Positions 1-64,000 of a stretch of 64,000 nt of DNA are shown here, in pieces. Position numbers and translations under genes: made by a program. Numbering within the stretch: position 1 is the first letter of the stretch; every line of letters begins with the position of its first letter. The notes beneath the pieces were generated by a model, which did not search any database, had not been told where the DNA came from, and worked only from the letters and a program-made list of their open reading frames with translations. The stretch comes from a virus. The stretch is taken from positions 25,607-89,606 of the IMG/VR virus record IMGVR_UViG_3300044646_000478, one strand, 5' to 3'.

Positions 1-1
1 C

Positions 2-136
2 CTTTACGATGCTGGAATTCGTAAGGTATACTATTCAGAGAGTAATGATGAGTATGGCGTTATTGATTTTCGTGATGGGTTTCCTAAGATTGAAATGATT
101 AAAACCCGAACTTTAAATGACTGGACAAATAACTAA
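2..136 (+). CDS. 3' end of a gene, possibly dCMP-deaminase-like (partial)
   Basis: The window opens inside this gene; only its last 44 residues are visible. They start with LYDAGIRKVYYSE, which resembles the late AGI-x-x-V-x-Y strand of dCMP/cytidine deaminases, but the zinc-binding motifs would lie upstream of the window, so this is a weak suggestion. The TAA stop shares its last A with the ATG of the next gene (TAATG), which implies translational coupling with the mutase gene that follows. Confidence 0.5.
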   Translation, partial: LYDAGIRKVYYSESNDEYGVIDFRDGFPKIEMIKTRTLNDWTNN

Positions 137-1224
137 TGTATGATTATCTTGTTGTTGGAGCAGGTTTATTTGGCGCAACGTTTTCTCGTTTAATGACGGA
201 CGTTGGAAAACGTTGTATGGTTATTGATAAAAGAAAGCATATTGGTGGAAATGTTTATACTGAAAATATTAACGGCATTGATGTTCATAAGTATGGTCCT
301 CATATCTTTCATACGTCCAACGATGAAATTTGGGACTTCGTAAATAAATTTACTAAATTTAATTCTTACACTCATAGAGTTAAGGCGTTTAATAATGGAA
401 AGTTTTACACGCTTCCTTTTAATTTAAAAACTTTTAATGAGATTTCAAACATTAGAAGTGTAGAACAGTTAAGAGGAATGATAGATTTTTGGAATAAAGA
501 ACCAAGTTCTAAAGATAATCTAGAGTCTTGGGCAAAGTCTCAAGTCGGCAAAGAAGTATATAACATTTTAATTAAGGGTTACACAGAGAAACAGTGGGGA
601 AAGTCTGCGGCAGAACTCCCCTCGTCTATCATCAAGAGGCTACCAATTAGATTTAATTTTGAAGATAATTATTTTAACGATAAGTACCAAGGTATACCAA
701 TTAATGGTTATACTCAAATGATAAGAAATCTTCTAGATGGAATCCCAGTTCTCTTAAATACTTCTTATGATCATGAATTGTCTAAGCAAGCAAAAAAAGT
801 TGTTTACACTGGTCCAATAGACGAATTCTTTTTTCATGAGTTTGGTAAATTAGAATATCGTTCTTTAGATTTTCTTGAAGAAGAATATCCAACAAATATA
901 TATCAGGGATGCGCTCAAATTAATTACACAAATTCAGCAGTTCCTTATACTAGAATTATTGAACATAAACATTTCAATCCCGAAAGAAGAGACAAGCAAG
1001 AGTTTACAGTAATCACCCGAGAATATCCCGTAAAAACTGGCGATCCCTACTACCCAATTAATGATGATGTAAATAATTCTCTATATAAAAAATATAGAGA
1101 AAAGGCAAAAGAGCAAAGGCCAGATGTGATCTTTGCCGGTCGCCTTGGTAATTATCAATATTACGATATGCATCAAGTAATTGGACAAGCAATGAAAGTC
1201 GCCAAAGATGAGCAAAGAATATAA
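136..1224 (+). CDS. glf: UDP-galactopyranose mutase
   Basis: FAD-dependent enzyme that interconverts UDP-galactopyranose and UDP-galactofuranose. At 362 residues it has close to the usual family length. The dinucleotide-binding VVGAGLFG lies at residues 6-13, followed by the IGGN and YGPHIFHT signatures near residues 37-60, KGYTEKQWGK near residue 150, and the C-terminal FAD-contacting AGRLGNYQYYDMHQVIGQA. Galactofuranose is a core sugar of the mycolata arabinogalactan wall, so a phage copy may change surface or virion glycans (inference). The start is fixed by the TAATG overlap with the gene before it. The 3' end overlaps the following glycosyltransferase by 17 bases, so the two probably act together. 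Confidence 0.93.
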   Translation: MYDYLVVGAGLFGATFSRLMTDVGKRCMVIDKRKHIGGNVYTENINGIDVHKYGPHIFHTSNDEIWDFVNKFTKFNSYTHRVKAFNNGKFYTLPFNLKTFNEISNIRSVEQLRGMIDFWNKEPSSKDNLESWAKSQVGKEVYNILIKGYTEKQWGKSAAELPSSIIKRLPIRFNFEDNYFNDKYQGIPINGYTQMIRNLLDGIPVLLNTSYDHELSKQAKKVVYTGPIDEFFFHEFGKLEYRSLDFLEEEYPTNIYQGCAQINYTNSAVPYTRIIEHKHFNPERRDKQEFTVITREYPVKTGDPYYPINDDVNNSLYKKYREKAKEQRPDVIFAGRLGNYQYYDMHQVIGQAMKVAKDEQRI

Positions 1225-2155
1225 ATTAGTTGTTGTTACTCCAGCAGGGCGTAAAAGATATATGGAAGTTCTTCTACCTTATATTTTAAGAGAGAAAGAT
1301 TTTATTGATGAATATAGGATTTGGGTTAATACAAAAGATCCTGAAGATATAAAATATTTTGAAGAATTAGAAAATAAATATCCGGGTTTCGTTACTCTTG
1401 ACAGGAGTGCGGATAATGAAAGACGCAAGGGTAACAGTGAAGCAATACACCGTTTCTTTAAAAACACAATAGATGTAGATACTATCTACATAAGACTAGA
1501 TGATGACATTATCTGGTTAGACAATAATTTCTTTAAAAAAATATATAAGTTTAGGGTAGAGAATCCAGAACCTTTTCTAATATTTGGAAATATTATTAAT
1601 AATGCAATTTGCGATCATATACATCAGAAAGAAGGAATATACGAACAAACTCCGCTTTTTGGCTATGATTGTCTAGACGAAAACGGATGGAAAAATCCAC
1701 AACTAGCAGAAATGAAGCATCGAACTTTTCTAACAAACTATGCTAACAATGACATAGATAAATACAAGTTTAATAGGTGGATTGCAAATGACTATGAAAG
1801 AATTTCAATAAATGCAATTTGTTGGTTTGGAAAAGAACTAAAAAAAATTAATGGAAATGTTGCAATTGCTGAAGAAGAGTTTTTATCTAAAGATTATCCA
1901 AGACAAATTTCTGCTCCAAACTGTATTTATGGAGATGCATTGTGTGTTCATTTTTCTTTTTATACCCAGCGAGAACATCTAGATCAAACCGATATACTAG
2001 AGTTGTATCAACAATTATTTGATAAAAAAGATAATTATTTAAAAACTGATGAAGATAATTATTTTTTAGACATTGAAAGTATTACAAAAAAAACACAATC
2101 ACCGATTATTATTATTGTTAATGGAACAGTAAAAATTATTAATTCGAACAATTAA
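1208..2155 (+). CDS. Glycosyltransferase, GT-A-like with DxD motif
   Basis: Protein of 315 residues. A nucleotide-sugar-binding-like strand LVVVTPAGR sits at residues 7-15, and RLDDDIIWLD at 96-105 supplies the DxD metal/nucleotide site typical of GT-A glycosyltransferases. No membrane segment or signal peptide is evident, so it is probably cytoplasmic. It overlaps the end of glf by 17 bases and is likely co-translated with it, which makes a UDP-galactofuranose or UDP-galactose donor plausible (inference). The acceptor is unknown. The gene is strongly A+T-rich, like the structural genes of the window. The exact GT family could not be assigned. Confidence 0.72.
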   Translation: MSKEYKLVVVTPAGRKRYMEVLLPYILREKDFIDEYRIWVNTKDPEDIKYFEELENKYPGFVTLDRSADNERRKGNSEAIHRFFKNTIDVDTIYIRLDDDIIWLDNNFFKKIYKFRVENPEPFLIFGNIINNAICDHIHQKEGIYEQTPLFGYDCLDENGWKNPQLAEMKHRTFLTNYANNDIDKYKFNRWIANDYERISINAICWFGKELKKINGNVAIAEEEFLSKDYPRQISAPNCIYGDALCVHFSFYTQREHLDQTDILELYQQLFDKKDNYLKTDEDNYFLDIESITKKTQSPIIIIVNGTVKIINSNN

Positions 2156-2168
2156 ATAATGGTTACTT

Positions 2169-2446
2169 GGGGATGAACTAGTTTCGACCTATAGAAAAGC
2201 CAAACTAATCAGCGGTTAGTCACCTATAACTCCTGCTTGGATAAGTAAATAAAATATAAATGGCAACGTAGAAGAAGTCATTGTTCCAGACACCTTCCCC
2301 GCTGAATGGGTGGAGATGGCTGGAGTAGTCGCCTAGTCTACCACTACTAGGTAACTTGTAGTAACAAACAAAATGTAGTACAATAGGCTGTATAAGTTAG
2401 TTTGAGGGATCTATATGGGACTGCGGGGCAGTACCGCACATCTCCA
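2169..2446 (+). ncRNA. ssrA: Transfer-messenger RNA (tmRNA)
   Basis: The 5' end GGGGATG (2169-2175) pairs with CATCTCC (2439-2445) to form a seven-pair acceptor stem that includes the G3-U70 wobble used by alanyl-tRNA synthetase, followed by A73 at 2446. The conserved GTTTCGAC sits near the 5' end. A T-arm of five pairs is formed by TGCGG (2422-2426) and CCGCA (2434-2438). Its loop GGCAGTA departs from the near-universal TTCRANY, which is odd. CCA is not encoded. The RNA rescues stalled ribosomes in trans-translation. It lies five bases before a tRNA and shares a terminator with it. Phage tmRNAs are known in some large actinophages. Confidence 0.88.
2262..2336 (+). other. Candidate tag-peptide reading frame inside the tmRNA
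   Basis: The longest suitable frame begins near GGC at 2262 and ends at TAG (2334-2336), giving a tag of about 24 residues that ends MAGVVA. The end is small and hydrophobic, as expected for a protease degron, but differs from the common ALAA. An alternative GCA resume codon one base later would stop after two codons. The tag is longer than most bacterial tags; long tags are known for some mycobacteriophage tmRNAs. The exact resume codon is inferred. Confidence 0.6.
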
Positions 2447-2451
2447 TACAT

Positions 2452-2525
2452 CGCGGAGTAGAGAAGTGGCCCATCTCGTCGGCTTCATGCGTCGAAAATC
2501 GCAGGTTCGAATCCTGCCTCCGCTA
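2452..2525 (+). tRNA. tRNA-Met (CAT), initiator-like
   Basis: Full cloverleaf of 74 bases without CCA. The acceptor CGCGGAG/CTCCGCT has an unpaired C1-U72. The D stem is GAGA/TCTC, the anticodon arm TCGGC-TTCATGC-GTCGA, the T arm GCAGG-TTCGAAT-CCTGC, and A73 follows. The 1-72 mismatch and the A11-U24 pair are hallmarks of bacterial initiator tRNA, and much of the 5' half resembles initiator sequence. The three G-C pairs normally found in the initiator anticodon stem are only partly kept (G-C, G-U, C-G). It could instead serve as an elongator. Confidence 0.9.
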
Positions 2526-2560
2526 TTATGTTACATATCAACTCACATATTGAAATTAAG

Positions 2561-2590
2561 AAGGCCCGCCAAAAGCGGGCCTTTCTTTTT
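2561..2590 (+). terminator. Intrinsic terminator after tmRNA and tRNA
   Basis: AAGGCCCGC (2561-2569) pairs perfectly with GCGGGCCTT (2575-2583) around a five-base loop and is followed by TCTTTTT. This ends the plus-strand unit that contains the stable RNAs. Confidence 0.93.
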
Positions 2591-2631
2591 GAGTTAGTAA
2601 CGCTAGTTGCAAAGGGGGTGACTATATAAAC

Positions 2632-2724
2632 ATGATTGGTCAATTTGTAATTATCTATAGTGCGGCATTGCTTGACTTACTGTATGGTGCTATTGCTATA
2701 ATAGATAGAGATAAGGAGAGATAA
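2632..2724 (+). CDS. Possible 30-residue peptide (weak)
   Basis: ATG at 2632 opens a frame of 30 codons ending TAA directly before the ATG at 2725. AAAGGGGGTGA upstream could be a ribosome-binding site. The peptide has a hydrophobic N-terminal two thirds (IGQFVIIYSAALLDLL) and a charged end, so it could be a tiny membrane peptide. However, a good promoter for the next gene lies inside this frame, so it may be non-coding leader sequence. Confidence 0.35.
   Translation: MIGQFVIIYSAALLDLLYGAIAIIDRDKER
2672..2702 (+). promoter_or_regulatory. Sigma70-like promoter for the gene at 2725
   Basis: TTGACT at 2672-2677 and TATAAT at 2697-2702, spaced 19 bases. The long spacer is offset by an extended -10 (TGC directly before TATAAT). 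Transcription would start near 2709, just ahead of the AAGGAG ribosome-binding site. Confidence 0.6.
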
Positions 2725-2973
2725 ATGGAAATTTGGATTAGAGACAGTGAAAGTTGTGCGTTATTGTATCGCGTACACGAAGAAGAGCGTACAATGTTTA
2801 AAGAATTTGCGTTTGATTTTTATCAACACTCACCGTTAGGGTGGGTTAAGGTCGGAAAGACATATACTTCTTCCAATAAGAAGATTGCAATAGAGAAACT
2901 ATCTAGGATGAATTATCGAAAGGATCCAAATCAGAAGGATCTATATCCAGTTGGGGATCTTCTTTCGCTGTAA
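2725..2973 (+). CDS. Hypothetical protein, 82 residues
   Basis: A small soluble protein of 82 residues with no recognised domain. It is rich in aromatic and charged residues, with no membrane segment. AAGGAG lies about seven bases before the ATG and a promoter with a perfect TATAAT lies just upstream, so expression is well supported. It is the last plus-strand gene before the strand switch, and its final 71 bases overlap the end of the convergent minus-strand gene. Confidence 0.7.
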   Translation: MEIWIRDSESCALLYRVHEEERTMFKEFAFDFYQHSPLGWVKVGKTYTSSNKKIAIEKLSRMNYRKDPNQKDLYPVGDLLSL

Positions 2974-3373
2974 GTAGTTCTAATATACTCTCGGCTTCAT
3001 CATCTACCTCTCTCATTATGGCTAGGATATTCTCCAAGCAATAATCTACTTGATCGTATGATGGATTGCCAATAGATAAGTGCATTATTTTTTCGCACCA
3101 CTCTAAGGACTCTTTTACATGATATCTATCAGAGAGTTCTTTTTTTATGCAATGTGGAGGACGTACCCCAATAAAGAATGCGTGCGTTATTTCTTGAGAT
3201 GCAAGATAGTCATCAAGGCTATCAGTTTGCATCTCTTGTGATTTTTCTGTTGCAAAAGAAGAAACGAGTACTTTTCCTTTGCCCTTTGGCTCAATAAGAA
3301 AAATACCCGTTTTATCTTCTATATTTAATATATGTTCTTGTATTTCTTGAAAAGAACCGTATTGTATGATCAC
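2903..3373 (-). CDS. Hypothetical acidic protein at the end of the structural operon
   Basis: Protein of 156 residues starting at GTG. It has one Cys-containing stretch (RPPHCIKKE), an acidic C-terminus rich in Asp, and no recognised family. It is the last minus-strand gene of the long structural transcription unit, 17 bases beyond the propeller protein gene, and it converges with the plus-strand gene at 2725 with a 71-base overlap. No terminator was found between the two converging genes. Confidence 0.65.
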   Translation of the reverse strand: MIIQYGSFQEIQEHILNIEDKTGIFLIEPKGKGKVLVSSFATEKSQEMQTDSLDDYLASQEITHAFFIGVRPPHCIKKELSDRYHVKESLEWCEKIMHLSIGNPSYDQVDYCLENILAIMREVDDEAESILELLTAKEDPQLDIDPSDLDPFDNSS

Positions 3374-3390
3374 TATTATATTATATCAAA

Positions 3391-4305
3391 TTATGAACTT
3401 ACATAGTTTGAAGTATATATTTGACCTGTCTGTGGAGAGGAGACAGCCCTTGATCCTGCTACTAATTTACCCCCATCTGCTGATGAGGCTACTCCATACC
3501 ATTGCCTAATAGATTCTCTAACAGTCCACGTTACTCCTGAGTCTGTTGAAGTGTAGATTCGACCTCCATTTACACCTGCTACAAGTTTTGTTCCATCTGA
3601 GGATGAGGCAACTGATTGCCAATTTCTAACAGAATCTCTAGGAATCCACGTTACTCCTGAGTCTGTTGAAGTGTAGATTTGACCCCCAAACACAACTGCT
3701 ACAAGTTTTGTTCCATCTGAGGATGAGGCAACTGCCCACCAACCCCTAGCAGAGTCTCTAGCAGTCCACGAAACTCCTGAGTTTGTTGAAGTGTAGATTT
3801 GACCCTCATACACAACTGCTACAAGTTTTGTTCCATCCGAGGATGAGGCAACTGATTGCCAATCCCTACCAGAGTCTCTAGCAGTCCACGAAAGTCCTGA
3901 GTTTGTTGAAGTGTAGATTTGACCTCCTATTACACCTGCAACAAGTTTTGTTCCATCTGCTGAAGAGGCTACTCCCCGCCAATCCCTAATAGATTCTCTA
4001 GCGGTCCAGTTAACCCCTGAATCTGTTGAGGTGTAGATTTGACCGCTTTCAACAACTGCTACTAATTTTGTTCCATCTGAGGAAGAGGCTACTGACGACC
4101 AATTTCTATTTGAATCTCTAGCAGTCCACGTTACTCCAGAATCTGTAGAAGTATATATAAAACCACTCTGTACTACTGCTACTAATTTTGTTCCATCTGA
4201 GGAAGAGGCTACTGACGACCAATTTCTATTTGAATCTCTAGCAGTCCAAGTCAATCCAATTCTTTTCATTTTATTAGCATTAGAGATGTTACCAATATTA
4301 AGCAT
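3391..4305 (-). CDS. Tail-fibre protein: seven-repeat beta-propeller
   Basis: The start is the ATG that shares the A of the upstream TAA (TAATG), giving 304 residues. After a short leader of about 20 residues it consists almost wholly of seven tandem 40-residue repeats of the form R-x-W-x-x-V-A-S-S-x-D-G-T-K-L-V-A ... I-Y-T-S-T-D-S-G-V-x-W-T. The S-x-D-x-G-x-x-W part is the Asp-box/BNR signature of sialidase-type propellers. Seven repeats match one seven-bladed propeller, and the last repeat ends early at YTSN, which could allow ring closure. Probably a receptor- or glycan-binding tip. Unlike its neighbours it lacks the shared N- and C-terminal fibre modules. Confidence 0.85.
   Translation of the reverse strand: MLNIGNISNANKMKRIGLTWTARDSNRNWSSVASSSDGTKLVAVVQSGFIYTSTDSGVTWTARDSNRNWSSVASSSDGTKLVAVVESGQIYTSTDSGVNWTARESIRDWRGVASSADGTKLVAGVIGGQIYTSTNSGLSWTARDSGRDWQSVASSSDGTKLVAVVYEGQIYTSTNSGVSWTARDSARGWWAVASSSDGTKLVAVVFGGQIYTSTDSGVTWIPRDSVRNWQSVASSSDGTKLVAGVNGGRIYTSTDSGVTWTVRESIRQWYGVASSADGGKLVAGSRAVSSPQTGQIYTSNYVSS
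3410..4250 (-). repeat. Tandem 120-bp coding repeats, first array
   Basis: Near-identical units recur every 120 bases (compare GTCTGTTGAAGTGTAGATT at 3541 and at 3661 on the plus strand). Each encodes one 40-residue Asp-box blade. The high nucleotide identity means slippage or recombination could change blade number or swap blades with the second array. Confidence 0.9.
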
Positions 4306-4829
4306 TAAGCCAAGTCTCCTGTTAATAACCATTCATTATTATCTAATTTAATAATTGTTGCAACTGAATATTGAGTTCTTAAAGACGCGCTAGGAGTTGA
4401 ATTTAAAGTAACCGTTCCATTAACAATGGCAGATGACATTCCACTTATGGTAATTTGACCAATGCCAAGTTGAGCAATATGAACAGATTCTCCAATTGCA
4501 AAAGTCCCTCCAGTAGTTACTGGATCGGCAGGAATAATAACAGTTCCCGCTGTTCCTCCATTGATAAGCAAAAAACTTTTAGCATCTGAATATGAAATTT
4601 TATAGGTTGTGCCAGCGACAGAAGTGCCCAAATTATTTATTGGAGTAAGAGTTAGATCTTCTATAGTAGAATTAACCGTATTGAATGAAGATGTTACACT
4701 GTTAAAGGAAGCATCAGCCACAGTTCCTTGAGTGTAAATGTGAGTAGTATTATCTCTAACGTTAATATTCCAGAATTCTGGAGTCATCTTGGTTCCAGTT
4801 ACTGCTGTTGCTGGTGTTGTGTAAGCCAT
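4305..4829 (-). CDS. Short tail-fibre paralogue
   Basis: 174 residues from the TAATG start. It shares with its two upstream neighbours an N-terminal module (TTPATAV ... W-N-x-N-V-R-D-N) and a C-terminal module ending LRTQYSVATIIKL ... WLLTGDLA. The middle is a short Gly/Thr-rich beta region with no propeller, so this looks like the basic fibre unit without a binding head. Eight Gly-Thr dipeptides are present. The ribosome-binding site GGAGACTT lies inside the end of the upstream gene, so the two are coupled. Role inferred from position after the baseplate genes. Confidence 0.8.
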   Translation of the reverse strand: MAYTTPATAVTGTKMTPEFWNINVRDNTTHIYTQGTVADASFNSVTSSFNTVNSTIEDLTLTPINNLGTSVAGTTYKISYSDAKSFLLINGGTAGTVIIPADPVTTGGTFAIGESVHIAQLGIGQITISGMSSAIVNGTVTLNSTPSASLRTQYSVATIIKLDNNEWLLTGDLA

Positions 4830-6160
4830 TATGCTAAGTCTCCAAATAGTAGCCAATTCTCATTATCTATTTTCAATACTGATGCCGCTGAATATTGAGT
4901 TCTTAATTTATTAGAGGGGGTAGTAAATAATGAATCTGTAAAGGTATAAATTTGACCGTTATTGACAACTGCTACAAGTTTAGTTCCGTCAGAGGAGGAG
5001 GCTACTGACCTCCAGTTTCTATTAGATTCTCTTGCAATCCAGTTCACCCCTGAGTCTGTTGAAGTGTAGATTTGACTTCCAAAGCCACCTGCTACCAATT
5101 TAGTTCCATCTGAGGAGGAGGCTACTGAAATCCAACTCCGATTAGAATCTCTAGCGGTCCAGTTAACCCCTGAATCTGTTGAGGTGTAGATTCGACCCCC
5201 AAGCACAACTGCAACCAATTTAGTTCCATCTGCTGAGGAGGCTACTCCATACCAATCCCGATTAGAATCTCTAGCGGTCCAGTTAACCCCTGAATCTGTT
5301 GAGGTGTAGATTTGACCGGTTTCAACAACTGCTACAAGTTTTGTTCCGTCTGAGGAGGAGGCTACTGACAACCAATCCCGATTAGAATTTCTTGCAGTCC
5401 AACTAACTCCTGAGTTTGTTGAAGTGTAGATTTGACCCCCATACACAACTGCAACCAATTTAGTTCCATCTGCTGAGGAGGCAACTGCCCACCAATTCCT
5501 ATTAGAATCCCTTGCAGTCCAATTCACTCCTGAATCTGTTGAAGTGTATATATGACCTCCATTATCAACCGCTACAAGTTTGGTTCCATCTGATGATGAG
5601 GCAACTGACAACCAATTTCTACTAGATTCTCTAGGGGTCCAATTAACTCCTGAATCTGTTGAGGTGTATATTTGATCTACAACAAGACCGCTAGGGCCAG
5701 CCGAAGGCCCACCACCAACCGCAACAAGTTTTGTTCCGTCTGATGAAGAGGCTACCGAATACCAATCTCTACCAGATTCTCTAGGAGTCCAGTTATTATA
5801 ATTACTAGAAAATAAAACTGTTCCCGATCCTGTTTGAACAAAATCTACTTTTGTTCCTATAGGAACTGCTGTTCCTACGCTTATTAACACAGTCCCACTA
5901 TTCGGGTTTACTTGATATATTTTATTTAAATCAGAACTAATAACAGTATAGTTAGATGTAATTGTTCCAATAGGTGAATAAATTATATTATTAATATAAT
6001 TTTGAGAAGTAGAAATAGAGCCAGATAGGGCACTACTTGACGCGATGCGAGCCGTTCTTTGAGAATCTAAGTAAGACAAGTTATCTCTTACATTGCTGTT
6101 CCATAGTGCAGAAGTAATAACCGAACCCTCTACGGCAGTTGATGGAGTTATAAAAGGCAT
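4829..6160 (-). CDS. Tail-fibre protein with inserted seven-repeat propeller
   Basis: 443 residues from the TAATG start. The N-terminal module (ITPSTAV ... WNSNVRDNLSYL) and the C-terminal module (LRTQYSAASVLKI ... WLLFGDLA) match the 157-residue paralogue upstream. Between them, after GSGTVLFS, lie seven 40-residue Asp-box repeats that form one predicted seven-bladed propeller. The gene therefore reads as the short paralogue with a propeller cassette inserted. Blade one carries a longer loop (GGGPSAGPSG). A receptor-binding or glycan-binding role is inferred from the fold and position. Confidence 0.87.
   Translation of the reverse strand: MPFITPSTAVEGSVITSALWNSNVRDNLSYLDSQRTARIASSSALSGSISTSQNYINNIIYSPIGTITSNYTVISSDLNKIYQVNPNSGTVLISVGTAVPIGTKVDFVQTGSGTVLFSSNYNNWTPRESGRDWYSVASSSDGTKLVAVGGGPSAGPSGLVVDQIYTSTDSGVNWTPRESSRNWLSVASSSDGTKLVAVDNGGHIYTSTDSGVNWTARDSNRNWWAVASSADGTKLVAVVYGGQIYTSTNSGVSWTARNSNRDWLSVASSSDGTKLVAVVETGQIYTSTDSGVNWTARDSNRDWYGVASSADGTKLVAVVLGGRIYTSTDSGVNWTARDSNRSWISVASSSDGTKLVAGGFGSQIYTSTDSGVNWIARESNRNWRSVASSSDGTKLVAVVNNGQIYTFTDSLFTTPSNKLRTQYSAASVLKIDNENWLLFGDLA
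4935..5795 (-). repeat. Tandem 120-bp coding repeats, second array
   Basis: Seven Asp-box blades encoded by 120-base units that are closely related in sequence to those at 3.4-4.25 kb. Both arrays run in the same orientation about 700 bases apart, a layout open to homologous exchange. Confidence 0.88.
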
Positions 6161-6633
6161 TATGCTAAGTCTCCTGTAAGTAGCCAATCTGTATTACTTA
6201 ATTTAATAATAGACGCAGCAGAATGTTGAGTTCTTAATTGAGCAGAAGGAGTTGAATTTAAATTAGCCACTCCATCATCACTAAATAAAACAGTTCCAGA
6301 TCCGGTTTGAACAAAATCTACTTTCGCTCCTATGGGGAATGCGGTTCCAACACTTACCGTTATTGTTCCACCGCTAGGATTTACTTTATAAAATTTATGC
6401 ATATCAGCAGTTCCAATCGTATGGTTAGCAACAATAGTACCCATAGTTTGTGGATAGACGATACTTACACTACCAGAAAGAGTTGCAATGGGACCAGAAA
6501 AACTTGATATGCTTGATTGATAGTTAATTAATTGAGTATTTAAGTAAGAAATATTATCTCTGACTTGAGAGTTCCATTGGCTTGGAGGCAAGACGCTTCC
6601 AGACAAAACTGTTGATGGTGTAGTAAAACTCAT
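6160..6633 (-). CDS. Short tail-fibre paralogue
   Basis: 157 residues. It has the N-terminal module FTTPSTVLSGSV ... W-N-S-Q-V-R-D-N and the C-terminal module LNSTPSAQLRTQ ... WLLTGDLA, joined by a beta-rich stretch with VGTAFPIGAKVDFVQTGSG that also occurs in the propeller-carrying paralogue. It is the closest match to what remains of that paralogue once the propeller is removed. It starts at a TAATG overlap with the large minor tail protein gene, so translation is coupled. Likely a fibre or adaptor subunit at the baseplate edge. Confidence 0.8.
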   Translation of the reverse strand: MSFTTPSTVLSGSVLPPSQWNSQVRDNISYLNTQLINYQSSISSFSGPIATLSGSVSIVYPQTMGTIVANHTIGTADMHKFYKVNPSGGTITVSVGTAFPIGAKVDFVQTGSGTVLFSDDGVANLNSTPSAQLRTQHSAASIIKLSNTDWLLTGDLA

Positions 6634-9600
6634 TATCCTGCTCCAAATCTGCTTAGTTCACTAAATGTAGATTCATCAAAAACAATCCCCGGTGTCTCAA
6701 ATTTGATGACTCTACCAATATTTGCATATTTAGGAATCAATTCATACCCAGAAATCCAAGCGTTTTTTGTATAGGCTTTTGCTCTGACTTTAAGATTGTT
6801 GTATTCAGAGATTGCAGCATTGTAGTGTTGTTTAATTGTGGCATCGTCAATAACTTTATTATATGCTATAATAGCATTAATCCAAGTAAATGGAGATTCA
6901 ACGTCTAATTTCTTCACTTGACTAGATAGATCTGGGACTTGAGTAGGGGTAAGAGAGGTTGGCCCACTTACTCTAAATGGCCCCTCAATTGTCGGCAAGA
7001 CACCTACAGCGGAAGATGCTGTTCCTCCAAGCAATTCCCCATCATAATAAAGTTTTATATTATTTGTGTCATATGTAAAACCTACATAGTGCCATTGTTT
7101 ATCCTGAGTCCAGTCCGGGATATCAAACTCAAACGTAGAGGCACCAATGGTTACTCCAAGAGCAGTATTTCCACTATTAGAGTAAAGGGTGCCTAGGGCG
7201 TCAAAAGACCAGTCTGGGGATGCTGGAAGAGTAGTTCCATGCGCTCCCAAGTTGCAGTTTTCTTCCTTTTGATTAGAATAGAACCATGTAAAATAACTTA
7301 TTGTTGTATTATTAAAGCCCGTAATTGTTGGTATTTCAATATACCCAGAATTATATAGAACAACAAAATAATCTCTATTTAAACTTTGAATACATTTTGG
7401 AATTTGATACTGTACTCCAGTTTGATAAGTGTCAATAGTTTGAGGCATAGAAACTGGATATGCGAATTTTGCTTCCGTTGTTCCCGAACCTTTTAATGAG
7501 GCTGGATTCTCTCCGTATGGAAATTGATTAGTTAAAAATGCTTCTGTATTTGTTGTTCCATTTAATTCATACTGAATGTCAATTAAATCGTCAAAGTTAT
7601 ATAAAATTTTAGGTTCTTCTTTAACAACTAAAGAATAAAAGTTGTCGGATGGAAAGTTTACACTCTTATATGGACTAGAAAGTGCAGTTAAGAATGGTAA
7701 GTAAGTTCTTCCATCATTGTTAGAAACTTCCCACTCAACAGATTCAGTAGTCAAACTGGGATCTTCAATCCAATAACTGGCAGAATTTTCAATATCTCCA
7801 AAATGACCAAACTCAAATAACAATTCATCGTTATATAAAATATTAGAAATTAAAGGAATCTCTATTTCGTTCCATTTATTCGGTACAATTCCTTTTATAT
7901 CTTGAATAAACGCCAACCTTCTTCTGCTTTTATCCCAAAATGCTACTTTGAAATTACCACTCATCATTTCTTCTTCAAATCTAAGTTTAACTTTGAAGAT
8001 ACATTTTGAAAAATTAGGAATAGTAATTACATCACGATATTGCAAAGATGCGATTGTGGCGTTTGGACTTTTTGTAACTTTAATAGATTCATTTTCATAG
8101 ATAGTTCTAGTATCTGTTACTACAGTAACATCTGTATTTAGATTTCCTGTTTCTTTAATACCTATTCTAAAGTTATCTGTATTGGATACTTTTTCAAATC
8201 CCTGCTGTCCAACAAATAATAATTCTGTATCTGATATCGCTGTGGGAAATAGAGTTGCTGCCTCAACGGGAAGGTTAGATTGAAAAGTTTCTGACTCGTA
8301 TTCGGCTAAAACAACGTCTTGAGAATAAACATAATCTAAATAAAATTGACCAGACGTAGGCTTAAATTCATATCCTGCATAACCCTCTCCAGCAATATAT
8401 CCAGCCGTGTCTATTTGGCCTTTAAGCCAAGTGTCGGAAATTTCAATTTTTCCAGTTTCTATTACAATATCTTCAATGAAGTGTTCTTCTCCGTTGTATA
8501 ACTTCGCTTCATAAAACTGGTCTTTGCAGTCAACGATAATATAAAAATCTTTTTCTAATGTAACGTCTGTAGAAACAGAACTGATAAGAGAGGTCCCTTC
8601 ATAAAAAGAAAGAATCGTTTTATCATTATCAAACACAAGTTTTGTTCTTAAATACTTATTTGTGTAAGACGTTCTATCAGGATGGACTCTGGTGTATAGG
8701 GAAAACTCATGAGGAGTTGCAGTTCCGGGCAAAGCAGTTCCTGCGTTAAGTTTTGCTATGTATTTAAAATCTTTAACAAAAAGACCATCCTGAACAATCG
8801 CAGGCAATGCTGCTTGTACTGTCCCCGGCCAACGCTCCATTGCAAGATACCCTCTTTTTGTATCTACATTTGCGGAATAGTGATCATAAGAATTAGTCAC
8901 GACTTTCATTGGGCCGGTTTTGAATATATATTCAGTTCCAGAAAGGGGACCACTTAAGTCAATTTTAATTGCCCTAATATTAGAAAGATCTACAGTTCCG
9001 GGACCAACCGAACCATTTGTTAAAATATTTCTATTGATTTTCCAAACAACGTCGCCAGCAGAAGAGAGACTATTCATCAAAACCGCAGTGCCTGCGTTAA
9101 ATGGAATCGAAACAGTATTGCTGTTTTCATAACTAAGAGAAGAAGAGAAAGATACAGTTCCAGCAACGACCGCAGTTCCGGGCCAATTCCATATTGGCAT
9201 TTGTATATAATAATTCTCTGCTCCATTCATAAAATCTGATGTAAGATCATCTGTAAATGTAGATCTTAGACTATATGCTGGAGTATTTGCGGGAGCAGAA
9301 GTTCCGGGAGAATCGGCAGTACCAACGGTCATATAAATGCCATTATTATAATATCCATCTGCATTTTCTGAGATTGGGCTACCAACACTTTGTAATTTAC
9401 CAATCTTGATTTGATTAAGCGGATCTAACTCGTCTTGCGAATATGCATCAGGGTAAGGAGTGACCGGCTCTAACGCTGGATTACTTGTTCCAGAAAGAAA
9501 TGCTTGAGTAACCCCCGGCGCTCCTACCCAGCCTTCACTCACTGTTGTATTTACAAATCCAGTTCCACCCAAGCCCAGATTTGCAGTATAGGCTGTTCCG

Positions 9601-9716
9601 TGATACAATAAGTCACGTTGGTTGATTATTTCTGGCTCTGTTTCTGGCGCAAAGCATCTTAAAGTATAGGATGGGTCTGTGAAAGCGCTTCCATTAGATA
9701 GGTAGATATAAGCCAT
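6633..9716 (-). CDS. Large minor tail protein with a laminin-G-like domain
   Basis: 1027 residues, beta-rich throughout. Residues from about 790 to 930 resemble a concanavalin/laminin-G fold (DKQWHYVGFTYD, IKLYYDGELLGG), a carbohydrate-binding class common in phage fibres. The protein carries 19 Gly-Thr dipeptides, mostly before a small residue, far more than in the non-structural proteins of this window. It starts at a TAATG overlap with the 918-residue baseplate gene. Probably a large baseplate-attached fibre that contacts the cell surface; this is inferred from size, fold and order. Confidence 0.78.
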   Translation of the reverse strand: MAYIYLSNGSAFTDPSYTLRCFAPETEPEIINQRDLLYHGTAYTANLGLGGTGFVNTTVSEGWVGAPGVTQAFLSGTSNPALEPVTPYPDAYSQDELDPLNQIKIGKLQSVGSPISENADGYYNNGIYMTVGTADSPGTSAPANTPAYSLRSTFTDDLTSDFMNGAENYYIQMPIWNWPGTAVVAGTVSFSSSLSYENSNTVSIPFNAGTAVLMNSLSSAGDVVWKINRNILTNGSVGPGTVDLSNIRAIKIDLSGPLSGTEYIFKTGPMKVVTNSYDHYSANVDTKRGYLAMERWPGTVQAALPAIVQDGLFVKDFKYIAKLNAGTALPGTATPHEFSLYTRVHPDRTSYTNKYLRTKLVFDNDKTILSFYEGTSLISSVSTDVTLEKDFYIIVDCKDQFYEAKLYNGEEHFIEDIVIETGKIEISDTWLKGQIDTAGYIAGEGYAGYEFKPTSGQFYLDYVYSQDVVLAEYESETFQSNLPVEAATLFPTAISDTELLFVGQQGFEKVSNTDNFRIGIKETGNLNTDVTVVTDTRTIYENESIKVTKSPNATIASLQYRDVITIPNFSKCIFKVKLRFEEEMMSGNFKVAFWDKSRRRLAFIQDIKGIVPNKWNEIEIPLISNILYNDELLFEFGHFGDIENSASYWIEDPSLTTESVEWEVSNNDGRTYLPFLTALSSPYKSVNFPSDNFYSLVVKEEPKILYNFDDLIDIQYELNGTTNTEAFLTNQFPYGENPASLKGSGTTEAKFAYPVSMPQTIDTYQTGVQYQIPKCIQSLNRDYFVVLYNSGYIEIPTITGFNNTTISYFTWFYSNQKEENCNLGAHGTTLPASPDWSFDALGTLYSNSGNTALGVTIGASTFEFDIPDWTQDKQWHYVGFTYDTNNIKLYYDGELLGGTASSAVGVLPTIEGPFRVSGPTSLTPTQVPDLSSQVKKLDVESPFTWINAIIAYNKVIDDATIKQHYNAAISEYNNLKVRAKAYTKNAWISGYELIPKYANIGRVIKFETPGIVFDESTFSELSRFGAG

Positions 9717-12472
9717 TAGAACGCTACCCCATTAAAACTTTCTGAGCCATATTCAACAATATTTCTTGACCCGAGGACAAATTGCTTTTCTGGATCAATC
9801 GTCCATCTCCAGTCTTTTTGATAAAAAGTATTTATAGATATTGTAGAGTCATCAACAAGATTCTCTCTATAATTATATGCGTCGTTACGAGCGGTTTTGT
9901 CTTTTTTATAAAATTTAATTTCTCGGATTGCTACATAGTATCCAACATTTGCAGAACGTGGGGCTTGAATAACTTTATACCCATGACGACACTTTCTCAT
10001 AAACCACATATCGGGCCAATTTTTTTCTTCAACGATTGGAGTTCTATCTAATCTTGTAGCGGCGGTAACAAGTGGTTTAGATGTAATTGGATTTTCTGGA
10101 ATCCAATTTGCAGAATCTTCAACAGTAACAGAAAGACGATACCTATTATCAATTAATTTTGGTTTAACTGTATTTAAAAGATTTTGTTGATAGAGATTAG
10201 AGAAAGCATTTGGATACAAAATAATCTGTCTGTCCAAGACAGGTTCGCTTGTCTTTTCAGTTTCTGGATTTTTCCAAACTTGGTATTCGGATAGAACAGA
10301 ACTTTTTCTATTAGTTTGAATAAAATCAAGAACACTCTTTGGATTCTCATCTTTTAACTTGTCCACTCTTGGTGGAAGCAAGCCCATATTTTGTGCTGTC
10401 GCTGAAACTCTTGTATAAAGTGCTGGATTTTCCAAAGGATCGTTTGATTTTCCAGAAGGGTTTGCATATATATAACTTTCTACCCAACTTGGGAAAGTTC
10501 GATATGTTACATCTAATTTGATAGGCAAACTTAAGGTATTGTATGGAGTAACTGACAATTTTGTAAATTCTAATTTAATATATTTAGCATATATTGTTTC
10601 AATAAGTTTGAAATTGCCCCTCTTCAATAGATAATGACGAGGAACTGGAGTCCACAATTTATTATCCCAATTGTCTTCATTAGAATCATCATCGCTATAA
10701 TAAACATGCATAAGACATTCAGGAGTTAGTGGATCAATATAAACTTCATCAACAAAAGACGCATCTAATCCTGTTCTTATGTCGAAATATAAAGATTCAA
10801 CTGCAAATTTAGATGGATTGATTTGACTTTGCCAATAAGTACTTTCTTGTTCATCAAATGCCTTTGAAGGACCATAAGTTTTTGCTTCGGTCACATATGC
10901 ATTGCCGAGGATATCCAATCCGCTGTTTGGAACAAATTCCTCAATGGAGGCAACCACTTGAGCAAGTTTTAGATTTCTTACTTCAATTGACCATTCAAAT
11001 TGTTCCGAATTAAAGAACGGAAAGGGATCGGTTCTTCTAGAAAATACAATTTTGATATCTTTAGCATTTACTGTATTGAAATATAAGACAACATTTTGCC
11101 AACTGTAGTCTCCGGTTCCGTTATAAAAAATTCTTGTTTCGTTATTTAAATCAGATTTATATTCAACTAGTTCCCAATCCTGAAGATCTTCGTCATAGTA
11201 AAATACACTTATATCAATTGGTTTTTGACACATTTCAAATTGCAACATATTGACTGGTCTATTTTTACCCAGATCAATAGTAAGAATTTCTTCAGCATCT
11301 GGCAGCCTTTCCTCAGATGCCCAAAAAAGTTTACTTGGCTTATCTAAATTAAAGTTGTTATCAGCAAGATAACCAACTGGATAATGCTCATTAATGATAA
11401 AAGAATCTTTCCCGGCATTTTTAATAAGCCACGGTGAGTTAAACTTGTAAATGTCTGGGGTATCCGACAATGCTTGGCTTGCTTCGTAAGGGTATGTATT
11501 TGCTCCCCTTTGAAGGTGGGTGAATAAATCTTGCTGTTCGCTAGAAAAATTACCCAGATGAAAACTGCTGGCTTGGATAGAATCTACTGTTAGATAAATT
11601 ATAGATTCCGACCTGTCGCCAAAGGCTTGAGTAGGTGCCTCAACAGATTCCCCAGTTTTGATCCAGTTATTCTTTTTGGTGTATGAATAATCTATGAGGT
11701 TATTGCCTGTTACATATCTCTGAATATAGAAATTATAACTAGATGCAGTCCCGCTATTAATGGGAACTTCAGTTAAAGCATTAGAAGCAACATTCACACT
11801 ATACAAAGAATTTGATGGCTTTAGTCGTCGGATGACTTCTGTAATTCTTCTTTGCTCTTGAGGTGTGATTGATGCAACTTGAGGTCTTATAACAAATTCT
11901 TCTGAAGCATTGGTAACGCCATAATCTGGAATTCCGATTGGTTGATCAGAATTAATATCATCTAGATATCTCCACCGTTCAAAAATTTCACACTCGTATC
12001 CAGTTGCTGCTCTTCCTAAAAGTTTCAATCCTTCAGCCGTGTTACCAAGATTTGACCCACGCATAAAATCTTGCGCTCTTGCCTTAAACCAAGCATCTTT
12101 TCTTTTTATTTCTGCCCACTGATCTTGAGTAAGCATTTGGTTATAAGGATCATATTCATAAATCTCATCATTCAATCTTGTCAACTGAACAACGTTTGAG
12201 AATAGGGTATCAAGATCATTAAAACTTGTAGAAGATAAAGACTCGTACAATTTAGGTGCTAGAGTTGCTTTTTTAATTCCATTGACTCCAGCATCTCCTA
12301 AAATTGCATACAAAAATTTATAAATAAGACTATCTGAATTTAAATTATAAACTTCTTCAGGAAAGAAGTCTTTAATCCTATCCATAAAATCAACAGGAGG
12401 GTTGAGTCCTTCTACTATTTCTCTTTTTTCTATTAATTGACCGTTGTTGAGTAATGTAAAAATATCGGCCAT
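9716..12472 (-). CDS. Baseplate-associated tail protein, 918 residues
   Basis: Follows the gpJ-like baseplate gene directly with a TAATG overlap, the place usually taken by a gpI-like wedge/fibre connector. The N-terminal 190 residues (MADIFTLLNNGQLIEKREIV ... WFKARAQDFMRGSN) look mainly helical, and the rest is beta-rich with galactose-binding-like stretches (DIKIVFSRRTDPFPF, YIKLEFTKLS). No enzymatic motif was seen. Unlike its neighbours it holds only two Gly-Thr dipeptides. Probably links the wedge to the large fibre proteins encoded next. Confidence 0.72.
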   Translation of the reverse strand: MADIFTLLNNGQLIEKREIVEGLNPPVDFMDRIKDFFPEEVYNLNSDSLIYKFLYAILGDAGVNGIKKATLAPKLYESLSSTSFNDLDTLFSNVVQLTRLNDEIYEYDPYNQMLTQDQWAEIKRKDAWFKARAQDFMRGSNLGNTAEGLKLLGRAATGYECEIFERWRYLDDINSDQPIGIPDYGVTNASEEFVIRPQVASITPQEQRRITEVIRRLKPSNSLYSVNVASNALTEVPINSGTASSYNFYIQRYVTGNNLIDYSYTKKNNWIKTGESVEAPTQAFGDRSESIIYLTVDSIQASSFHLGNFSSEQQDLFTHLQRGANTYPYEASQALSDTPDIYKFNSPWLIKNAGKDSFIINEHYPVGYLADNNFNLDKPSKLFWASEERLPDAEEILTIDLGKNRPVNMLQFEMCQKPIDISVFYYDEDLQDWELVEYKSDLNNETRIFYNGTGDYSWQNVVLYFNTVNAKDIKIVFSRRTDPFPFFNSEQFEWSIEVRNLKLAQVVASIEEFVPNSGLDILGNAYVTEAKTYGPSKAFDEQESTYWQSQINPSKFAVESLYFDIRTGLDASFVDEVYIDPLTPECLMHVYYSDDDSNEDNWDNKLWTPVPRHYLLKRGNFKLIETIYAKYIKLEFTKLSVTPYNTLSLPIKLDVTYRTFPSWVESYIYANPSGKSNDPLENPALYTRVSATAQNMGLLPPRVDKLKDENPKSVLDFIQTNRKSSVLSEYQVWKNPETEKTSEPVLDRQIILYPNAFSNLYQQNLLNTVKPKLIDNRYRLSVTVEDSANWIPENPITSKPLVTAATRLDRTPIVEEKNWPDMWFMRKCRHGYKVIQAPRSANVGYYVAIREIKFYKKDKTARNDAYNYRENLVDDSTISINTFYQKDWRWTIDPEKQFVLGSRNIVEYGSESFNGVAF

Positions 12473-14889
12473 TAAACTATCCAGTTATTTTGAGTTTTCT
12501 GAATTGGCGCAACAGGTTCACTTGTGCCATTTGTGTCTGGACCTAGAGAATAGAATACTGGAAGATCAATATCTTCTAATAAGAAGTCCTCTTCGTAAAT
12601 AGTAATATTTGTTCCATTTGCTGTAACTTCTTCCAATCCATAGTGAACAGCATCATCTGCGCTAGTAGCAAAACGAACATTATCAACTCCGGGAGTTTGA
12701 TAGACAATCTGAAGAATATCGTTGAGTTGTATTACTGCTCCAAACAATTGATTATTAAAGAAAGTTTCAATGTTATTTGAAATGTCTAGATTTACAGAAT
12801 TTACAACAAAACCATTTGTGTATATAACAACAAGATTAGCAATGAAATGACGGAACTTAGCAGTATGAGCGAGAACATCTTGTCCAATCTGACGATGGCT
12901 ATCAATAATTCTGTTTGTTAAGAAAGGCAATTTATCAAAAGTATATTCTATAGAAAACACACTTTGATTAATAGCATTAGCCATTGCGGTAGTTATTTCA
13001 ATACCATCTCTACAACGGTAACTATCTCTCAAATCTGTAATATCTTTTAGCAACCAGTAATCGCTACCGAGTTCATAATCAATACCATTTATATTTAAAA
13101 TCTCCGGGACGGAACGAACTGGAGTCCATATTAGATTTATAAAATAATTTGCAGTTCCGGGATGAGTTGTTGTGTTACTTCTATAGAAATTTTCATAATG
13201 ATATTTATCAGTTACATCATCTTTAATAAGATTGCCGGGGCCAGCAGTAACGTCTTCTGCTGTCTCAGTATTTTGTCCTGAGATATAAATATCAACCTTA
13301 TTCATGCTTGAATAATTATTATTTAAATCAATAACATTACGGCTCCACTTTGAAAGATATTCATGCTCTAAGAAAACGATGGAATCTTCAGTTAAATCAT
13401 CGGTTGGCGGTTCTCCAACCGCAACAGAACTGTTATCATAAAAAGCAGTTATATCTACTCTTGCAGTCCCAGATGCGCTTGCACTCCCAATTGCGGTGGT
13501 GCCAGAAGAGAGTGAATTTATATATGTAAGAGAAGATGAGCCAATTGAATGCACCGTCCCGGAATATGAAGCAACTGTAGTAGTTCCGATAGTTACAGTT
13601 CCTACAGATATTGTTCCTCCAGTTTCAATTCCGATTAGATTTGCAGATCCAGATTCTAAGTAAAGTGTTGTTGTTCCACTAGCACCGGCAGTTCTTGCAA
13701 AAGAGGTTACTGTAAACGTTCCGTGAGTTGCTATCTCTCCAACTTTTTCCCAAATTGGGTTGGCTACTCCGAGGTCTTTTCTATAAATATTTTTAGAGGT
13801 TACAGTTCCCCCAGCGAGTGAAGTGCCTGAACTATTGTAAAGATGAGTCACCGTTCCGACTTCGTTTGAGAAAGTAACTTCATTACTAGAAGAACTTATA
13901 CCACTCTGGCCTCCGGGAGTGTAAGTGTAAGTATAAGCATATTGATAATTTCCAATTAAGAAATCTTCATCAAGTGAAGTGCCAGCAACAGGAGTGCCGC
14001 TAGGAGCAGGATTTCTCATGTTTTCTGCGTAAATTTGTGCAGTTGGTACTCCAGTTGTGCTGACACTAAAAGTGTAATCAATATCTGGAGTATAAAACCG
14101 AGAAACATCATTGCCTTGCGTACTTAAATAATAATTAAAATCATACACATGCTTTGAATTTGGGTTAAAACTAGACGCACTTCCCGAGGCATCTAATGTC
14201 ATATATTCTTGGAATTTACTTATAGGTCCGACAATCGTTGCTCTATTTGTATATTGGTTTGCAATTGCTAATGCTAGAAACTGCTCATCTGTTCCAGCGA
14301 TATTACGGAAGATATTATTCTTAAATCTAACCTTAAGTTCATCATCAGTTTCTTGGTTTGTTCCACCTGTGGTAGATGTGTAATTATTTACCGTCGCAAC
14401 ATCAGAAACTTTTGTAATGATTCTATTGATCTGGTTTGCTGTTACGTTACCGACTTCACCGGGGATAGTTGCTTCGACGGGAACTTCTGCGTATGTACCG
14501 TTTTCTGGAATGACACCATCGGCCACAGTTATGAATAGAATTTGAGAAGAAACGGCAGAGGCGGTAGTGCTAATCTGAGTACCGCTTGGGATAAAAATTG
14601 CAGTGGGAGATGGAGTTTTTCTACTAAAGGTGACAAATCCTGAAGCACGACGAGCCGTTTGACGCGCAAAACCGAATAATTGAATAAAATCATCAAGGTC
14701 TTGCCCAAACTTAGTAGTAATATCTAATTGATATCTTTGTACAAATTGATCAAATTGTATATCAGCGAGAGATTGAGCAACAACATCAATAATTTTTCTT
14801 TCCGGGGTGCCTACCTCTAGAGAGATTTCTGGATCTAAAATATAAAGTTGATCCCTCATTCTTTTACTAAGTTCTTCTTGCGTAAACAT
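12472..14889 (-). CDS. Baseplate wedge protein, gpJ-like
   Basis: 805 residues. The N-terminal part matches the baseplate J family: IPSGTQIST, EVPVEATIPGEVGNVTA and ETDDELKVRFKNN (about residues 100-200) correspond to the conserved core. A domain of about 250 residues is inserted after residue 240. It includes a fibronectin-like part (YQYAYTYTYTPGGQSGISSS ... KNIYRKD) and a Gly-Thr-rich part. Twenty Gly-Thr dipeptides occur, many in this insert. The C-terminal third returns to J-like sequence (RFATSADDAVHYGLEEV). It lies between the gp25-like and the gpI-position genes, as in other contractile tails. Confidence 0.86.
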   Translation of the reverse strand: MFTQEELSKRMRDQLYILDPEISLEVGTPERKIIDVVAQSLADIQFDQFVQRYQLDITTKFGQDLDDFIQLFGFARQTARRASGFVTFSRKTPSPTAIFIPSGTQISTTASAVSSQILFITVADGVIPENGTYAEVPVEATIPGEVGNVTANQINRIITKVSDVATVNNYTSTTGGTNQETDDELKVRFKNNIFRNIAGTDEQFLALAIANQYTNRATIVGPISKFQEYMTLDASGSASSFNPNSKHVYDFNYYLSTQGNDVSRFYTPDIDYTFSVSTTGVPTAQIYAENMRNPAPSGTPVAGTSLDEDFLIGNYQYAYTYTYTPGGQSGISSSSNEVTFSNEVGTVTHLYNSSGTSLAGGTVTSKNIYRKDLGVANPIWEKVGEIATHGTFTVTSFARTAGASGTTTLYLESGSANLIGIETGGTISVGTVTIGTTTVASYSGTVHSIGSSSLTYINSLSSGTTAIGSASASGTARVDITAFYDNSSVAVGEPPTDDLTEDSIVFLEHEYLSKWSRNVIDLNNNYSSMNKVDIYISGQNTETAEDVTAGPGNLIKDDVTDKYHYENFYRSNTTTHPGTANYFINLIWTPVRSVPEILNINGIDYELGSDYWLLKDITDLRDSYRCRDGIEITTAMANAINQSVFSIEYTFDKLPFLTNRIIDSHRQIGQDVLAHTAKFRHFIANLVVIYTNGFVVNSVNLDISNNIETFFNNQLFGAVIQLNDILQIVYQTPGVDNVRFATSADDAVHYGLEEVTANGTNITIYEEDFLLEDIDLPVFYSLGPDTNGTSEPVAPIQKTQNNWIV

Positions 14890-14911
14890 ATATTAATTAT
14901 CTCCCGTAATT

Positions 14912-15388
14912 TTAAGCAGTAGATGATGTTTGAACGGGAATGTCAAATTCAAAAACATCTCCACTAACCATTTCTAAATCAACTCTTACATATAATGTGT
15001 CGTAATCGCGCTGATAGTAAATATTAAAATTTTCTATTATTTCATTATCTGAGAATGTATACAGACCATTATATTTTTGAAGTTCTATTCTCAGACGAGA
15101 CATTTGTTTTACTTGATATTCGTTAATTATTCTAGAAACTTCAGAAACAACCATTTGAGAATAATCATCATCAAAAATATTTAAACGACCATTTGCATAT
15201 ATGGAAGTGCCTTCTTCTCCAATATCAATAAATGATCCCAATTCTGGGTTCAGGGGATCGGTACCATATGGCTCTCTTATCCAACATATAAGATCTTGGA
15301 CCGTTTTTGATGGGCCTTGAACTGTTTCTATGCTATTTCCGGGGCCTTTAACGATATCCCCATTAAAAAGCCTTAAACTCCAAGTCAT
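14912..15388 (-). CDS. Baseplate wedge subunit, gp25/gpW-like
   Basis: 158 residues. The central RLNIFDDDYSQMVVSEVSRI and the preceding PLNPELGSFI fit the T4 gp25 / P2 gpW lysozyme-fold baseplate family, which nucleates sheath assembly. The length is slightly above the family norm. It sits directly before the J-like gene, the conserved order gpW-gpJ-gpI in contractile tails. No catalytic residue is implied, since this family is structural. Confidence 0.8.
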   Translation of the reverse strand: MTWSLRLFNGDIVKGPGNSIETVQGPSKTVQDLICWIREPYGTDPLNPELGSFIDIGEEGTSIYANGRLNIFDDDYSQMVVSEVSRIINEYQVKQMSRLRIELQKYNGLYTFSDNEIIENFNIYYQRDYDTLYVRVDLEMVSGDVFEFDIPVQTSSTA

Positions 15389-15441
15389 TTAAGTTAAATC
15401 CTCTCTAATTAGGTGACGCTATCATCAACATTATTGCCTCG

Positions 15442-16539
15442 TTAGGCACCTTCATATGTTACAATTTCTTCTGGTTCAGGGTCTTCTAATGGATCTGCTT
15501 CCACTCTAAGTGGAATTATTTGCATCCAACGATTTAAAAAGTGTAAAGTAGCATTAGACGGGCTACCCAGATGGGCTGGATCTTTTCTATACACCTCAGT
15601 CAATTCATCATCTTTATTTAACGTTATTCGGTATGTTGTATTAACACTTTGTCTAGTATTTGCAGCAGCAAGGAAACCACTAAGCGTAGATGTTGGCAAA
15701 GATCCATTAATTGATAATCCTAATTGGAAACCAATATTATTATTTCCGCAGTACGCTTCGGCTCCACCGGAAAGAACATATTCTCCATCGTAAGGAACTC
15801 TTAAAACGGGGCTGCCACCATAATCAAAAATACTTGTTCCAGAAGTATTTGTATTTCCATTAAACCATGCTGTACCAATTGTTGTCACTTCTTCTGAAAC
15901 AAAATTAATATAGGGAGCGCCCCCAATAAAAAGCCATTTATATTCAGAAATAGTTGCAGCGTGATATTTGAAAGACCATCCGATATCTCTTTCGTCTTGC
16001 GTTGCAAAAAGATAATAACAATGTTGACCATCTACTACATTGCGAGATGGAATAAAATCATCAAAAGGAGTTATCAACTTTTGCGATACAACGACAGTTC
16101 CGGCATTTAATTGATCTAGAGTTGCAGACCCATATAAGGCACTTCCGGGAAAAGTTGCAGTTCCCAACTCTGCAAAACTATTTCTTGCCTTATTAAAATC
16201 ACATATAATTTCTTGTTCTGCATTAATAAACAAACGTGACGGGGCATTGAGCCTTACATCTCCTCCAATAAGTTCTCCAACTGGTAGAGTTTCATTATCT
16301 TCTTCAAAGCGAGAATGAATTACCCAATTATTATCCAACTTTGTAACAAGCCAATGTTCCCCGACTTTGGGGACTTGCACATAAGGAGATTGAAAAAATG
16401 CAAATGTCAATTGAATTTGTTGATTAGCAGAATCTCTTCCTTCAAGATATCCAACTGATGGATCACATTGGGTTATTCTAATTTTTTTATATGAATATGC
16501 TTGATTTAACAAACGATATTGAGGAGTGTTTCCCATCAT
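15442..16539 (-). CDS. Baseplate spike-like protein with C1q-like C-terminus
   Basis: 365 residues. The first 110 residues (KIRITQCDPSVGYLEGR ... VPKVGEHWLVTKLDNNW) look like an OB-type beta barrel as in gpV/gp5 spike proteins. The C-terminal 130 residues (YDGEYVLSGGAEAYCGNN ... FQLGLSINGS) resemble a C1q/TNF-like jelly roll, a trimeric binding module. The start ATGATGG overlaps the TGA of the CHAP gene upstream. Probably the membrane-puncturing tip or a fitting around it; the domain calls are by eye. Confidence 0.65.
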   Translation of the reverse strand: MMGNTPQYRLLNQAYSYKKIRITQCDPSVGYLEGRDSANQQIQLTFAFFQSPYVQVPKVGEHWLVTKLDNNWVIHSRFEEDNETLPVGELIGGDVRLNAPSRLFINAEQEIICDFNKARNSFAELGTATFPGSALYGSATLDQLNAGTVVVSQKLITPFDDFIPSRNVVDGQHCYYLFATQDERDIGWSFKYHAATISEYKWLFIGGAPYINFVSEEVTTIGTAWFNGNTNTSGTSIFDYGGSPVLRVPYDGEYVLSGGAEAYCGNNNIGFQLGLSINGSLPTSTLSGFLAAANTRQSVNTTYRITLNKDDELTEVYRKDPAHLGSPSNATLHFLNRWMQIIPLRVEADPLEDPEPEEIVTYEGA

Positions 16540-17378
16540 TCTGCAAATATCCTTCCAAAAGTTACTGTCTTATTTAAGACCCTATCTGTTGTATCTCTTA
16601 AATCATAAGTATGTTTTTTACCATAAACACCACGACCACCTAAACCTTGAGTTCCAAGAGAAATATCTCCAGTGGCGCTTACCTTAACTTGACGGTCTGG
16701 GCCAGTATTTCCTTCAATAGTTGTAAAAAGTCCAATCTTTCCGCGATTTTCCCACGGTTTAATTCTCCATTTAGAGAAAAAACCAACATGGTCATTTTGA
16801 TAATCATCTGTTTCTAACCCGAAGACGACAAGATCGCCAGCCTCAACCTGCTTGGGTGAAATTTCTCTTAATTTTCTTTCTCCAATAAGACCAGACTCTC
16901 CCCAAGTTTTTGCTAAAGCAAGGCCATCGGTATCTTTAATATCTCTGAATCCTGCTTGGTAATAACACCAAGCGGTAAAAGAAGCACACCACGCGGCATT
17001 GTAAGCCCCTGTTATTTCTTGGTAAGGTGGAACTCCTAGCCTCGGACTTTGACTAATGTGAGGACCAGCACTATTGCCTTGCGTTGCTCGGATTTCTCTT
17101 TTGAATTCGCAATATGCAAATTCATAAGCCCTTCTTCTTATAAGCATATTTGATTTATATTTATTTGTATCATAAAAAGTTTTTCTTTTACTTTTTTTAG
17201 CAAATTCAAAAGGATTGTTCTTTAATTCAAAAGAAAAAACTTCAAATATATCTATACTCTTTGGAGTGCTACAAACTGCTGGAAAATCAGTAAATTGTTT
17301 TAAAGTTTCTGGGGGTACTCTTCCATAAAAGGGATCAAATAATTGATTATTATTTAAAGGAGTAATTATGCTTGCCAT
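16536..17378 (-). CDS. Tail-associated CHAP-domain peptidoglycan hydrolase
   Basis: 280 residues. The CHAP signature is clear: AAWCASFTAWCYYQAG supplies the catalytic Cys around residue 135, VEAGDLVVFG and NDHVGFFSKW the His region, and TTIEGNTG the closing motif. CHAP enzymes cleave peptide cross-links or the amide bond of peptidoglycan. About 80 residues precede the domain and may anchor it to the baseplate. It directly follows the hub gene that carries three further muralytic domains, so the baseplate appears to hold at least four lytic activities. The ribosome-binding site is weak. Confidence 0.88.
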   Translation of the reverse strand: MASIITPLNNNQLFDPFYGRVPPETLKQFTDFPAVCSTPKSIDIFEVFSFELKNNPFEFAKKSKRKTFYDTNKYKSNMLIRRRAYEFAYCEFKREIRATQGNSAGPHISQSPRLGVPPYQEITGAYNAAWCASFTAWCYYQAGFRDIKDTDGLALAKTWGESGLIGERKLREISPKQVEAGDLVVFGLETDDYQNDHVGFFSKWRIKPWENRGKIGLFTTIEGNTGPDRQVKVSATGDISLGTQGLGGRGVYGKKHTYDLRDTTDRVLNKTVTFGRIFAE

Positions 17379-17383
17379 ATTTA

Positions 17384-20300
17384 TTAATTCCCATCCTGAG
17401 TCGTGATCGGATCAATTGAATTCTCTCCCTGACCCGGATTATTACCCGGCCTTGTCCCAGTTCTACTTCCGCCAGTTCTGGAAGGCGGTTTTGTTTTTGT
17501 TTTTGGCTTGGCTTTGGGCTTCGTAGTAATCCTAAGTCTTTTAGGTTTATTTTCCGCAACGTCTGGTGGATATACGAGAGTCATCGCCCAATCATTTCCT
17601 TTATTAGTTGTTCCCGGAGCCATTAGTAATGCTTCTGTATAAAAACCATTTTGATAACTAAATGAATGAGTCACTTCTTTAACATAGAAAGTTACTGAAT
17701 TTTTTGAGTAATCCTTAACTGGAGAATTAAGTTCTAGTTCCACAATCATTCCGGGGAAAAGTTCTGGCATGAAGGTCAATTCAACTCTTGTAATAAACTG
17801 TTCCGCCCATTTTTGTATAAAAGTATGATATGCATAGAAAAATTCAAAAACAGGATGACGGATTGTAGGAATTTTTTCTAAGTATGGTCTTGCTCCATAC
17901 CTTTCTAAGAATTTATAAGCAGCACCTTGACCTTCAAGAATTTCTCTAGGTCGTTTTTTGGCAGTCGCAATCTGATCGGCAGTTAATTTACTAGCATCTT
18001 CTAAAGTGTCTAAATCTGTTTTTGTAATATTGTCGTCTTCAAAAGGTCTTAAAAATGAATCAAGAATAAAAGGTCTCTCAATTGTTACAACTCCAGAGCC
18101 GAGCAATTTTTCATACCATTCAACGTTAATTCTTCCAGCGTCGGCTTCATTAAAACCAAACGGGTTTCCTAACACATAAACGTGAGTGACAAGTTGACGG
18201 TCAGAAAGACTAATAGTACAACTTTTAATTTCAGTCGGGCTAACTCGTAGCCACGGATTTCTTCCAGTTAAGTTAAAATAGTCAGGATACCACGCCATGA
18301 AATCTCCACTAGGGAGAGATGCAAAAGTTCTCATTGATGCTTTACAAATTTCTCCAACAGATTCAAAAAGTTTTACATCATTTTCAAGAGCGCGGTCTCC
18401 CGTAAGTAACACAGACTCAAGGAGGCTTCCGGGGAAGTTGAATGCAACATTAAATGCTACAGTTTTTGCTTGAAGGAAGGCATCTGTAGAACCAGTTCCC
18501 CCCTCTCCACTAACGTCTGATCCAAAAGAAGATGGTGGATTTTCCGTATCTCCAATAAGATTATGTCTCCATAGATTGTATCCACCATCATTAATAAAAT
18601 CTTGCGCGGTTCTTTTAAATTGAGGACCGCGATTAGGGCCTTTATTCGCACTTTGATCTGGACGAGTACATTCTGCACATTTTCCATCAGCACCAACCAC
18701 CATAGCAACGTGACCAGCGCCTCCTTCTCCAGTTCTAATAAAAAGATGACCGGGTTTGAATTTTGTTTTATCTTGAATTTGAACAGAATCTGCCTCAAGC
18801 GTTCCTGTCGTATCTGCATATTTATTTTTAGGAATCAATTTTGCGCTCTTCATACATGCAGCAATAAAACTAGAACAATCTAAGTTGCCCTTTTTACGAA
18901 GAACTTCTTCCACATCAGCATAAGGACTTCTATCATCCATGCTATATCCAATATCCCAATTTGCTTCATTGTGATTAACTATTTTTAATGCTGCTTTAAT
19001 AACTTTAGAGGCTGGGCTATCATCCCCAGTATTAATCGTTCCTTCGCCAATCGCTTCAGTTCCTGCGCTAATATTTTCTTGTTTACCTTTTTCTTTATAT
19101 AATTTTTGATAGTCTAACAAGGCTTTAATAAAAATTCCGGCAAGTTTATCTCTATCATATTTTAATTCCCCAGTCGTAGAAGGAAGTTCTACAATTGCGG
19201 CAGCAGAAGAGTTCGTATAATAAAAACCATAATAATTTTGCATTCTATTCCAAGTATTGCCAGATACTGTTGTTAAATCATTTATAAAATTATCTCCTGC
19301 TGTCAAACCTCTTACTTTAGATCCGATAAATGAAATGAGTTGTGCGGAATTTTTATGAAGTCCTTTGTCATCATGAATGGAGTCTCTACCACCTTCTCCA
19401 TCTGAGGGTTTGACAAAACCTGCTCCTCCGATTAAATTGCCATTATTATCTTTATAATAACGGTTCGGTCCCGGTTCTCCGGGTTTTCCCGGAGGGGAAG
19501 CGCTTGTACTAGATTGAGTCCCTTGCACAGATCTTTTTGATGGCCCGGCAATCCCAATAGATGAACCCGGAAAGGCGCTAGGATCATGATGAATTGAAAG
19601 ATATACATCTCCTGCCCATCCCCTTGGGCGAGAAGTTTCTGTTGCGAATTGAATGTCTAATCTTTTTTTATCATCTTCGCTTAAGGCATTGTATGCTCTT
19701 TTCATTGCCTTAATAAAAGCAGCATTTTGCTGAGGTTCGGTATAATCTCCCCCGACTTTTGTTGCTCCGGGTTGCATCTGATATCCCGGCTGCATAGTTG
19801 TGTTTGGGCCGGGAGGACCGGCTCCACCAACACCAGTATGGCCTGCTTCTAAATAGACAGAAAGAATTTTATTAGATCCACCTGTTCTTGAAGAGGGATT
19901 TGTTTCATTCGGATTATTCGGCTCTGTAGCATCTAAACTGGCAGTACCAATATTTTGACCAAGGATCGAATACGGCTTATTTATATCTACCGGAGAGCCA
20001 TCTGTCTCTAATGATTTCCATATATCTGTCAAAACTTTTTTCTGGTGTCCACTGCTAAGATTCCACTTAACTAGGAACCCCTCTACAGTTTGATTATTAT
20101 CTTCACCAATGTAATATTTTTTATTTCTCAAAACGTCTGCTACATAAAAAACTCCAGCGCGAAAAGATGAAAATGTCTGGTAGGTGCCGCTAGGGCCAGA
20201 TACTCTTTTATACCCAAAAGCATTTTTTACATCAGCAGAAGAGTTGGGAGCGGTTCCGTATGAAGTTTCACTCGCCGCTAGTGCGGCTAAAAATCTTGGA

Positions 20301-21187
20301 TCAATGTCATTTTTCTTACCCGCATCTATAAAATCTTCAGCCTTCATCTCAGAGCCAGAGGCTCTTGATTGAATATCTGCTTGAATTTTTCCAGCAATAG
20401 TTGAAGCATTATTTAAACTAGCGCCTGCTCCACCACTTCCACCACCATCCTCTTCTGCTCCACCAGAAGTACCCCCAGAAGTCAAAAATGTTTTAAGCCA
20501 TTCCTGAGCGAGTCCATATCTTTCTTCCCAGTCATTGTTTACTTGAAACAATAGTGCGGCTCTCTTCATCCACGCTTCTGGAATCGGTTCAATCCAAACA
20601 TTGTCTTTATTCCAACCACCCACATCAACGAGAAGGAAATGGAGCATTGCTGCAAATCCAGTATCTTGAGGAAATTCTCCAGTAGTCGGCTGTGGCCCAT
20701 TAGCACTTGGAGTCTGATTAGTTAATGCTGCTGGAGAAAAAAACGAAATTCCTCCTTCTCCCAATTGGGGAACAAATCCATATTTCTGTAATGTTTCATA
20801 GACTTTAGGTAAGCCGGGATCCCAATATGTAAACTCCAACCTCTTAAGAGTGCAACTTGCCTCAATAATGAAAGGTTCTGGCATGGCTTGGAATACTGGA
20901 ACTAAATCTAAGTAGCCAGAAAAAATTAATATCGGTTTTGTTTTTTTAAGGTAAATAACAATACGATCCATTGGCCGCAACAACTGAGAAAGAGTTGTAT
21001 TGTTATCTTTATCTTTTCTACTTTGGACAAGAAAACTTGCAGTAGAAACCGCTTCGGTTCTTCTAGTTATTGTTCCTTCAATAATATCATTTGATATATC
21101 AATAGGTTCAGAATCCTTACCTCCGGGCAGGATATAAACTTGTACTTCTGGAGAATATACAATTCTATTAAAATTGATATTCGACAT
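17384..21187 (-). CDS. Baseplate hub with three inserted muralytic domains
   Basis: 1267 residues. Residues 1-235 and about 900-1225 look like the two parts of a gp27/gpD-like hub (PMDRIVIYLKKTKPILIFSG; LVTHVYVLGNPFGF). Inserted between them are: a glucosaminidase or transglycosylase-like domain near 265-400 (IDPRFLAALAASETSYG); an Amidase_3-like zinc amidase near 440-700 (VYLEAGHTG, LSIHHD, AAIVELPSTTG); and an NlpC/P60 endopeptidase near 720-880 (LDCSSFIAACMKSA, GAGHVAMVVG). Gly/Ser-rich linkers separate them, and the C-terminal 40 residues are Lys/Pro/Thr-rich. Together they could cut glycan strands, amide bonds and peptides during infection. The start is fixed by a TAATG overlap. Confidence 0.86.
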   Translation of the reverse strand: MSNINFNRIVYSPEVQVYILPGGKDSEPIDISNDIIEGTITRRTEAVSTASFLVQSRKDKDNNTTLSQLLRPMDRIVIYLKKTKPILIFSGYLDLVPVFQAMPEPFIIEASCTLKRLEFTYWDPGLPKVYETLQKYGFVPQLGEGGISFFSPAALTNQTPSANGPQPTTGEFPQDTGFAAMLHFLLVDVGGWNKDNVWIEPIPEAWMKRAALLFQVNNDWEERYGLAQEWLKTFLTSGGTSGGAEEDGGGSGGAGASLNNASTIAGKIQADIQSRASGSEMKAEDFIDAGKKNDIDPRFLAALAASETSYGTAPNSSADVKNAFGYKRVSGPSGTYQTFSSFRAGVFYVADVLRNKKYYIGEDNNQTVEGFLVKWNLSSGHQKKVLTDIWKSLETDGSPVDINKPYSILGQNIGTASLDATEPNNPNETNPSSRTGGSNKILSVYLEAGHTGVGGAGPPGPNTTMQPGYQMQPGATKVGGDYTEPQQNAAFIKAMKRAYNALSEDDKKRLDIQFATETSRPRGWAGDVYLSIHHDPSAFPGSSIGIAGPSKRSVQGTQSSTSASPPGKPGEPGPNRYYKDNNGNLIGGAGFVKPSDGEGGRDSIHDDKGLHKNSAQLISFIGSKVRGLTAGDNFINDLTTVSGNTWNRMQNYYGFYYTNSSAAAIVELPSTTGELKYDRDKLAGIFIKALLDYQKLYKEKGKQENISAGTEAIGEGTINTGDDSPASKVIKAALKIVNHNEANWDIGYSMDDRSPYADVEEVLRKKGNLDCSSFIAACMKSAKLIPKNKYADTTGTLEADSVQIQDKTKFKPGHLFIRTGEGGAGHVAMVVGADGKCAECTRPDQSANKGPNRGPQFKRTAQDFINDGGYNLWRHNLIGDTENPPSSFGSDVSGEGGTGSTDAFLQAKTVAFNVAFNFPGSLLESVLLTGDRALENDVKLFESVGEICKASMRTFASLPSGDFMAWYPDYFNLTGRNPWLRVSPTEIKSCTISLSDRQLVTHVYVLGNPFGFNEADAGRINVEWYEKLLGSGVVTIERPFILDSFLRPFEDDNITKTDLDTLEDASKLTADQIATAKKRPREILEGQGAAYKFLERYGARPYLEKIPTIRHPVFEFFYAYHTFIQKWAEQFITRVELTFMPELFPGMIVELELNSPVKDYSKNSVTFYVKEVTHSFSYQNGFYTEALLMAPGTTNKGNDWAMTLVYPPDVAENKPKRLRITTKPKAKPKTKTKPPSRTGGSRTGTRPGNNPGQGENSIDPITTQDGN

Positions 21188-22101
21188 TAAAACAACCTTC
21201 CGATAGAATCTGAAACGTCTTTTTTCAAACCATCAAAACCTTTGTTAACACCTTCTGCTATGGCACCAATAGCAGAAGTAACCGTCCCTAAGCCACGGAC
21301 AGTTGATTGAACATTATTGTATAAACTTCTATTAAATCCATTCACTTCACTTTTAGGATCGCTAGTCAAAATCTTATCTGCCAAGGCTCCGACAATATAA
21401 TCATTTTTAAAATCACTAAATTTTTCTACCCAATATGCATCTGTATCAAAATTATATATAATTGTTCGTGCTGTTGTCCCAAATTTTTGAACATTATCAT
21501 TTAAATCTTTAAAGATAGTAAAATCAAATTCAAATTCAGGAGCAACGGGGACTCCTTTATTATTTGCATCAAAACCACCACGGAAAACCTCAATAACTCC
21601 CAGATAGTCTATTTTTGCTCCGGGAATATACAGCCTAAAAAGATTTTCTGGATTCTGGCTTACTTTAATTTGTCCTTCACGAATAAAATCCGCAAGATCA
21701 TCATATTCATTTTCATCACGACAGCGGCCCTTAATGTTTGCTGGTGTCAACTTAAACGAATGAGTATAGGTTCTGGTATAATATTTTGAGACAGCGGTTG
21801 GCCCTGCAACAGAATAACCATATGTTGCTTCTGTTATCCAAAGATCAAATCTGCTTACTGAAGTTTTACGTTTTTTAACATTTAAACCTTCATTATTATA
21901 ATATCCACGGCTCGCGCTGTCTGTTAAGGTTTTTTTATATTTATCTATATCTTTATAGGCATCTTCAAGAATCTCCAAAGGAATATTAACTCTAGCGAGA
22001 AAAGCATGAATAGTGTTTCCTTTTTGAATTAGGTCTTCATTTTTTGGAGGGGTTTTTATTCTATGTCTTGTTGGGTTGAATGTTTCTCTTTGATAAGCCA
22101 T
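21187..22101 (-). CDS. Baseplate or tail protein, 304 residues
   Basis: The start MAYQRETFNP, four bases beyond the upstream TAA, is preferred over an upstream in-frame ATG inside the previous gene. The protein mixes charged helices (EILEDAYKDIDKYKKTL) with beta-rich sequence (SKYYTRTYTHSFKLTP). No family was recognised. Its place between tape measure and hub suggests a tail-tube initiator or hub-associated role, like the genes that lie there in other myoviruses. Confidence 0.72.
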   Translation of the reverse strand: MAYQRETFNPTRHRIKTPPKNEDLIQKGNTIHAFLARVNIPLEILEDAYKDIDKYKKTLTDSASRGYYNNEGLNVKKRKTSVSRFDLWITEATYGYSVAGPTAVSKYYTRTYTHSFKLTPANIKGRCRDENEYDDLADFIREGQIKVSQNPENLFRLYIPGAKIDYLGVIEVFRGGFDANNKGVPVAPEFEFDFTIFKDLNDNVQKFGTTARTIIYNFDTDAYWVEKFSDFKNDYIVGALADKILTSDPKSEVNGFNRSLYNNVQSTVRGLGTVTSAIGAIAEGVNKGFDGLKKDVSDSIGRLF

Positions 22102-22102
22102 T

Positions 22103-23239
22103 TTATTCCGTTTCGTCGGTGTTTGGTGGTGTTCTATCTCCATTACCCTCAGTTGGCGGAACTCTAGAACCGTTTGGACCAGAATATGGAGTTAGACTTC
22201 CGACTTGATAACTAAAGCCCCTAGTTATGAGAGTTTCTAATTCTTTTTCACTAAAATCTCCACCGATAAAGTCTGAGTATTTAACTGCAATATCTCTGGC
22301 TGCTTGTTTTCTAGTTTCTTGACTAGTATAAACTGGTTCAGACCATTCAATAAATTCAGAAAACCCAACCCCGTCTTTAAACCCACCTAATGCTTTTTTA
22401 GCAATATTAGTCACTTCTTGTTGAAAGGTATTTTGAATATCTTCAATAAAATCACATTTCAATTCCCACTGAGGCATCAGTTCGTCATTTGCAAATCTAA
22501 TTTTTGGGAAATCTAATGGTCGAATATTCCAGTACCAGTTAAGATGAGGGTATTCAAAAACCATATTGTTTTTATCAAAATTACCGGCTTGCGTTATGTA
22601 ATAAAAATAACTTTTGAACCATTCCGCAAATTGGACCATTCCGCTTCTCATTGGTCCATCTACCCAATTTTTATACCCCTGAGTTTCTTTTAAACTATAT
22701 GATATTTCGCTATTTTCAGGACTGTATCCTTCGGGAAAATCTTCATAACGAGAGTTGCCAAATTCATTATTATCACGATTACTTGCCTTATTAAAACCCC
22801 ACATTCCTTCAGATCCAAAAAAGCCACGAATGGTAAGATTTTCAATAGAAACTCCAAGAATTTGAATTACTTGGCCTCCATAAGTGTCTATCACATTAGT
22901 TCTTAAAGTATATTCCCAACTAACGTCATTTGGAGATAGATATAAATTTATTTTTTCAGGAAACGTATATCCCGAAATTGCACCTAGGTTGGGCGCTCTA
23001 AAAGAACAAATATTTTTTAAACTTCTAACTCCACCTCTAAAATAAGAAACTTTACCGCCAACAGAATTGGGTTCTCCTGTTTTTGAATTAACATCATCTT
23101 CGGCTTGAAGTAAGTAATCGTTTGTATTCGACGCTTCTGGAAAAGTGGATCTTAAGCGATCATATTTTTCAATAAATCTTTGTTTCTGTTCGTTGGCATT
23201 ACTTTTCCCAGTATATAGAGGTCTTGGTGCCGCTGCCAT
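22103..23239 (-). CDS. Tail/baseplate protein following the tape measure
   Basis: 378 residues. The body contains INLYLSPNDVSWEYTLRTNV and a following region (IQILGVSIENLTIRGFFGS) that resemble phage tail hub or tail-tube initiator proteins by pattern only. The C-terminus is disordered and Pro/Gly-rich. It starts at a TAATG overlap with the tape measure gene, so production is coupled. No enzymatic motif is visible. Confidence 0.7.
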   Translation of the reverse strand: MAAAPRPLYTGKSNANEQKQRFIEKYDRLRSTFPEASNTNDYLLQAEDDVNSKTGEPNSVGGKVSYFRGGVRSLKNICSFRAPNLGAISGYTFPEKINLYLSPNDVSWEYTLRTNVIDTYGGQVIQILGVSIENLTIRGFFGSEGMWGFNKASNRDNNEFGNSRYEDFPEGYSPENSEISYSLKETQGYKNWVDGPMRSGMVQFAEWFKSYFYYITQAGNFDKNNMVFEYPHLNWYWNIRPLDFPKIRFANDELMPQWELKCDFIEDIQNTFQQEVTNIAKKALGGFKDGVGFSEFIEWSEPVYTSQETRKQAARDIAVKYSDFIGGDFSEKELETLITRGFSYQVGSLTPYSGPNGSRVPPTEGNGDRTPPNTDETE

Positions 23240-25530
23240 TATGGACCTCCCGGATTAGGATTTGCTCTATTTTCCGTTCCCGGAGGATTAACAACAACAA
23301 ACTTACCTTGAGAAGAATTGGCTGCTTTATTAAATACATTAAACCATTTTCTAGCATCATCACTGAGACTAATTTGAACTTCATTTTGTTTAAGAGCCTC
23401 TTTAGACATTGCCTCTTGAACTCTTTCTTGAAATGCTTCTGGACTAGAAATATCACCGCTTGTAATTTCTTTTTGAATTCTTTTCTTTTGAGATTCTTCA
23501 ATAGCCCCACTTTTAACTGCTTTAGTCAAAAGTTCTGTACTTCTCTTCTTCCACTCTTTTTGGAAGTTTGCGCTAGGCTCATCAGAAACCCAATCCCCAA
23601 TTTTAAGACCGTATTCAGTGTTAAGAGTCTGCCATTTCTTTTTGTCTCCACGCCCTGCTTGCATCAGAAGGCTGGCGGCTCTTTCAGCGTCAGTTCCCTC
23701 TGCGGCAGCAATCGCTGCATCTAAATCTTCTTGGCTACCCTTACCTTGTTGTAAGCGCATTCTAGCAGTGTAAATGGCTTCTACTTTTTCTTCAAAATCG
23801 GGGTCTCTTCCTCCAATATCAATTTTGCCAAAATCTATTCCAGTATGGCTTCTAACAGTAGGCACTCCGGGGATACCCGGAGGAAGAAAACTACTGTTTT
23901 CTCCCCATCCGGTAATTCCAACATCGCTGACCTTTCCACCGGAAAGTTTTTGAAGTTCTCCAAAAGCGGCCATACCTTTTTCACCAACCGCCGCTGCTCC
24001 TCTTTTGGAATTTACTGACGCCCTGAAGCCTTCAGCAAATCCACCCAATTCACTACTTATTTTACTTCTTGCAATGACCTTTGGACCCTCTTCATAAATT
24101 TGTTGAATCATGTAAGGATCTTGACCAGTCATCTTAGCGACCATAAACATTGCCATATCTTTGTCACCACCACTTTGAGCAGCAACCCTATCAACAAGCC
24201 CTCTCATTGATTCTATTTGAGCAATAGCCGCTTCATCGGCTCCTTGACCATCTCCCATTCCGGGATAAAAACCCATAGCAAGTTTCATCATATCTTGTGG
24301 GTTTCTGAATTGACCACCAACTCCTCCACCCATAATCCCTGCGGCCAATATTCCCGTCATGCCCTGACCACCAAGAAAAGATTCAACAGCACCACCTTCT
24401 AATCCTGTAAATCCAGAATAGATTGAACCTGCCTGTAGAGCAGATGGGCCTCTTGCTCCCAAAGCATTCATTCGGCTAGCAACTTGAGTAGTTTCTCCTG
24501 TATATTCAGAAATGCTTTTTCCAGCGGCTTTAGCCATAGGACCAAATTGTTTAATCATTTCTGCGGCATCTTTTGCATCCATTCTAAGCCTCTTGACTGA
24601 AAGACTTAACACATCAATTGCTTCACTAACATCAATAGAAGTCGTCATGATAATATCTCTTACAGCGTCTTCTACATTAACTGTTTCTCCAAGATTTCTA
24701 AAGCCAGCCTGAGCAACCCCTTGATTTATTTGCAATGATCTTTCGTATGAAAGCATATCAAAAGGATTTAAAGATCTAGTAAAAGCACGATATTGACTTT
24801 GCCATCCTTGAGATTGCGCTGGACTCATTCCGGCCCCAAAAGCGCCTCCCACAAGATTTGGATTAGTTCCACCTGAAAATAGTAGAGATGGAGCGGCGAA
24901 CATTCCAGAGAAATAAGAACCAAAAGGAGAGCCTGCCATACCAGCAACACCTTCATACCCCGGACCTTGATAACCTGCCATCATTCCTAGTTCTGTTGGG
25001 TTTGTTACTCTTCTATCTACAGAACTTTGAATTGCATACGAAGTCGCGTTATAAAGATTTCTTCCACCAGTTGGAGATAAAATTCCCGCTACTTGTCCTA
25101 AAGCACCCTCACGACCAGTCATTCTTCCAAGATAGTATGGGAGTGCCCTATCTAAAAATGGATGACCTTGTGCAAAAGAGCCCAGTCTTTGATACATTCT
25201 CCCAAGTCCAGAACTGCTTTCTTGAGGTGCTGAAGGCTGTGCGGCTGCTCCTATTTGTCCGGGCTGTGGAGTTTGTGCATTAAAATTAGAGGCTGGTCCT
25301 CCTCCACCACCACCAATACCTCCACTCAAGTTTTGAATTGCTTGAGTTAAATTTTGTATCTTTTCAGTATTTTCAACTAAGGCTGCTTTATGCTGCTCTA
25401 AAATAGATGTAAAGTTTGTTTGACCAATAGAATTTTCATCTTTAGAATCTCTAAATACTTTAGTAAAAGTATCTCTAAGAGTTGATTCCATATCTTGCCA
25501 ATTAACTACTCTTACATCTTGTGAAGCCAT
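23239..25530 (-). CDS. Tape measure protein
   Basis: 763 residues, alpha-helical with a Gly-rich segment near residue 75 and long stretches rich in Gly, Ala and Met (residues 130-470). It lies directly after the frameshifted tail chaperones, the conserved tape-measure position. Short for a myovirus tape measure, which would imply a tail of modest length on the usual rule of length per residue (inference). An IQNLTQAIQNL coiled-coil start is present near residue 58. No peptidase motif was noted. Confidence 0.82.
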   Translation of the reverse strand: MASQDVRVVNWQDMESTLRDTFTKVFRDSKDENSIGQTNFTSILEQHKAALVENTEKIQNLTQAIQNLSGGIGGGGGGPASNFNAQTPQPGQIGAAAQPSAPQESSSGLGRMYQRLGSFAQGHPFLDRALPYYLGRMTGREGALGQVAGILSPTGGRNLYNATSYAIQSSVDRRVTNPTELGMMAGYQGPGYEGVAGMAGSPFGSYFSGMFAAPSLLFSGGTNPNLVGGAFGAGMSPAQSQGWQSQYRAFTRSLNPFDMLSYERSLQINQGVAQAGFRNLGETVNVEDAVRDIIMTTSIDVSEAIDVLSLSVKRLRMDAKDAAEMIKQFGPMAKAAGKSISEYTGETTQVASRMNALGARGPSALQAGSIYSGFTGLEGGAVESFLGGQGMTGILAAGIMGGGVGGQFRNPQDMMKLAMGFYPGMGDGQGADEAAIAQIESMRGLVDRVAAQSGGDKDMAMFMVAKMTGQDPYMIQQIYEEGPKVIARSKISSELGGFAEGFRASVNSKRGAAAVGEKGMAAFGELQKLSGGKVSDVGITGWGENSSFLPPGIPGVPTVRSHTGIDFGKIDIGGRDPDFEEKVEAIYTARMRLQQGKGSQEDLDAAIAAAEGTDAERAASLLMQAGRGDKKKWQTLNTEYGLKIGDWVSDEPSANFQKEWKKRSTELLTKAVKSGAIEESQKKRIQKEITSGDISSPEAFQERVQEAMSKEALKQNEVQISLSDDARKWFNVFNKAANSSQGKFVVVNPPGTENRANPNPGGP

Positions 25531-25531
25531 T

Positions 25532-26277
25532 TTAGTTTTCCAATTCTTGAGTAGACATTATATGCAAGCCATTGAGAAAATCAGTAATTGACTGAAATTC
25601 TTCAGGGGAGGTCGGGACTACTTGTTCGTAGCCATCAAGAGAATCATCTTTATTTAGATCATAAATTTCTTGATATAAAGAGGGGAACGCTTGAACCATT
25701 GACTGCTTGAATTGCTCATTCTTGTTTTCATATTCATCTTCAGTTTCCCAAATAAGAAGAGCGGAGTTCATTTGATATATGAGTTGGTTTAAGTGTTTTG
25801 AATTTCTGATAAGTCCTGCTCTATCAAGGGATCTGAGGAAGAATTTGAATTCCTCAGATCCGTTACTGATAAATTTTGACTTTCCTCTATCGTCAAGTAG
25901 ACTTCATTTAATAGATCTAGATATTGTGCGTTAATTATTTCAATTACTGGCCAGTGCCAGTTCTTTCTAATATAATTAAACCTATCTCTAATTGATTGAA
26001 GAACAGCATCATCGTCAAATCTTGGCATAAAAGGTTTTTCATTAATAGATACAATTGAAGCGGCTGCAATGGCTACGGCAACCGCTTTCTCTTCTGTAAT
26101 GGTATCTTTATACTCTTTTACCAATTGACCAACTGCCAACTCTTCATCAATTCTTAGAGTTCTTATTTCAAACTGATGCCCTGACCATGAAAAAACTTTA
26201 TTTAAATAACCAATATGAACAATTTGAACAAATCTATCCAAACTATCCTTTGACAAAAAATCCTGACTTGATTCCAA
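25532..26277 (-). CDS. Tail assembly chaperone, frameshift fusion (gpG-T type)
   Basis: Long product made by a -1 shift at 25870-25876. The zero-frame part supplies 136 residues and the -1 frame 112 more, giving 248. No stop occurs in the -1 frame between the slip site and the ORF whose first ATG is at 25771. The -1 translation over that gap (EEFKFFLRSLDRAG) is protein-like. In tailed phages the short and extended chaperones bind the tape measure and guide tube polymerisation. The ATG at 25771 has no convincing ribosome-binding site, which supports the fusion as the main route to this part. Confidence 0.86.
25789..26277 (-). CDS. Tail assembly chaperone, short form (gpG type)
   Basis: Zero-frame product of 162 residues, ending IEQDLSEIQNT. 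It is mixed in composition and mainly helical (IDEELAVGQLVKEYKDTITEE). It lies between tube and tape measure, the fixed place of tail chaperones. Most ribosomes would finish here, and a minority shift into the longer form. Confidence 0.85.
   Translation of the reverse strand: MESSQDFLSKDSLDRFVQIVHIGYLNKVFSWSGHQFEIRTLRIDEELAVGQLVKEYKDTITEEKAVAVAIAAASIVSINEKPFMPRFDDDAVLQSIRDRFNYIRKNWHWPVIEIINAQYLDLLNEVYLTIEESQNLSVTDLRNSNSSSDPLIEQDLSEIQNT
25829..25876 (-). promoter_or_regulatory. Programmed -1 ribosomal frameshift signal
   Basis: On the minus strand the zero frame reads CAA AAT TTA, which contains the heptamer A AAT TTA (25870-25876), a canonical X-XXY-YYZ slip site. Eight bases later comes a perfect 12-pair stem, GGATCTGAGGAA with TTCCTCAGATCC (25850-25861 with 25829-25840), around a nine-base loop. 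Slip site, spacer and stem all match the standard architecture. Confidence 0.93.
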
Positions 26278-26295
26278 TTTATTCTCCTATATTAA

Positions 26296-26901
26296 TTATA
26301 GACCCCACGGAGCATCCTTAATTGATCCTGCGCTATCAAACCTATCTGGATCATCTGCCGAAGTCACTGGCGCAGAACCTGAATCAACAAGTTTTGTATA
26401 CCAAACTGTGACTTGTAGGGGGTTAATTGTTGAATCAACGCGAGTAGTTTCATCTTCTCTCACATCAACAATTCTTGCTCCTAAAAATTCTTTTGTTCTA
26501 TATCCACTTGTGGGATTTGGATCACGAATAACTCTTACGAGTTTCATCTTACTTCCATCATCTCCAGTCGCGGTTGGATTAGTCATCATCCAGTTAAATA
26601 AATCTGCAAGGTCATTGATTGTAGTTGACCCAAACTTTAGACTCAACTGTTGATAAATTGACTTATCAAAACTTTCCATGATTGTAAGTGTAATTTCTCC
26701 GTGGGAAATCGCTCTTGGAACAATAATTTCAGTTGGTCTTAAATAATTTAAAGGATGTACTTCAACAGCAGGCGCAATTGGCTGTGGTGATCTGTGAGAA
26801 ACTTCTTGACACAAAATGAATGTACTTTGTTCACTAGCATCTCCAATAAATGCCCAAGCCGTAAACGCGGAACCTGTCTGTCTTACTCTGTTAATAGCCA
26901 T
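26296..26901 (-). CDS. Tail tube protein
   Basis: 201 residues. It lies directly after the sheath gene and before the chaperones, the standard tube position. The sequence is beta-rich with an amphipathic middle (GEITLTIMESFDKSIYQQL), as in Hcp/gp19-like tube proteins. TGYRTKEFLGARIVDVRED resembles the part of phage tube proteins that packs the ring interface. Length is typical. Confidence 0.84.
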   Translation of the reverse strand: MAINRVRQTGSAFTAWAFIGDASEQSTFILCQEVSHRSPQPIAPAVEVHPLNYLRPTEIIVPRAISHGEITLTIMESFDKSIYQQLSLKFGSTTINDLADLFNWMMTNPTATGDDGSKMKLVRVIRDPNPTSGYRTKEFLGARIVDVREDETTRVDSTINPLQVTVWYTKLVDSGSAPVTSADDPDRFDSAGSIKDAPWGL

Positions 26902-26917
26902 TTTATATTCTTACTCC

Positions 26918-28753
26918 TTATAAGATTAGATTAATTCCGCCACCAGAAGCGGTGTTAGTAGCGCCAGTAAGACTAATACCGAAAGTAATCTGGACATAAT
27001 GCACTGTGTATACGGGCTTATATTGCCAACGTACTTCCACAATAGTTGGATCGCTAGCAGAAACTCTTGCTGCTAATCCGTTGTATGCAGTAAGTTGTCC
27101 AAGATTTACTAAACTTCTCAGAGATTGATCAACAATTGAAGCGACTTTGCCGGGAGCAGCAGAATCTGCAAAAATTTGTCCAATTACAGAATTATCTAGA
27201 GCAGAAACAACTCTTCTGATCATATTGTTTCTTTGCAATGCGACTGTAAATTCTCTCTTATTAATATCACTTGGAACGGTTGTGATTTCGTGACGAACAC
27301 GAATTGAACCTGTGCTAGAAATCTGTTCAACAACTAACAATCCTGATGCAGCATCAGTATTTTTATCTAGAGTGGTTCTCTCATCTTTCACTGCGGATAA
27401 TCCCGCAATTTGTTTTCTTGTAAGAGAAGTAGCAACACTACGACCAGCGTGCATACCTGCAAGCGCTGCTGCGGCATACTGACCACCAATATTTGTATTA
27501 ACACTTAAGAAACTGTTAAAATAAGAAAATGTTGCTGGAGATACTAAACAGATATCACCCGCAGTATCAGAATCTCCACCCAAAGTCAATGCTTGGGATC
27601 TAAGACTTTCTTTTGAAATTGCTGTAGATGAACCATCCATTCCTAAGATAGTTGTCTTAAAAATATTTCTTAGTTTCATTTTAGCGATATGTGCCTGAAC
27701 TAGAGAAAATACATTTGTATCTCCAGTAAGCGGAATTAATAACTGCCCATCCTCGTCATCTTCAAGTTTTAACAATGCGTCTTCGTAATCAGAAGTAGTT
27801 GCACTTGGAGGTACGGCTACAGCAACAAGAGAAGATGCTCCATTTAATATAGACAATTTAGCAGCAAACGAAAGTTCTGAATTTATATTTCCAGTTTCGT
27901 CAAATGCATCTCCATACTTATCTACAACGTCATTAAAATCAGAAAAGATTGTTGGCTTCCAATAATTAACATCTGCATAATTATATTGAATGACAATAGT
28001 ATCGCCATCGTCTATTCCCGGAACGGGACTACCATTTCCTGTAGGATCAATAGCAGTGTCGGTATAGGTAGTTGCAGTACCATTATTTATTGTTGGGATT
28101 CCAGCAGCGGTGCCGGGTAATTTATAAAATGGTCCCCAACTTGGATTTAAGTTTGTTCCCAAGTTTTCTGAACGATAAACGTTTCTACCAATTACCGTTA
28201 CTGAGGCATCAGCAGTTCCAATTGAAGAAACTGTAATAGTATCAACTGGGTCGTCTAGAGTTACAGTTCCAGTAATACTTCCAATGCCTGTCTCATATGA
28301 AGTGGTTCCTGCACCACTTTGAATATCAAGGACATAAGAAACCGCATATCTATATTGTCCGGTCGGAATAACGGTTCCTACGGCAGTTGCGGGCGTAATT
28401 GTTGGCGCATTGGGATAAGAAACAGCACGCACTGTGGTAGTTTCATCGCCAGTTGCAGTTCCTGCGGTTTGAGAAATAATAAAGTTACCCGGCCCAATTA
28501 CTTCGTATGATACCGGCTTAGTAACAGTAAAAGAAAGATTGGGAGTGGTAGCAGTCCCGATAACAATGCCTTTCTTGGCTAAAGTTACCGTTCCTGTGCC
28601 ATCTAAAACAATACTTTCGCTATAAGTTTGATAACCTCTTGATTCGCCAATTAAAACCGGAACAACTTGAGATGTAACATTGCCCGGAGTTAATGGTGAG
28701 GGCTGAAGTTCTCTTACCGGAAGAACTCCGGGTGGTACATATGCCATTGCCAT
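26918..28753 (-). CDS. Contractile tail sheath protein
   Basis: 611 residues. The N-terminus MAMAYVPPGVLPVRE and a C-terminal domain ending IVEVRWQYKPVYTVHYVQITF are typical of myovirus sheath proteins. In between (about residues 85-250) sits an accessory fibronectin-like domain (GQYRYAVSYV ... GRNVYR ... TYTDT). Eleven Gly-Thr dipeptides fall in the first 250 residues and none in the remaining 360. The conserved C-terminal core should lie inside the sheath and the accessory domain outside (inference). This gene shows that the particle has a contractile tail. Confidence 0.92.
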   Translation of the reverse strand: MAMAYVPPGVLPVRELQPSPLTPGNVTSQVVPVLIGESRGYQTYSESIVLDGTGTVTLAKKGIVIGTATTPNLSFTVTKPVSYEVIGPGNFIISQTAGTATGDETTTVRAVSYPNAPTITPATAVGTVIPTGQYRYAVSYVLDIQSGAGTTSYETGIGSITGTVTLDDPVDTITVSSIGTADASVTVIGRNVYRSENLGTNLNPSWGPFYKLPGTAAGIPTINNGTATTYTDTAIDPTGNGSPVPGIDDGDTIVIQYNYADVNYWKPTIFSDFNDVVDKYGDAFDETGNINSELSFAAKLSILNGASSLVAVAVPPSATTSDYEDALLKLEDDEDGQLLIPLTGDTNVFSLVQAHIAKMKLRNIFKTTILGMDGSSTAISKESLRSQALTLGGDSDTAGDICLVSPATFSYFNSFLSVNTNIGGQYAAAALAGMHAGRSVATSLTRKQIAGLSAVKDERTTLDKNTDAASGLLVVEQISSTGSIRVRHEITTVPSDINKREFTVALQRNNMIRRVVSALDNSVIGQIFADSAAPGKVASIVDQSLRSLVNLGQLTAYNGLAARVSASDPTIVEVRWQYKPVYTVHYVQITFGISLTGATNTASGGGINLIL

Positions 28754-28830
28754 TAGAAAACCATCCTTTTCGCTTGCTGCTTATAAATGTCTACTTATTA
28801 GATTAGCGAGAACTAACACTTTATAGGAAA

Positions 28831-29490
28831 TTATTCTTCTTTACCTATATTTAGAGAAATGTCTTGGAAAGGACCGCCTACATATGTAGTATCAATCTGA
28901 ATACCTTCAACAAATTGTTGATAAATAGAACCAGAGTCAAACGTTCCAATACAACCAAAATTATATCCTACCGTATAGATTCTTTGGTCAGTAAGACCCC
29001 ACGAAACTCCACTCATTGTTTGTTCTGCAATTGGATCTAAACTACCTAAAGATAATTGAAGATCTACTCTCGCTTCGCTCTCAATGAGACTTCTGAAAGG
29101 TACGTTCATAACACGACCAAAAGAAAGCATATTGACGGCACTATCTGAAATAAAATCACGGTCCATTGAAGTCAATGCAAAAATTTCTAAAGTAATTAGG
29201 CCTTCAAAATACCATTTTTGTGCAATATTGTTTTCATCGTAATAATCAATGTGTGCAATACCAGCACTTTTTAAACTTCTCTCTTGAAAACCAACGATCA
29301 AAGATGGATATTGCTCAGGTCTTTGGGGATATTCAATAGTTATGTGACTATTTGTTAATAACTCAGAAGATTTGTAACCGGGGAAATAGGTTTCTTGATT
29401 ATTAAATACGGCTTGAAAGGCAGTAACTACAGATCTTTTTACTTCCATTTTATAGTTTATGGGTGCCCTTAAAATGCTGGTATTAGACAT
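28831..29490 (-). CDS. Tail completion/terminator-like protein
   Basis: 219 residues from MSNTSIL, whose ATG overlaps the TAA of the upstream gene by eight bases (ATGTCTAA). Placed between neck genes and the sheath, where tail terminator proteins lie. It has an N-terminal helix (EVKRSVVTAFQAVF), then a beta-rich half with WYFEGLITLEIFALTSMDRD. Function is inferred from position. Confidence 0.7.
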   Translation of the reverse strand: MSNTSILRAPINYKMEVKRSVVTAFQAVFNNQETYFPGYKSSELLTNSHITIEYPQRPEQYPSLIVGFQERSLKSAGIAHIDYYDENNIAQKWYFEGLITLEIFALTSMDRDFISDSAVNMLSFGRVMNVPFRSLIESEARVDLQLSLGSLDPIAEQTMSGVSWGLTDQRIYTVGYNFGCIGTFDSGSIYQQFVEGIQIDTTYVGGPFQDISLNIGKEE

Positions 29491-30154
29491 AATTCCAACC
29501 ATCCCCGCCAGTATATTCGGCCAAAGTAGTCCCGCTATTTATTTCAATATCATATAAAGGATCTGATCTTGGAATTCTTACTGCTTCAAAATTTTGTGAT
29601 ACAATTATGTCAGGGTTTTCAACATAATTAGTTTCTGAATTCATATATCCACGATTGAGTTCTGCTCTTAGCGGTACTAAAAATACTTTTTGAATTCTAA
29701 ATCTATCTCCAGTGCCGGTGATTGTTATTGCATTGTTTTGATTTAATTCAATTCTTGTTGTAATAATTAAGTCACCGTCCTGAATAGTAGGTGCCCAAGG
29801 AGCAACTCCAGAAGTTACAAACAGTTTAAAAGAACCAGTTCTATTTGGACTGTCATCATCAATCATCATATTTCCATCACCGAGAGTCATGTATGTAAAA
29901 TAGCCATCACTCCATCCAGCGCTGAATCCTAGATTTGGTCCCACCGTTGAACTTTGCTCGTATACATCATCAAAAGTAGAATCCCACTCAGTTCTACCTT
30001 TTGCAACATCATCGGTATTGTAGATACGCTTGATTACAACGGGATTGCCATATCTAAACATATAATCAAATACAGATTGGCGAACATTTCTCACTTCGGC
30101 TGGAGTTGAGCCGTCATCATATCCATATTTAAACATCATATTTTCAATAGGCAT
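29483..30154 (-). CDS. Neck or head-completion protein
   Basis: 223 residues from MPIENMMFKYGYDD; an earlier in-frame ATG lies within the upstream gene and is unlikely to be used. The protein is beta-rich (GDLIITTRIELNQNNAI) and has no recognised enzymatic motif. It sits between the adaptor-like gene and the tail terminator-like gene, so a head-tail joining role is inferred. Confidence 0.68.
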   Translation of the reverse strand: MPIENMMFKYGYDDGSTPAEVRNVRQSVFDYMFRYGNPVVIKRIYNTDDVAKGRTEWDSTFDDVYEQSSTVGPNLGFSAGWSDGYFTYMTLGDGNMMIDDDSPNRTGSFKLFVTSGVAPWAPTIQDGDLIITTRIELNQNNAITITGTGDRFRIQKVFLVPLRAELNRGYMNSETNYVENPDIIVSQNFEAVRIPRSDPLYDIEINSGTTLAEYTGGDGWNYV

Positions 30155-30164
30155 GTAATTAATC

Positions 30165-30764
30165 CTATCTGTAACCCATAAAGCGTGGGTAACGTACACG
30201 CATTGGGATTGGGACCAGACGACCCTGCTTGCTGTCCACAAGACCGCGAGCCTTCCCGAGTTGCAGATAACCGCGCTTAAATACACGAAGAGCATTTTTA
30301 AATTGCTCTTCTTCTGCGCCATAGATTTCCCTCCACCTGTTTTGATAAGTAGTTCTATCAAGATAGGTGATATTTCCCGATCCGGTCGGCATTGGAATTT
30401 CAACATAAGAACGGATCAAGTGATGAATAATTTCTAAAGTCATTGCCTGACCCATTAGAGTATGATGGTCTCTCCACGGGAAGTCGTTGAGATTAAAATG
30501 TGGTGATGGTGGGTTAGGAAAGGTGTAATTAACTCTTTCTAGTGCAAATGGAAAAAGCAAAGAAGCCTTTTCTTGGCTAAAATTCTTACGAGAAATATCA
30601 TAAAGATATGGGCCACCGGGGATGGAATCAAATCCATCTTCTACTTTTAACCACGCCAAATCTAGAGCAAATTGTTGCTCCGGTGTCAACTGTCCACTGG
30701 GGATAGTTGGATAACTTGACTGCAAACTTGGTGCTGTTGAGGCGGTTGGTATGGTTAATGCCAT
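30165..30764 (-). CDS. Head-tail adaptor-like protein
   Basis: 199 residues, helical, with a Pro-rich N-terminus and a basic, Arg-rich C-terminus (KRGYLQLGKARG ... MRVRYPRFMGYR). It lies first after a terminator that separates it from the decoration proteins, and is followed by neck and tail genes, so a portal-facing adaptor role is likely but unproven. The assignment is positional. Confidence 0.62.
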   Translation of the reverse strand: MALTIPTASTAPSLQSSYPTIPSGQLTPEQQFALDLAWLKVEDGFDSIPGGPYLYDISRKNFSQEKASLLFPFALERVNYTFPNPPSPHFNLNDFPWRDHHTLMGQAMTLEIIHHLIRSYVEIPMPTGSGNITYLDRTTYQNRWREIYGAEEEQFKNALRVFKRGYLQLGKARGLVDSKQGRLVPIPMRVRYPRFMGYR

Positions 30765-30804
30765 ATTTTTTCCTTTCCATAAATTATATTAAAGAAAAAG
30801 AGCA

Positions 30805-30840
30805 TAAAAAAGGCCCAGCCGCATGGACTGGACCCCTTTT
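30805..30840 (-). terminator. Intrinsic terminator between decoration and neck genes
   Basis: On the minus strand GGTCCAG and CTGGGCC pair across a nine-base loop and are followed by a run of six T. This separates the capsid/decoration unit from the neck-tail unit. Confidence 0.85.
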
Positions 30841-30861
30841 ATATAATATTTAATTTTTAAA

Positions 30862-31407
30862 CTAAATCTGGTCAGATCTGATAATAATGGAAGCGTTAGT
30901 TGCAGTTCCGGCGACGGCTGCGACTTCTACTCTCAGATATCCACCCTTTGCCCAAGTGGTGTTAGTTACACCATTGCTTGAGTCGGCAAACGAACCAGTT
31001 CCGATTGTTGGTCTGTCGGCTGTTACGGTACCGAAAATTGAAGTACCAGCAGCGTTTGGACCTTGAGCGGCTGTACAATACTTAACATCAAATTGTACTG
31101 TACCGCCGTTTGTTCCTACCGCAGCATCAACTCCCTTAATAACAAGATCGCGTGGTGCGCGAACAACAACTCCAGAGGCAGTGCCTGAAGTTGCAATTGT
31201 TCCGGGGATTGCTAATTCAAAATAATTATCAGATGCGGTGATGTAACGTCCCTCACCTGAATTTCTTAGATGACGAAGAGTTTGCATATCGTCAATGTCA
31301 ACGGTTTCAATCGAACCGTAACTAATCTTTACATCAGATGAAGAACTTGAATTGCTTACGCGGAAAGGCCTTCTAGACAATCCTCTTAGTCTTACATAGG
31401 TAGCCAT
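30862..31407 (-). CDS. Probable capsid decoration protein (paralogue 1)
   Basis: 181 residues. It shares with the next gene upstream an architecture of N-terminal NVRGxxRxPF-like segment, a DxxDxQTxRxLxN segment, then a beta-sandwich with ATSGTASG and RAPRDL. Eight Gly-Thr dipeptides are present. Two related genes in tandem just after the capsid cluster suggest decoration or fibre-knob proteins on the head. No enzymatic motif. The ribosome-binding site AGGAGG lies just ahead of the ATG. Confidence 0.68.
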   Translation of the reverse strand: MATYVRLRGLSRRPFRVSNSSSSSDVKISYGSIETVDIDDMQTLRHLRNSGEGRYITASDNYFELAIPGTIATSGTASGVVVRAPRDLVIKGVDAAVGTNGGTVQFDVKYCTAAQGPNAAGTSIFGTVTADRPTIGTGSFADSSNGVTNTTWAKGGYLRVEVAAVAGTATNASIIIRSDQI

Positions 31408-31416
31408 GATAGCCTC

Positions 31417-31965
31417 CTAGTATCCGAAGAGTTGTACAGTTAGATTTCCACCAGCAACAGATGAACCTACTTGCTCTACTTCAATTCTTAAGTAATCTCC
31501 AGCAGCAAAGTCTTGATTATTTGGGACTCCTGCTGTACCATTAAGAGTAGAGGCAAAAGCACTTGTACCGATAGTTGGCTTACGGCCAGCAACGGTGAAA
31601 ACAGATGTTCCAGCAGCGGTTGGGGCTGAACCAGCGCCTACACGCTTAACATCTAAGATAAGAGTGGCACCAGTTGGTGCAGTTCCTACCTGTGCAACAA
31701 CGCCAGTTAATTTACCGGCGCGAGGGGCACGCCATACAAGACCTGAAGCAGTTCCTGAAGTTGCAACGGCTCCTGATACTTGAAGAACTGGGTAAAGATC
31801 TGGAAGAACAACAAATCTTGCTCTTTCATTTTGTAGCGTTCTACGAGTTTGACCATTATCTAGGTCAAGAGTAGCAACTGCGCTACCTGATACTGTAGTG
31901 GTTGAGGCTGAACCGGCACCAAATGGTACACGGGCAATTCCTCTTACATTTACTTCTTGTGCCAT
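31417..31965 (-). CDS. Probable capsid decoration protein (paralogue 2)
   Basis: 182 residues, a diverged tandem copy of the neighbouring 181-residue protein: ATSGTASGLVWRAPRAGKL here against ATSGTASGVVVRAPRDL there, and both end in a beta-rich stretch with YLRIEV/YLRVEV. Five Gly-Thr dipeptides. AAAAGGAGTGA precedes the ATG at a good distance. Two glycosyltransferase genes are transcribed immediately before it. Confidence 0.68.
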   Translation of the reverse strand: MAQEVNVRGIARVPFGAGSASTTTVSGSAVATLDLDNGQTRRTLQNERARFVVLPDLYPVLQVSGAVATSGTASGLVWRAPRAGKLTGVVAQVGTAPTGATLILDVKRVGAGSAPTAAGTSVFTVAGRKPTIGTSAFASTLNGTAGVPNNQDFAAGDYLRIEVEQVGSSVAGGNLTVQLFGY

Positions 31966-32066
31966 TCTGGGTCACTCCTTTTCTGAATGTACAAAGGGGA
32001 CGCAGACCTTATAGGCCCCAATCTATCCTTGCTTATGGGGGAAGGTAAATCGTCTATCTTTTAAAT

Positions 32067-32762
32067 CTAAGAAAGAATACCTTTTACAGTCTCAATTTGT
32101 GCAGGTACTTTGTACTTTTCTGCGGCTTGTTTCATTAAATTAAGACGATAATCAACATCGTGATGGCTTCCATGACCATGAAAAGCCATAATTACAGGAT
32201 CGGGAGAATCATTTACTTGCAAAGTGGAATTAAACTTATCATCTGCAATTTGAAACATATTCATCCATTTAAAGTCTCTAAGCAGGCCATTTACAACATC
32301 TTGTTCATACCACGGAGGTCCAGAGAATCTACGATTCCAAACTTCGTGCATAAATTCTGTCATTCTCTCTGTGCAACGAACAAGCATGACACCCATGTTA
32401 AAATGAGCGCCCAATTGTGGATGGCCGGGGACGCCGGGATGAAGAACTAGACCGAAATCCTTTCCCTCATCCAACCCATCTCTCAGATCTGTATCAAAAT
32501 CAACGATTACACAATCATGATCAATCCAAAAAATGTAATCATACTTACCTTCATCAAGAAGATCCATCATAAGTTTGATACGATCCCATGCAGGATTATA
32601 TTCAGGATCGTCTGTTTCAATGACGATATCACGATTTGCCCAATAATCCATACCCCACTTTTCAGCATATGCTGAGTGAATAGGCTCTAGCCAATCTAGA
32701 GCCTTCACCATCTCTGCTTTCCAGTTTATACAGGACTGAAGAATCAAAGCATTATTAGCCAT
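32067..32762 (-). CDS. Glycosyltransferase, GT34-like (galactosyl transferase GMA12/MNN10 type)
   Basis: 231 residues from MANNALI, whose ATG overlaps the TAA of the GT4-like gene by eight bases. The DxD motif lies in FWIDHDCVIVD near residue 100, and HFNMGVMLVR and YEQDVVNGLLRD follow in the order known from GMA12/MNN10-type transferases. A late His-rich part (FHGHGSHHD) fits the metal/substrate site. Embedded in the structural cluster next to likely decoration proteins, so virion glycosylation is the favoured role (inference). Confidence 0.8.
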   Translation of the reverse strand: MANNALILQSCINWKAEMVKALDWLEPIHSAYAEKWGMDYWANRDIVIETDDPEYNPAWDRIKLMMDLLDEGKYDYIFWIDHDCVIVDFDTDLRDGLDEGKDFGLVLHPGVPGHPQLGAHFNMGVMLVRCTERMTEFMHEVWNRRFSGPPWYEQDVVNGLLRDFKWMNMFQIADDKFNSTLQVNDSPDPVIMAFHGHGSHHDVDYRLNLMKQAAEKYKVPAQIETVKGILS

Positions 32763-34005
32763 TTTTCTTAGACTGCCTTTCTTGACGACGCCTTTGTGCG
32801 CGATTTGAAGTGACACCCTTAGAAATAGGAGTTGTGTTTCTGTTTTGTTCTTTTTTTAATACTTCTAATTTATCTTCAATTACCTTTAAGGTAGGAGCCC
32901 AATATTTATTTGTAACTAAATCAGCATCATATTGGAGCGCTCCCTCGCGGGCTGTTTCCCGTAACTTCATACGATCTTCATTCGCCATATCGTATGCTTG
33001 TTCTAATCTATCCAGAATAGCCTCTGGATCTGGGATATATTGCGTGGCAGCAAGTTGTGTAATGTAAGGCACAGCCTCGTCCCTAGTCACTTCCCAACCT
33101 GCAAACAAAAGTTCTTCCATCGCGGTCCATCCACCAATAATGACAGGAGTTCCACATGCTTGAGCCTCCATAATTGGAATGCCAAAACCTTCACCCATCG
33201 TCGCTGACATAAGAACATCAGACGCATTATAGATATCTGCAACAAATTCTGGAGGATACCCTGCAATATACTGAAATTGCTCAGGAACAATAACAGCATC
33301 TTCTAGTTTTAGCATCTTTACTAGATCCCAAAGATTATAACCACCCACTTCTGGAGTCATTAGTGTGTGAAGATATAGTTTTGAATCTGGATGCTTTTTA
33401 TGAAACTCACTAAACGCCTGCAATTGTTGTGGCCAAGCCTTGCGCGGCGGAATTCCCTTATTCATCGCTACAATAGACGCAATAAAACAGTCCTGTGGAA
33501 GACCGATCTGCTTACGAGCAACTTCTCTCATCTTGGGCTTAAATAGTTCAGTATCTACTCCGTGTGGAACATACTCAACTTCTAAGTCTCGCTCTTTAGC
33601 AGCCTCAACACCCGATTTGGAATAAGCAATAGCAACCATCGCACGCTTAAGACGCTCATAAACACCATCAGGCATAGGTTCGTGATCTACGGGGAACCAC
33701 GGGACAAAAGGGACGCCTTCCATGTGTGGACCATCAAGATTCATAACCCAAGTATCATAAAGGGTCAATAGAATATCAGCCTTCCACGCCTTGGCGTAAA
33801 AACCCATAATATCCTGACCATGTGCATCAAATGCACCAGAAAAAACGGGGACTCCCTGCCAATCAAGTCGGCCACCTTGGAGTCCCCAAAAAGCAGTTAT
33901 AGACATTTCATGCCCAAGTTCCTTAATGCGAGGGACAAATAGGGCCGTTTGATTAGAATAGCCTGACGGACCCCAAGGGGCATTACTAAACCAATTGATT
34001 CTCAT
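32755..34005 (-). CDS. Glycosyltransferase, GT4-like (GT-B fold)
   Basis: 416 residues. The N-terminal domain has the Gly-rich WGPSGYSNQT. The C-terminal domain holds VPHGVDTELFKP and GEGFGIPIMEAQACGTPVII, the E-x7-E type retaining donor site of GT4 enzymes. The C-terminus is strongly basic (NRAQRRRQERQSKK), unusual for the family and perhaps a tether to acidic virion or nucleic-acid surfaces (speculative). No membrane segment. It pairs with the GT34-like gene by an eight-base overlap. Confidence 0.88.
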   Translation of the reverse strand: MRINWFSNAPWGPSGYSNQTALFVPRIKELGHEMSITAFWGLQGGRLDWQGVPVFSGAFDAHGQDIMGFYAKAWKADILLTLYDTWVMNLDGPHMEGVPFVPWFPVDHEPMPDGVYERLKRAMVAIAYSKSGVEAAKERDLEVEYVPHGVDTELFKPKMREVARKQIGLPQDCFIASIVAMNKGIPPRKAWPQQLQAFSEFHKKHPDSKLYLHTLMTPEVGGYNLWDLVKMLKLEDAVIVPEQFQYIAGYPPEFVADIYNASDVLMSATMGEGFGIPIMEAQACGTPVIIGGWTAMEELLFAGWEVTRDEAVPYITQLAATQYIPDPEAILDRLEQAYDMANEDRMKLRETAREGALQYDADLVTNKYWAPTLKVIEDKLEVLKKEQNRNTTPISKGVTSNRAQRRRQERQSKKNG

Positions 34006-34031
34006 TTTTCTCCTGACTTAACTTATATAAA

Positions 34032-34319
34032 TTAAATAATTAATTCGCCAACTACATATGGTGAACTGCCGGTTGCTGTCTTAACGAATAGTGGGCCAGT
34101 ATAACCCTCAACTTCAACCATGACTGTACCAGCAGCAACATAAAGGGCACTTCCAGCCGCGACTTGTGCTGATGAAAACCCGTAGTAAAGACCAGCAGTA
34201 CCTGTTTGAATGTATAGGCGCTGCCGATCCTTCTCAGCATCTACCGCTTGGGTAGCCGCTGTACCTGCTGTTCCTAATGTAATTGTACCAGACCTAGTTC
34301 TATTAATTTTTGAACTCAT
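34032..34319 (-). CDS. Small head protein, Gly-Thr-rich
   Basis: 95 residues, beta-rich with five Gly-Thr dipeptides in the short chain (ITLGTAGTAATQ, YIQTGTAGLYY, AAGTVMVEV). Its position just after the capsid genes suggests a decoration or cement protein. ATG lies one base after the TAA of the upstream gene, so translation is coupled. No family recognised. Confidence 0.65.
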   Translation of the reverse strand: MSSKINRTRSGTITLGTAGTAATQAVDAEKDRQRLYIQTGTAGLYYGFSSAQVAAGSALYVAAGTVMVEVEGYTGPLFVKTATGSSPYVVGELII

Positions 34320-34320
34320 A

Positions 34321-34773
34321 TTAAATTCCTAGTTCGGCGCTGACTTCTGAATCGTCAGAGTTTCCTTCAATGCGAAGTTCTGAAAGAGTCTTGCCATCTC
34401 CATCATCTGGGCGGCTTCCCATAACTCTTTCTGAACCAGCAAAGCCTGCTGTGTCAACAGGAATGCGAAGAGCATCTTGCTCAATTTCCATTTCAACGGG
34501 GAGTTTCTTTTCCTCACCCTTGCTGTCAACATGAAAAATTTCTTGTTGCTTCGCTTGCTTAATAGGCTCATGCCACTTAGCATTGATTCTTTCTTGATAC
34601 TGTACTTTTGTAATTTCTTCAACCAATAGCCCAACTGAAGGAGCAAATTTCGCACTTTGAAATTGCTCGTCTGAAACCTCAGCAACATCTCTGTCCCCAC
34701 GGGGGCCTAGATTAATGTCTGCAATTCTTACTGAATTCGGTGTGAGATTTCTAATGTATCTTACCTTAGCCAT
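34321..34773 (-). CDS. Head-associated protein, 150 residues
   Basis: Protein of 150 residues with a compact beta-rich N-terminus (AKVRYIRNLTPNSVRIADIN) and an acidic, likely disordered C-terminal 60 residues. It follows the major capsid gene and its terminator. Such small genes after the capsid often encode head-completion or decoration proteins, but no family was recognised. Confidence 0.65.
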   Translation of the reverse strand: MAKVRYIRNLTPNSVRIADINLGPRGDRDVAEVSDEQFQSAKFAPSVGLLVEEITKVQYQERINAKWHEPIKQAKQQEIFHVDSKGEEKKLPVEMEIEQDALRIPVDTAGFAGSERVMGSRPDDGDGKTLSELRIEGNSDDSEVSAELGI

Positions 34774-34804
34774 AATTTTTCTTTCTCCTTAGCCTTACTT
34801 TAAA

Positions 34805-34842
34805 ATAAAATAGGGGGGATGATAATTTACCATCCCCCCTAC
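34805..34842 (-). terminator. Intrinsic terminator after the major capsid gene
   Basis: On the minus strand AGGGGGGATG pairs with CATCCCCCCT across a nine-base loop, followed by ATTTTATTTT. The spacing and T-rich end fit partial termination just after the capsid gene, which could raise capsid mRNA over downstream genes. Confidence 0.85.
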
Positions 34843-34883
34843 TGTATCAAACATTTAAAATATAATCAAGCAAATTACTACTA

Positions 34884-35849
34884 TTAAGCCTTGACAATCT
34901 TGGCAAGACCTCTGGGGTTGAGGATAAGCATTCCGATCAACTCATCCATTACCCAACCACGGTAGAATTGCTCAACTTGGTTGTTCTCTTCAACGTCAAG
35001 TGAGTACATGACGGGCATGACACCCAAGAAGTTGGGGTCTGGGACTAGGTATACGTTACCGGGTGAAATCATGATTGACTTCTGAATGGTGAACTCACCA
35101 AACTCAGTAATCATGCCACCACCGAATACGGTGTCCTTGAACTGCCAACCAGTTACGTTAATGTCCCATGAGTAGAGGTCACGAACGTCAGCGGGATTCA
35201 TAAGAATGCGCTTGGTTTCGATTTGACGCTGCTCTAGGTTAGCAACTAGGTCGTAGAAGTCAACAACTTCAAGAGGATTACCTGCACCAATTGACTTGGT
35301 GGTTGAACCAGTTCCACCTGCACCAGCATAGCGGTTTGGTTCCTTAGCAGCCCAGTCAGTTACGGCGGTGTCAAGTAGAGTCAGGAGGCGTGAGTCCTCT
35401 TGACGCTGAATGGCTTGACGACACTCATCTTGGGCGTACTCAATAGCGTTTACACGAAGGTAGTATAGGTCTTCCTTGCGTACACGGGGGAACGCAGCGA
35501 CACGGAAGAGTCTTGGGTAGACCTGCTTACCCTCAAATGGGGTGATCTTGATTTCTGAGTCAGTCTGGTTAAGAACATAAGCCTGTCCAAAGTCATCAAG
35601 AACGTCGTAAGGCAAGAGTGGACCCTTTTCCAAGGTGTCTTCTACAAGCACGTTACGAACGATACCTTCATAACGAAGACGAATCTGAATTGGACCAATC
35701 ATTGCGACACCCAGACGCTTCATAGCGTTTGACTTGTCTGAAAGAATGGTCTGTAGTTTTGCCTTCTTTTGTTCGTTTGTTAGTTTTGGCATACCAGCAA
35801 GTTTTTGAACGTAGTCATTGCTGTTAATTGCCTGTCTTGCTTCATCCAT
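34884..35849 (-). CDS. Major capsid protein
   Basis: 321 residues from MDEARQAINS; the ATG six bases earlier is possible but sits very close to the AGGAGA ribosome-binding site. The order protease-small protein-this gene-terminator is typical of a capsid gene. The sequence includes an N-terminal helical region and a middle E-loop-like part (EGIVRNVLVEDTLEKG), then LDTAVTDWAAKEPN and ETKRILMNPADVRDLYSW, a pattern found in HK97-fold capsids. An N-terminal propeptide cleaved by the 823-residue protease is plausible. Codon use is visibly richer in C and G than its neighbours, as is common for highly expressed genes. Confidence 0.85.
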   Translation of the reverse strand: MDEARQAINSNDYVQKLAGMPKLTNEQKKAKLQTILSDKSNAMKRLGVAMIGPIQIRLRYEGIVRNVLVEDTLEKGPLLPYDVLDDFGQAYVLNQTDSEIKITPFEGKQVYPRLFRVAAFPRVRKEDLYYLRVNAIEYAQDECRQAIQRQEDSRLLTLLDTAVTDWAAKEPNRYAGAGGTGSTTKSIGAGNPLEVVDFYDLVANLEQRQIETKRILMNPADVRDLYSWDINVTGWQFKDTVFGGGMITEFGEFTIQKSIMISPGNVYLVPDPNFLGVMPVMYSLDVEENNQVEQFYRGWVMDELIGMLILNPRGLAKIVKA

Positions 35850-35861
35850 TATCATACTCTC

Positions 35862-36410
35862 CTAGGCACTCAGTAGTTCGATTACGATCTTGCTAGCACT
35901 TACATAGTCAATAAGTCTTGCAACTGCCACGTTGCTGTCTACTTGTGCATTATTAAGAAGACCGTTAGCGTCGGCGTATAGTTTACGGTCAGCGTCTGTG
36001 TCTTCGTCAGAAGCGGTAATATTTGAGTTAAAAGCGGGTGCTAGAACTTCAAAGACGGCTGCTGGTCCACGCCATACACCGACTTCAGTAAAGTCACCAA
36101 CTTCATCAAAATCTCCACCGATAAAATTACCAAACAACCCGAATGGGGAAAGGACAGTTCCACCAGTTGCTACACACACAACCTCACCAGCGGGGGCGAG
36201 AGCGGCGACCATACCGGGGAAAATAGGTCCATTTCCAGCAGTACCGGGTGCGGTTCCTGAACCCTTTGAAAAGGATCCAGTGCTAGTACCAGCAGTACCA
36301 TAAGTGTTTGCAGACAGAACGGCGGCGTAGGGATACGCTTGAGTCTGAGCATACAAAGCACGGAGGGTACGTTGCTGATTTGCTGCTGAAATATTTTGAA
36401 TTCGAAGCAT
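35862..36410 (-). CDS. Capsid-associated protein, 182 residues
   Basis: Lies between the protease/scaffold and the major capsid genes. The N-terminus is helical (SAANQQRTLRALYAQTQ). A Gly/Thr-rich stretch follows (NTYGTAGTSTGSFSKGSG) with five Gly-Thr dipeptides, then a beta-rich rest. It may be a decoration, cement or capsid vertex protein. Like the capsid gene it uses more C- and G-ending codons than the tail genes, which suggests high expression. Confidence 0.68.
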   Translation of the reverse strand: MLRIQNISAANQQRTLRALYAQTQAYPYAAVLSANTYGTAGTSTGSFSKGSGTAPGTAGNGPIFPGMVAALAPAGEVVCVATGGTVLSPFGLFGNFIGGDFDEVGDFTEVGVWRGPAAVFEVLAPAFNSNITASDEDTDADRKLYADANGLLNNAQVDSNVAVARLIDYVSASKIVIELLSA

Positions 36411-36481
36411 TTAAATCTTCCTCCTAAAAACCTTTTGAATTAATAATTCTCACAAATTGAGAATTGGATGCTACTTAAAAA

Positions 36482-38953
36482 TTAGTTAAAGATCGCGTCG
36501 TCTGGAACGCTACCACTTGTTGAAGCAACTGATGACTCCTTAACACCCTTGAAGGATGGGAAACCAGCCAACTTCTTAGCAGGAGCCTCTTTCTTTCCAA
36601 GTCCAGCCTCTTTAATCTTTACTAAGGTTTCGTACTTGGCCTCAACGATTGAGGGTTCTTCATTTTCTAACTCAGCGACTCTTGCATACTTCATTTCCGC
36701 CTCGTTAAGACCTAATTCAACTTCTAGGTCTGCGAGTTTAATTGCAGAAAGTACCGTAGATTCACGGCCCTTACCCGGCAATTGTGCGTGATGTTCTGAA
36801 ATACCCTTAGTACCACCCTCATCTGCATACTGAGGCTTTTCAACCTCTTTCTTGACTGGAGCATACTGCTCTGGCATGGTGTCTGGGTTGTGATTCTTAA
36901 TATCTTTTGTATTACCCTCGTCGGCATACTGTGGTTGCTCAACTTCCTTCTTTACACTCTGATATTGTTCAGCCATTTCAGAAGGCTGGTGTTCAGAGAT
37001 ACCTGAAGATTCGTTGTTTTTGTCACCCTTAAATTGTGGGGTGCTTTCGCCACCATTTGGCTGATTAAGTCCGGGTAATTCACCAAGAGCAACTTTGGTA
37101 GTGCTTTCAACTGGCTTAGTCTGGTCAGAAATGACTTTTTCGCCTCTTGGGCGATCTGACGCAGGCTTTCCATCTTCTACCAGCGGAGTTGCACTTGAAG
37201 AGGCGCTTGCTTCCTTTTCAGGAACTGTCCACCCGAGTTCGGCTAGATATTCATCGCCGGGGACTTCTTCAACGTCTGCCGCAAGTGTTATATTTGCTTT
37301 TTTAGTATTCATCGTACTATTAACACTCCGTATTTCATTCTTTGATAGTGTTTTTTTCAATCTATCAATAAGGCTCTTGGTATCAGACCTGAACTCTTCT
37401 TTGTTCTGTTCTTTCTTACGATCAAACGCCTTAGCCTTTGACAAATCTGGATCTGCTAATGGTGCTGGAGGTTCTTGATAACCACATTTTTCACACCTAC
37501 CAGACTCATCATCTAAACCACATTCCCCGGCAAGTCCAATTGGACAAGGTTTGTCACTTTTAAGTGTGTCAATCCTGCTAGGTGCAGTTATAGATTCCCC
37601 ATACTTTTCTGTATTCATGTTTGAAACTCTTTCATATGGAGATGTATCAATATTATCCTCTAAACTTTGTGTTTCGGTATTCGCTGCTTTTAAGTTATAG
37701 TTCCCATTAACTGCCGATTCGATGCCATCTTCATATGCTTTCATATATTGATGCATATTTGAATCGTGAGGTTCTACTCCTAAATATTCTGCCATTTTAA
37801 CAGAATCAAACTCAGGCACTTCTACGGGGCTATAGTGGTATGACTCTCCAGCATGAAATGCTTTCTTTGTTAAGTCATTTTCTGCATATCCAACTTTGGC
37901 AGTCTTAGCGTGGATACCGACTTCATTTAACCAACTTTTATCCTCATTAGTCATATCTACGGCTGGAATTAAAGAAGTGGCTTCAACTTCTGTTTGGCCA
38001 CCATCATCCCATTGCACTTTATATGTCTTGAAAGAATCTCCATATTCATCGGAGTTCATTTCTTCAACATAATTCACAACACCCTCTTTACCAGATTCAG
38101 AATCTTTTACTTTGTCTCCTGCGGAAAAATTACTATCCATAGAAGCGTTTTTTATAATCGGTTCTGTAAACAATGCGGTAACGTCTGCGGGATCAAAAAC
38201 AGCAGAAATCTCAAAAAAGTTAACATTATAACAGTCTTCATAAGCCAACTTATCAATACTTCCAGTTTTAAACGTTGTACCTTTTCTCTTGATGTGGCTA
38301 CAATAATCTTCTACCGTAGCCGCTTTGTGGTTACAGATAGAACAAAGAGTGTGTTCAACGTTACAACCCATAGAAACTGCATTAACTTTACCATCAAATA
38401 ATGCCTTTGCTAGTTTAGGAAAAGATTTTCCATCAACTTCTAGCAAAAGTTCAATCCAAGTTTCTGGACGATGATTATCTGGCGCACTTGACCAATAAGA
38501 ATCAGATGCAAGTCTTTGAGGATTCTCAATGTGAAGCATTGCATCAACCACAACGCCCCTCGCCCTCTGTGGGTCTGAATTGTTGTGATCAATAAAAACA
38601 GGTCTTCCTACGAAAGTTCTAAATCCATAATCACCCTTAGATTTAATTTCAGAACTTTCACCAGTAAACGTTAACTTACTGATACCACCATTTTCAGAAG
38701 TCTTTGCTAATTTAGAAGCGACCTCTCTAAAATCTTTTTCATCCATACCTGCGAGTTCATTCACAGGCCAGCCATCAAAATTCTTGTTGACGCGGGAAGA
38801 AATAGCACGAACTTTGACATAAATATACCCATCACCAGTACGATAAGTATCTTTTGGAATATGATCGAAAGAAGATAACTTTGCATTGCCTTCGATCTTC
38901 TCATCTGCACTTTTAACTTCAATAACTTCACAACTGGTATATTTAGTTAACAT
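36482..38953 (-). CDS. Prohead maturation protease with scaffold-like C-terminus
   Basis: 823 residues. Residues about 35-260 match phage head-maturation proteases: YVKVRAISSRVNKNFDGW, then FVGRPVFIDHNNSDPQRARG, with the His of DHNN and the Ser of AVSMGCN as likely catalytic residues. A Cys/His cluster (C-x2-C ... C-x2-H) follows at about 200-225 and may bind zinc. A second Cys cluster (CGLDDESGRCEKCG) lies near residue 490. The C-terminal half is acidic and low-complexity, with a tandem repeat EQYxxVKKEVExPQYADEG, as expected of a scaffold that is later degraded. Fusion of protease and scaffold in one chain is known for other phages. Confidence 0.83.
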   Translation of the reverse strand: MLTKYTSCEVIEVKSADEKIEGNAKLSSFDHIPKDTYRTGDGYIYVKVRAISSRVNKNFDGWPVNELAGMDEKDFREVASKLAKTSENGGISKLTFTGESSEIKSKGDYGFRTFVGRPVFIDHNNSDPQRARGVVVDAMLHIENPQRLASDSYWSSAPDNHRPETWIELLLEVDGKSFPKLAKALFDGKVNAVSMGCNVEHTLCSICNHKAATVEDYCSHIKRKGTTFKTGSIDKLAYEDCYNVNFFEISAVFDPADVTALFTEPIIKNASMDSNFSAGDKVKDSESGKEGVVNYVEEMNSDEYGDSFKTYKVQWDDGGQTEVEATSLIPAVDMTNEDKSWLNEVGIHAKTAKVGYAENDLTKKAFHAGESYHYSPVEVPEFDSVKMAEYLGVEPHDSNMHQYMKAYEDGIESAVNGNYNLKAANTETQSLEDNIDTSPYERVSNMNTEKYGESITAPSRIDTLKSDKPCPIGLAGECGLDDESGRCEKCGYQEPPAPLADPDLSKAKAFDRKKEQNKEEFRSDTKSLIDRLKKTLSKNEIRSVNSTMNTKKANITLAADVEEVPGDEYLAELGWTVPEKEASASSSATPLVEDGKPASDRPRGEKVISDQTKPVESTTKVALGELPGLNQPNGGESTPQFKGDKNNESSGISEHQPSEMAEQYQSVKKEVEQPQYADEGNTKDIKNHNPDTMPEQYAPVKKEVEKPQYADEGGTKGISEHHAQLPGKGRESTVLSAIKLADLEVELGLNEAEMKYARVAELENEEPSIVEAKYETLVKIKEAGLGKKEAPAKKLAGFPSFKGVKESSVASTSGSVPDDAIFN

Positions 38954-38961
38954 TAATTACC

Positions 38962-39219
38962 TCAAATCGCCGTTCCTGATTGAACTTCAATCTTTTCGTT
39001 TTGATACCGATAGAGTGCTGTCCCGTTTGAATGTTCAAACAACTGAGATAAAGTATCTTGAGTTTGATAAGAAAGTTGTTTAATCAAAGCAATTGCTGCT
39101 CTTTCTTGCTTTTCGGGCAAATGCATTCCTTCTATAACAGAACACATTTTGCCGCGCAAACTATTCATTTCTCTAATTGCGAATTCAGACGCAGGAACCC
39201 AATCGTTTCTTTGAATCAT
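38962..39219 (-). CDS. Hypothetical small protein before the protease gene
   Basis: 85 residues, mainly helical (EKQERAAIALIKQLSYQTQD), no recognised family. Its ATG follows the TAA of the 196-residue gene by one base and its stop precedes the protease ATG by eight bases, so it belongs to the head-assembly operon. It could be a scaffold cofactor; this is only positional. Confidence 0.7.
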   Translation of the reverse strand: MIQRNDWVPASEFAIREMNSLRGKMCSVIEGMHLPEKQERAAIALIKQLSYQTQDTLSQLFEHSNGTALYRYQNEKIEVQSGTAI

Positions 39220-39220
39220 G

Positions 39221-39811
39221 TTACTTCTTTAATTTTGCAATAAAACTAGTTTTAGTTTCTGATACACTGGCAATTCGATATCCAGCAAAGGAACTGTCAG
39301 AAGAAAGAAGTTCTTCAACTTCAGCAGTTGCTGAAGCAAGAGTCATTCCATACTCTTTCTCTCTTTCTAGATCCATTCCTTCGCCCTCTTCTTCACCCTC
39401 TTCATCTTCTGGGCCAAAATCTGGACGAACTTCGTCTTCAGTTTCTTCAGATTCTTTAATTTGAGAAACAAGTTCTTCTACCTTATCTAAGGCATCTTGA
39501 AGTTGTCCCATTAAATCACCTTGCTTACCTTCTTCAGCCTCATACTGAGTATCAGGCTCGTCATCTGCTCCGGGAGAGGGAATCTCAACATCTTCAGGAG
39601 AGGGAATCTCATCCATCGCCATCTCTTCAGCGGGGACTTTATCTTGAACATTCTGATTTTGGTATGCTTCTCTTTGAATAAAAGCAATCCAACCATTGTT
39701 TGATTCTTTCAATCCGCGCACTTCATATTCTGGATAAGCATCACGGAAAGTATTTAACGCTTCACGATATGAGGCTTCTCCCTCAATGTGAGCAATTGCG
39801 GTTTTGTACAT
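39221..39811 (-). CDS. Acidic head-assembly-region protein, 196 residues
   Basis: The protein has small folded ends (YKTAIAHIEGEASYREALN; FAGYRIASVSETKTSFIAKL) joined by about 110 very acidic residues, including a coiled-coil-like MGQLQDALDKVEELVSQIKE. Highly charged, partly disordered proteins beside the protease are often core or scaffold components. No family recognised. Good ribosome-binding site (AAGGAG) before the ATG. Confidence 0.7.
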   Translation of the reverse strand: MYKTAIAHIEGEASYREALNTFRDAYPEYEVRGLKESNNGWIAFIQREAYQNQNVQDKVPAEEMAMDEIPSPEDVEIPSPGADDEPDTQYEAEEGKQGDLMGQLQDALDKVEELVSQIKESEETEDEVRPDFGPEDEEGEEEGEGMDLEREKEYGMTLASATAEVEELLSSDSSFAGYRIASVSETKTSFIAKLKK

Positions 39812-39867
39812 AAAAACTCCTTGTTCTATCTGTAACTATTTATTATTAAGCAGGAAACTTCAAAACC

Positions 39868-40005
39868 TTAGTTTTTGCTAGTTTTTTTGTTTTCTAATTC
39901 TCTTATTTGTTCTTCTAACTTCTGAACATAATTCTCTAAATTAAGAATTGACAATTGTAATTGTCCTACTAACATTGATATTTTTTCTAATGTCAAATGT
40001 TCCAT
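39868..40005 (-). CDS. Small coiled-coil protein, 45 residues
   Basis: ATG at 40005 opens a 45-residue frame ending TAA at 39868. It reads almost entirely as an amphipathic helix with heptad-like Leu/Ile spacing (NLENYVQKLEEQIRELENKK) and a basic end. No membrane segment or lipobox, so it is not an obvious spanin. No strong ribosome-binding site is visible, and ATG is close behind the collar-fibre stop, so coupling is possible. Length, composition and fit into an otherwise empty gap support a real gene. Confidence 0.6.
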   Translation of the reverse strand: MEHLTLEKISMLVGQLQLSILNLENYVQKLEEQIRELENKKTSKN

Positions 40006-40025
40006 ATACTATTTAACCTAACTTT

Positions 40026-40766
40026 TTATGTTTTGATGATATATTGTAAAGTCATGTAAGGTGGGTTTGCAGCACCAGTTTGATCAGTTCCAGAAGAGCC
40101 TGTAAGATTTGCCGAGGCTGTTCCGGTGTTTGCAGAAGATGGTGGACCCGTACTTCCCGTATATTCAATGGCTGATCCAGAAAAACCGGGGGTATTACTA
40201 TTGGGCAATCTAATGGGGTGAAAGTGACTAAAAGAAGAAACTTCTGCAAAACTTCTATTTACTGTAAAATTTGCTGGCACATTGGAAAAGGTTACATTTT
40301 GTAATACAGTTCTATATGCTTCACTATTTGTATAAATACCATCTATGCTTGTATTTATATCAGGTAAAGATAAATATAAATTATGAGAATGATTCATTCC
40401 GTGAGAGTGATTTTGCATAGAATGAGTGTGACTGCTCATATTGTGGGTGTGAGAAGGGCCAGAGTGAGTGTGATCAAAACTTCCCCCAGTAACTCCAACA
40501 GCAGTACCGCTGGCAGTTGTCCCAAAGCCAAGGACCATTCTTCTTCTTAAATCAGGAACATTAAATGTAGAGCCTGCCCCACCATATGTTACTCCAATGA
40601 CTGAAAAAAGATTTGGGTAACTTGCCGTTCCGTGCGTTTCGCCGTTACAAAAAAGCCAACCAGTAGGGGGAGTTGAAGAAGTCCCACCATATGGCATGAT
40701 AACTCCCGATGGAAGGTAAAAAGACTCTTTTGGTTCATCTGATAAAATATCACCGAAATCTGCCAT
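40026..40766 (-). CDS. Tail-collar-domain fibre protein
   Basis: 246 residues. The phage tail-collar motif is clear in GWLFCNGETHGTASYPNLFS and FNVPDLRRRMVLGFG (residues about 35-80). A His-rich stretch (HTHNMSSHTHSMQNHSHGMNH) near residue 110 resembles the metal-binding part of T4-like short fibres and receptor tips. Six Gly-Thr dipeptides. Odd location: it sits upstream of the head genes rather than beside the other fibre genes, paired with a second fibre-like gene. Confidence 0.87.
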   Translation of the reverse strand: MADFGDILSDEPKESFYLPSGVIMPYGGTSSTPPTGWLFCNGETHGTASYPNLFSVIGVTYGGAGSTFNVPDLRRRMVLGFGTTASGTAVGVTGGSFDHTHSGPSHTHNMSSHTHSMQNHSHGMNHSHNLYLSLPDINTSIDGIYTNSEAYRTVLQNVTFSNVPANFTVNRSFAEVSSFSHFHPIRLPNSNTPGFSGSAIEYTGSTGPPSSANTGTASANLTGSSGTDQTGAANPPYMTLQYIIKT

Positions 40767-40767
40767 A

Positions 40768-41562
40768 CTACGCTCCTAGAATTCCATTATCTTTAAGATC
40801 ATTAATTAGATTGCCAACAATATCTGCGAGTTGATAAACTGATACCGATTCTGCATCGTATGTTTTAACTCCCGGAGTTACATTAGACACATTCCAGCCG
40901 GTTGAAGAAGGAGAGCCAAGGGAAACAGATCCTGTAATTATCACATTAGCATCAATCGTCAACTCTGCGCTGCCAGATCTATAAATTGAGGCATCTGATA
41001 CTGAAGTGCCTGAACTCCAGTTCATATCACCTTCTGATGTGATAGAAAGAGTGGGGGCTGTTCCCGCTGAACTTATAACATTTAAAGCAGTTCCTCCAGC
41101 ATTTCTATTAATTCCAAACAGAGCATTTGTATCAATTTTATTTGTTGGAGATGATTGTGCTGTAAAAGTTACAGTTCCATTTAAAAATTGCACACTTCCA
41201 CTAGTGACTCTGAGTGTGCTATCGGTTGATAAGATTGAAGTTCCGGCTCTGTAAAGATTTGTATCTGTGGTAACACCACCACTTCCCCAATTTACAGTTC
41301 CACCGGCTTTTATATTTAGACGATCTTCAGTATCAGCAGTTCCATACCGAATGGTCAATACAGAATCTGAAAGATTAACTGTTCCTAGAAATCTTACTTG
41401 TTCAGCCTCATCACCTGAGATTTCCCAAGTCTTTTTTAAAAGTTTAGAGTCAATTATACTCCAATTAGTGTATAACTGAGTGTGATTATAAAGATCTGAT
41501 CCATCTTCCCATGAATATAAACCTAATTGTGATGTTTCTTCAGCAACTCCAGCGGTGCCCAT
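40768..41562 (-). CDS. Fibre-like structural protein, 264 residues
   Basis: N-terminus LYSWEDGSDLYNHTQLYTNW resembles the phage-fibre adhesin start found before collagen-like or beta-helical shafts. The middle is made of loose repeats of about 40 residues (GTVNWGSGGVTTDTNLYRAG, GDMNWSSGTSVSDASIYRSG) that suggest a fibrous beta structure. Ten Gly-Thr dipeptides, the densest of the longer proteins. One base separates it from the collar fibre, so they are probably partners in one appendage. Confidence 0.75.
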   Translation of the reverse strand: MGTAGVAEETSQLGLYSWEDGSDLYNHTQLYTNWSIIDSKLLKKTWEISGDEAEQVRFLGTVNLSDSVLTIRYGTADTEDRLNIKAGGTVNWGSGGVTTDTNLYRAGTSILSTDSTLRVTSGSVQFLNGTVTFTAQSSPTNKIDTNALFGINRNAGGTALNVISSAGTAPTLSITSEGDMNWSSGTSVSDASIYRSGSAELTIDANVIITGSVSLGSPSSTGWNVSNVTPGVKTYDAESVSVYQLADIVGNLINDLKDNGILGA

Positions 41563-41602
41563 TCAAATCTCCTAAGAGTGTTGTCCTTTTATTAAAATAC
41601 CG

Positions 41603-42007
41603 CTAAACCCACTTTTCATGATCATCTTTTATAACATAACCATTTTGTTCATATTTATCATGAATTTTTCGGCAAATCTTCTCAGCAGAATTGCTTGCTA
41701 AAACAAAAGGTGTGCCAAAAAAATATGGGTTTTCTTTAAATTCTTTACAACTGACTTGTGCTAGCCATTCTTCAGAAACAGAACTGAAATTATCAACTAT
41801 TTCTTCTTGGAAGAAGTTTTTGATATCTTCGTCTTGAAAAAATTGTAAGATGTAATGATCATCATTGTGATCAGATATTGCAATGACTCCAACGGCAACT
41901 AGATGGTCCTCCTGACTGGGATATCGTGCATAAATGGTGGAGTAAGTATATCTTTTGTTTACATCAACTGGTGGAAAGTAACAAAAGAATTCCTCACTCG
42001 CAGACAT
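41603..42007 (-). CDS. Hypothetical protein, 134 residues
   Basis: Protein of 134 residues, acidic and aromatic-rich (EEFFCYFPPVDVNKRYTYST), no recognised family and no membrane segment. It follows the GT2-like gene with one base between stop and start, so it could assist glycosylation or be a small appendage protein. No motif supports either. Confidence 0.65.
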   Translation of the reverse strand: MSASEEFFCYFPPVDVNKRYTYSTIYARYPSQEDHLVAVGVIAISDHNDDHYILQFFQDEDIKNFFQEEIVDNFSSVSEEWLAQVSCKEFKENPYFFGTPFVLASNSAEKICRKIHDKYEQNGYVIKDDHEKWV

Positions 42008-42008
42008 T

Positions 42009-42788
42009 CTATAACCATTCTTCTTCTACGAATTCTTTCATAAGACGCTCTTCCCAGTTTTGACCCAATTCTTCTGAAAGCGCTTTTTGCATTGAGGATC
42101 TGGCGAGTCTTGTCCTTTCGGCTGGATCTGCCTCTGGTGCGCGGCCCAATTCAAACATATTGTTATTATGACGGTGCATCTCTAAACCATCATGCACATA
42201 AATCCCACGACCATCACGGCGAGCCTGCCATGAGTAGTAAAGATCTGTTCCATGAATGTGCAGCCTTGGATCTAACCAGTCTACCTCGTCAAACCAGTCT
42301 GCTCTAAACAAGGCGCATGAGTGTTCCATAAACCACGTTCTGCGGGGGCCACCCGTTCCGCGATTTCTTAGTTGTTGCCAAAAGCCAATAGACTCTTCAT
42401 CATGGGCTGCTTGAATTATAACTGCATTCTCATCTTCTTGCAAGTAGTTGTATAAATCAAGCAAAGGATCAACTCCGTTATCTAAGAGTTGACCTGTTGT
42501 GGTCATGATGAAGTAAGCAAAATACTTTTCGTCATTAAGGGCTTCTAGCGACTTAGCATATGAAAGACCCATTCGATATCCATGAGTTGCCCTAAGATTG
42601 TAATCTAAATAAACCATATGAACATTTTCATCATCAAAATCATCTGGGGCAAAAGACCAGTTTACGTCTGATCCATTTTCAACAACGATAATATCCATCG
42701 GTACTTTAGATGTTTTTAAAACCTTAATATTGTGTTCTATTATCTCTACCATGTTGTAATTCAACATAATAACTGCAACTTTTTGCAA
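42009..42788 (-). CDS. Glycosyltransferase family 2-like
   Basis: 259 residues. VAVIMLNYNMVEIIEHNI at the N-terminus and IIVVENGSD near residue 35 form the usual GT2 start. The expected DxD place is taken by MTTTGQLLDNGVD, so the metal site is unusual. EHSCALFRADWFDEVDWLDP and HIHGTDLYYSWQARRDG match the acceptor half, with an E/HxxD-type motif. It lies between the giant multidomain gene and the fibre genes. A third glycosyltransferase among virion genes supports particle glycosylation (inference). Confidence 0.83.
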   Translation of the reverse strand: MQKVAVIMLNYNMVEIIEHNIKVLKTSKVPMDIIVVENGSDVNWSFAPDDFDDENVHMVYLDYNLRATHGYRMGLSYAKSLEALNDEKYFAYFIMTTTGQLLDNGVDPLLDLYNYLQEDENAVIIQAAHDEESIGFWQQLRNRGTGGPRRTWFMEHSCALFRADWFDEVDWLDPRLHIHGTDLYYSWQARRDGRGIYVHDGLEMHRHNNNMFELGRAPEADPAERTRLARSSMQKALSEELGQNWEERLMKEFVEEEWL

Positions 42789-42811
42789 TTTAAACTCCTG
42801 ACTTTATTTTA

Positions 42812-45800
42812 TTATAACAATTTCAATATATCAATTCCATAGCGGTCATTCATATAATCAACCCATTCATCATTAATTGAAAGAGCATCAGAGGGAACTC
42901 CTCCCTTGACGGCTAGAGAATTATTTAACCCATGACTTGCAAAAACATTATTGGGAGTATCAAGGTGTGAATGATCTTCCATCCATTGCCCCAGAGTATA
43001 GTCTGGATTATTTTTATGTTCTTCTTCAAACGGCATTGACTTTAGATTAAACATATCTACACCTCGGTCAGAAAAACCAAATGCGTGGTAAATATCCTCA
43101 TCTGGTTTTATCGTAGAAGGATCTACTTTTGACATATCAATCTTGATTGCGGGAGGTCTCTTCCTAGAATAAAAATTCTTTCTACCTAGATATACATGAT
43201 CTGGTCTGGAAGTGAGCCAATCATCATATTCTGATATTCCCGTCTGCTCTTTAGGCAGAATTCCATTTTGCAAAATAGATCTAACTGTATTGATTTGATC
43301 GTTTAATTCTTCTTTACTTCTTGCTGCCGCAACATCATGATACATATTTGGCTCATATTGAAAAAGTTCTCTAGATTGCTCTTCGCTTAAAGAAGATCTT
43401 TTTTTAAACTTTCTTGTCTTGTGTGTTTTGAGTGGCCCATACTTTCTAACAGACCTTTGATGATCGTTTAGAGAAGTTTGAAACTTAGGATGCATTTTTC
43501 TTTTCTTCTTTTCTGCTTTCTTCCACTTTCCGACTTTAGATAATTTTAAATCACTAATCTTAAATTGTTCTGGGCTGTTGGATCTATTTGAATTATTCCA
43601 TGACGGATAATCTTCTGACGTATTCCACTTTAATAATTTTACATCTTCAACTGGTATGTTTGCCTCTTCTGCTGCTGTTCTCCACTTATCATCATAATAA
43701 TCATCATCTTGGGTTAAAATACCGCCACCGTCAGGGGCTATTTCAACCTGTTCTGTTCTCATCTTTTCATATTCGTGCGGATCAGACATATGAAGAATTG
43801 TCTTAGTTTCTGGATTATAAAGACCGCGCCAATAATCTCTTCTCATCAAAGCAATTCCTTGCTCTTTATCTGGAAGGGCTTGAATGTGAGCATGATGTGG
43901 GTCATCGGATACAAACATCTTTCCACCCCCCGTTATTACAGCAGCATGATACCCATCTACCCAATGACTCTTCTTTCTCCATTTAGATTGTTTTGGAGAA
44001 ATATAGCCAAACATCTCTTTAGGATTCTTTTGATACCAAAGGGGGTCCATTCTCCATCCATCTTCATCGTATTCATCAACTTTATACAGTCCTTTGAAAT
44101 CATTTACTGGGACACCACTTTTACTTGCGGCTTCTCTCCAAACATCTTCATGATTTTCAATATCAGAAAGATGGTTAGGGCTTGTTGCATACTCACCAAA
44201 AGTCATCTTTTCAACAGGAGAAGTCATATGAAAAAGTTCTCCAGTATCTGGATTATAAAGTCCACGATAAGACTTGCTTAAATCACTTCCTATCCACCCA
44301 TTATCTATTAAAGTTTGTTGATGAATATCTTCCCAGTCGCCTGCAATATGCATTTTTCCATCAGGATCAATTACGGCTGCATGAAATCCCTCTATCCAAT
44401 GGCTTTTCTTTTTCCATTTAGATTCTTTATACCCAACAGGCTGAATAATAAGATCATATGGATGTTTGCCATGATCAAAGTGGAATGACCAGCGCTTCTT
44501 TTCTTCGTAAAGTTTTAGATCTTCTATTGCGTGGCCATCTTGCTCTTTAGCCTCGGGGTCAATCTTTTTATTGTCATGAGGGTTTTTCTTATTTATATAT
44601 CCATTTTTAAGTTGCTTAAGCCACTTAAGAGTTTGCTTCTTTACTTCCTCCCAACTTCCGGTTGTGAGGATATCGTGGCCCAACTCTCCATCAAGGACGG
44701 CTTCCCACGCATCTTCTTTAGATGTTTTCCATTTAGACATTCTCATCTGGGCCACCTCTGCTGGGGAATGACGATTATATCTATTTACATCGTATCCAAC
44801 ATATGGATTTCTTTCAGGCTCTCCCGAAAACATTTTTACCTCTGATACTGGAATGTCAGCATCTTCAGCAGCCTTAAGCCATTCTTTTTCGGTTTTATAT
44901 GGAGATATAAAATGTTCTGGGCTATTAAACCATTCAAAACCCAGTGGCCATTGCTTTTCAGTATCATCTGTGCTGTAATCCCAACTATTTTGAAGTTTGT
45001 TCCACTCTTCGGGAGTTGTCATATGTAACAACTCGCCAGTATCCTTGTTGTAAAGACCACGATGATATTTACGCAGTCCTAGATCGCTAAATAAACTTCC
45101 GTGAAAATGATTCCAATCTTTAGCGACTCTCATTTCGCCATTTGGAGTAATAATTGCTGCATAATAATCCTCTAACCAATGGCCTTTTTTCTTCCATTTA
45201 GAAACTTTTGGCATAAACTCTTCTGAATCTAAGAGATTAAAATCTTCTTTTTTGTTTTCACCGTGCCAAAGTTTCTTAAGAGGCTCATCTCCATATTCAT
45301 CTGCATCTTTTTCGTACATTAATTTAAAATCTCTAATAGGAATATTTGACTGATTGGCAGCATCTCTCCAATAAGTTTCATGCTCTAAAGGATTTATGGC
45401 CTCATCTTTACTTAGATATTCATAACCGGGGGACATATTCTCATGCTCTTCTGAAGAGGTCATGTGGATAAGTTCTCCAGTTTTATGATTATAAAGTCCA
45501 CGATATTGAGGATAACCGCCAATATCCCAATGCGTTGCGTGCCAAGTATCGTCTTCGTCAATTACATTTCCATTACCATCAACAATAACCATTCCCGGAG
45601 GAGCAACTTCCATTTTCCCATGTTGATTGATTATTGCAGCGCTAAATCCTTCAATCCAATGCGCTTCTTTTTTGTTTCCAGTACGTTTTGGTGCAGGAGA
45701 AGCAAAAGTAATTTGATATTCATGCTTATAATTCTCTTCTGGTTTATTCCAAAGAAATTTAAAATCTTCTGGAGATTCTTCCGGTATGTCTCTTTTGTGC

Positions 45801-48800
45801 ATTACATGAACAGATCCAATAGGAATATGTTTTTTATCAACTACATTTAGTTTATCGCCACCCTTTAATAAACCACTAAGATTGGGATTCTTGCCATTTT
45901 CATCAACGGGTCCATAATCGCCCATCTCTCCAGCCGGTTCAATAATGTCAACAGGCTTTTTTGCAGCATCCATCCAAACTTTTTGATGCTCTTCGGGGGT
46001 AGCATCTAAAGCCTCTCTATTTGGCAAGATATCGTCGTATCTATTTTTTACATATTCTGTTGGTGAACTTAAATGAATTACTTCTTTTAATTCTGGATTA
46101 TATAACCCGCGATAATCAGGGAAAGTACCATTTGCTGCGTGAATATTCCAATGATTCATACCTTCGTGATTTGCAAGAATCATTCTATATCCACCATTTT
46201 CTTCATCAGGAATTAAAGTTGTTGAGTACCATCCGGGGAAATAAGTTCCTCGTTTTTTAATGCTTCCAGTCTTTGTATCGTATCCGCCTTGTGCTATTTC
46301 CCAAGGAGTTAGAGGACGTTTTCTTTCGCGCATTCTCATCTCTCTAGATACTTCTTCAGGCATTTCCAAATCTGCAACATTTAGATCTTCCAAGTGCCCT
46401 GTCTGATTGTTTAATACGCGAATAGAATCTAATTCGATGTTATTTTGTTCAGCAAGTTGTCTCCAGAATGCTTCCATTCTGTCGCGCTCATCTTGATCTA
46501 GATGTTTGAAGTTATATTCTGCTTCATTCCAAAAATCGGGGTGAGACATATGAATAAAATCTTTTGTGACTGGATTATAGAGGCCTCTTGCTGTATGATA
46601 ATTATAATAGTCCGTGCGACTATCCTTATCTGCGACAGCCTTTCTCATGGCTTTTGTGCCAAGATCATTTATATAATCTGCTGTCACGCCTCCGTGGGTC
46701 AGTTTATCATTGAAACCCACATCCATGTGCCAAACGTCGGTGTCTGGGTCTCTTAACGCAACTGTTGCATGATATCCATCTACCCAGTATGAGAGTTTGG
46801 ACATATTATCTAATGCAATTAGAATCGCAGCCTTTTGAGAAAAACCTGCTTTGATTAGAGATTGTTCCATTTCTTGTTGCATATCTAGTTTACTTTTCTT
46901 TTCAGGAAGGTCTTTGGGGCTTTGCCCCTCAACATATTCACAAGCCTGAGCGCGAGTCATTCCTTTAGGTGGCTTAATTGATCCATTGCAGATTGCTTGC
47001 ATATATCTGAACTGAGCCTTACTGCGGGCTGGGGCTTCTTTAATCATCCATTTGGACTTAATAGAAGGAAGAGGTAAACGTCGTTTAGAACCATATTCTT
47101 GATAATACTTATCAATTGCATCTTTAATATCCATATCTTTTGCAGCACGACCGACCCAATTTTCTTTATAGACAGGATCTGATTCTTCGATTATTGGATA
47201 TCTTCTCATAAAGTCTGCAAAAAGATTTGCATCTATTTCCATCGGATGCTTAACATATTCCTCTTCAAACTTTTTAGCAACCTCTTCGTCTGTTAGGCTT
47301 GGATCTATTTTAGTTGGATCAAAATAAGCATCTCTCAACTCTTTTGTAAAGCGTTCTTCTTGGTGTTGATAAGCATGTTGCAATTCATGCCAAAGTGCTT
47401 CGTTTGCAGATTCTGGAGAGATAAGAGGATTAATATAAATAAATCCACTTCTGTTCTTTCCTTGGGGAGATTCGTGAGTCCCCAATGCCGCTCTGTTCCA
47501 GTGGGTAAGGTCTGGTTTTTCTCTTCCTTTGAGTTGTGCCTGTTCTAAGGATAGAGGAAAAACATTATATTTACTTTCTAATGGCCACTCTGGGTGATTG
47601 TATAGTCTTTCCAGATTCTCTTTATTCAATTGCCATCTGTGACCCCGAGGGTCTTTATTGTATTTGTATCTTTCTTCAATCTCTTCAGCAGAAGGCGCTG
47701 GGGCTTTTTCATATCCCTCACCGAATTCTTCTGCTTTTTCTGCTGGAGGAACGGATATTTTCCACTTAGACAGACTTACAAAATCTTGTTTTTGTGCTTT
47801 TTCTTTCAATTTTGGATTTACTATATCTGCACCGATTGGCGTTGGAAGATTATCTTTCATCCATCTAAGAACGGCGAGAGATAATCTTGGATATCTTTGA
47901 TTAAAATTATCTACTGTTTCTTGTGCATATGGATAATAAGTCTTTGCATGACCTTGTTCATTTAATTTTTGTAAATATATTCTACTTCCGGGGTAATAAC
48001 TCTGTCCATCCATATAAGTAGCAGGCACATTATAATGAATACTTTCTACATAAGTTGGATTTTTATATTCCGAATATGCACCTTCAAGATCGTTAGGATC
48101 GCTAAAATCTTCGCCATATTCCAATGGATCAGTTTCCACATAATGATTAAATAATTCTGGGTGATTTAAATTATATTCCATTCCATAAACAATTTGAAGT
48201 TTTTCTGGATCCCAAAAAGATATGTTGTGATTGATTTGAGAACGTTGAGACAAGTAAAACCTATCTTTAGACAACATTCCGCTAGGGACTTCAGTTAATG
48301 AACGAGTAAGAGCATCAGAATCTATTTCTGCAATAGGAATAACTCCATATCTTGCAAAATTAGGAACTAATTCATGAACTATTGCATAACCCGAAGGTAT
48401 CTCATACTCGTCAATATTTCTTACATCTATTGGAGTTGCTTTTTCTGACGAAACGACTACCCAAGACTGTTTTTCCATTTCGTCAAGTAGTTTAGAATAA
48501 AAGCCCCATCCTCCGATTGGATCTTTATATGTATCAGGTTGAGGATTATTCTTGCGACGAACTATTCTCCATTTCTTACCATTAATAATTTTTATCTCAT
48601 CTTCATGCTCATCTGAAGTATCTTCATTTTGAATAGATTCAAAAGTTGTTTCTGCTGCGGGAGGACCGTCTGTGTGTTGGCGGTACATTCTATTAGCATC
48701 TTGTGCCATTTTCCACTTAGATTCTTTTTGTGGTCCATAAAGCGCACGTTGCATTAATTGTGCCCGAGTTGGGACTGGAGTATCTTCATTTGCAGCAGAA

Positions 48801-49309
48801 AGCCCTTCATGTAAACCGGGAATAAAGCCAACTCTTTGATCAGTAAAACCACCACGATCAATTGCATACCCGGTTTGACCTAAGCATTCTGTTGCCAGTG
48901 CTTTTTGTGCATGAGGACTTGATAGAGCAAAATGTGTGGAACATGCATCATTTTCACCATGCCAGCCAAAGTCACCTTCAGTTGCTGCATGACCAAAAAC
49001 ATCATGAACGATTCTGAAGTTTATATTATCTTGTGGGGTCCAGATGGGGTGATCTGCATTTGCAGTAGAAACAATAAAATTTCTATTGTTTCTTATATCA
49101 CGGATCATATCCTCAGAAGTATCATAAGGTTCTGGATCCTCTGTTTCTGTTACATTTAAGTGTTGTTTAATGTAATCAGCGTGTTCCTTAGATTCTTCTG
49201 CCAGTTGTTTCCAAGCATATTCTGCTTTTGGATCGTACTTAGGCAAAGCCGCATATCCAGCAGCCACATCTCCAATGTTGTGGCGAGAATGATCCATATT
49301 CCATTGCAT
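42812..49309 (-). CDS. Giant multidomain (polyvalent) protein, probably injected or virion-associated
   Basis: 2165 residues. Seen from the N-terminus: a domain with FRIVHDVFGHA and HGENDA (about 98-125) known from large phage polyvalent proteins; a zincin-like protease with HELQHAYQ near 640 and a later EIDANLFADF; an ARSKAQFRYMQAICNG segment near 780; six repeats of about 110-210 residues between 860 and 1950, each with HW-[ILV]-x-G-[FY]-x-A, RGLYN and HM[ST]; and a C-terminal part (MYHDVAAAR, ILQNGILP, DHVYLGRK, IKIDMSKVDP) that resembles ADP-ribosyltransferase-like folds. Eight SKWK-type tetrapeptides mark many domain borders. It could act on the host after injection; function is inferred. 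Confidence 0.8.
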   Translation of the reverse strand: MQWNMDHSRHNIGDVAAGYAALPKYDPKAEYAWKQLAEESKEHADYIKQHLNVTETEDPEPYDTSEDMIRDIRNNRNFIVSTANADHPIWTPQDNINFRIVHDVFGHAATEGDFGWHGENDACSTHFALSSPHAQKALATECLGQTGYAIDRGGFTDQRVGFIPGLHEGLSAANEDTPVPTRAQLMQRALYGPQKESKWKMAQDANRMYRQHTDGPPAAETTFESIQNEDTSDEHEDEIKIINGKKWRIVRRKNNPQPDTYKDPIGGWGFYSKLLDEMEKQSWVVVSSEKATPIDVRNIDEYEIPSGYAIVHELVPNFARYGVIPIAEIDSDALTRSLTEVPSGMLSKDRFYLSQRSQINHNISFWDPEKLQIVYGMEYNLNHPELFNHYVETDPLEYGEDFSDPNDLEGAYSEYKNPTYVESIHYNVPATYMDGQSYYPGSRIYLQKLNEQGHAKTYYPYAQETVDNFNQRYPRLSLAVLRWMKDNLPTPIGADIVNPKLKEKAQKQDFVSLSKWKISVPPAEKAEEFGEGYEKAPAPSAEEIEERYKYNKDPRGHRWQLNKENLERLYNHPEWPLESKYNVFPLSLEQAQLKGREKPDLTHWNRAALGTHESPQGKNRSGFIYINPLISPESANEALWHELQHAYQHQEERFTKELRDAYFDPTKIDPSLTDEEVAKKFEEEYVKHPMEIDANLFADFMRRYPIIEESDPVYKENWVGRAAKDMDIKDAIDKYYQEYGSKRRLPLPSIKSKWMIKEAPARSKAQFRYMQAICNGSIKPPKGMTRAQACEYVEGQSPKDLPEKKSKLDMQQEMEQSLIKAGFSQKAAILIALDNMSKLSYWVDGYHATVALRDPDTDVWHMDVGFNDKLTHGGVTADYINDLGTKAMRKAVADKDSRTDYYNYHTARGLYNPVTKDFIHMSHPDFWNEAEYNFKHLDQDERDRMEAFWRQLAEQNNIELDSIRVLNNQTGHLEDLNVADLEMPEEVSREMRMRERKRPLTPWEIAQGGYDTKTGSIKKRGTYFPGWYSTTLIPDEENGGYRMILANHEGMNHWNIHAANGTFPDYRGLYNPELKEVIHLSSPTEYVKNRYDDILPNREALDATPEEHQKVWMDAAKKPVDIIEPAGEMGDYGPVDENGKNPNLSGLLKGGDKLNVVDKKHIPIGSVHVMHKRDIPEESPEDFKFLWNKPEENYKHEYQITFASPAPKRTGNKKEAHWIEGFSAAIINQHGKMEVAPPGMVIVDGNGNVIDEDDTWHATHWDIGGYPQYRGLYNHKTGELIHMTSSEEHENMSPGYEYLSKDEAINPLEHETYWRDAANQSNIPIRDFKLMYEKDADEYGDEPLKKLWHGENKKEDFNLLDSEEFMPKVSKWKKKGHWLEDYYAAIITPNGEMRVAKDWNHFHGSLFSDLGLRKYHRGLYNKDTGELLHMTTPEEWNKLQNSWDYSTDDTEKQWPLGFEWFNSPEHFISPYKTEKEWLKAAEDADIPVSEVKMFSGEPERNPYVGYDVNRYNRHSPAEVAQMRMSKWKTSKEDAWEAVLDGELGHDILTTGSWEEVKKQTLKWLKQLKNGYINKKNPHDNKKIDPEAKEQDGHAIEDLKLYEEKKRWSFHFDHGKHPYDLIIQPVGYKESKWKKKSHWIEGFHAAVIDPDGKMHIAGDWEDIHQQTLIDNGWIGSDLSKSYRGLYNPDTGELFHMTSPVEKMTFGEYATSPNHLSDIENHEDVWREAASKSGVPVNDFKGLYKVDEYDEDGWRMDPLWYQKNPKEMFGYISPKQSKWRKKSHWVDGYHAAVITGGGKMFVSDDPHHAHIQALPDKEQGIALMRRDYWRGLYNPETKTILHMSDPHEYEKMRTEQVEIAPDGGGILTQDDDYYDDKWRTAAEEANIPVEDVKLLKWNTSEDYPSWNNSNRSNSPEQFKISDLKLSKVGKWKKAEKKKRKMHPKFQTSLNDHQRSVRKYGPLKTHKTRKFKKRSSLSEEQSRELFQYEPNMYHDVAAARSKEELNDQINTVRSILQNGILPKEQTGISEYDDWLTSRPDHVYLGRKNFYSRKRPPAIKIDMSKVDPSTIKPDEDIYHAFGFSDRGVDMFNLKSMPFEEEHKNNPDYTLGQWMEDHSHLDTPNNVFASHGLNNSLAVKGGVPSDALSINDEWVDYMNDRYGIDILKLL

Positions 49310-49310
49310 A

Positions 49311-49352
49311 AAACAAAACCCCCAGACTATACATATATTATAGTCTGAGGGC
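49311..49352 (-). terminator. Intrinsic terminator upstream of the giant gene
   Basis: On the minus strand CCCTCAGACTATA pairs with TATAGTCTGGGGG over 13 positions with one G-T pair, loop of seven, followed by TTTTGTTTT. It ends the early-type gene block; the T-rich end lies just before the giant gene, which must have a separate promoter or rely on readthrough. Confidence 0.85.
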
Positions 49353-49361
49353 TGGGTTTTA

Positions 49362-49796
49362 TTAGGCCAAAACTAGCATATCTACAGGCCAAACATATTC
49401 TAGGTCATTTGGAATATCAGACCAGAACTGACTGTAGTGGTCAAAATCTTTGCGGAGAAGATTAGACTTATGTGAAGTATGAAAATCTTCGTCACCAAGC
49501 CACGGAGGAAGGGTGACTTGATTGTTGCCAATACGATCACGGAACCATTCTAGTTGAGTGTCATTGTAACCGCGCTCAATCCACTCTAGACAAATAACAG
49601 AGCCATAGTAGGCAAGAGCGGTCTCGTAACCACGCCACATATTGACAGCAGGGTGGTTGCGCCAACCCTTAGCCTCGTCACCGCGATCAATGGTAAGGAG
49701 AACTTGCTTGGCCTCAACGCGCTGCTTGCCTAGTCTGCGCCAGTCAAGAACAGAAGCGGTCTCATAAAAATCTGAATATGGAAGGAAAGTTTGCAT
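49362..49796 (-). CDS. Pyrimidine-dimer DNA glycosylase (Pyr_excise family, MSMEG_6728-like)
   Basis: 144 residues. The conserved start MQTFLPYSDFYETASVLD, then RRLGKQRVEAKQVL and WRNHPAVNMWRGYETAL, matches the pyrimidine-dimer glycosylase family related to T4 endonuclease V. Family members cut the glycosyl bond at UV-induced dimers in DNA. This phage copy lacks recognisable extra domains. It ends with a strong terminator and follows small unknown genes. Probably protects phage DNA after UV damage. Confidence 0.87.
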   Translation of the reverse strand: MQTFLPYSDFYETASVLDWRRLGKQRVEAKQVLLTIDRGDEAKGWRNHPAVNMWRGYETALAYYGSVICLEWIERGYNDTQLEWFRDRIGNNQVTLPPWLGDEDFHTSHKSNLLRKDFDHYSQFWSDIPNDLEYVWPVDMLVLA

Positions 49797-49805
49797 ATTT
49801 GTATC

Positions 49806-50084
49806 TTACAAGAATCTTATATCTTTTTCAAGGGCATAAGTTGCGCTAACAATTTGCTTCTTAAGAGCAGCATTGATTTCCCGCAATTGCTTCACTTCGA
49901 TAACAAGTTTGGCAACATCGCTAGCAGCATTTTCAAAAAATTCTAAATCTGAATGAGTCATTGGCTTGCCATTCTCTCGTTCAATATAAATAAATGCATC
50001 GTCGCTAGAGATATCGGCTCTCCAATTGGTGGGAGTTGCGTTTCTCACTCGTTCAGATACTTCGTTTAGATTATTTTCAATCAC
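49806..50084 (-). CDS. Hypothetical coiled-coil protein, 92 residues
   Basis: GTG start overlapping the TGA of the upstream gene (GTGA). The C-terminal half is a likely coiled coil (DVAKLVIEVKQLREINAALK). No family recognised. It is the last small gene before the DNA glycosylase and shares its operon. Confidence 0.68.
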   Translation of the reverse strand: MIENNLNEVSERVRNATPTNWRADISSDDAFIYIERENGKPMTHSDLEFFENAASDVAKLVIEVKQLREINAALKKQIVSATYALEKDIRFL

Positions 50085-50296
50085 TTTTCTTTCCCTGCTC
50101 GTAGGTTTGCCCTTTTTACTCTATCATTGATTCTTGTTTTTTCTATTTCTCTTAAAACAAGATCTGATTTGAAAGTCTTTAATTCTTGAATAAAATCAAC
50201 AGCAATGTCTAATTGCCTCTGCAAAGACTCTTTCTCTTCTGTGGCTTCGACCAATTTATCTGTGGAATTAGCCCACATATCTTCCCAATCTACCAT
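50081..50296 (-). CDS. Hypothetical coiled-coil protein, 71 residues
   Basis: 71 residues, strongly charged and helical (EEKESLQRQLDIAVDFIQEL), ending in a basic tail (RANLRAGKEK). Overlaps the next gene by four bases, so the two are co-translated and could bind each other; both look coiled-coil. A terminator lies just upstream. No family recognised. Confidence 0.68.
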   Translation of the reverse strand: MVDWEDMWANSTDKLVEATEEKESLQRQLDIAVDFIQELKTFKSDLVLREIEKTRINDRVKRANLRAGKEK

Positions 50297-50313
50297 AATA
50301 TATCTCCGAATAG

Positions 50314-50344
50314 AAAGGGGGCGGGAAATCCCGCCCCCTTTTAT
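50314..50344 (-). terminator. Palindromic intrinsic terminator
   Basis: A near-perfect stem of AAGGGGGCGGGA-type sequence and its complement, flanked by A- and T-rich ends on both sides, so it could work on either strand. It separates the genes at 50345 and 50081. Confidence 0.8.
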
Positions 50345-50542
50345 TTAACTTACGACTGGAGCGCTTGACAGAACCTCATGCCAAGCGGTCTTCACGTTCT
50401 CATCTCTTGTTGCTGCGTCCTGAACAAGAGCAACAGGGTTTGAATTCGGGAAATTATCATCTAGACCAAACCGAGAAACAATCTCAGTAGCACCTGTCTG
50501 AAGGTGGTCTGTGTGTGCAGTGCTTACAAGTCCAAAATGCAT
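50345..50542 (-). CDS. Hypothetical protein, 65 residues
   Basis: 65 residues (MHFGLVSTAHTDHLQTGATE ...), no recognised family, no membrane segment. It ends right at a strong terminator. Its codon use is slightly richer in C and G than the neighbours'. Ribosome-binding site AAAGAAAGG precedes the ATG. Confidence 0.65.
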   Translation of the reverse strand: MHFGLVSTAHTDHLQTGATEIVSRFGLDDNFPNSNPVALVQDAATRDENVKTAWHEVLSSAPVVS

Positions 50543-50559
50543 TTTATGCCTTTCTTTAG

Positions 50560-50844
50560 TTAATTTAAGAATGTATTGGGGTCCAACTCTGGCCCATCAT
50601 AGTTGCGAACGAAATCTGCTTCATCTTCTTCAAGAAAAGTAACATTGAGTGGAATTTCAATAACTTGAAGTTTTTCACCCTTCGTCTTTTCAAAGATGAA
50701 AGACATTTGATCATAAATGTCTAGAGCATCCTCCACATCAAGAGAAGCATACACAATAGTATTCTCTCTTGCAACTACATAGACGGATAATCCGTCGTCG
50801 TCAATCTCTTCGTCGCCGTAAATAAAGAAACTGTTCTCCTTCAT
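50560..50844 (-). CDS. Hypothetical acidic protein, 94 residues
   Basis: 94 residues, acidic, beta-alpha pattern (YGDEEIDDDGLSVYVVAREN), no recognised family. Its ATG lies 44 bases inside the preceding gene in another frame; the track of overlap is longer than usual here, but no later ATG would keep the well-formed N-terminus. Coupled translation is likely. Confidence 0.66.
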   Translation of the reverse strand: MKENSFFIYGDEEIDDDGLSVYVVARENTIVYASLDVEDALDIYDQMSFIFEKTKGEKLQVIEIPLNVTFLEEDEADFVRNYDGPELDPNTFLN

Positions 50845-50983
50845 TCGTGTTACTCGTTTCTGGTTGGTATGAAAACTCGTATTTTTCCATTACTTTTGCA
50901 TATTCCTTCTCAAAAGAGTTTTTATTTGACTCTTTCCATCCGTTGGCATATAAATCATGAAAATCATTCTTTTCGTTATTCAT
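50801..50983 (-). CDS. Hypothetical protein, 60 residues
   Basis: 60 residues, strongly charged (EKNDFHDLYANGWKESNK) with a terminal RRRR. ATG overlaps the TAA of the upstream gene by eight bases (ATGAATAA), a spacing used several times in this genome, which supports the start. No family recognised. Confidence 0.62.
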   Translation of the reverse strand: MNNEKNDFHDLYANGWKESNKNSFEKEYAKVMEKYEFSYQPETSNTNEGEQFLYLRRRRD

Positions 50984-51287
50984 TTACTTTTAGCCCTTTT
51001 GTCACTATTTTAAGGTTTTCTGTGCCTTTTTCGGTTAAAAACCAGTCAAAAACGGCCTTTTTAAGCCCTTTTTCGTCTAAATCTGCGTTTGAGAGGCTAA
51101 AAGTAGTGCATCCCAAATCGGACAGATCTTCTGAATAAAACTCTACTTCCGCAGTCTTTTCGCCTCTAATTTGGGTTATTTTGATATATAACGGTTTATT
51201 GTCGCTACCATCAATAGACATTACGACACAATTTTGGACTACAGACTGTATTTTTCTAATATTTAACTTAAACATGGACTTTGCCAT
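50976..51287 (-). CDS. Hypothetical protein, 103 residues
   Basis: 103 residues, beta-rich N-terminal half (FKLNIRKIQSVVQNCVVMSI), followed by a helical part with KKAVFDWFLTEKG. No recognised family or membrane segment. The ribosome-binding site (TAGGTGT) is weak and close to the ATG. Confidence 0.66.
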   Translation of the reverse strand: MAKSMFKLNIRKIQSVVQNCVVMSIDGSDNKPLYIKITQIRGEKTAEVEFYSEDLSDLGCTTFSLSNADLDEKGLKKAVFDWFLTEKGTENLKIVTKGLKVNE

Positions 51288-51327
51288 ACACCTAACTTAT
51301 CAGAATCCCACTCCCAAATCAAGAATC

Positions 51328-51513
51328 TTAGTTTTTAGAATCTTTCATTTTTGGGTGGGGAGAAATCCAACCAAATATAACAGCGGAGAGAGTTGCGATT
51401 GCCCCCGCAACAGTATCAGGCACCACAATACCAAACATAGTTAGAATCCAAACAATAATTACTCCGACTGCTCCACCTATGGCTGCTGTTCCTACGGTAG
51501 TATCTGGACCCAT
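51328..51513 (-). CDS. Holin-like membrane protein
   Basis: 61 residues from MGPDTTVG, preferred because AGGGAGACT lies at a good distance; an earlier ATG is possible. Two hydrophobic segments (TAAIGGAVGVIIVWILTMFG; VAGAIATLSAVIFGWI) are joined by VVPDT and followed by a short charged tail. This topology and the VPD-x-VAGA-type turn resemble small actinophage holins. No endolysin gene is adjacent in the window, so the role stays tentative. Confidence 0.62.
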   Translation of the reverse strand: MGPDTTVGTAAIGGAVGVIIVWILTMFGIVVPDTVAGAIATLSAVIFGWISPHPKMKDSKN

Positions 51514-51550
51514 AATAGTCTCCCTTTTCAACTATTATGTTTCGCGGAGA

Positions 51551-51805
51551 TTATGAATCCTTTATAACTTCATAGACCTTTGTTGTGATCCATCGAATAT
51601 AGGGCCACGCCAAAAACACGACAAAACTGAGGCCCCACACGGCTACCCACGCGGCAATAAGGATAGTGGAAATAATTCCACCAATGAAGATTGATACGGG
51701 AATTATCGCCAAAAGAATAAAAGCGCCAACAATAAAAAAGCCAACAAATATTTGGGCCATAGTATATTCTAGATCATCTTTATTACACTTCTTTAGTTTA
51801 CTCAT
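51551..51805 (-). CDS. Membrane protein, 84 residues
   Basis: 84 residues with a short charged N-terminus, then two long hydrophobic segments (residues about 15-40 and 45-70), ending with an amphipathic KVYEVIKDS. It is directly upstream of the holin-like gene in the same operon, and could be a second lysis or superinfection-related membrane protein (inference). No family recognised. Confidence 0.68.
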   Translation of the reverse strand: MSKLKKCNKDDLEYTMAQIFVGFFIVGAFILLAIIPVSIFIGGIISTILIAAWVAVWGLSFVVFLAWPYIRWITTKVYEVIKDS

Positions 51806-51903
51806 TATTCCTATCTTATATATCTCTATATCTTAAAGACCTAAGTATAACTCTATATAGGTCTTACTCATTATGCAAATCATATACATAACTAAAACGA
51901 AAA

Positions 51904-51931
51904 CAAAAAGGGGGCCACTCACGGCCCCCTT
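51904..51931 (-). terminator. Intrinsic terminator
   Basis: On the minus strand AAGGGGGCC pairs with GGCCCCCTT over a six-base loop and runs into TTTTTG. It ends the small operon that starts at 52.8 kb. Confidence 0.88.
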
Positions 51932-51936
51932 AGAGT

Positions 51937-52206
51937 CTACGACCTATACTTCAAAACATCATCATAGTAATCGGGATCATAAAACCTTCCCGATGTATTG
52001 GGATCTGTACTCGCATCTTCGTTGTTTGTAAAGAACCTGCGGATAAGATCAATTACCTCTCTATATGCATATGCATCATTCAAGTTGCTCTTCTCTACAA
52101 GGCTCACATAGAAATCAAGAAGATCCTCCCGATTCATATGGATGACAACAGTTTCATCCTTCTCACTTCGGACGACGATATCGCCCTTAAGAACATCAAT
52201 TGACAT
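51937..52206 (-). CDS. Hypothetical acidic protein, 89 residues
   Basis: Start MSIDVLKGD at 52206 is chosen because AAGAGG lies four to nine bases ahead; an ATG 36 bases earlier overlaps the previous gene. 89 residues, mixed alpha/beta, Asp-rich C-terminus with Tyr (FYDPDYYDDVLKYRS). No family recognised. Confidence 0.7.
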   Translation of the reverse strand: MSIDVLKGDIVVRSEKDETVVIHMNREDLLDFYVSLVEKSNLNDAYAYREVIDLIRRFFTNNEDASTDPNTSGRFYDPDYYDDVLKYRS

Positions 52207-52223
52207 TAGACCTCTTAATCCTT

Positions 52224-52406
52224 TCACTCTTGGATATTCCAACCCTTATTATAACAACTATTATATGCCTGCCAATACCCAATCGCAACATCGCGTGGGC
52301 CTACATTCTCAATGCGATTAAGTGCATCAAGAAACAGATACGAGCGCATAACGAGCGACAAATCAATTCCTCGCGGCGCAGCGTTCAAAAAATTACTTTT
52401 TGTCAC
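52224..52406 (-). CDS. Hypothetical protein, 60 residues
   Basis: 60 residues starting at GTG (MTKSNFLNAAPRG), helical with several aromatic residues (IGYWQAYNSCYNKGW). No recognised family. It lies between two small genes of the same operon with short spacers. The ribosome-binding site is poor, so the start is uncertain. Confidence 0.58.
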   Translation of the reverse strand: MTKSNFLNAAPRGIDLSLVMRSYLFLDALNRIENVGPRDVAIGYWQAYNSCYNKGWNIQE

Positions 52407-52425
52407 AATATTGTTACAATCTCAT

Positions 52426-52617
52426 CTAGCCTGTACGACGGAGATTATAGATCTGGATATCCTGAATGAATGCTGCATTATTCAAATCAAGGGATCCTTC
52501 GGCAATCTTCGTGACAAGATCATTCTTGGCAGCCTCAATGGCCTCTGGGTCTCCCTGACCTTCGGCTTCAACATTGACAGTTAAGACAATATCTGCCTGT
52601 GCCTGATAAGTAGCCAT
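52426..52617 (-). CDS. Hypothetical protein, 63 residues
   Basis: 63 residues with a beta-alpha-beta pattern (QADIVLTVNVEAEG, then a helix with AAKNDLVTKIAEG, then IQDIQIYNLR), like a small ferredoxin-type fold. No family recognised. AAAGGAATT precedes the ATG at good spacing. Confidence 0.7.
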   Translation of the reverse strand: MATYQAQADIVLTVNVEAEGQGDPEAIEAAKNDLVTKIAEGSLDLNNAAFIQDIQIYNLRRTG

Positions 52618-52628
52618 CTAATTCCTTT

Positions 52629-52727
52629 CTATTTGTAATCTATAAAGATTCCTATAAGGACGATAAAGAACACTATCCCAAGGAAACATAAAAGCATAAA
52701 CATAACTGCATCATGCAGGGCCTGCAT
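52629..52727 (-). CDS. Tiny membrane protein, 32 residues
   Basis: ATG at 52727 opens a 32-residue frame with a single long hydrophobic segment (CFLGIVFFIVLIGIFI) and short polar ends, ending YK. Its ATG lies one base past the TGA of the preceding tiny gene, so the two are coupled. AAGGAC upstream may serve as ribosome-binding site. No family recognised. Confidence 0.6.
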   Translation of the reverse strand: MQALHDAVMFMLLCFLGIVFFIVLIGIFIDYK

Positions 52728-52728
52728 A

Positions 52729-52827
52729 TCAGTCCTTATCTTGCTTGCGCTTAACGTTCCAGATCATGATTAGTATCATGGCCAAGGGAACGAGTAGCCA
52801 AACGATATATTGACCAAGGAAATACAT
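52729..52827 (-). CDS. Tiny membrane protein, 32 residues
   Basis: ATG at 52827 opens a 32-residue frame with one membrane segment (YIVWLLVPLAMILIMIW) and a basic tail (KRKQDKD), the positive-inside end. It is the first gene of the A+T-rich small-gene block. Ribosome-binding site GTAGGTGT is weak. Pairing with a second tiny membrane gene right after it supports a real two-gene unit. Confidence 0.6.
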   Translation of the reverse strand: MYFLGQYIVWLLVPLAMILIMIWNVKRKQDKD

Positions 52828-53243
52828 ACACCTACTCTACCAAATATGCTCGCAGATTTCAAAGGGCTGGGACTCCTATCCGCAGACATACTTTGCGTTT
52901 TAGGGATATGGGGGGGTGCTTAATGGACAAAACATATAGGGGGTATATCTTTTGTCCACATATACATAGCAGAACAGTACCGTTTTCGGTACGGTCTTGC
53001 TACCGCTTTAAGGGAAAACTCTTGCGGCGGTACAAACACCCAGCCTAAGCATCTGTCGCTTGCGCCTTCATGCATAAACTCAAACTACGGAAAATTGCTT
53101 ACAGATTTAAGAGGAGGGGGACTCCTAACTCAGATATGGGTACCCTTGATTTAAAAGGGATATGGGGGGAGGGGGGGGGTGGCCCCCTACACTATAGTCG
53201 GCCCCCTGTCAAGTCACACCTGTATGTCACAGTTAAGTGTAAC
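52828..53243. other. Non-coding boundary region with direct and inverted repeats
   Basis: No convincing gene. It holds an imperfect direct repeat (52852-52917 and 53101-53173) sharing CAGATTT, GGACTCCTA and GGGATATGGGGGG in the same order, a long palindrome (52925-52957), and a GTACCG-TTTT-CGGTAC hairpin (52977-52992). G-runs at 53160-53182 could form a quadruplex. Base composition changes from A+T-rich to G+C-rich across this region. Confidence 0.7.
52925..52957. promoter_or_regulatory. Long inverted repeat, candidate operator or hairpin
   Basis: GGACAAAACATATA and TATATCTTTTGTCC are complementary over 13 positions with one C-C mismatch, around GGGGG. It could bind a dimeric regulator or form a strong hairpin. 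It lies just upstream of the tiny membrane genes on the minus strand. Confidence 0.6.
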
Positions 53244-53663
53244 TTACCTATTGGGATTCTCCCATGCCATAAGCACAAAGGGATAAACGAGATACATAGC
53301 CAGAGTCACTACAGCAGAAGCATATCCCAGCATGACCATAGGCACACCAATGAGGGGCAGGGGCACCATGATGATGAGGCCAAGGACAAGTACCACAAAC
53401 CCCCTTGCCACAATGGCATTGGCCCATCTCCTCCACGGGTGGAGCGTAGCCTTCCCTTCCCTGTATCCACGGCTAAACGCCTGTGTGAATGACTCCCTAT
53501 GAGCCTGTACGGGCACGCTGTTTACATGAGCATGGGGAATACGCCCACTATTCACCACTTCTCCCCCACTATCCCCACCTGTGTTGGATGCATCGTTCTC
53601 CCCATAGCCAAGGGATATACGGCTGCCTTCCATCGTTGTGTAGTCCGGCTTTGTATGTGACAC
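53244..53663 (-). CDS. Membrane protein with polar N-terminus, 139 residues
   Basis: GTG start (MSHTKPDYTT) after GGGGGAGGTG; a later ATG (MEGSRIS) is possible. About 85 polar residues precede two hydrophobic segments (VARGFVVLVLGLIIMVPLPL and SAVVTLAMYLVYPFVLMAW), and the C-terminus is short and polar. No family recognised. It is the first gene on the G+C-rich side of the boundary, isolated by non-coding regions on both sides. It could be a membrane-anchored regulator or exclusion protein; this is speculative. Confidence 0.68.
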   Translation of the reverse strand: MSHTKPDYTTMEGSRISLGYGENDASNTGGDSGGEVVNSGRIPHAHVNSVPVQAHRESFTQAFSRGYREGKATLHPWRRWANAIVARGFVVLVLGLIIMVPLPLIGVPMVMLGYASAVVTLAMYLVYPFVLMAWENPNR

Positions 53664-53906
53664 CTGTGTTGCACCTCCCCCTCTGTATCTTGTCTATATG
53701 TGACATATGCTTATTGGTATGTATATGGGCCGCCGAATGGGCTTCCCTGTAGAGGTGAGTTACACCCCAAAAGTATTTTTTTTAACCGCCGACGCGAGGG
53801 CATAGCCTCCCCCTTCCTGCCGTCCCCCGCATACTATCATATGTGTCAAGTGTATGCCCTCCTCGTTTGTACCGGGTGGGCTTCTATGGGCCACGGGCAT
53901 TGGATG

Positions 53907-54012
53907 AATCCATGAGAAGCGATCTACGGGCCGCGAATGGGGCTACCCATGCTAGGACATAGGCTAGGGGGTCGGAGGCCCGTGTAGGCCTTCCTGTGGC
54001 TTCCTGTGCATG
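53907..54012. repeat. Dispersed CCATGCTAG element, copy A
   Basis: Core CCCATGCTAGGAC at 53946-53958. Preceded by TCTACGGGCCGCGAATGGG and followed by GGCCCGTGTAGGCC and CCTGTGGC. Shared blocks appear in the same order in copies B, C and D. Confidence 0.75.
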
Positions 54013-54071
54013 GTCCCGTGGATGCCAGCCCCCGTGTCTGGTGGGCCAGCCTGTTCTGTATGGGTCATGGC

Positions 54072-54192
54072 CGTTGGATGAATCGCTGAGAGGCTCTGTA
54101 TGGGCCGCGCCTCGGGGTACCCATGCTAGACCCTTGCCCACCACCTCGGAGGCCGTCCTAGGCCCTCCTGTGGCCTCGGAGGCATGGTCCCC
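54072..54192. repeat. Dispersed CCATGCTAG element, copy B
   Basis: Core CCCATGCTAGACC at 54120-54132, preceded by CTGAGAGGC and TATGGGCCGCGCCTCGGGG, followed by CTAGGCCCTCCTGTGGCCTC. Lies directly past the terminator of the helicase C-terminal gene. Confidence 0.75.
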
Positions 54193-54197
54193 GGAAC

Positions 54198-54230
54198 GAC
54201 AAAGGGCCACCCCGGAAGGTGGCCCTTGTC
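54198..54230 (-). terminator. Hairpin terminator after the helicase C-terminal gene
   Basis: GACAAAGGGCCACC and GGTGGCCCTTGTC form a long stem with one bulged A over a six-base loop. A TAAACG box (54239-54247) lies between the stop codon and this stem. Confidence 0.78.
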
Positions 54231-54254
54231 TCCTGCCCGTTTATCCCGTGACCC

Positions 54255-55292
54255 CTAGAAGGCCGTCACCTCCTCCACCTCATCCTCGGACAGCAGGCCC
54301 GCCTCCACGATGAAGGGCGAGACCCCGGTGATGTTGCGCCCGTAGACGGAGGTGCTGCTGACGAACAGAACGTCCTCGGCGCGGGTCATGGCGACGTATG
54401 CCATGCGGCGCTCCTCCTCAACGTCCTGCGGGGTCTTGGCGAGCGCGTGGGGCAGCAGGCCCTCGCTCATCCCGGCGATGAACACGACCGGCCATTCCAG
54501 CCCCTTGGAGCGGTGGATGCTGAGGATGGTCACGGCGTCGTCCTCGTTCTCGCCCCGGAGGTCGGAGGCCTTGGCGGTCACGCTCTCCTGCTCCACGAAC
54601 CATGCGACGAACGCCGCGAGGTCGTCCCCGAACTCGGCCCCGGAGAGGGCTACGTCCTCCACGATTGCGATGGAGCCGTCGCCGTTGGTCTCGGGGGTCT
54701 CGGTGTCCTCCTCGGCCTGATCGCGCAGCCATGCGGCCACCCCGGAGTCCTCAGCGATGCCGCGCACAATGTCAATCACGGGCACCTTGCCGACCATCTC
54801 ACGGTACTTGCGAATGAGGGCGATGAAGGCGTCCATGTTGTCCTTCTGGCGACGGTTTATACGGGCGTCCTTAAGGCCAAAGAACGGGTCGTTCGGGCAG
54901 GCAGCGTAGGCCTGACGGGCGACACCGGCACCAAGGAACCGCGAGGGCGTGGACAGGGCCGTGGTCAGGGCCTCCTCGTCGGCGTTGCCGACGACCACGC
55001 GCAGGTAAGAGGTGATCGCCTGAGTCTGGTACCGCTTCCAAAACGACGGGGAACCGATGATGCGAAAGGTGAAGCCAGCGCGGGTAAACGCGCTTTCCAG
55101 CGGGCGGGTCTGACGGTTGGTACGGACCAGCACGGCGATGCTCGCGCCGGGGACACCGGCATCGCGCAGGGCCTTGATCTGGGTGGCGATGTTGTCGGCC
55201 TCCTCGCCCTCGTCGTTGTAGTGCGCGTAGTTGATGGGGTCCAGCCCGGTGGCCGGGATGATGAACTCAGGGATATCGGTGGTGGTGTCCAT
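54255..55292 (-). CDS. UvrD/Rep-like helicase, C-terminal subunit (split gene)
   Basis: 345 residues. It carries the second half of an SF1A helicase: ASIAVLVRTNRQTRPLESAF (domain 2A), a region that fits 2B, then motif V (TILSIHRSKGLEWPVVFIAG) and motif VI (EERRMAYVAMTRAEDVLF). It lacks Walker A and DEXX, which are in the neighbouring gene. It has its own promoter, GGAGACC ribosome-binding site and ATG, so it is a separate gene and not a frameshifted tail. The two products presumably assemble into one ATPase. High G+C, unlike the structural genes. Confidence 0.9.
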   Translation of the reverse strand: MDTTTDIPEFIIPATGLDPINYAHYNDEGEEADNIATQIKALRDAGVPGASIAVLVRTNRQTRPLESAFTRAGFTFRIIGSPSFWKRYQTQAITSYLRVVVGNADEEALTTALSTPSRFLGAGVARQAYAACPNDPFFGLKDARINRRQKDNMDAFIALIRKYREMVGKVPVIDIVRGIAEDSGVAAWLRDQAEEDTETPETNGDGSIAIVEDVALSGAEFGDDLAAFVAWFVEQESVTAKASDLRGENEDDAVTILSIHRSKGLEWPVVFIAGMSEGLLPHALAKTPQDVEEERRMAYVAMTRAEDVLFVSSTSVYGRNITGVSPFIVEAGLLSEDEVEEVTAF

Positions 55293-55317
55293 GTGGTCTC
55301 CTTAGTCGTGTAGAGGC

Positions 55318-55346
55318 ATCGTACAGGAAGGGCCGGGAGGATGCAA
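55318..55346 (-). promoter_or_regulatory. Promoter of the helicase C-terminal gene, overlapping a hairpin
   Basis: Minus-strand TTGCAT (55341-55346) and TACGAT (55318-55323), spaced 17 with TG just before the -10. The -35 lies in the loop of a GGGCCGGGAGG/CCTCCCGGCCC hairpin (55330-55360) that could end transcription from the first helicase gene. The two functions share one sequence. Confidence 0.68.
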
Positions 55347-55373
55347 GCCCTCCCGGCCCCTCGTTTATCCGGG

Positions 55374-56453
55374 CTACCCGGCCAGCACCTCCACCGGGAC
55401 GCCCTCAGCCTCGTCGTGGTCACGGTGCGGGGCGACCTCCTTGCCCAGCCGCTCCTTGTTGTGGGCGATGAGGCGGGCCGCAGCCTCCACGATGGGGCGA
55501 CGGGAGCGGTAGTTGGTACCAAGGTTCACGACCGTCACCTCGCCCTTAGTCTGGGCGATGAACTCGGCAGGGACCGCGCCCCGGAACGAGTAGATGCTCT
55601 GGTCGTCGTCCCCGACCATCGTGAGGTTGGAGGTCTGCGATGCCAGCACCCGCATGAGGCCGAACTGCACCGGGTTGCAGTCCTGCGCCTCGTCCACGAA
55701 CACCCACTTGACGCGGCCGATCACGGCCTCGCGCACCTTGTCGTCCTTGGCGGCAGCGAGACCCCGGATGCCCATGCATGAGAAGGTGACGCTAATCACG
55801 CCGCCCTGCCGACGCTTCCAGCCCCGGTCGCGGCCCTTACCCTGAACCGCCCAACCCTCGTCCAGCAGGCGCTCCATGATCTTGTAAACGGTGCCCACCA
55901 CCGGGTCGGCATCGGGCAGGGAGAGGTACTGCTCGGCGGTGAGGTTCTGGTCCATGATCTTGGACACGGCCTTGGCGATCTTGCCAGCCTTGCGGGGCAT
56001 GTCCACGCCGTACTCGGAGCCGCCCCACTCGCTGTCGTTGGCGAGGTTGTGGCCGAACGGGCAGTAGCGCGAGGGAGCCTCTACGATGCCGCGCACCATG
56101 CCTGTCACCTGACTCGGGGACAGCAGGGAGCCGCCGTACTTGCCAGCGTTTATCCGCTTACCCTTCTGCTGGCGGTAGAACTTGTACCCCAGCGAGTGCA
56201 GGGTGCCAACGTGGGCCAGCCGCTCCACGACCTCATCACCGACAAGGGTGGCAAGGCGGGACTTCATCTCCTCGGCGGCAGCCGTGGTGAAGGTAGCCAG
56301 CACGATGCTCTCGGGGGCCTCGCCCTCGGAGATGAGGCGGGCGACACGGTGAACCAGCACGCGGGTCTTACCGGAACCAGCACCAGCGTTAATGACCAGC
56401 GGCCCCTCGCCGTGGTCAATCGCCGTCTGCTGCTCGGGACTCATGGTAGCCAT
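55374..56453 (-). CDS. UvrD/Rep-like helicase, N-terminal subunit (split gene)
   Basis: 359 residues from MATMSPEQQ, chosen because GAGGAGGAAAG precedes this ATG; the longer ORF has no signal. Walker A AGAGSGKTRVLVHRV is near residue 20, motif Ia LATFTTAAAEEMKSRL, motif II VFVDEAQDCN, motif III MVGDDDQSIYSFRGA, motif IV LGTNYRSRRPIV. It ends after EGVPVEVLAG, exactly where domain 2A should continue; the rest is in the next gene. Such enzymes unwind DNA 3' to 5' in repair or replication. High G+C. Confidence 0.92.
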   Translation of the reverse strand: MATMSPEQQTAIDHGEGPLVINAGAGSGKTRVLVHRVARLISEGEAPESIVLATFTTAAAEEMKSRLATLVGDEVVERLAHVGTLHSLGYKFYRQQKGKRINAGKYGGSLLSPSQVTGMVRGIVEAPSRYCPFGHNLANDSEWGGSEYGVDMPRKAGKIAKAVSKIMDQNLTAEQYLSLPDADPVVGTVYKIMERLLDEGWAVQGKGRDRGWKRRQGGVISVTFSCMGIRGLAAAKDDKVREAVIGRVKWVFVDEAQDCNPVQFGLMRVLASQTSNLTMVGDDDQSIYSFRGAVPAEFIAQTKGEVTVVNLGTNYRSRRPIVEAAARLIAHNKERLGKEVAPHRDHDEAEGVPVEVLAG

Positions 56454-56497
56454 GCTCTTTCCTCCTCGTTCGGCGGGGCCGTTCCCCGTGTTCACGC

Positions 56498-56527
56498 ATC
56501 GTACCACAGGTGGTTCTGAGATTGCAA
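56498..56527 (-). promoter_or_regulatory. Promoter of the helicase N-terminal gene
   Basis: Minus-strand TTGCAA (56522-56527) and TACGAT (56498-56503), spacing 18, with a TAAACG box just upstream (56533-56541). The -10 is preceded by TGG, an extended form seen at the other promoters of this block. Confidence 0.68.
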
Positions 56528-57130
56528 GTCCTCGTTTAGACGGGGTGCCGCATTGGCGTTTGGGCGCGAGTAGCACACCTTGTCTGAATCCACAAGTACC
56601 CCTTGTGCGTACTTGCTACAAAGTCGGTCCCGAGATTGTAAAGTCCCTGCTCCGAGCAGGCACTTTCACCAGAGCCGTTCTACGGGCCTTGGAGGGATTC
56701 CCGAGGGTCGTTACACCTGAGACCTGTAAAGTCCCTGCTCGTAGCGACTTTCGGGGGTTGGCACGGAGGCCCGAGAATCGCCTGAGAGCGATTGTGGTGA
56801 GACTTTGTGCGAGATTGACACAAGCAAGTTGAGGTCGCTTGTGCGGATTCAGCACAATCTCAGTTGCTTGCACTCGCAAGGACTCAGTTGCACTTGCAAG
56901 TACCTTGTAGCACTTTGTCACAAGAATCCCGTTAAAGCCGTTGGGTTTCTTGGGTATAAAAGCCTGAGATGTTGTTGGGATTCTTGTGCTGATTTCGCAC
57001 AATGTTGTTGCAGTAGCAAGTACCTTGTTCAGTTTCGCACAAGGTCACGCTTGTAGGTATCCGCACAATGTAGTTGCAAGTGCAAGCACAGCGTTTACAC
57101 GCGGTCCTCGGGGCCTTACACGATTGGGGA
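56528..57130. repeat. Iteron-like non-coding region upstream of the helicase genes
   Basis: About 600 bases without a convincing gene. Six copies of TTGTGCG or its complement CGCACAA occur (56603, 56805, 56839, 56996, 57036, 57062). The 16-base TGTAAAGTCCCTGCTC occurs twice (56637 and 56725). GCAAGTACCTTGT also occurs twice, along with several TTGCAAG/CTTGCA words. Three of the heptamers point one way and then three the other. The pattern fits a replication origin or a regulator-binding array. Confidence 0.7.
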
Positions 57131-57139
57131 GAGAATGTC

Positions 57140-57290
57140 AAGGGCTACGGGCCTCAGATTTGACGCCCTGAGAGGCGATATACGGGCCTCGGAGGGCCTA
57201 CCCCATGCTAGGACATTCGGGAAGCATGGAAGGCCCGTGTGTGGCCTCCTGTGGCCTCCTAGGGGGTATCGGGGTATCCGGGCCTGTCCA
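57140..57290. repeat. Dispersed CCATGCTAG element, copy C
   Basis: Core CCCATGCTAGGAC at 57202-57214, preceded by CTGAGAGGCGATATACGGGC, followed by GGCCCGTGTGTGGCCTCCTG and CTAGGGGG. Directly past the terminator at 57295-57320. Confidence 0.75.
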
Positions 57291-57294
57291 TCAA

Positions 57295-57320
57295 CGAAAG
57301 AGGGGGCCTTGCGGCCCCCT
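57295..57320 (-). terminator. GCAA-tetraloop terminator
   Basis: Minus-strand GGGGGCC-GCAA-GGCCCCC followed by TCTTTC. The same hairpin recurs almost unchanged at 58271-58295. A box variant (TACAAACG) lies between it and the stop codon upstream. Confidence 0.85.
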
Positions 57321-57352
57321 CCCTGTCCTGCTCCTCGTTTGTACGCGGTGCC

Positions 57353-57718
57353 CTAGACCGCTGCCTGCTCGGCCCGCTGCTCACGGGCGAGGTCGTACAG
57401 AGCATTGGCGGCTGCGGTCTTGGTTGTGTAGAGGCCGACCTTCTCGCCACCACGGTCGTAGGCGTGCCACTTGCCGTTCGCCCGATAGACCTCGCCCAGA
57501 TACATCTCGCTGCGCCAGCGGTAGTAGCCAACCGCGTGCGGATTCCGCATCTTAACGACCTCGCGGCCCTCGGTCACGATGCCGTCCTCCCATGCGTAGA
57601 TGCCCTGCGATGCGTAGATGGTGCTGACCAGAGGCTCATGGGCGCTAACCTCACGATGCCCCCATCGGATGTTCTCGTTGGGGACATACTCCTCGTTCTG
57701 GATGGTCTGGATTCTCAT
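57353..57718 (-). CDS. Hypothetical protein, 121 residues
   Basis: 121 residues, soluble. Tyr/Trp-rich middle (GYYRWRSEMYLGEVYRANGK) and an Ala-rich helical C-terminus. The sequence GKWHAYDRGGEKVGLYTTKT reads like a small DNA- or RNA-binding beta sheet, but no family is recognised. AACAGGAGAAT precedes the ATG. Its own promoter (extended -10 TGCTAGACT near 57750) and terminator make it a one-gene unit. Confidence 0.75.
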   Translation of the reverse strand: MRIQTIQNEEYVPNENIRWGHREVSAHEPLVSTIYASQGIYAWEDGIVTEGREVVKMRNPHAVGYYRWRSEMYLGEVYRANGKWHAYDRGGEKVGLYTTKTAAANALYDLAREQRAEQAAV

Positions 57719-57776
57719 GGGATTCTCCTGTTCGTTGGCTGCTGAGGCAGTCTAGCACGTTTGTACCGCGTGCGCC

Positions 57777-58067
57777 CTAGCCCTCCTGCGCCTCCATGTA
57801 GTCAAAGATTGCGTGAACGCCCTCCTTGGTGAACCAGATCACGGGGTCGCCGGGGTCGTAGTGGTCGTCCTCGTCCACGAACATCAGGCCCTTGGCGACC
57901 AGAGACCCGATCACCCCATCGGCCTCATGCTTGTTTCCGATGATGCGCTGGGCACCAGAGAGGTCAAGGTTGGAGTAGTTGTCGCTCAGTTGCCCCTCCC
58001 GGTCGTCGTAGTTGAGGGCGGCGGTCAAAAGGATTGCCTCGCGCTCGGTGATGTTGCTCATGGTCAT
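57777..58067 (-). CDS. Hypothetical protein, 96 residues
   Basis: Start MTMSNITERE at 58067 follows CAGGGAGC; the longer ORF start is unsupported. The 96 residues are helical with an acidic middle (FVDEDDHYDPGDPVIW) and could be a small winged-helix-like protein (TEREAILLTAALNY ... ADGVIGSLVAKGLMFV). No family recognised. Single-gene unit preceded by TGATACGCT and followed by TACAAACG. Confidence 0.74.
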   Translation of the reverse strand: MTMSNITEREAILLTAALNYDDREGQLSDNYSNLDLSGAQRIIGNKHEADGVIGSLVAKGLMFVDEDDHYDPGDPVIWFTKEGVHAIFDYMEAQEG

Positions 58068-58117
58068 GCTCCCTGTTCGTTGGCTGCCAGAGCAGCGTAT
58101 CACAGATTCCAGACGTA

Positions 58118-58260
58118 GGCCCGATTCGCTGTGAAGCCCTGAGAGGCGTTCTACGGGCCTCGGATGCCTTCCCCCATGCTAGACCCTTCCCAGACCATGC
58201 GAGGCCCTTCTAGGCCCCTTAGAATCGCTCCTAGGCCCTACCGGGGGTCACGACCCCATC
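58118..58260. repeat. Dispersed CCATGCTAG element, copy D
   Basis: Core CCCATGCTAGACC at 58173-58185, preceded by CTGAGAGGCGTTCTACGGGC, followed by GAGGCCCTTCTAGGCCCC and CTAGGCCCTACC. Directly past the terminator at 58271-58295. Confidence 0.75.
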
Positions 58261-58270
58261 CCCGGATGCA

Positions 58271-58295
58271 GAAAGGGGGCCTTGCGGCCCCCTCC
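58271..58295 (-). terminator. GCAA-tetraloop terminator
   Basis: Minus-strand GGGGGCC-GCAA-GGCCCCC followed by TTTCT. A TAAACG box lies between it and the stop codon upstream (58297). Confidence 0.85.
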
Positions 58296-58322
58296 CCGTT
58301 TACACGCCCTGTACCTCCCGGC

Positions 58323-58505
58323 CTAGTAGTCGTCCAGCACCTCGTCCAGAAGGTCGCGCAGGCGCTCCACCTCATCCCCGGTCATGGCGACCGACACCTG
58401 CGGGCCGTCCAGCGTGGGGAAGGCGTGGAGGGTGATGTTGGCATCCCCGTCGCCCTTGTCAGTCACGAACACCACGGGGCCGTGGTAGGTCTCAATGCTG
58501 CTCAT
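58323..58505 (-). CDS. Hypothetical protein, 60 residues
   Basis: 60 residues, beta-strand N-terminus (GPVVFVTDKGDGDANITLHA) and a helical C-terminus (DEVERLRDLLDEVLDDY). No family recognised. The ATG follows the TAAACG box of the upstream gene directly (TAAACGATG), so the pair is coupled. Ends in a repeated terminator. Confidence 0.72.
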   Translation of the reverse strand: MSSIETYHGPVVFVTDKGDGDANITLHAFPTLDGPQVSVAMTGDEVERLRDLLDEVLDDY

Positions 58506-58508
58506 CGT

Positions 58509-58712
58509 TTACACGCTCCTGTTCTCGTTGTTGAGGTGATGCTTGCCGCCACACTTGGGGCAAGCCCGGACGAACGTGAGTCGCCCGGTGCTGTTCTCCC
58601 TGAGCCAGAGGGTGCCCTCCTTCTCGGGCTTGCCGACGTACATGCTCATCCCCCGCCCGGTGACGGTGTTGCCACCGGGGCAGGGAGCAGAGATGAATGA
58701 GGTGGCCCCCAT
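58509..58712 (-). CDS. Small zinc-ribbon-like protein, 67 residues
   Basis: 67 residues with ISAPCPGG near the start and ACPKCGGKHH near the end; the single early Cys and the C-x2-C with His suggest a metal site. No family recognised. Coupled to its neighbours at both ends through TAAACGATG junctions. Possibly a nucleic-acid-binding small protein. Confidence 0.68.
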   Translation of the reverse strand: MGATSFISAPCPGGNTVTGRGMSMYVGKPEKEGTLWLRENSTGRLTFVRACPKCGGKHHLNNENRSV

Positions 58713-58715
58713 CGT

Positions 58716-59018
58716 TTACACCCCCTTCTCGTCGTTGGGAAGGAACATGGCCTCGCGCTTGGCAGCCTTGGCGAACGACGACCCGCTGATGGAGTACCTG
58801 CGGGGCCGGGACGGGGCGGCGATCAGAGCCGCGTGGAACTCGGTCGCCAGCGACTCGGCCTCGTAGGCGCTCGCCAGAGCAACGTCGGCCTCCAACCCCT
58901 CGGGCAGAGCGTCGGCCTGCCGGTGGTACTCCTCGGCACGGGCTTCCAGCGCGTCCACGATGAACGCGGCCTCACCGATGCAGAGGTTACGGATGGAGAC
59001 TCGGTACGGATTACCCAT
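58716..59018 (-). CDS. Hypothetical helical protein, 100 residues
   Basis: Start MGNPYRVSIR at 59018 follows AAAGGACAGC; the longer ORF start lies across a promoter. It is mainly helical and Ala-rich (AAFIVDALEARAEEYHRQAD), with a basic SRPRRYSISGSSF near the end. No family recognised. The gene is first of a three-gene run joined by TAAACG stops. A promoter with TGCTACAAT lies just upstream (near 59050). Confidence 0.73.
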   Translation of the reverse strand: MGNPYRVSIRNLCIGEAAFIVDALEARAEEYHRQADALPEGLEADVALASAYEAESLATEFHAALIAAPSRPRRYSISGSSFAKAAKREAMFLPNDEKGV

Positions 59019-59136
59019 GATGCTGTCCTTTCGGTTGGTGTTGGGGCATTGTAGCACGCCCCTCAGACGGATGCCCTCCCCGTTTATCCGGGGAGGGGAG
59101 GCAGGGCAGGGCGGTGGCCCGCCCTGCCCCTGTCGT

Positions 59137-59490
59137 TTAGACCCCCTGCTCGGTGGTCTCCTCGTCCTGCGGCCCCTCCTCGTACTCGCGGGCGGCAGCG
59201 AGCAGCACCTCGGCAATCTCGCGGGCCTGCTGGGCGGTGAACTTGGCGTGAACGTATCCCTTCTCCTGCCCCTCGGAGGTTGCCAGCGTCCCCAGCACCA
59301 TGACCGTCACCTCACCGAACTTTCCGCCAGCGATCTGGTAGTCCTGCCGGTGAGTCGTGAGGGAGTCGTTTCGCTCATGGGTGAATGAGGTGCCGTCGTT
59401 GGTGACGTAGGTGTACGGGCCGACGCCCTCGCCCTGCACCGTGTAGGTGGTGTAGTCGTCGTTCTCGTAGTTGCTGATGTTGATGCTCAC
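59137..59490 (-). CDS. Hypothetical protein, 117 residues
   Basis: GTG start (MSINISNYEN) chosen because GAGGAG lies nine bases ahead; the longer ORF is unsupported. N-terminal 75 residues are beta-rich (DYTTYTVQGEGVGPYTYVT), the C-terminus helical and acidic. No family recognised. Stop is a TAAACG box; TGGTACACT lies upstream as a candidate -10. Confidence 0.72.
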   Translation of the reverse strand: MSINISNYENDDYTTYTVQGEGVGPYTYVTNDGTSFTHERNDSLTTHRQDYQIAGGKFGEVTVMVLGTLATSEGQEKGYVHAKFTAQQAREIAEVLLAAAREYEEGPQDEETTEQGV

Positions 59491-59623
59491 GATGAAACTC
59501 CTCGGTTCAGTTGCTTGCTGAGGGGAAGTGTACCACACCCCTCGGACGGATGCCCTGCCCGTTTATTCGGGGAGGGGCGAGGGAGGGGGAGGGGAGGTGG
59601 CCCCTCCCCCTCCGGGGTGGTGA

Positions 59624-60385
59624 CTAGGCCCCGTGGGGAGCCGTCACCTTGGGCTTGCGGGTCTTGCGGGCGACCACCTGCATACGCTCGCCGCAGCAGG
59701 GGCAGATCGGCGTGCCAGCCGCTTCCAGCCACTTGGCCGTCATGTTGAGGTTGTAAACGTCCTTGCCCTCACCGCTGGGGTCGCAGCCACGGGTGCCGTC
59801 CTCCTGCGGGGTGCAGCAGGCGACCTTCACCAGACGGGTGGCCTGCGGCTTGTGGACGACGTTCATGCCCTTGTGCGGGTACTCGCCCAGCGACTCGCGC
59901 AGGCGGGCAGTCAGGGCCACGAAACGGTCCCCGGCGTAGGTGGCGGTGGGCTTGCCAGCGAGGCCGATGGTGCGAATCATCTCCACGAACGGACCCTTGT
60001 GGCCGTTCTTGTTGCCGTCAATGGCGTGGACAATCTCATGGGCGAGAACGTCCAGCACACCCGGCTCGCGCTCGTCGTTGCCCAGCGTGTCCTTGCGGCC
60101 CGTCTTGGGGCCGATAGCGTGGGCAAGGGCGGGCGACACGGTGATGTGCCGCACGTTGCCCTCGGGCGAGGAAGTCTCATGGTAGGCCATGCCGACCACG
60201 GAACCCTTGCCGCTCTTACCCAGCCACGCCCGCTTGTGCGAAAAGGACAGGTGCGGGGCGACGGTGTAGCCCTCGGGCATCGGGAAGCCAGCCTCGGCCA
60301 GAATGGTGAGCAGGCCGTCAGTTGCGGCGGCGATGTAGGACTCAGGCGTGTCGTGGACCTGAGCGTGAATCGGTGAGTAACCCAT
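59624..60385 (-). CDS. SprT-like zinc metallopeptidase
   Basis: 253 residues. VLAHEIVHAIDGNKNGHKGP near residue 115 holds HExxH and a downstream His; a C-terminal zinc ribbon is formed by the CC of VACCTPQ and CPCCGE. This is the SprT/Spartan layout. Spartan-type enzymes cut proteins cross-linked to DNA; a role in phage DNA metabolism is inferred. Promoter TTGACA-17-TTTAAT and ribosome-binding site AAGGAGAC make it the best-signposted gene of the block. High G+C. Confidence 0.87.
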   Translation of the reverse strand: MGYSPIHAQVHDTPESYIAAATDGLLTILAEAGFPMPEGYTVAPHLSFSHKRAWLGKSGKGSVVGMAYHETSSPEGNVRHITVSPALAHAIGPKTGRKDTLGNDEREPGVLDVLAHEIVHAIDGNKNGHKGPFVEMIRTIGLAGKPTATYAGDRFVALTARLRESLGEYPHKGMNVVHKPQATRLVKVACCTPQEDGTRGCDPSGEGKDVYNLNMTAKWLEAAGTPICPCCGERMQVVARKTRKPKVTAPHGA

Positions 60386-60418
60386 GATGCTGTCTCCTTG
60401 GTTGGTTGCTGTACGGGG

Positions 60419-60447
60419 ATTAAACCAGATGGTGTGAGCCGTGTCAA
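60419..60447 (-). promoter_or_regulatory. Strong sigma70 promoter of the SprT-like gene
   Basis: Minus-strand TTGACA (60442-60447) and TTTAAT (60419-60424), spaced exactly 17. A TAAACG box lies about 20 bases upstream (60467-60475). Confidence 0.82.
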
Positions 60448-60555
60448 GTGCCCGGTGTGGGCGGCTCGTTTATCCCTGCCCCGGCAGTATGACAGATGCT
60501 CCGGGGGAATACAAGCCCTCCCCGAATCCTCGCTCGGGGAGGGCGTTTAGATGCC

Positions 60556-60795
60556 CTAGAGGTCGGCCTCGTACTCATCGGCCAGCCGGTCCAGCGTGTA
60601 GGCCTGATACTCGGCCTCCCGGTGGGTCTCCATCCACTCACGCTCGCGCTTGGGGTCGTAAGCGAACCCATCCTCATCCCCGAATCCTGCGGCGATATGC
60701 AAGGCATCAGCGGCCTTCTCACGCAGAGCCTCGGCTCCTGCCCTCAGAACCTCCACCCTCTCCTGCTGAATCATCCGGCTTGTTGCAACACCCAT
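60556..60795 (-). CDS. Hypothetical helical protein, 79 residues
   Basis: Start MGVATSRMIQ at 60795 after CAGGGAGACAACG. Almost entirely helical and charged (ERVEVLRAGAEALREKAADA; HREAEYQAYTLDRLADEY). No family recognised. Stop TAG followed by a TAAACG box six bases on. Upstream promoter at 60823-60852. Confidence 0.72.
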   Translation of the reverse strand: MGVATSRMIQQERVEVLRAGAEALREKAADALHIAAGFGDEDGFAYDPKREREWMETHREAEYQAYTLDRLADEYEADL

Positions 60796-60822
60796 CGTTG
60801 TCTCCCTGTTCGTTGTTGGGGG

Positions 60823-60852
60823 ACCGTAGCACAGATTGGGGAGAGGGCACAA
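60823..60852 (-). promoter_or_regulatory. Promoter, extended -10 type
   Basis: Minus-strand TTGTGC (60847-60852) and TGCTACGGT with -10 TACGGT (60823-60828), spacing 18. A TAAACG box supplies the stop codon of the gene upstream (60858-60866). Confidence 0.6.
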
Positions 60853-60860
60853 GGCCCCGT

Positions 60861-61046
60861 TTATCCTTCCACCCACGACCACACCTCGGGGTCGGTAGGA
60901 TGCTGCTCGGGGAGGGTGGCAAGGCGCGGCCATGCAGTCATGCCTTCCTGCTCCATGATGGTGAAGGCCGCGTTTACACGGGCGGTGATGTTGGTGAACT
61001 GCCCCTCACGGAGCCACTCCATGTACCGCTGCTCATCGCTCAACAT
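60861..61046 (-). CDS. Hypothetical protein, 61 residues
   Basis: Start MLSDEQRYMEW at 61046 after GGGGGCTTGG; its ATG lies 14 bases inside the preceding gene. 61 residues, helical with several Trp. It ends VWSWVEG with the stop in a TAAACG box. No family recognised. Confidence 0.68.
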   Translation of the reverse strand: MLSDEQRYMEWLREGQFTNITARVNAAFTIMEQEGMTAWPRLATLPEQHPTDPEVWSWVEG

Positions 61047-61212
61047 GACCAAGCCCCCTAGTAAGAATCCACGCATCCAGAGCATCCTGAACAAACGATG
61101 TGATGCGCTCCTGCACCGTATCAAAGTCCACGGTGCCCTCCTGCTTGTCCCACTCAGCGGCGTCCAGCGAAACCTGAACGGAGATTGGCAGAGAGATGTT
61201 GCCGCTTACCAT
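61033..61212 (-). CDS. Hypothetical small protein, 59 residues
   Basis: ATG at 61212 to TGA at 61033, with GGAGGAAG well placed. The 59 residues start MVSGNISLPISVQVSLDAAE and continue as a helix (DTVQERITSFVQDALDAW). ATG overlaps the stop of the gene before it (ATGGTAA) and the 3' end overlaps the next gene by 14 bases, a compact coupled trio. No family recognised; the fold pattern (strand then helix) resembles small ribbon-helix-helix-like proteins (speculative). Confidence 0.72.
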   Translation of the reverse strand: MVSGNISLPISVQVSLDAAEWDKQEGTVDFDTVQERITSFVQDALDAWILTRGLGHVER

Positions 61213-61373
61213 GACACTTCCTCCTTGTGCTTACGCTTGCGCGTGTAACGGATGTTTACACGCTCGGGCGCATCCTTGCGCGAGCGCCTGACCTCAATGC
61301 GAACCCGCTGGCGCATACGACGCGCACGCTTAGGCTCAACGAACTTCTCCTCGTCCCGCTCTTGCTCGTACAT
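61206..61373 (-). CDS. Very basic small protein, 55 residues
   Basis: ATG at 61373 to TAA at 61206, with GGAGAT nearby. The 55 residues are packed with Arg and Lys (KRARRMRQRVRIEV, RYTRKRKHK), suggesting binding to nucleic acid. It starts the coupled trio 61373-60861 and lies behind a clear promoter (61437-61464). No family recognised. Confidence 0.68.
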   Translation of the reverse strand: MYEQERDEEKFVEPKRARRMRQRVRIEVRRSRKDAPERVNIRYTRKRKHKEEVSW

Positions 61374-61436
61374 GGTATCTCCTAATAGTTATCTATCTAA
61401 CTAATGAATATCTATCTAACTGCTTGCTGCTCAGAC

Positions 61437-61464
61437 AGCATACCATCTCAGATGAGAGATGCAA
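61437..61464 (-). promoter_or_regulatory. Promoter, extended -10 type
   Basis: Minus-strand TTGCAT (61459-61464) and TATGCT (61437-61442), spacing 16, with TGG before the -10. The TAAACG box that ends the upstream gene lies six bases before the -35. Confidence 0.72.
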
Positions 61465-61472
61465 GGCCTCGT

Positions 61473-61802
61473 TTATTCGCCCTCAATCTCCATACCAATC
61501 GTGAATCCTAGGCTAGCACCAGACTTGGTGTTGTAAACGCCGTCAGGCACCCATCCGCTAACATCGTAGAACGACTCCAACACAGTCCCCTTCACGGATT
61601 CTAGCGAACGGTGAAGGGTAAACCACACTTCACTCTCATGCACCTTGCGCTCAACTAGAAGCCACGGACGCTCCTGCTGCCCAGCAACCTCCAACCGAAC
61701 ATTGTCTGGGTCAATGTGGAAATCCTGATCGTAGTCCTCTAGGATTTCCACAATCACCTTATTGGTGATCTGAACATCGTCAGGGATGCAACTAACACTC
61801 AT
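61473..61802 (-). CDS. Hypothetical protein, 109 residues
   Basis: 109 residues with a helical N-terminus (TNKVIVEILEDYDQD) and a beta-rich body (PWLLVERKVHESEVWFTLHR). No family recognised. ATG follows the stop of its neighbour through TAAACGATG, and its own stop is part of another TAAACG box. G+C content is lower than around 54-60 kb. Confidence 0.73.
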   Translation of the reverse strand: MSVSCIPDDVQITNKVIVEILEDYDQDFHIDPDNVRLEVAGQQERPWLLVERKVHESEVWFTLHRSLESVKGTVLESFYDVSGWVPDGVYNTKSGASLGFTIGMEIEGE

Positions 61803-61805
61803 CGT

Positions 61806-62066
61806 TTAATCCTCCTGTATGATTTCGGCAATATAACCTGCATAGCAGTTAAACTTCTCCTCATCGTTGGCTGATGAAGGAACCTCAACATAACCATCGT
61901 GAACCCAAACATCATGCCCATCTATGCAACCGGGCTGACCGTCAAAGAGCATACGGCAGACCTGATGTGAAGTGCTGCCGTCGTCGTAGAACTGCCACCA
62001 ATCATCAGAGCCAAAGCGGAGGCGATGAAGGGTCACAGTCTCCTGCTCGTACTTCTGGGGAGGCAT
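61806..62066 (-). CDS. Hypothetical protein, 86 residues
   Basis: Start MPPQKYEQE at 62066, two bases past the upstream TAA. 86 residues, acidic and Trp/Tyr-rich (RFGSDDWWQFYDDG; CIDGHDVWVHDGYVEV). No family recognised. Middle member of a three-gene operon; its stop forms a TAAACGATG junction with the next gene. Confidence 0.72.
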   Translation of the reverse strand: MPPQKYEQETVTLHRLRFGSDDWWQFYDDGSTSHQVCRMLFDGQPGCIDGHDVWVHDGYVEVPSSANDEEKFNCYAGYIAEIIQED

Positions 62067-62068
62067 GA

Positions 62069-62446
62069 TTAAACGCCCCACTCAGAAAGGTTGCCATTGG
62101 CACGCTCAGGGACTCGGACACGGTACTCGGGGTAATAGACCTCACCGTTGGTGGTGTCCACGATAGCAACCACTACCCACACACCCTGTGCGTCAGCGTC
62201 CACCACAGAGTCGTAGATAGAGGTGTCGGCGTACTCGGCAGCCTCGTCCCACTCATCCTTGCCGTCGTAGAGAACATCGAAGTCCCCGCCCTTGACGACA
62301 GCGATGAAGCGGTACAGGTTGCCGTCAGAATCCCAGAATCCCGACTGCGGGGAGCCATGACGGGGAGTTCCCCACGCACTCTGAATCCTGTCCATCATCT
62401 CCTCAGCCTGCTCGCGCTGCTCAATCTCTGCATCGGTAATGCTCAT
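62069..62446 (-). CDS. Hypothetical protein, 125 residues
   Basis: Start MSITDAEIEQ at 62446 after AAAGGAGATT; the longer ORF runs over the promoter. The N-terminus is a charged helix (EQREQAEEMMDRIQ), then a beta-rich Asp/Tyr-containing body (LYRFIAVVKGGDFDVLYDGK; VWVVVAIVDTTNGEVYYPE). No family recognised. First gene of its operon. Confidence 0.74.
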   Translation of the reverse strand: MSITDAEIEQREQAEEMMDRIQSAWGTPRHGSPQSGFWDSDGNLYRFIAVVKGGDFDVLYDGKDEWDEAAEYADTSIYDSVVDADAQGVWVVVAIVDTTNGEVYYPEYRVRVPERANGNLSEWGV

Positions 62447-62478
62447 CAGAATCTCCTTTAGTTTGTTGCTGCTTAGAC

Positions 62479-62506
62479 AGCATAGCACCTCAGACCTAAG
62501 ATGCAA
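62479..62506 (-). promoter_or_regulatory. Promoter, extended -10 type
   Basis: Minus-strand TTGCAT (62501-62506) and TATGCT (62479-62484), spacing 16, with TGC before the -10. A TAAACG box that supplies the upstream stop codon lies five bases before the -35 (62512). Confidence 0.74.
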
Positions 62507-62514
62507 GTGCCCGT

Positions 62515-62739
62515 TTATTCGTCGTAGTAGTCGAAACTGTCTGAGACCGGACCTTCCTGCTGTAGCAGGGAGAACACTTCCCACGCCTCGTCCTCGTCCT
62601 CTATGTAGAAAGAAACGTCCCGTAGTCCAAAGCCAGCACCAGAATCGAACTGATAACCCTTAGACTCTCGGATGCCCTCAAAGAAGTCCTGCAACTCGTT
62701 TAGACGCTCAATGGGATATGAAGCAGAAACAACAAACAT
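62515..62739 (-). CDS. Hypothetical acidic protein, 74 residues
   Basis: Start MFVVSASYP fixed by a TAATG overlap with the upstream gene. 74 residues with a strand-helix-strand-helix pattern (ERLNELQDFFEGIRES; VSFYIEDEDEAWEVFSLL) typical of small ferredoxin-like folds. Ends DYYDE with the TAA of a TAAACG box. No family recognised. Confidence 0.73.
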   Translation of the reverse strand: MFVVSASYPIERLNELQDFFEGIRESKGYQFDSGAGFGLRDVSFYIEDEDEAWEVFSLLQQEGPVSDSFDYYDE

Positions 62740-63074
62740 TATCCCTCCCTCCACTCAGGCCCCTCGTCCAGAATGTCCATAACCTGAACATCTCCGGGCT
62801 GGCAATCAATAAGGTCATGCCAAGCCCAACGGTCGGGGCAATCATCTGAGGCATCGGTTGTGATGCGAAGGGTGATGGTGTAAACGCGCATCTCTCTCAC
62901 GTTCAGAACGTAAGCAGGAAACCTCTCACCACAGTCGTAGCACTTGTAGCCACAGACCAGAACCTCACGGTCATGCTCATCAATCTCAACATCATGCCCA
63001 GACTGCGAGGTGACGTTCTCAGACTGACAGTTTACACAACACTCGGGATTATCAACAAAGTTTACGGCACTCAT
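62739..63074 (-). CDS. Zinc-ribbon-like protein, 111 residues
   Basis: 111 residues. The Cys pairs in ECCVNCQSENV and GYKCYDCGERF form a likely zinc ribbon in the first 55 residues. The rest alternates beta strands (MRVYTITLRITTD) and an acidic helix-free end. No family assigned. ATG follows TAAACG directly (TAAACGATG), so it is coupled to the small conserved gene before it. Confidence 0.75.
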   Translation of the reverse strand: MSAVNFVDNPECCVNCQSENVTSQSGHDVEIDEHDREVLVCGYKCYDCGERFPAYVLNVREMRVYTITLRITTDASDDCPDRWAWHDLIDCQPGDVQVMDILDEGPEWREG

Positions 63075-63077
63075 CGT

Positions 63078-63257
63078 TTAACCATCCTGTCGGGGAGTGA
63101 TGTACCCAGCCTCAATCAGAGCCGCAGCCATGCGACCGTAAGAGCCTTGCAGGCTCCATGCCATACCTGTATCCACAAGGTACTGAAAGAGGTCAATGAT
63201 ACCCTCCTCATCCAACTCACCCTGCTCATACTCCATAATCGAACTAACGTAATCCAT
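63078..63257 (-). CDS. Conserved small actinophage protein (DUF7417-like)
   Basis: ATG at 63257 to TAA at 63078, with AAGGAGATAG ahead. The 59 residues read as helix-turn-helix-like: [20 protein letters not shown], then [20 protein letters not shown] and GYITP. A near-identical pattern (EQGEL ... LFQ.LVDTG.AW.LQG.YGR.A..LI..G.I) is very widespread in actinobacteriophage genomes, usually among early genes; its role is unknown. This is one of the best pointers to an actinobacterial host. Confidence 0.82.
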
Positions 63258-63267
63258 TTCTATCTCC

Positions 63268-63348
63268 TTACCTAGTCAGAGAAAACGTAAGACCGGCCAC
63301 TACCCACACGGCCAGAACGCCAACTGCGATTACAATAAAAGTTTCCAT
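63268..63348 (-). CDS. Tiny membrane protein, 26 residues
   Basis: ATG at 63348 after an excellent GAGGAGGG. Only 26 residues, [20 protein letters not shown] followed by TFSLTR: one membrane helix with a short basic tail. The longer ORF through here runs across the promoter and is not used. Lies just before the DUF7417-like gene in the same operon. Function unknown. Confidence 0.62.
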
Positions 63349-63375
63349 CTTGCCCTCCTCGTTGCTTGCCTTGTA

Positions 63376-63404
63376 AGCATAGGGAATATATCTCACTAAT
63401 GCAA
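63376..63404 (-). promoter_or_regulatory. Promoter, sigma70 type
   Basis: Minus-strand TTGCAT (63399-63404) and TATGCT (63376-63381), spacing 17. A TAAACG box lies five bases before the -35 (63410-63415). Confidence 0.74.
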
Positions 63405-63421
63405 CTATTCGTTTATTCAGC

Positions 63422-63637
63422 CTACCACTCAAAGCGAGCGGAAAGAACCTTGTGGTCTGGGAACAAACACCTAACCTGCTCCATCGCTCGGTCCACCATC
63501 TCTGTGATGATTTCACTATCCTCAAGGTTTCCCCAAACATAGTCTAGCGTGTCCTCGTTCTGCTCGGTCAGGCTTGCCTCATAGGTAAAGTTATCGGCAA
63601 TACCATTCTCACTAACCATCTCAACGGTAACAAACAT
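63422..63637 (-). CDS. Hypothetical protein, 71 residues
   Basis: 71 residues, beta then helix (FVTVEMVSENGIADNFTYEA; EIITEMVDRAMEQVRCLF), acidic. No family recognised. Its ATG overlaps the TAA of the upstream gene (TAAATG), so it is coupled. Its TAG stop is followed by a TAAACG box and promoter. Confidence 0.7.
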   Translation of the reverse strand: MFVTVEMVSENGIADNFTYEASLTEQNEDTLDYVWGNLEDSEIITEMVDRAMEQVRCLFPDHKVLSARFEW

Positions 63638-63994
63638 TTAGATGCGCTCCTCGCTCATTGTGTCCTGTCGGATGTTCTCCATCTCCTGTTCGTTGAGCCA
63701 TGCGTAAGCCTCGGCACGACTCTCCTCGTCAGCCGCAGCCTGTCGCAGAATCTCGTTCCACTCCTCGGGGTCGGTGACATAGGACTCAGCATCAATCTCG
63801 TCCCGACGACGCCGATACTCCTCCTCAATCTGAGCCTCAATGATGCCCTGTCGGTACTCAACCCAGAGAGTCAGAGCCTCATCAAGAATGACGAACTGCT
63901 CAATGGTGAGGTCTCCGTTTACAGTCAGGTCGTCCAGACGGTGATAGAGAGCCGTAGCCTTGTCCTGCATAATCATAACATCGTCCTGCATCAT
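63638..63994 (-). CDS. Hypothetical helical protein, 118 residues (start near window end)
   Basis: Helical and strongly charged throughout (EEEYRRRRDEIDAESYV; EESRAEAYAWLNEQEMENI), suggesting a coiled-coil or helical bundle. Several ATGs lie near the N-terminus (MMQDDVMIMQD) and the window ends six bases upstream, so the true start is uncertain. No family recognised. Confidence 0.62.
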   Translation of the reverse strand: MMQDDVMIMQDKATALYHRLDDLTVNGDLTIEQFVILDEALTLWVEYRQGIIEAQIEEEYRRRRDEIDAESYVTDPEEWNEILRQAAADEESRAEAYAWLNEQEMENIRQDTMSEERI

Positions 63995-64000
63995 TGGTCT

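Follow-up and report, generated by a model that had tools for sequence, protein, structure and literature searches.

Several described systems invite comparison with the repeated DNA word that is the subject of this analysis. Cluster A mycobacteriophages carry stoperators, 13-bp GGTGGMTGTCAAG-type sites that are bound by the phage immunity repressor. T4-like cyanophages carry mobile regulatory cassettes (PeSL), in which a promoter overlaps a stem-loop between genes. SPRTN is a DNA-dependent protease that repairs DNA-protein crosslinks; it is not known to have any tie to a dispersed DNA word. Finally, Microbacterium phages of clusters EC, EG, and EI have intergenic repeats, as do clusters K and EF (SAS/ESAS), with lengths of 13-30 bp (PMC7302621).

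How does the present locus compare? The window, the whole 64,000-nucleotide stretch of DNA that was analysed, belongs to an 89.6-kb viral contig. In its major capsid protein, the window phage shares 55% identity with Myrna, a Mycobacterium phage, and with related phages of Mycobacterium and Gordonia, and it is therefore a distant relative of the cluster C actinophages. Positions 53800-64000 form a G+C-rich early block, read from the minus strand, that is also found in two further contigs, G001 and G002. G001 is longer, nearly identical overall, and has an identical (100%) helicase, and in it the block runs about 10 kb further; in G002 the helicase is 72% identical and two other proteins are 67% and 89% identical. 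The block has a G+C content of 50-66%, the rest of the genome one near 38-40%, which is true of both contigs compared. The step from about 38% to 65% is abrupt and falls at the same place in the window (53800-64000) and in a relative (L004:1-13000), the value dropping to about 50% further on. Because the relative has the same jump, a chimeric contig was ruled out as its cause. Two close relatives (L057 and L058; capsid 99% identical) have a giant low-GC gene region upstream of the capsid gene, with a 3249-aa open frame; the stretch covered in them excludes their block.

The block has further features. Its UvrD helicase is encoded by two genes, one for the N and one for the C half (54255-56453), a split shared with the relative L004, and between the halves lie a box, a hairpin with a -35 in its loop, and a ribosome-binding site. 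TTGCACTTGCAAC / ACATTGTGCGGATACC elements recur in a long noncoding region (56577-57341), which is conserved in L004 and may be an origin or control region. Diverged direct repeats of 76-133 nt (GAGGCCCGTA...CTAGCATGGG) occupy noncoding DNA at 53905-54191, 57161-57236, and 58132-58207.

The window contains 48 copies of TAAACG, where 25 are expected, with a concentration in the block. Between 53.8 and 64 kb, the coding (minus) strand carries 22 TAAACG and three TACAAACG, so the roughly twenty boxes counted in the first-pass annotation hold up in outline. The TAA is the stop codon in 8 of the 22, while 10 copies are noncoding and 4 lie inside genes; all three TACAAACG copies are noncoding. Against a curated list of 22 gene ends, drawn from gene calls made in this analysis, a [T/C]AAACG box falls within 25 nt of the stop in 14. 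Boxes had been placed at almost every gene junction; many gene ends do have one, but only about two thirds.

The boxes take up three kinds of position (minus strand throughout, unless stated). (i) They stand ahead of terminator-like hairpins, as had been noticed: examples lie between stop and hairpin at 60544-60549 and between stop and terminator hairpin at 58297-58302 (a GTGTAAACG) and 54238-54243, and at 59134-59139 the box is itself the stop codon, followed by a hairpin. (ii) They join a stop codon to an ATG, again as proposed, at 63075-63080 (TAAACGATG), 61803-61808, 58713-58718, and 58506-58511, the last two being GTGTAAACG. (iii) They precede a TTG -35 by exactly 5 nt, as at 63410-63415 (TTGCAT, 6 nt after a TAG stop), 62512-62517 and 61470-61475 (both stop codons, both TTGCAT), and 60858-60863 (a stop codon, TTGTGC). 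The TACAAACG variants reported after TAG stops are indeed there, at 57758-57765 and, before a terminator hairpin, at 57336-57343; the third copy (53864-53871) is upstream of a TTGACA promoter. The remaining noncoding copies lie upstream of the promoter of a gene for a SprT-like protein (60467-60472; TTGACA, with the 5-nt spacing absent), upstream of promoter-like GGGCAT..TACACT (59560-59565) and GGGCAT..TACAAT (59081-59086), in the long noncoding region with TTGCAC repeats (57092-57097, a GTGTAAACG), between the two halves of the split UvrD helicase (55362-55367), and 5 nt before the TTGCAA -35 of the helicase gene (56533-56538). The nearest gene end to this last box is 814 nt off, so the box is more than a marker of gene ends.

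The spacing to the -35 is sharper than the five to six bases first claimed: [T/C]AAAC[GA]-N5-TTG occurs 9 times in each of G001 and G002, where about 0.7 is expected per offset. Could the box simply be a promoter element, serving early promoters that have a weak TTGYR -35 as an activator site or UP-like site, its other copies being relics? The exact spacing at 9 promoters per genome would fit, as would the fact that promoters with a box mostly have no TTGACA. However, most copies are away from promoters, selection acts on in-gene and antisense copies (described below), and phages of clusters AZ and EH put the word elsewhere in their promoters, which together make this explanation quite improbable.

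In orientation, the first-pass annotation needs correction. It had all boxes pointing one way, but six TAAACG copies between 53.8 and 64 kb are reversed (plus strand). Five are inside genes, at 62881-62886, 61534-61539, 59754-59759 (in the SprT-like gene, and at the same position in the gene of a relative), 55885-55890 (UvrD-N), and 55085-55090 (UvrD-C); the sixth is at a gene end (62070-62075). The in-gene sense copies are at 63916-63921 (TGTAAACG), 62697-62702, 60971-60976 (GTGTAAACG), and 56147-56152, where ATAAACG in UvrD-N uses the rare ATA codon. In noncoding DNA the bias is real, with 23 sense and 4 antisense copies in G001 and 12 and 3 in G002, while inside genes both strands are enriched. 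Boxes at gene ends are also looser (TAAACG only) than sites in genes (GTGTAAACG).

Is the word itself under selection? Maximal-order Markov word scores masked the signal, which emerged when synonymous codons were shuffled within local bins, a procedure that preserves the proteins and local codon use. With this correction, the top 5-mer of the block coding sequence is TAAAC/GTTTA (z 9.9 and 9.6 in the two genomes), the top 6-mer is TAAACG/CGTTTA (z 9.1 and 9.5), and the top 7-mer is TGTAAAC. Within the genes of G001 there are 8 sense and 11 antisense TAAACG, compared to 1.1 and 2.5 in the shuffles, and in G002 there are 5 and 17, compared to 0.7 and 3.9. Rare codons serve to build the word inside genes: GTA makes up about 7% of valine codons but 8 of 13 when asparagine comes next, and AAC follows 3 of 6 ATA codons. 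In the low-GC rest of the window phage genome there is no such word signal. The word is thus a DNA-level signal, here confined to the GC-rich block. Even spacing of the sites, seen in G001 (P 0.002-0.007), is not claimed because it is absent in G002.

Enrichment on both strands after coding correction means that a preference for the TAA stop is rejected, as the first-pass annotation had maintained (0 of 300 synonymous shuffles reach the observed TAAACG counts), and it argues against a signal that acts only in sense RNA. For the same reason, the suggestion of a translation-coupling signal finds no support. Of course, TAA occurs naturally as a stop codon, and GTAAAC can arise from a Val-Asn pair, but the synonymous shuffles, along with the anagram controls given below, reject an origin of the word in base composition, codon usage, or the choice of stop codon, and such an origin can hardly be right.

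The word is found well beyond the window. Its full form is GT(G/T)TAAAC followed by G, of which the TAAACG boxes are local copies. The closest phage homologues of the SprT-like protein led to Emotion and Zeta1847, with 17 and 22 GTGTAAAC, respectively, where 0.1-0.2 are expected per strand. Among coding-corrected 7-mers, GTGTAAAC words take one of the first three ranks in Arthrobacter phages Powerpuff, DrManhattan, and Snek, in Microbacterium phages Floof, Honk, Barnstormer, Mabodamaca, and Zeta1847, in Streptomyces phage Stuff, and in a prophage of Arthrobacter sp. EPSL27, while TTTAAACG and GTTTAAAC are top words in Dinoroseobacter phage R5C and Pseudanabaena phage Pan1. In the 4.2-Mb genome of Arthrobacter sp. 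EPSL27, 18 of 43 GTGTAAAC copies fall within the 31 kb of the prophage, and because of this clustering a host-wide motif was ruled out. A second cluster of 7 GTGTAAAC in that genome (G012:C4:1365980-1384725) is probably another prophage or a phage relic. In Zeta1847 (L062), promoter-like units CTTGCGCGAGTGTTTACACGCGTGTATGAT recur at several places, and their -35/-10 spacer contains the word. In Emotion (L060), GTGAAAC/GTTTCAC is also among the top coding-corrected 7-mers (17, with 2.7 expected) and is possibly a second word.

A word spread over a genome might also mark a site of replication, recombination, or packaging, Chi-like or primase-like, at which SprT would clear away proteins. The spread is genome-wide, structural genes included, in Powerpuff, Stuff, and R5C, and AZ phages show a strand bias. 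In the window phage, however, the word is confined to one block, it is not host-wide, and it is palindromic in Nanhaivirus and so not directional. Such a site therefore seems about as improbable as the promoter element.

What might read the word? The proposed reader is a SprT-like zinc metalloprotease encoded in the block itself (59624-60385, minus strand). The protein has the zinc-binding HExxH motif as HEIVH, aligned in all homologues, and a C-terminal part running PQATRLVKVAC...MTAKWLE. It is 37.6% identical (E 2e-28) to gp54 of Emotion, annotated as SprT-like. A profile match to the SprT family is not independent support, as the profile includes the query family itself, and in Pfam the window protein scores 12.1 bits, below the PF10263 cut-off of 25.6, which only Dismas passes among six phage proteins. 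An AlphaFold model (pLDDT 84) has SPRTN (6mdx/6mdw) as its best PDB matches, though these are weak (E 0.0017, probability 0.80, TM 0.23).

The case for this protein comes from the company the word keeps. Only SprT is clearly common to the window phage and Emotion or Zeta1847, apart from a nucleotide kinase in Emotion, and it is the only protein common to the Arthrobacter and Microbacterium AZ/EH phages, Stuff, and the block, the lineages compared in this way. All 13 tested phage or prophage sequences whose SprT has the C-terminal Q-TR signature have a TAAAC word within their three highest-ranking coding-corrected 8-mers, and none of 7 negatives does. In Dismas, Rollins, Quenya, and AvGardian, the SprT tail reads KSRSGKSIKL or similar rather than KKQ-TRM-KV-C, and the word is absent; FP1, whose SprT tail also has no Q-TR signature, has a single copy. 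Though such negatives are few, they indicate that the word tracks the Q-TR tail and not SprT as such. No SprT match was found in Myrna, Skog, ScoobyDoobyDoo, Shaeky, PhailMary, Strosahl, or BFK20, and these phages carry 0 to 2 GTKTAAAC; with Myrna, Skog, and ScoobyDoobyDoo free of the word, it was ruled out as common to all cluster C-like phages.

Metagenomic sequences give the same picture. At least three sites at 3-fold the anagram expectation are present in 74 of 80 SprT loci and in 0 of 37 capsid-gene control loci, the loci being fragments, many of them closely related to one another. Over the 80 loci there are 228 GTGTAAAC and 338 GTTTAAAC, compared to 18.5 and 14.9 expected from anagrams, and TAAAC is within the top three 8-mers at 22 of 69 SprT loci and 1 of 23 control loci. 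The retrieval patterns included the Q-TR signature, so these loci test the word given Q-TR, not the reverse. Capsid-gene loci were chosen as controls because a scan with DNA polymerase I returned only AZ-like relatives.

There is also a hint within the protein as to the flavour of the word. Among 77 classified sequences, the most informative column for the third base is the residue after a conserved lysine (residue 188 in the window protein): valine or leucine goes with GTG and cysteine or alanine with GTT, 74 of the 77 being concordant, the window phage included. The match amounts to 3-5 independent contrasts on the protease-domain tree, where it is not significant, and therefore it hints, but does not prove, that residue 188 may set the flavour. 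Autoregulation of SprT was considered, as some AZ/EH phages and Mica have sites upstream of the gene. Over 53 loci there is no enrichment: a site precedes 10 of 53 SprT genes and 305 of 2,120 other genes. A sigma factor was set aside, the one region-4-like match being weak, below cut-off, and outside the block.

The word, then, is under DNA-level selection in and between genes, and it co-occurs with the Q-TR SprT across unrelated phages. The explanation we favor, with a probability of roughly 0.58, is that the TAAACG boxes are a recognition word kept by phages with a Q-TR SprT-like protease, the candidate reader. The C-terminal Q-TR domain would bind the word and, at its many sites, anchor the protease to phage DNA. 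Once bound, it might remove or process proteins on that DNA, as SPRTN does, or it might regulate early transcription. In the window phage, the sites are limited to the early block in which the SprT gene lies, where they also form part of gene ends and promoters. The fixed 5 nt to the -35 suggests that the bound protein may contact or time the transcription machinery as well. Points against this explanation are the looser boxes at gene ends, the lack of a general site upstream of SprT genes, the weak match to SPRTN, and the few contrasts behind the residue match. The reader could instead be a linked, unseen partner of SprT.

The main rival is a repressor-type reader, since cluster AZ/EH phages form immune lysogens and their repressor has not been identified (PMC8758107). 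Here a phage repressor rather than SprT would bind the boxes and block transcription at promoters and gene ends. This would suit the sites at gene ends and 5 nt before the -35, their single orientation outside genes, and the placement of the Zeta1847 word in repeated promoter spacers. It does not account for the enrichment of both orientations within genes; no repressor is common to the lineages, only SprT, and no helix-turn-helix repressor was seen among the block proteins. The idea of repressor or activator sites in the first-pass annotation thus survives in that a DNA-bound protein is likely, but the block has no identified repressor, and we consider the repressor unlikely.

A bolder version of the SprT reading, to which we give somewhat less than an even chance on the sequence evidence, is that Q-TR SprT proteins are widespread sequence-addressed proteases. 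Their tail would read GT(G/T)TAAAC, with one residue setting the third base, and phages would seed their genomes with landing sites, even by means of rare codons inside genes, so that the protease stays with their own DNA. If the SprT reading is right, it would supply a first function for SprT-like genes, which are annotated in the genomes of well over a hundred sequenced phages, and it would point towards the regulator that is missing in the temperate cluster AZ/EH phages. It would also describe a protease that is guided to DNA by a sequence code running across coding regions. The open-access full text searched contains no earlier report of the word or of its link to SprT.

Set beside the known systems, the block word is, like the cluster A stoperators, a short, asymmetric site in many copies, mostly in one orientation relative to transcription, at gene ends and promoters. 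It differs from them in sequence (TAAACG / GT[GT]TAAAC, not GGTGGMTGTCAAG-type) and is one-way only outside genes (23 versus 4) and two-way inside, so the boxes were not classed as stoperators; their candidate reader, too, is a putative SprT-like protease and not a repressor. The EC/EG/EI repeats and SAS/ESAS are likewise actinophage repeats, of small intergenic regions and with function not known (PMC7302621), whereas selection on the block word extends into genes, and the word recurs in phages that are unrelated to one another. The promoter overlapping an intergenic stem-loop at 55322-55367 of the window recalls PeSL, which are not tied to a dispersed in-gene word. The protein, finally, resembles SPRTN/Spartan and other SprT-like proteins (PF10263) in being an HExxH protease with a C-terminal zinc-ribbon-like part, but no such dispersed DNA word is known for SPRTN.
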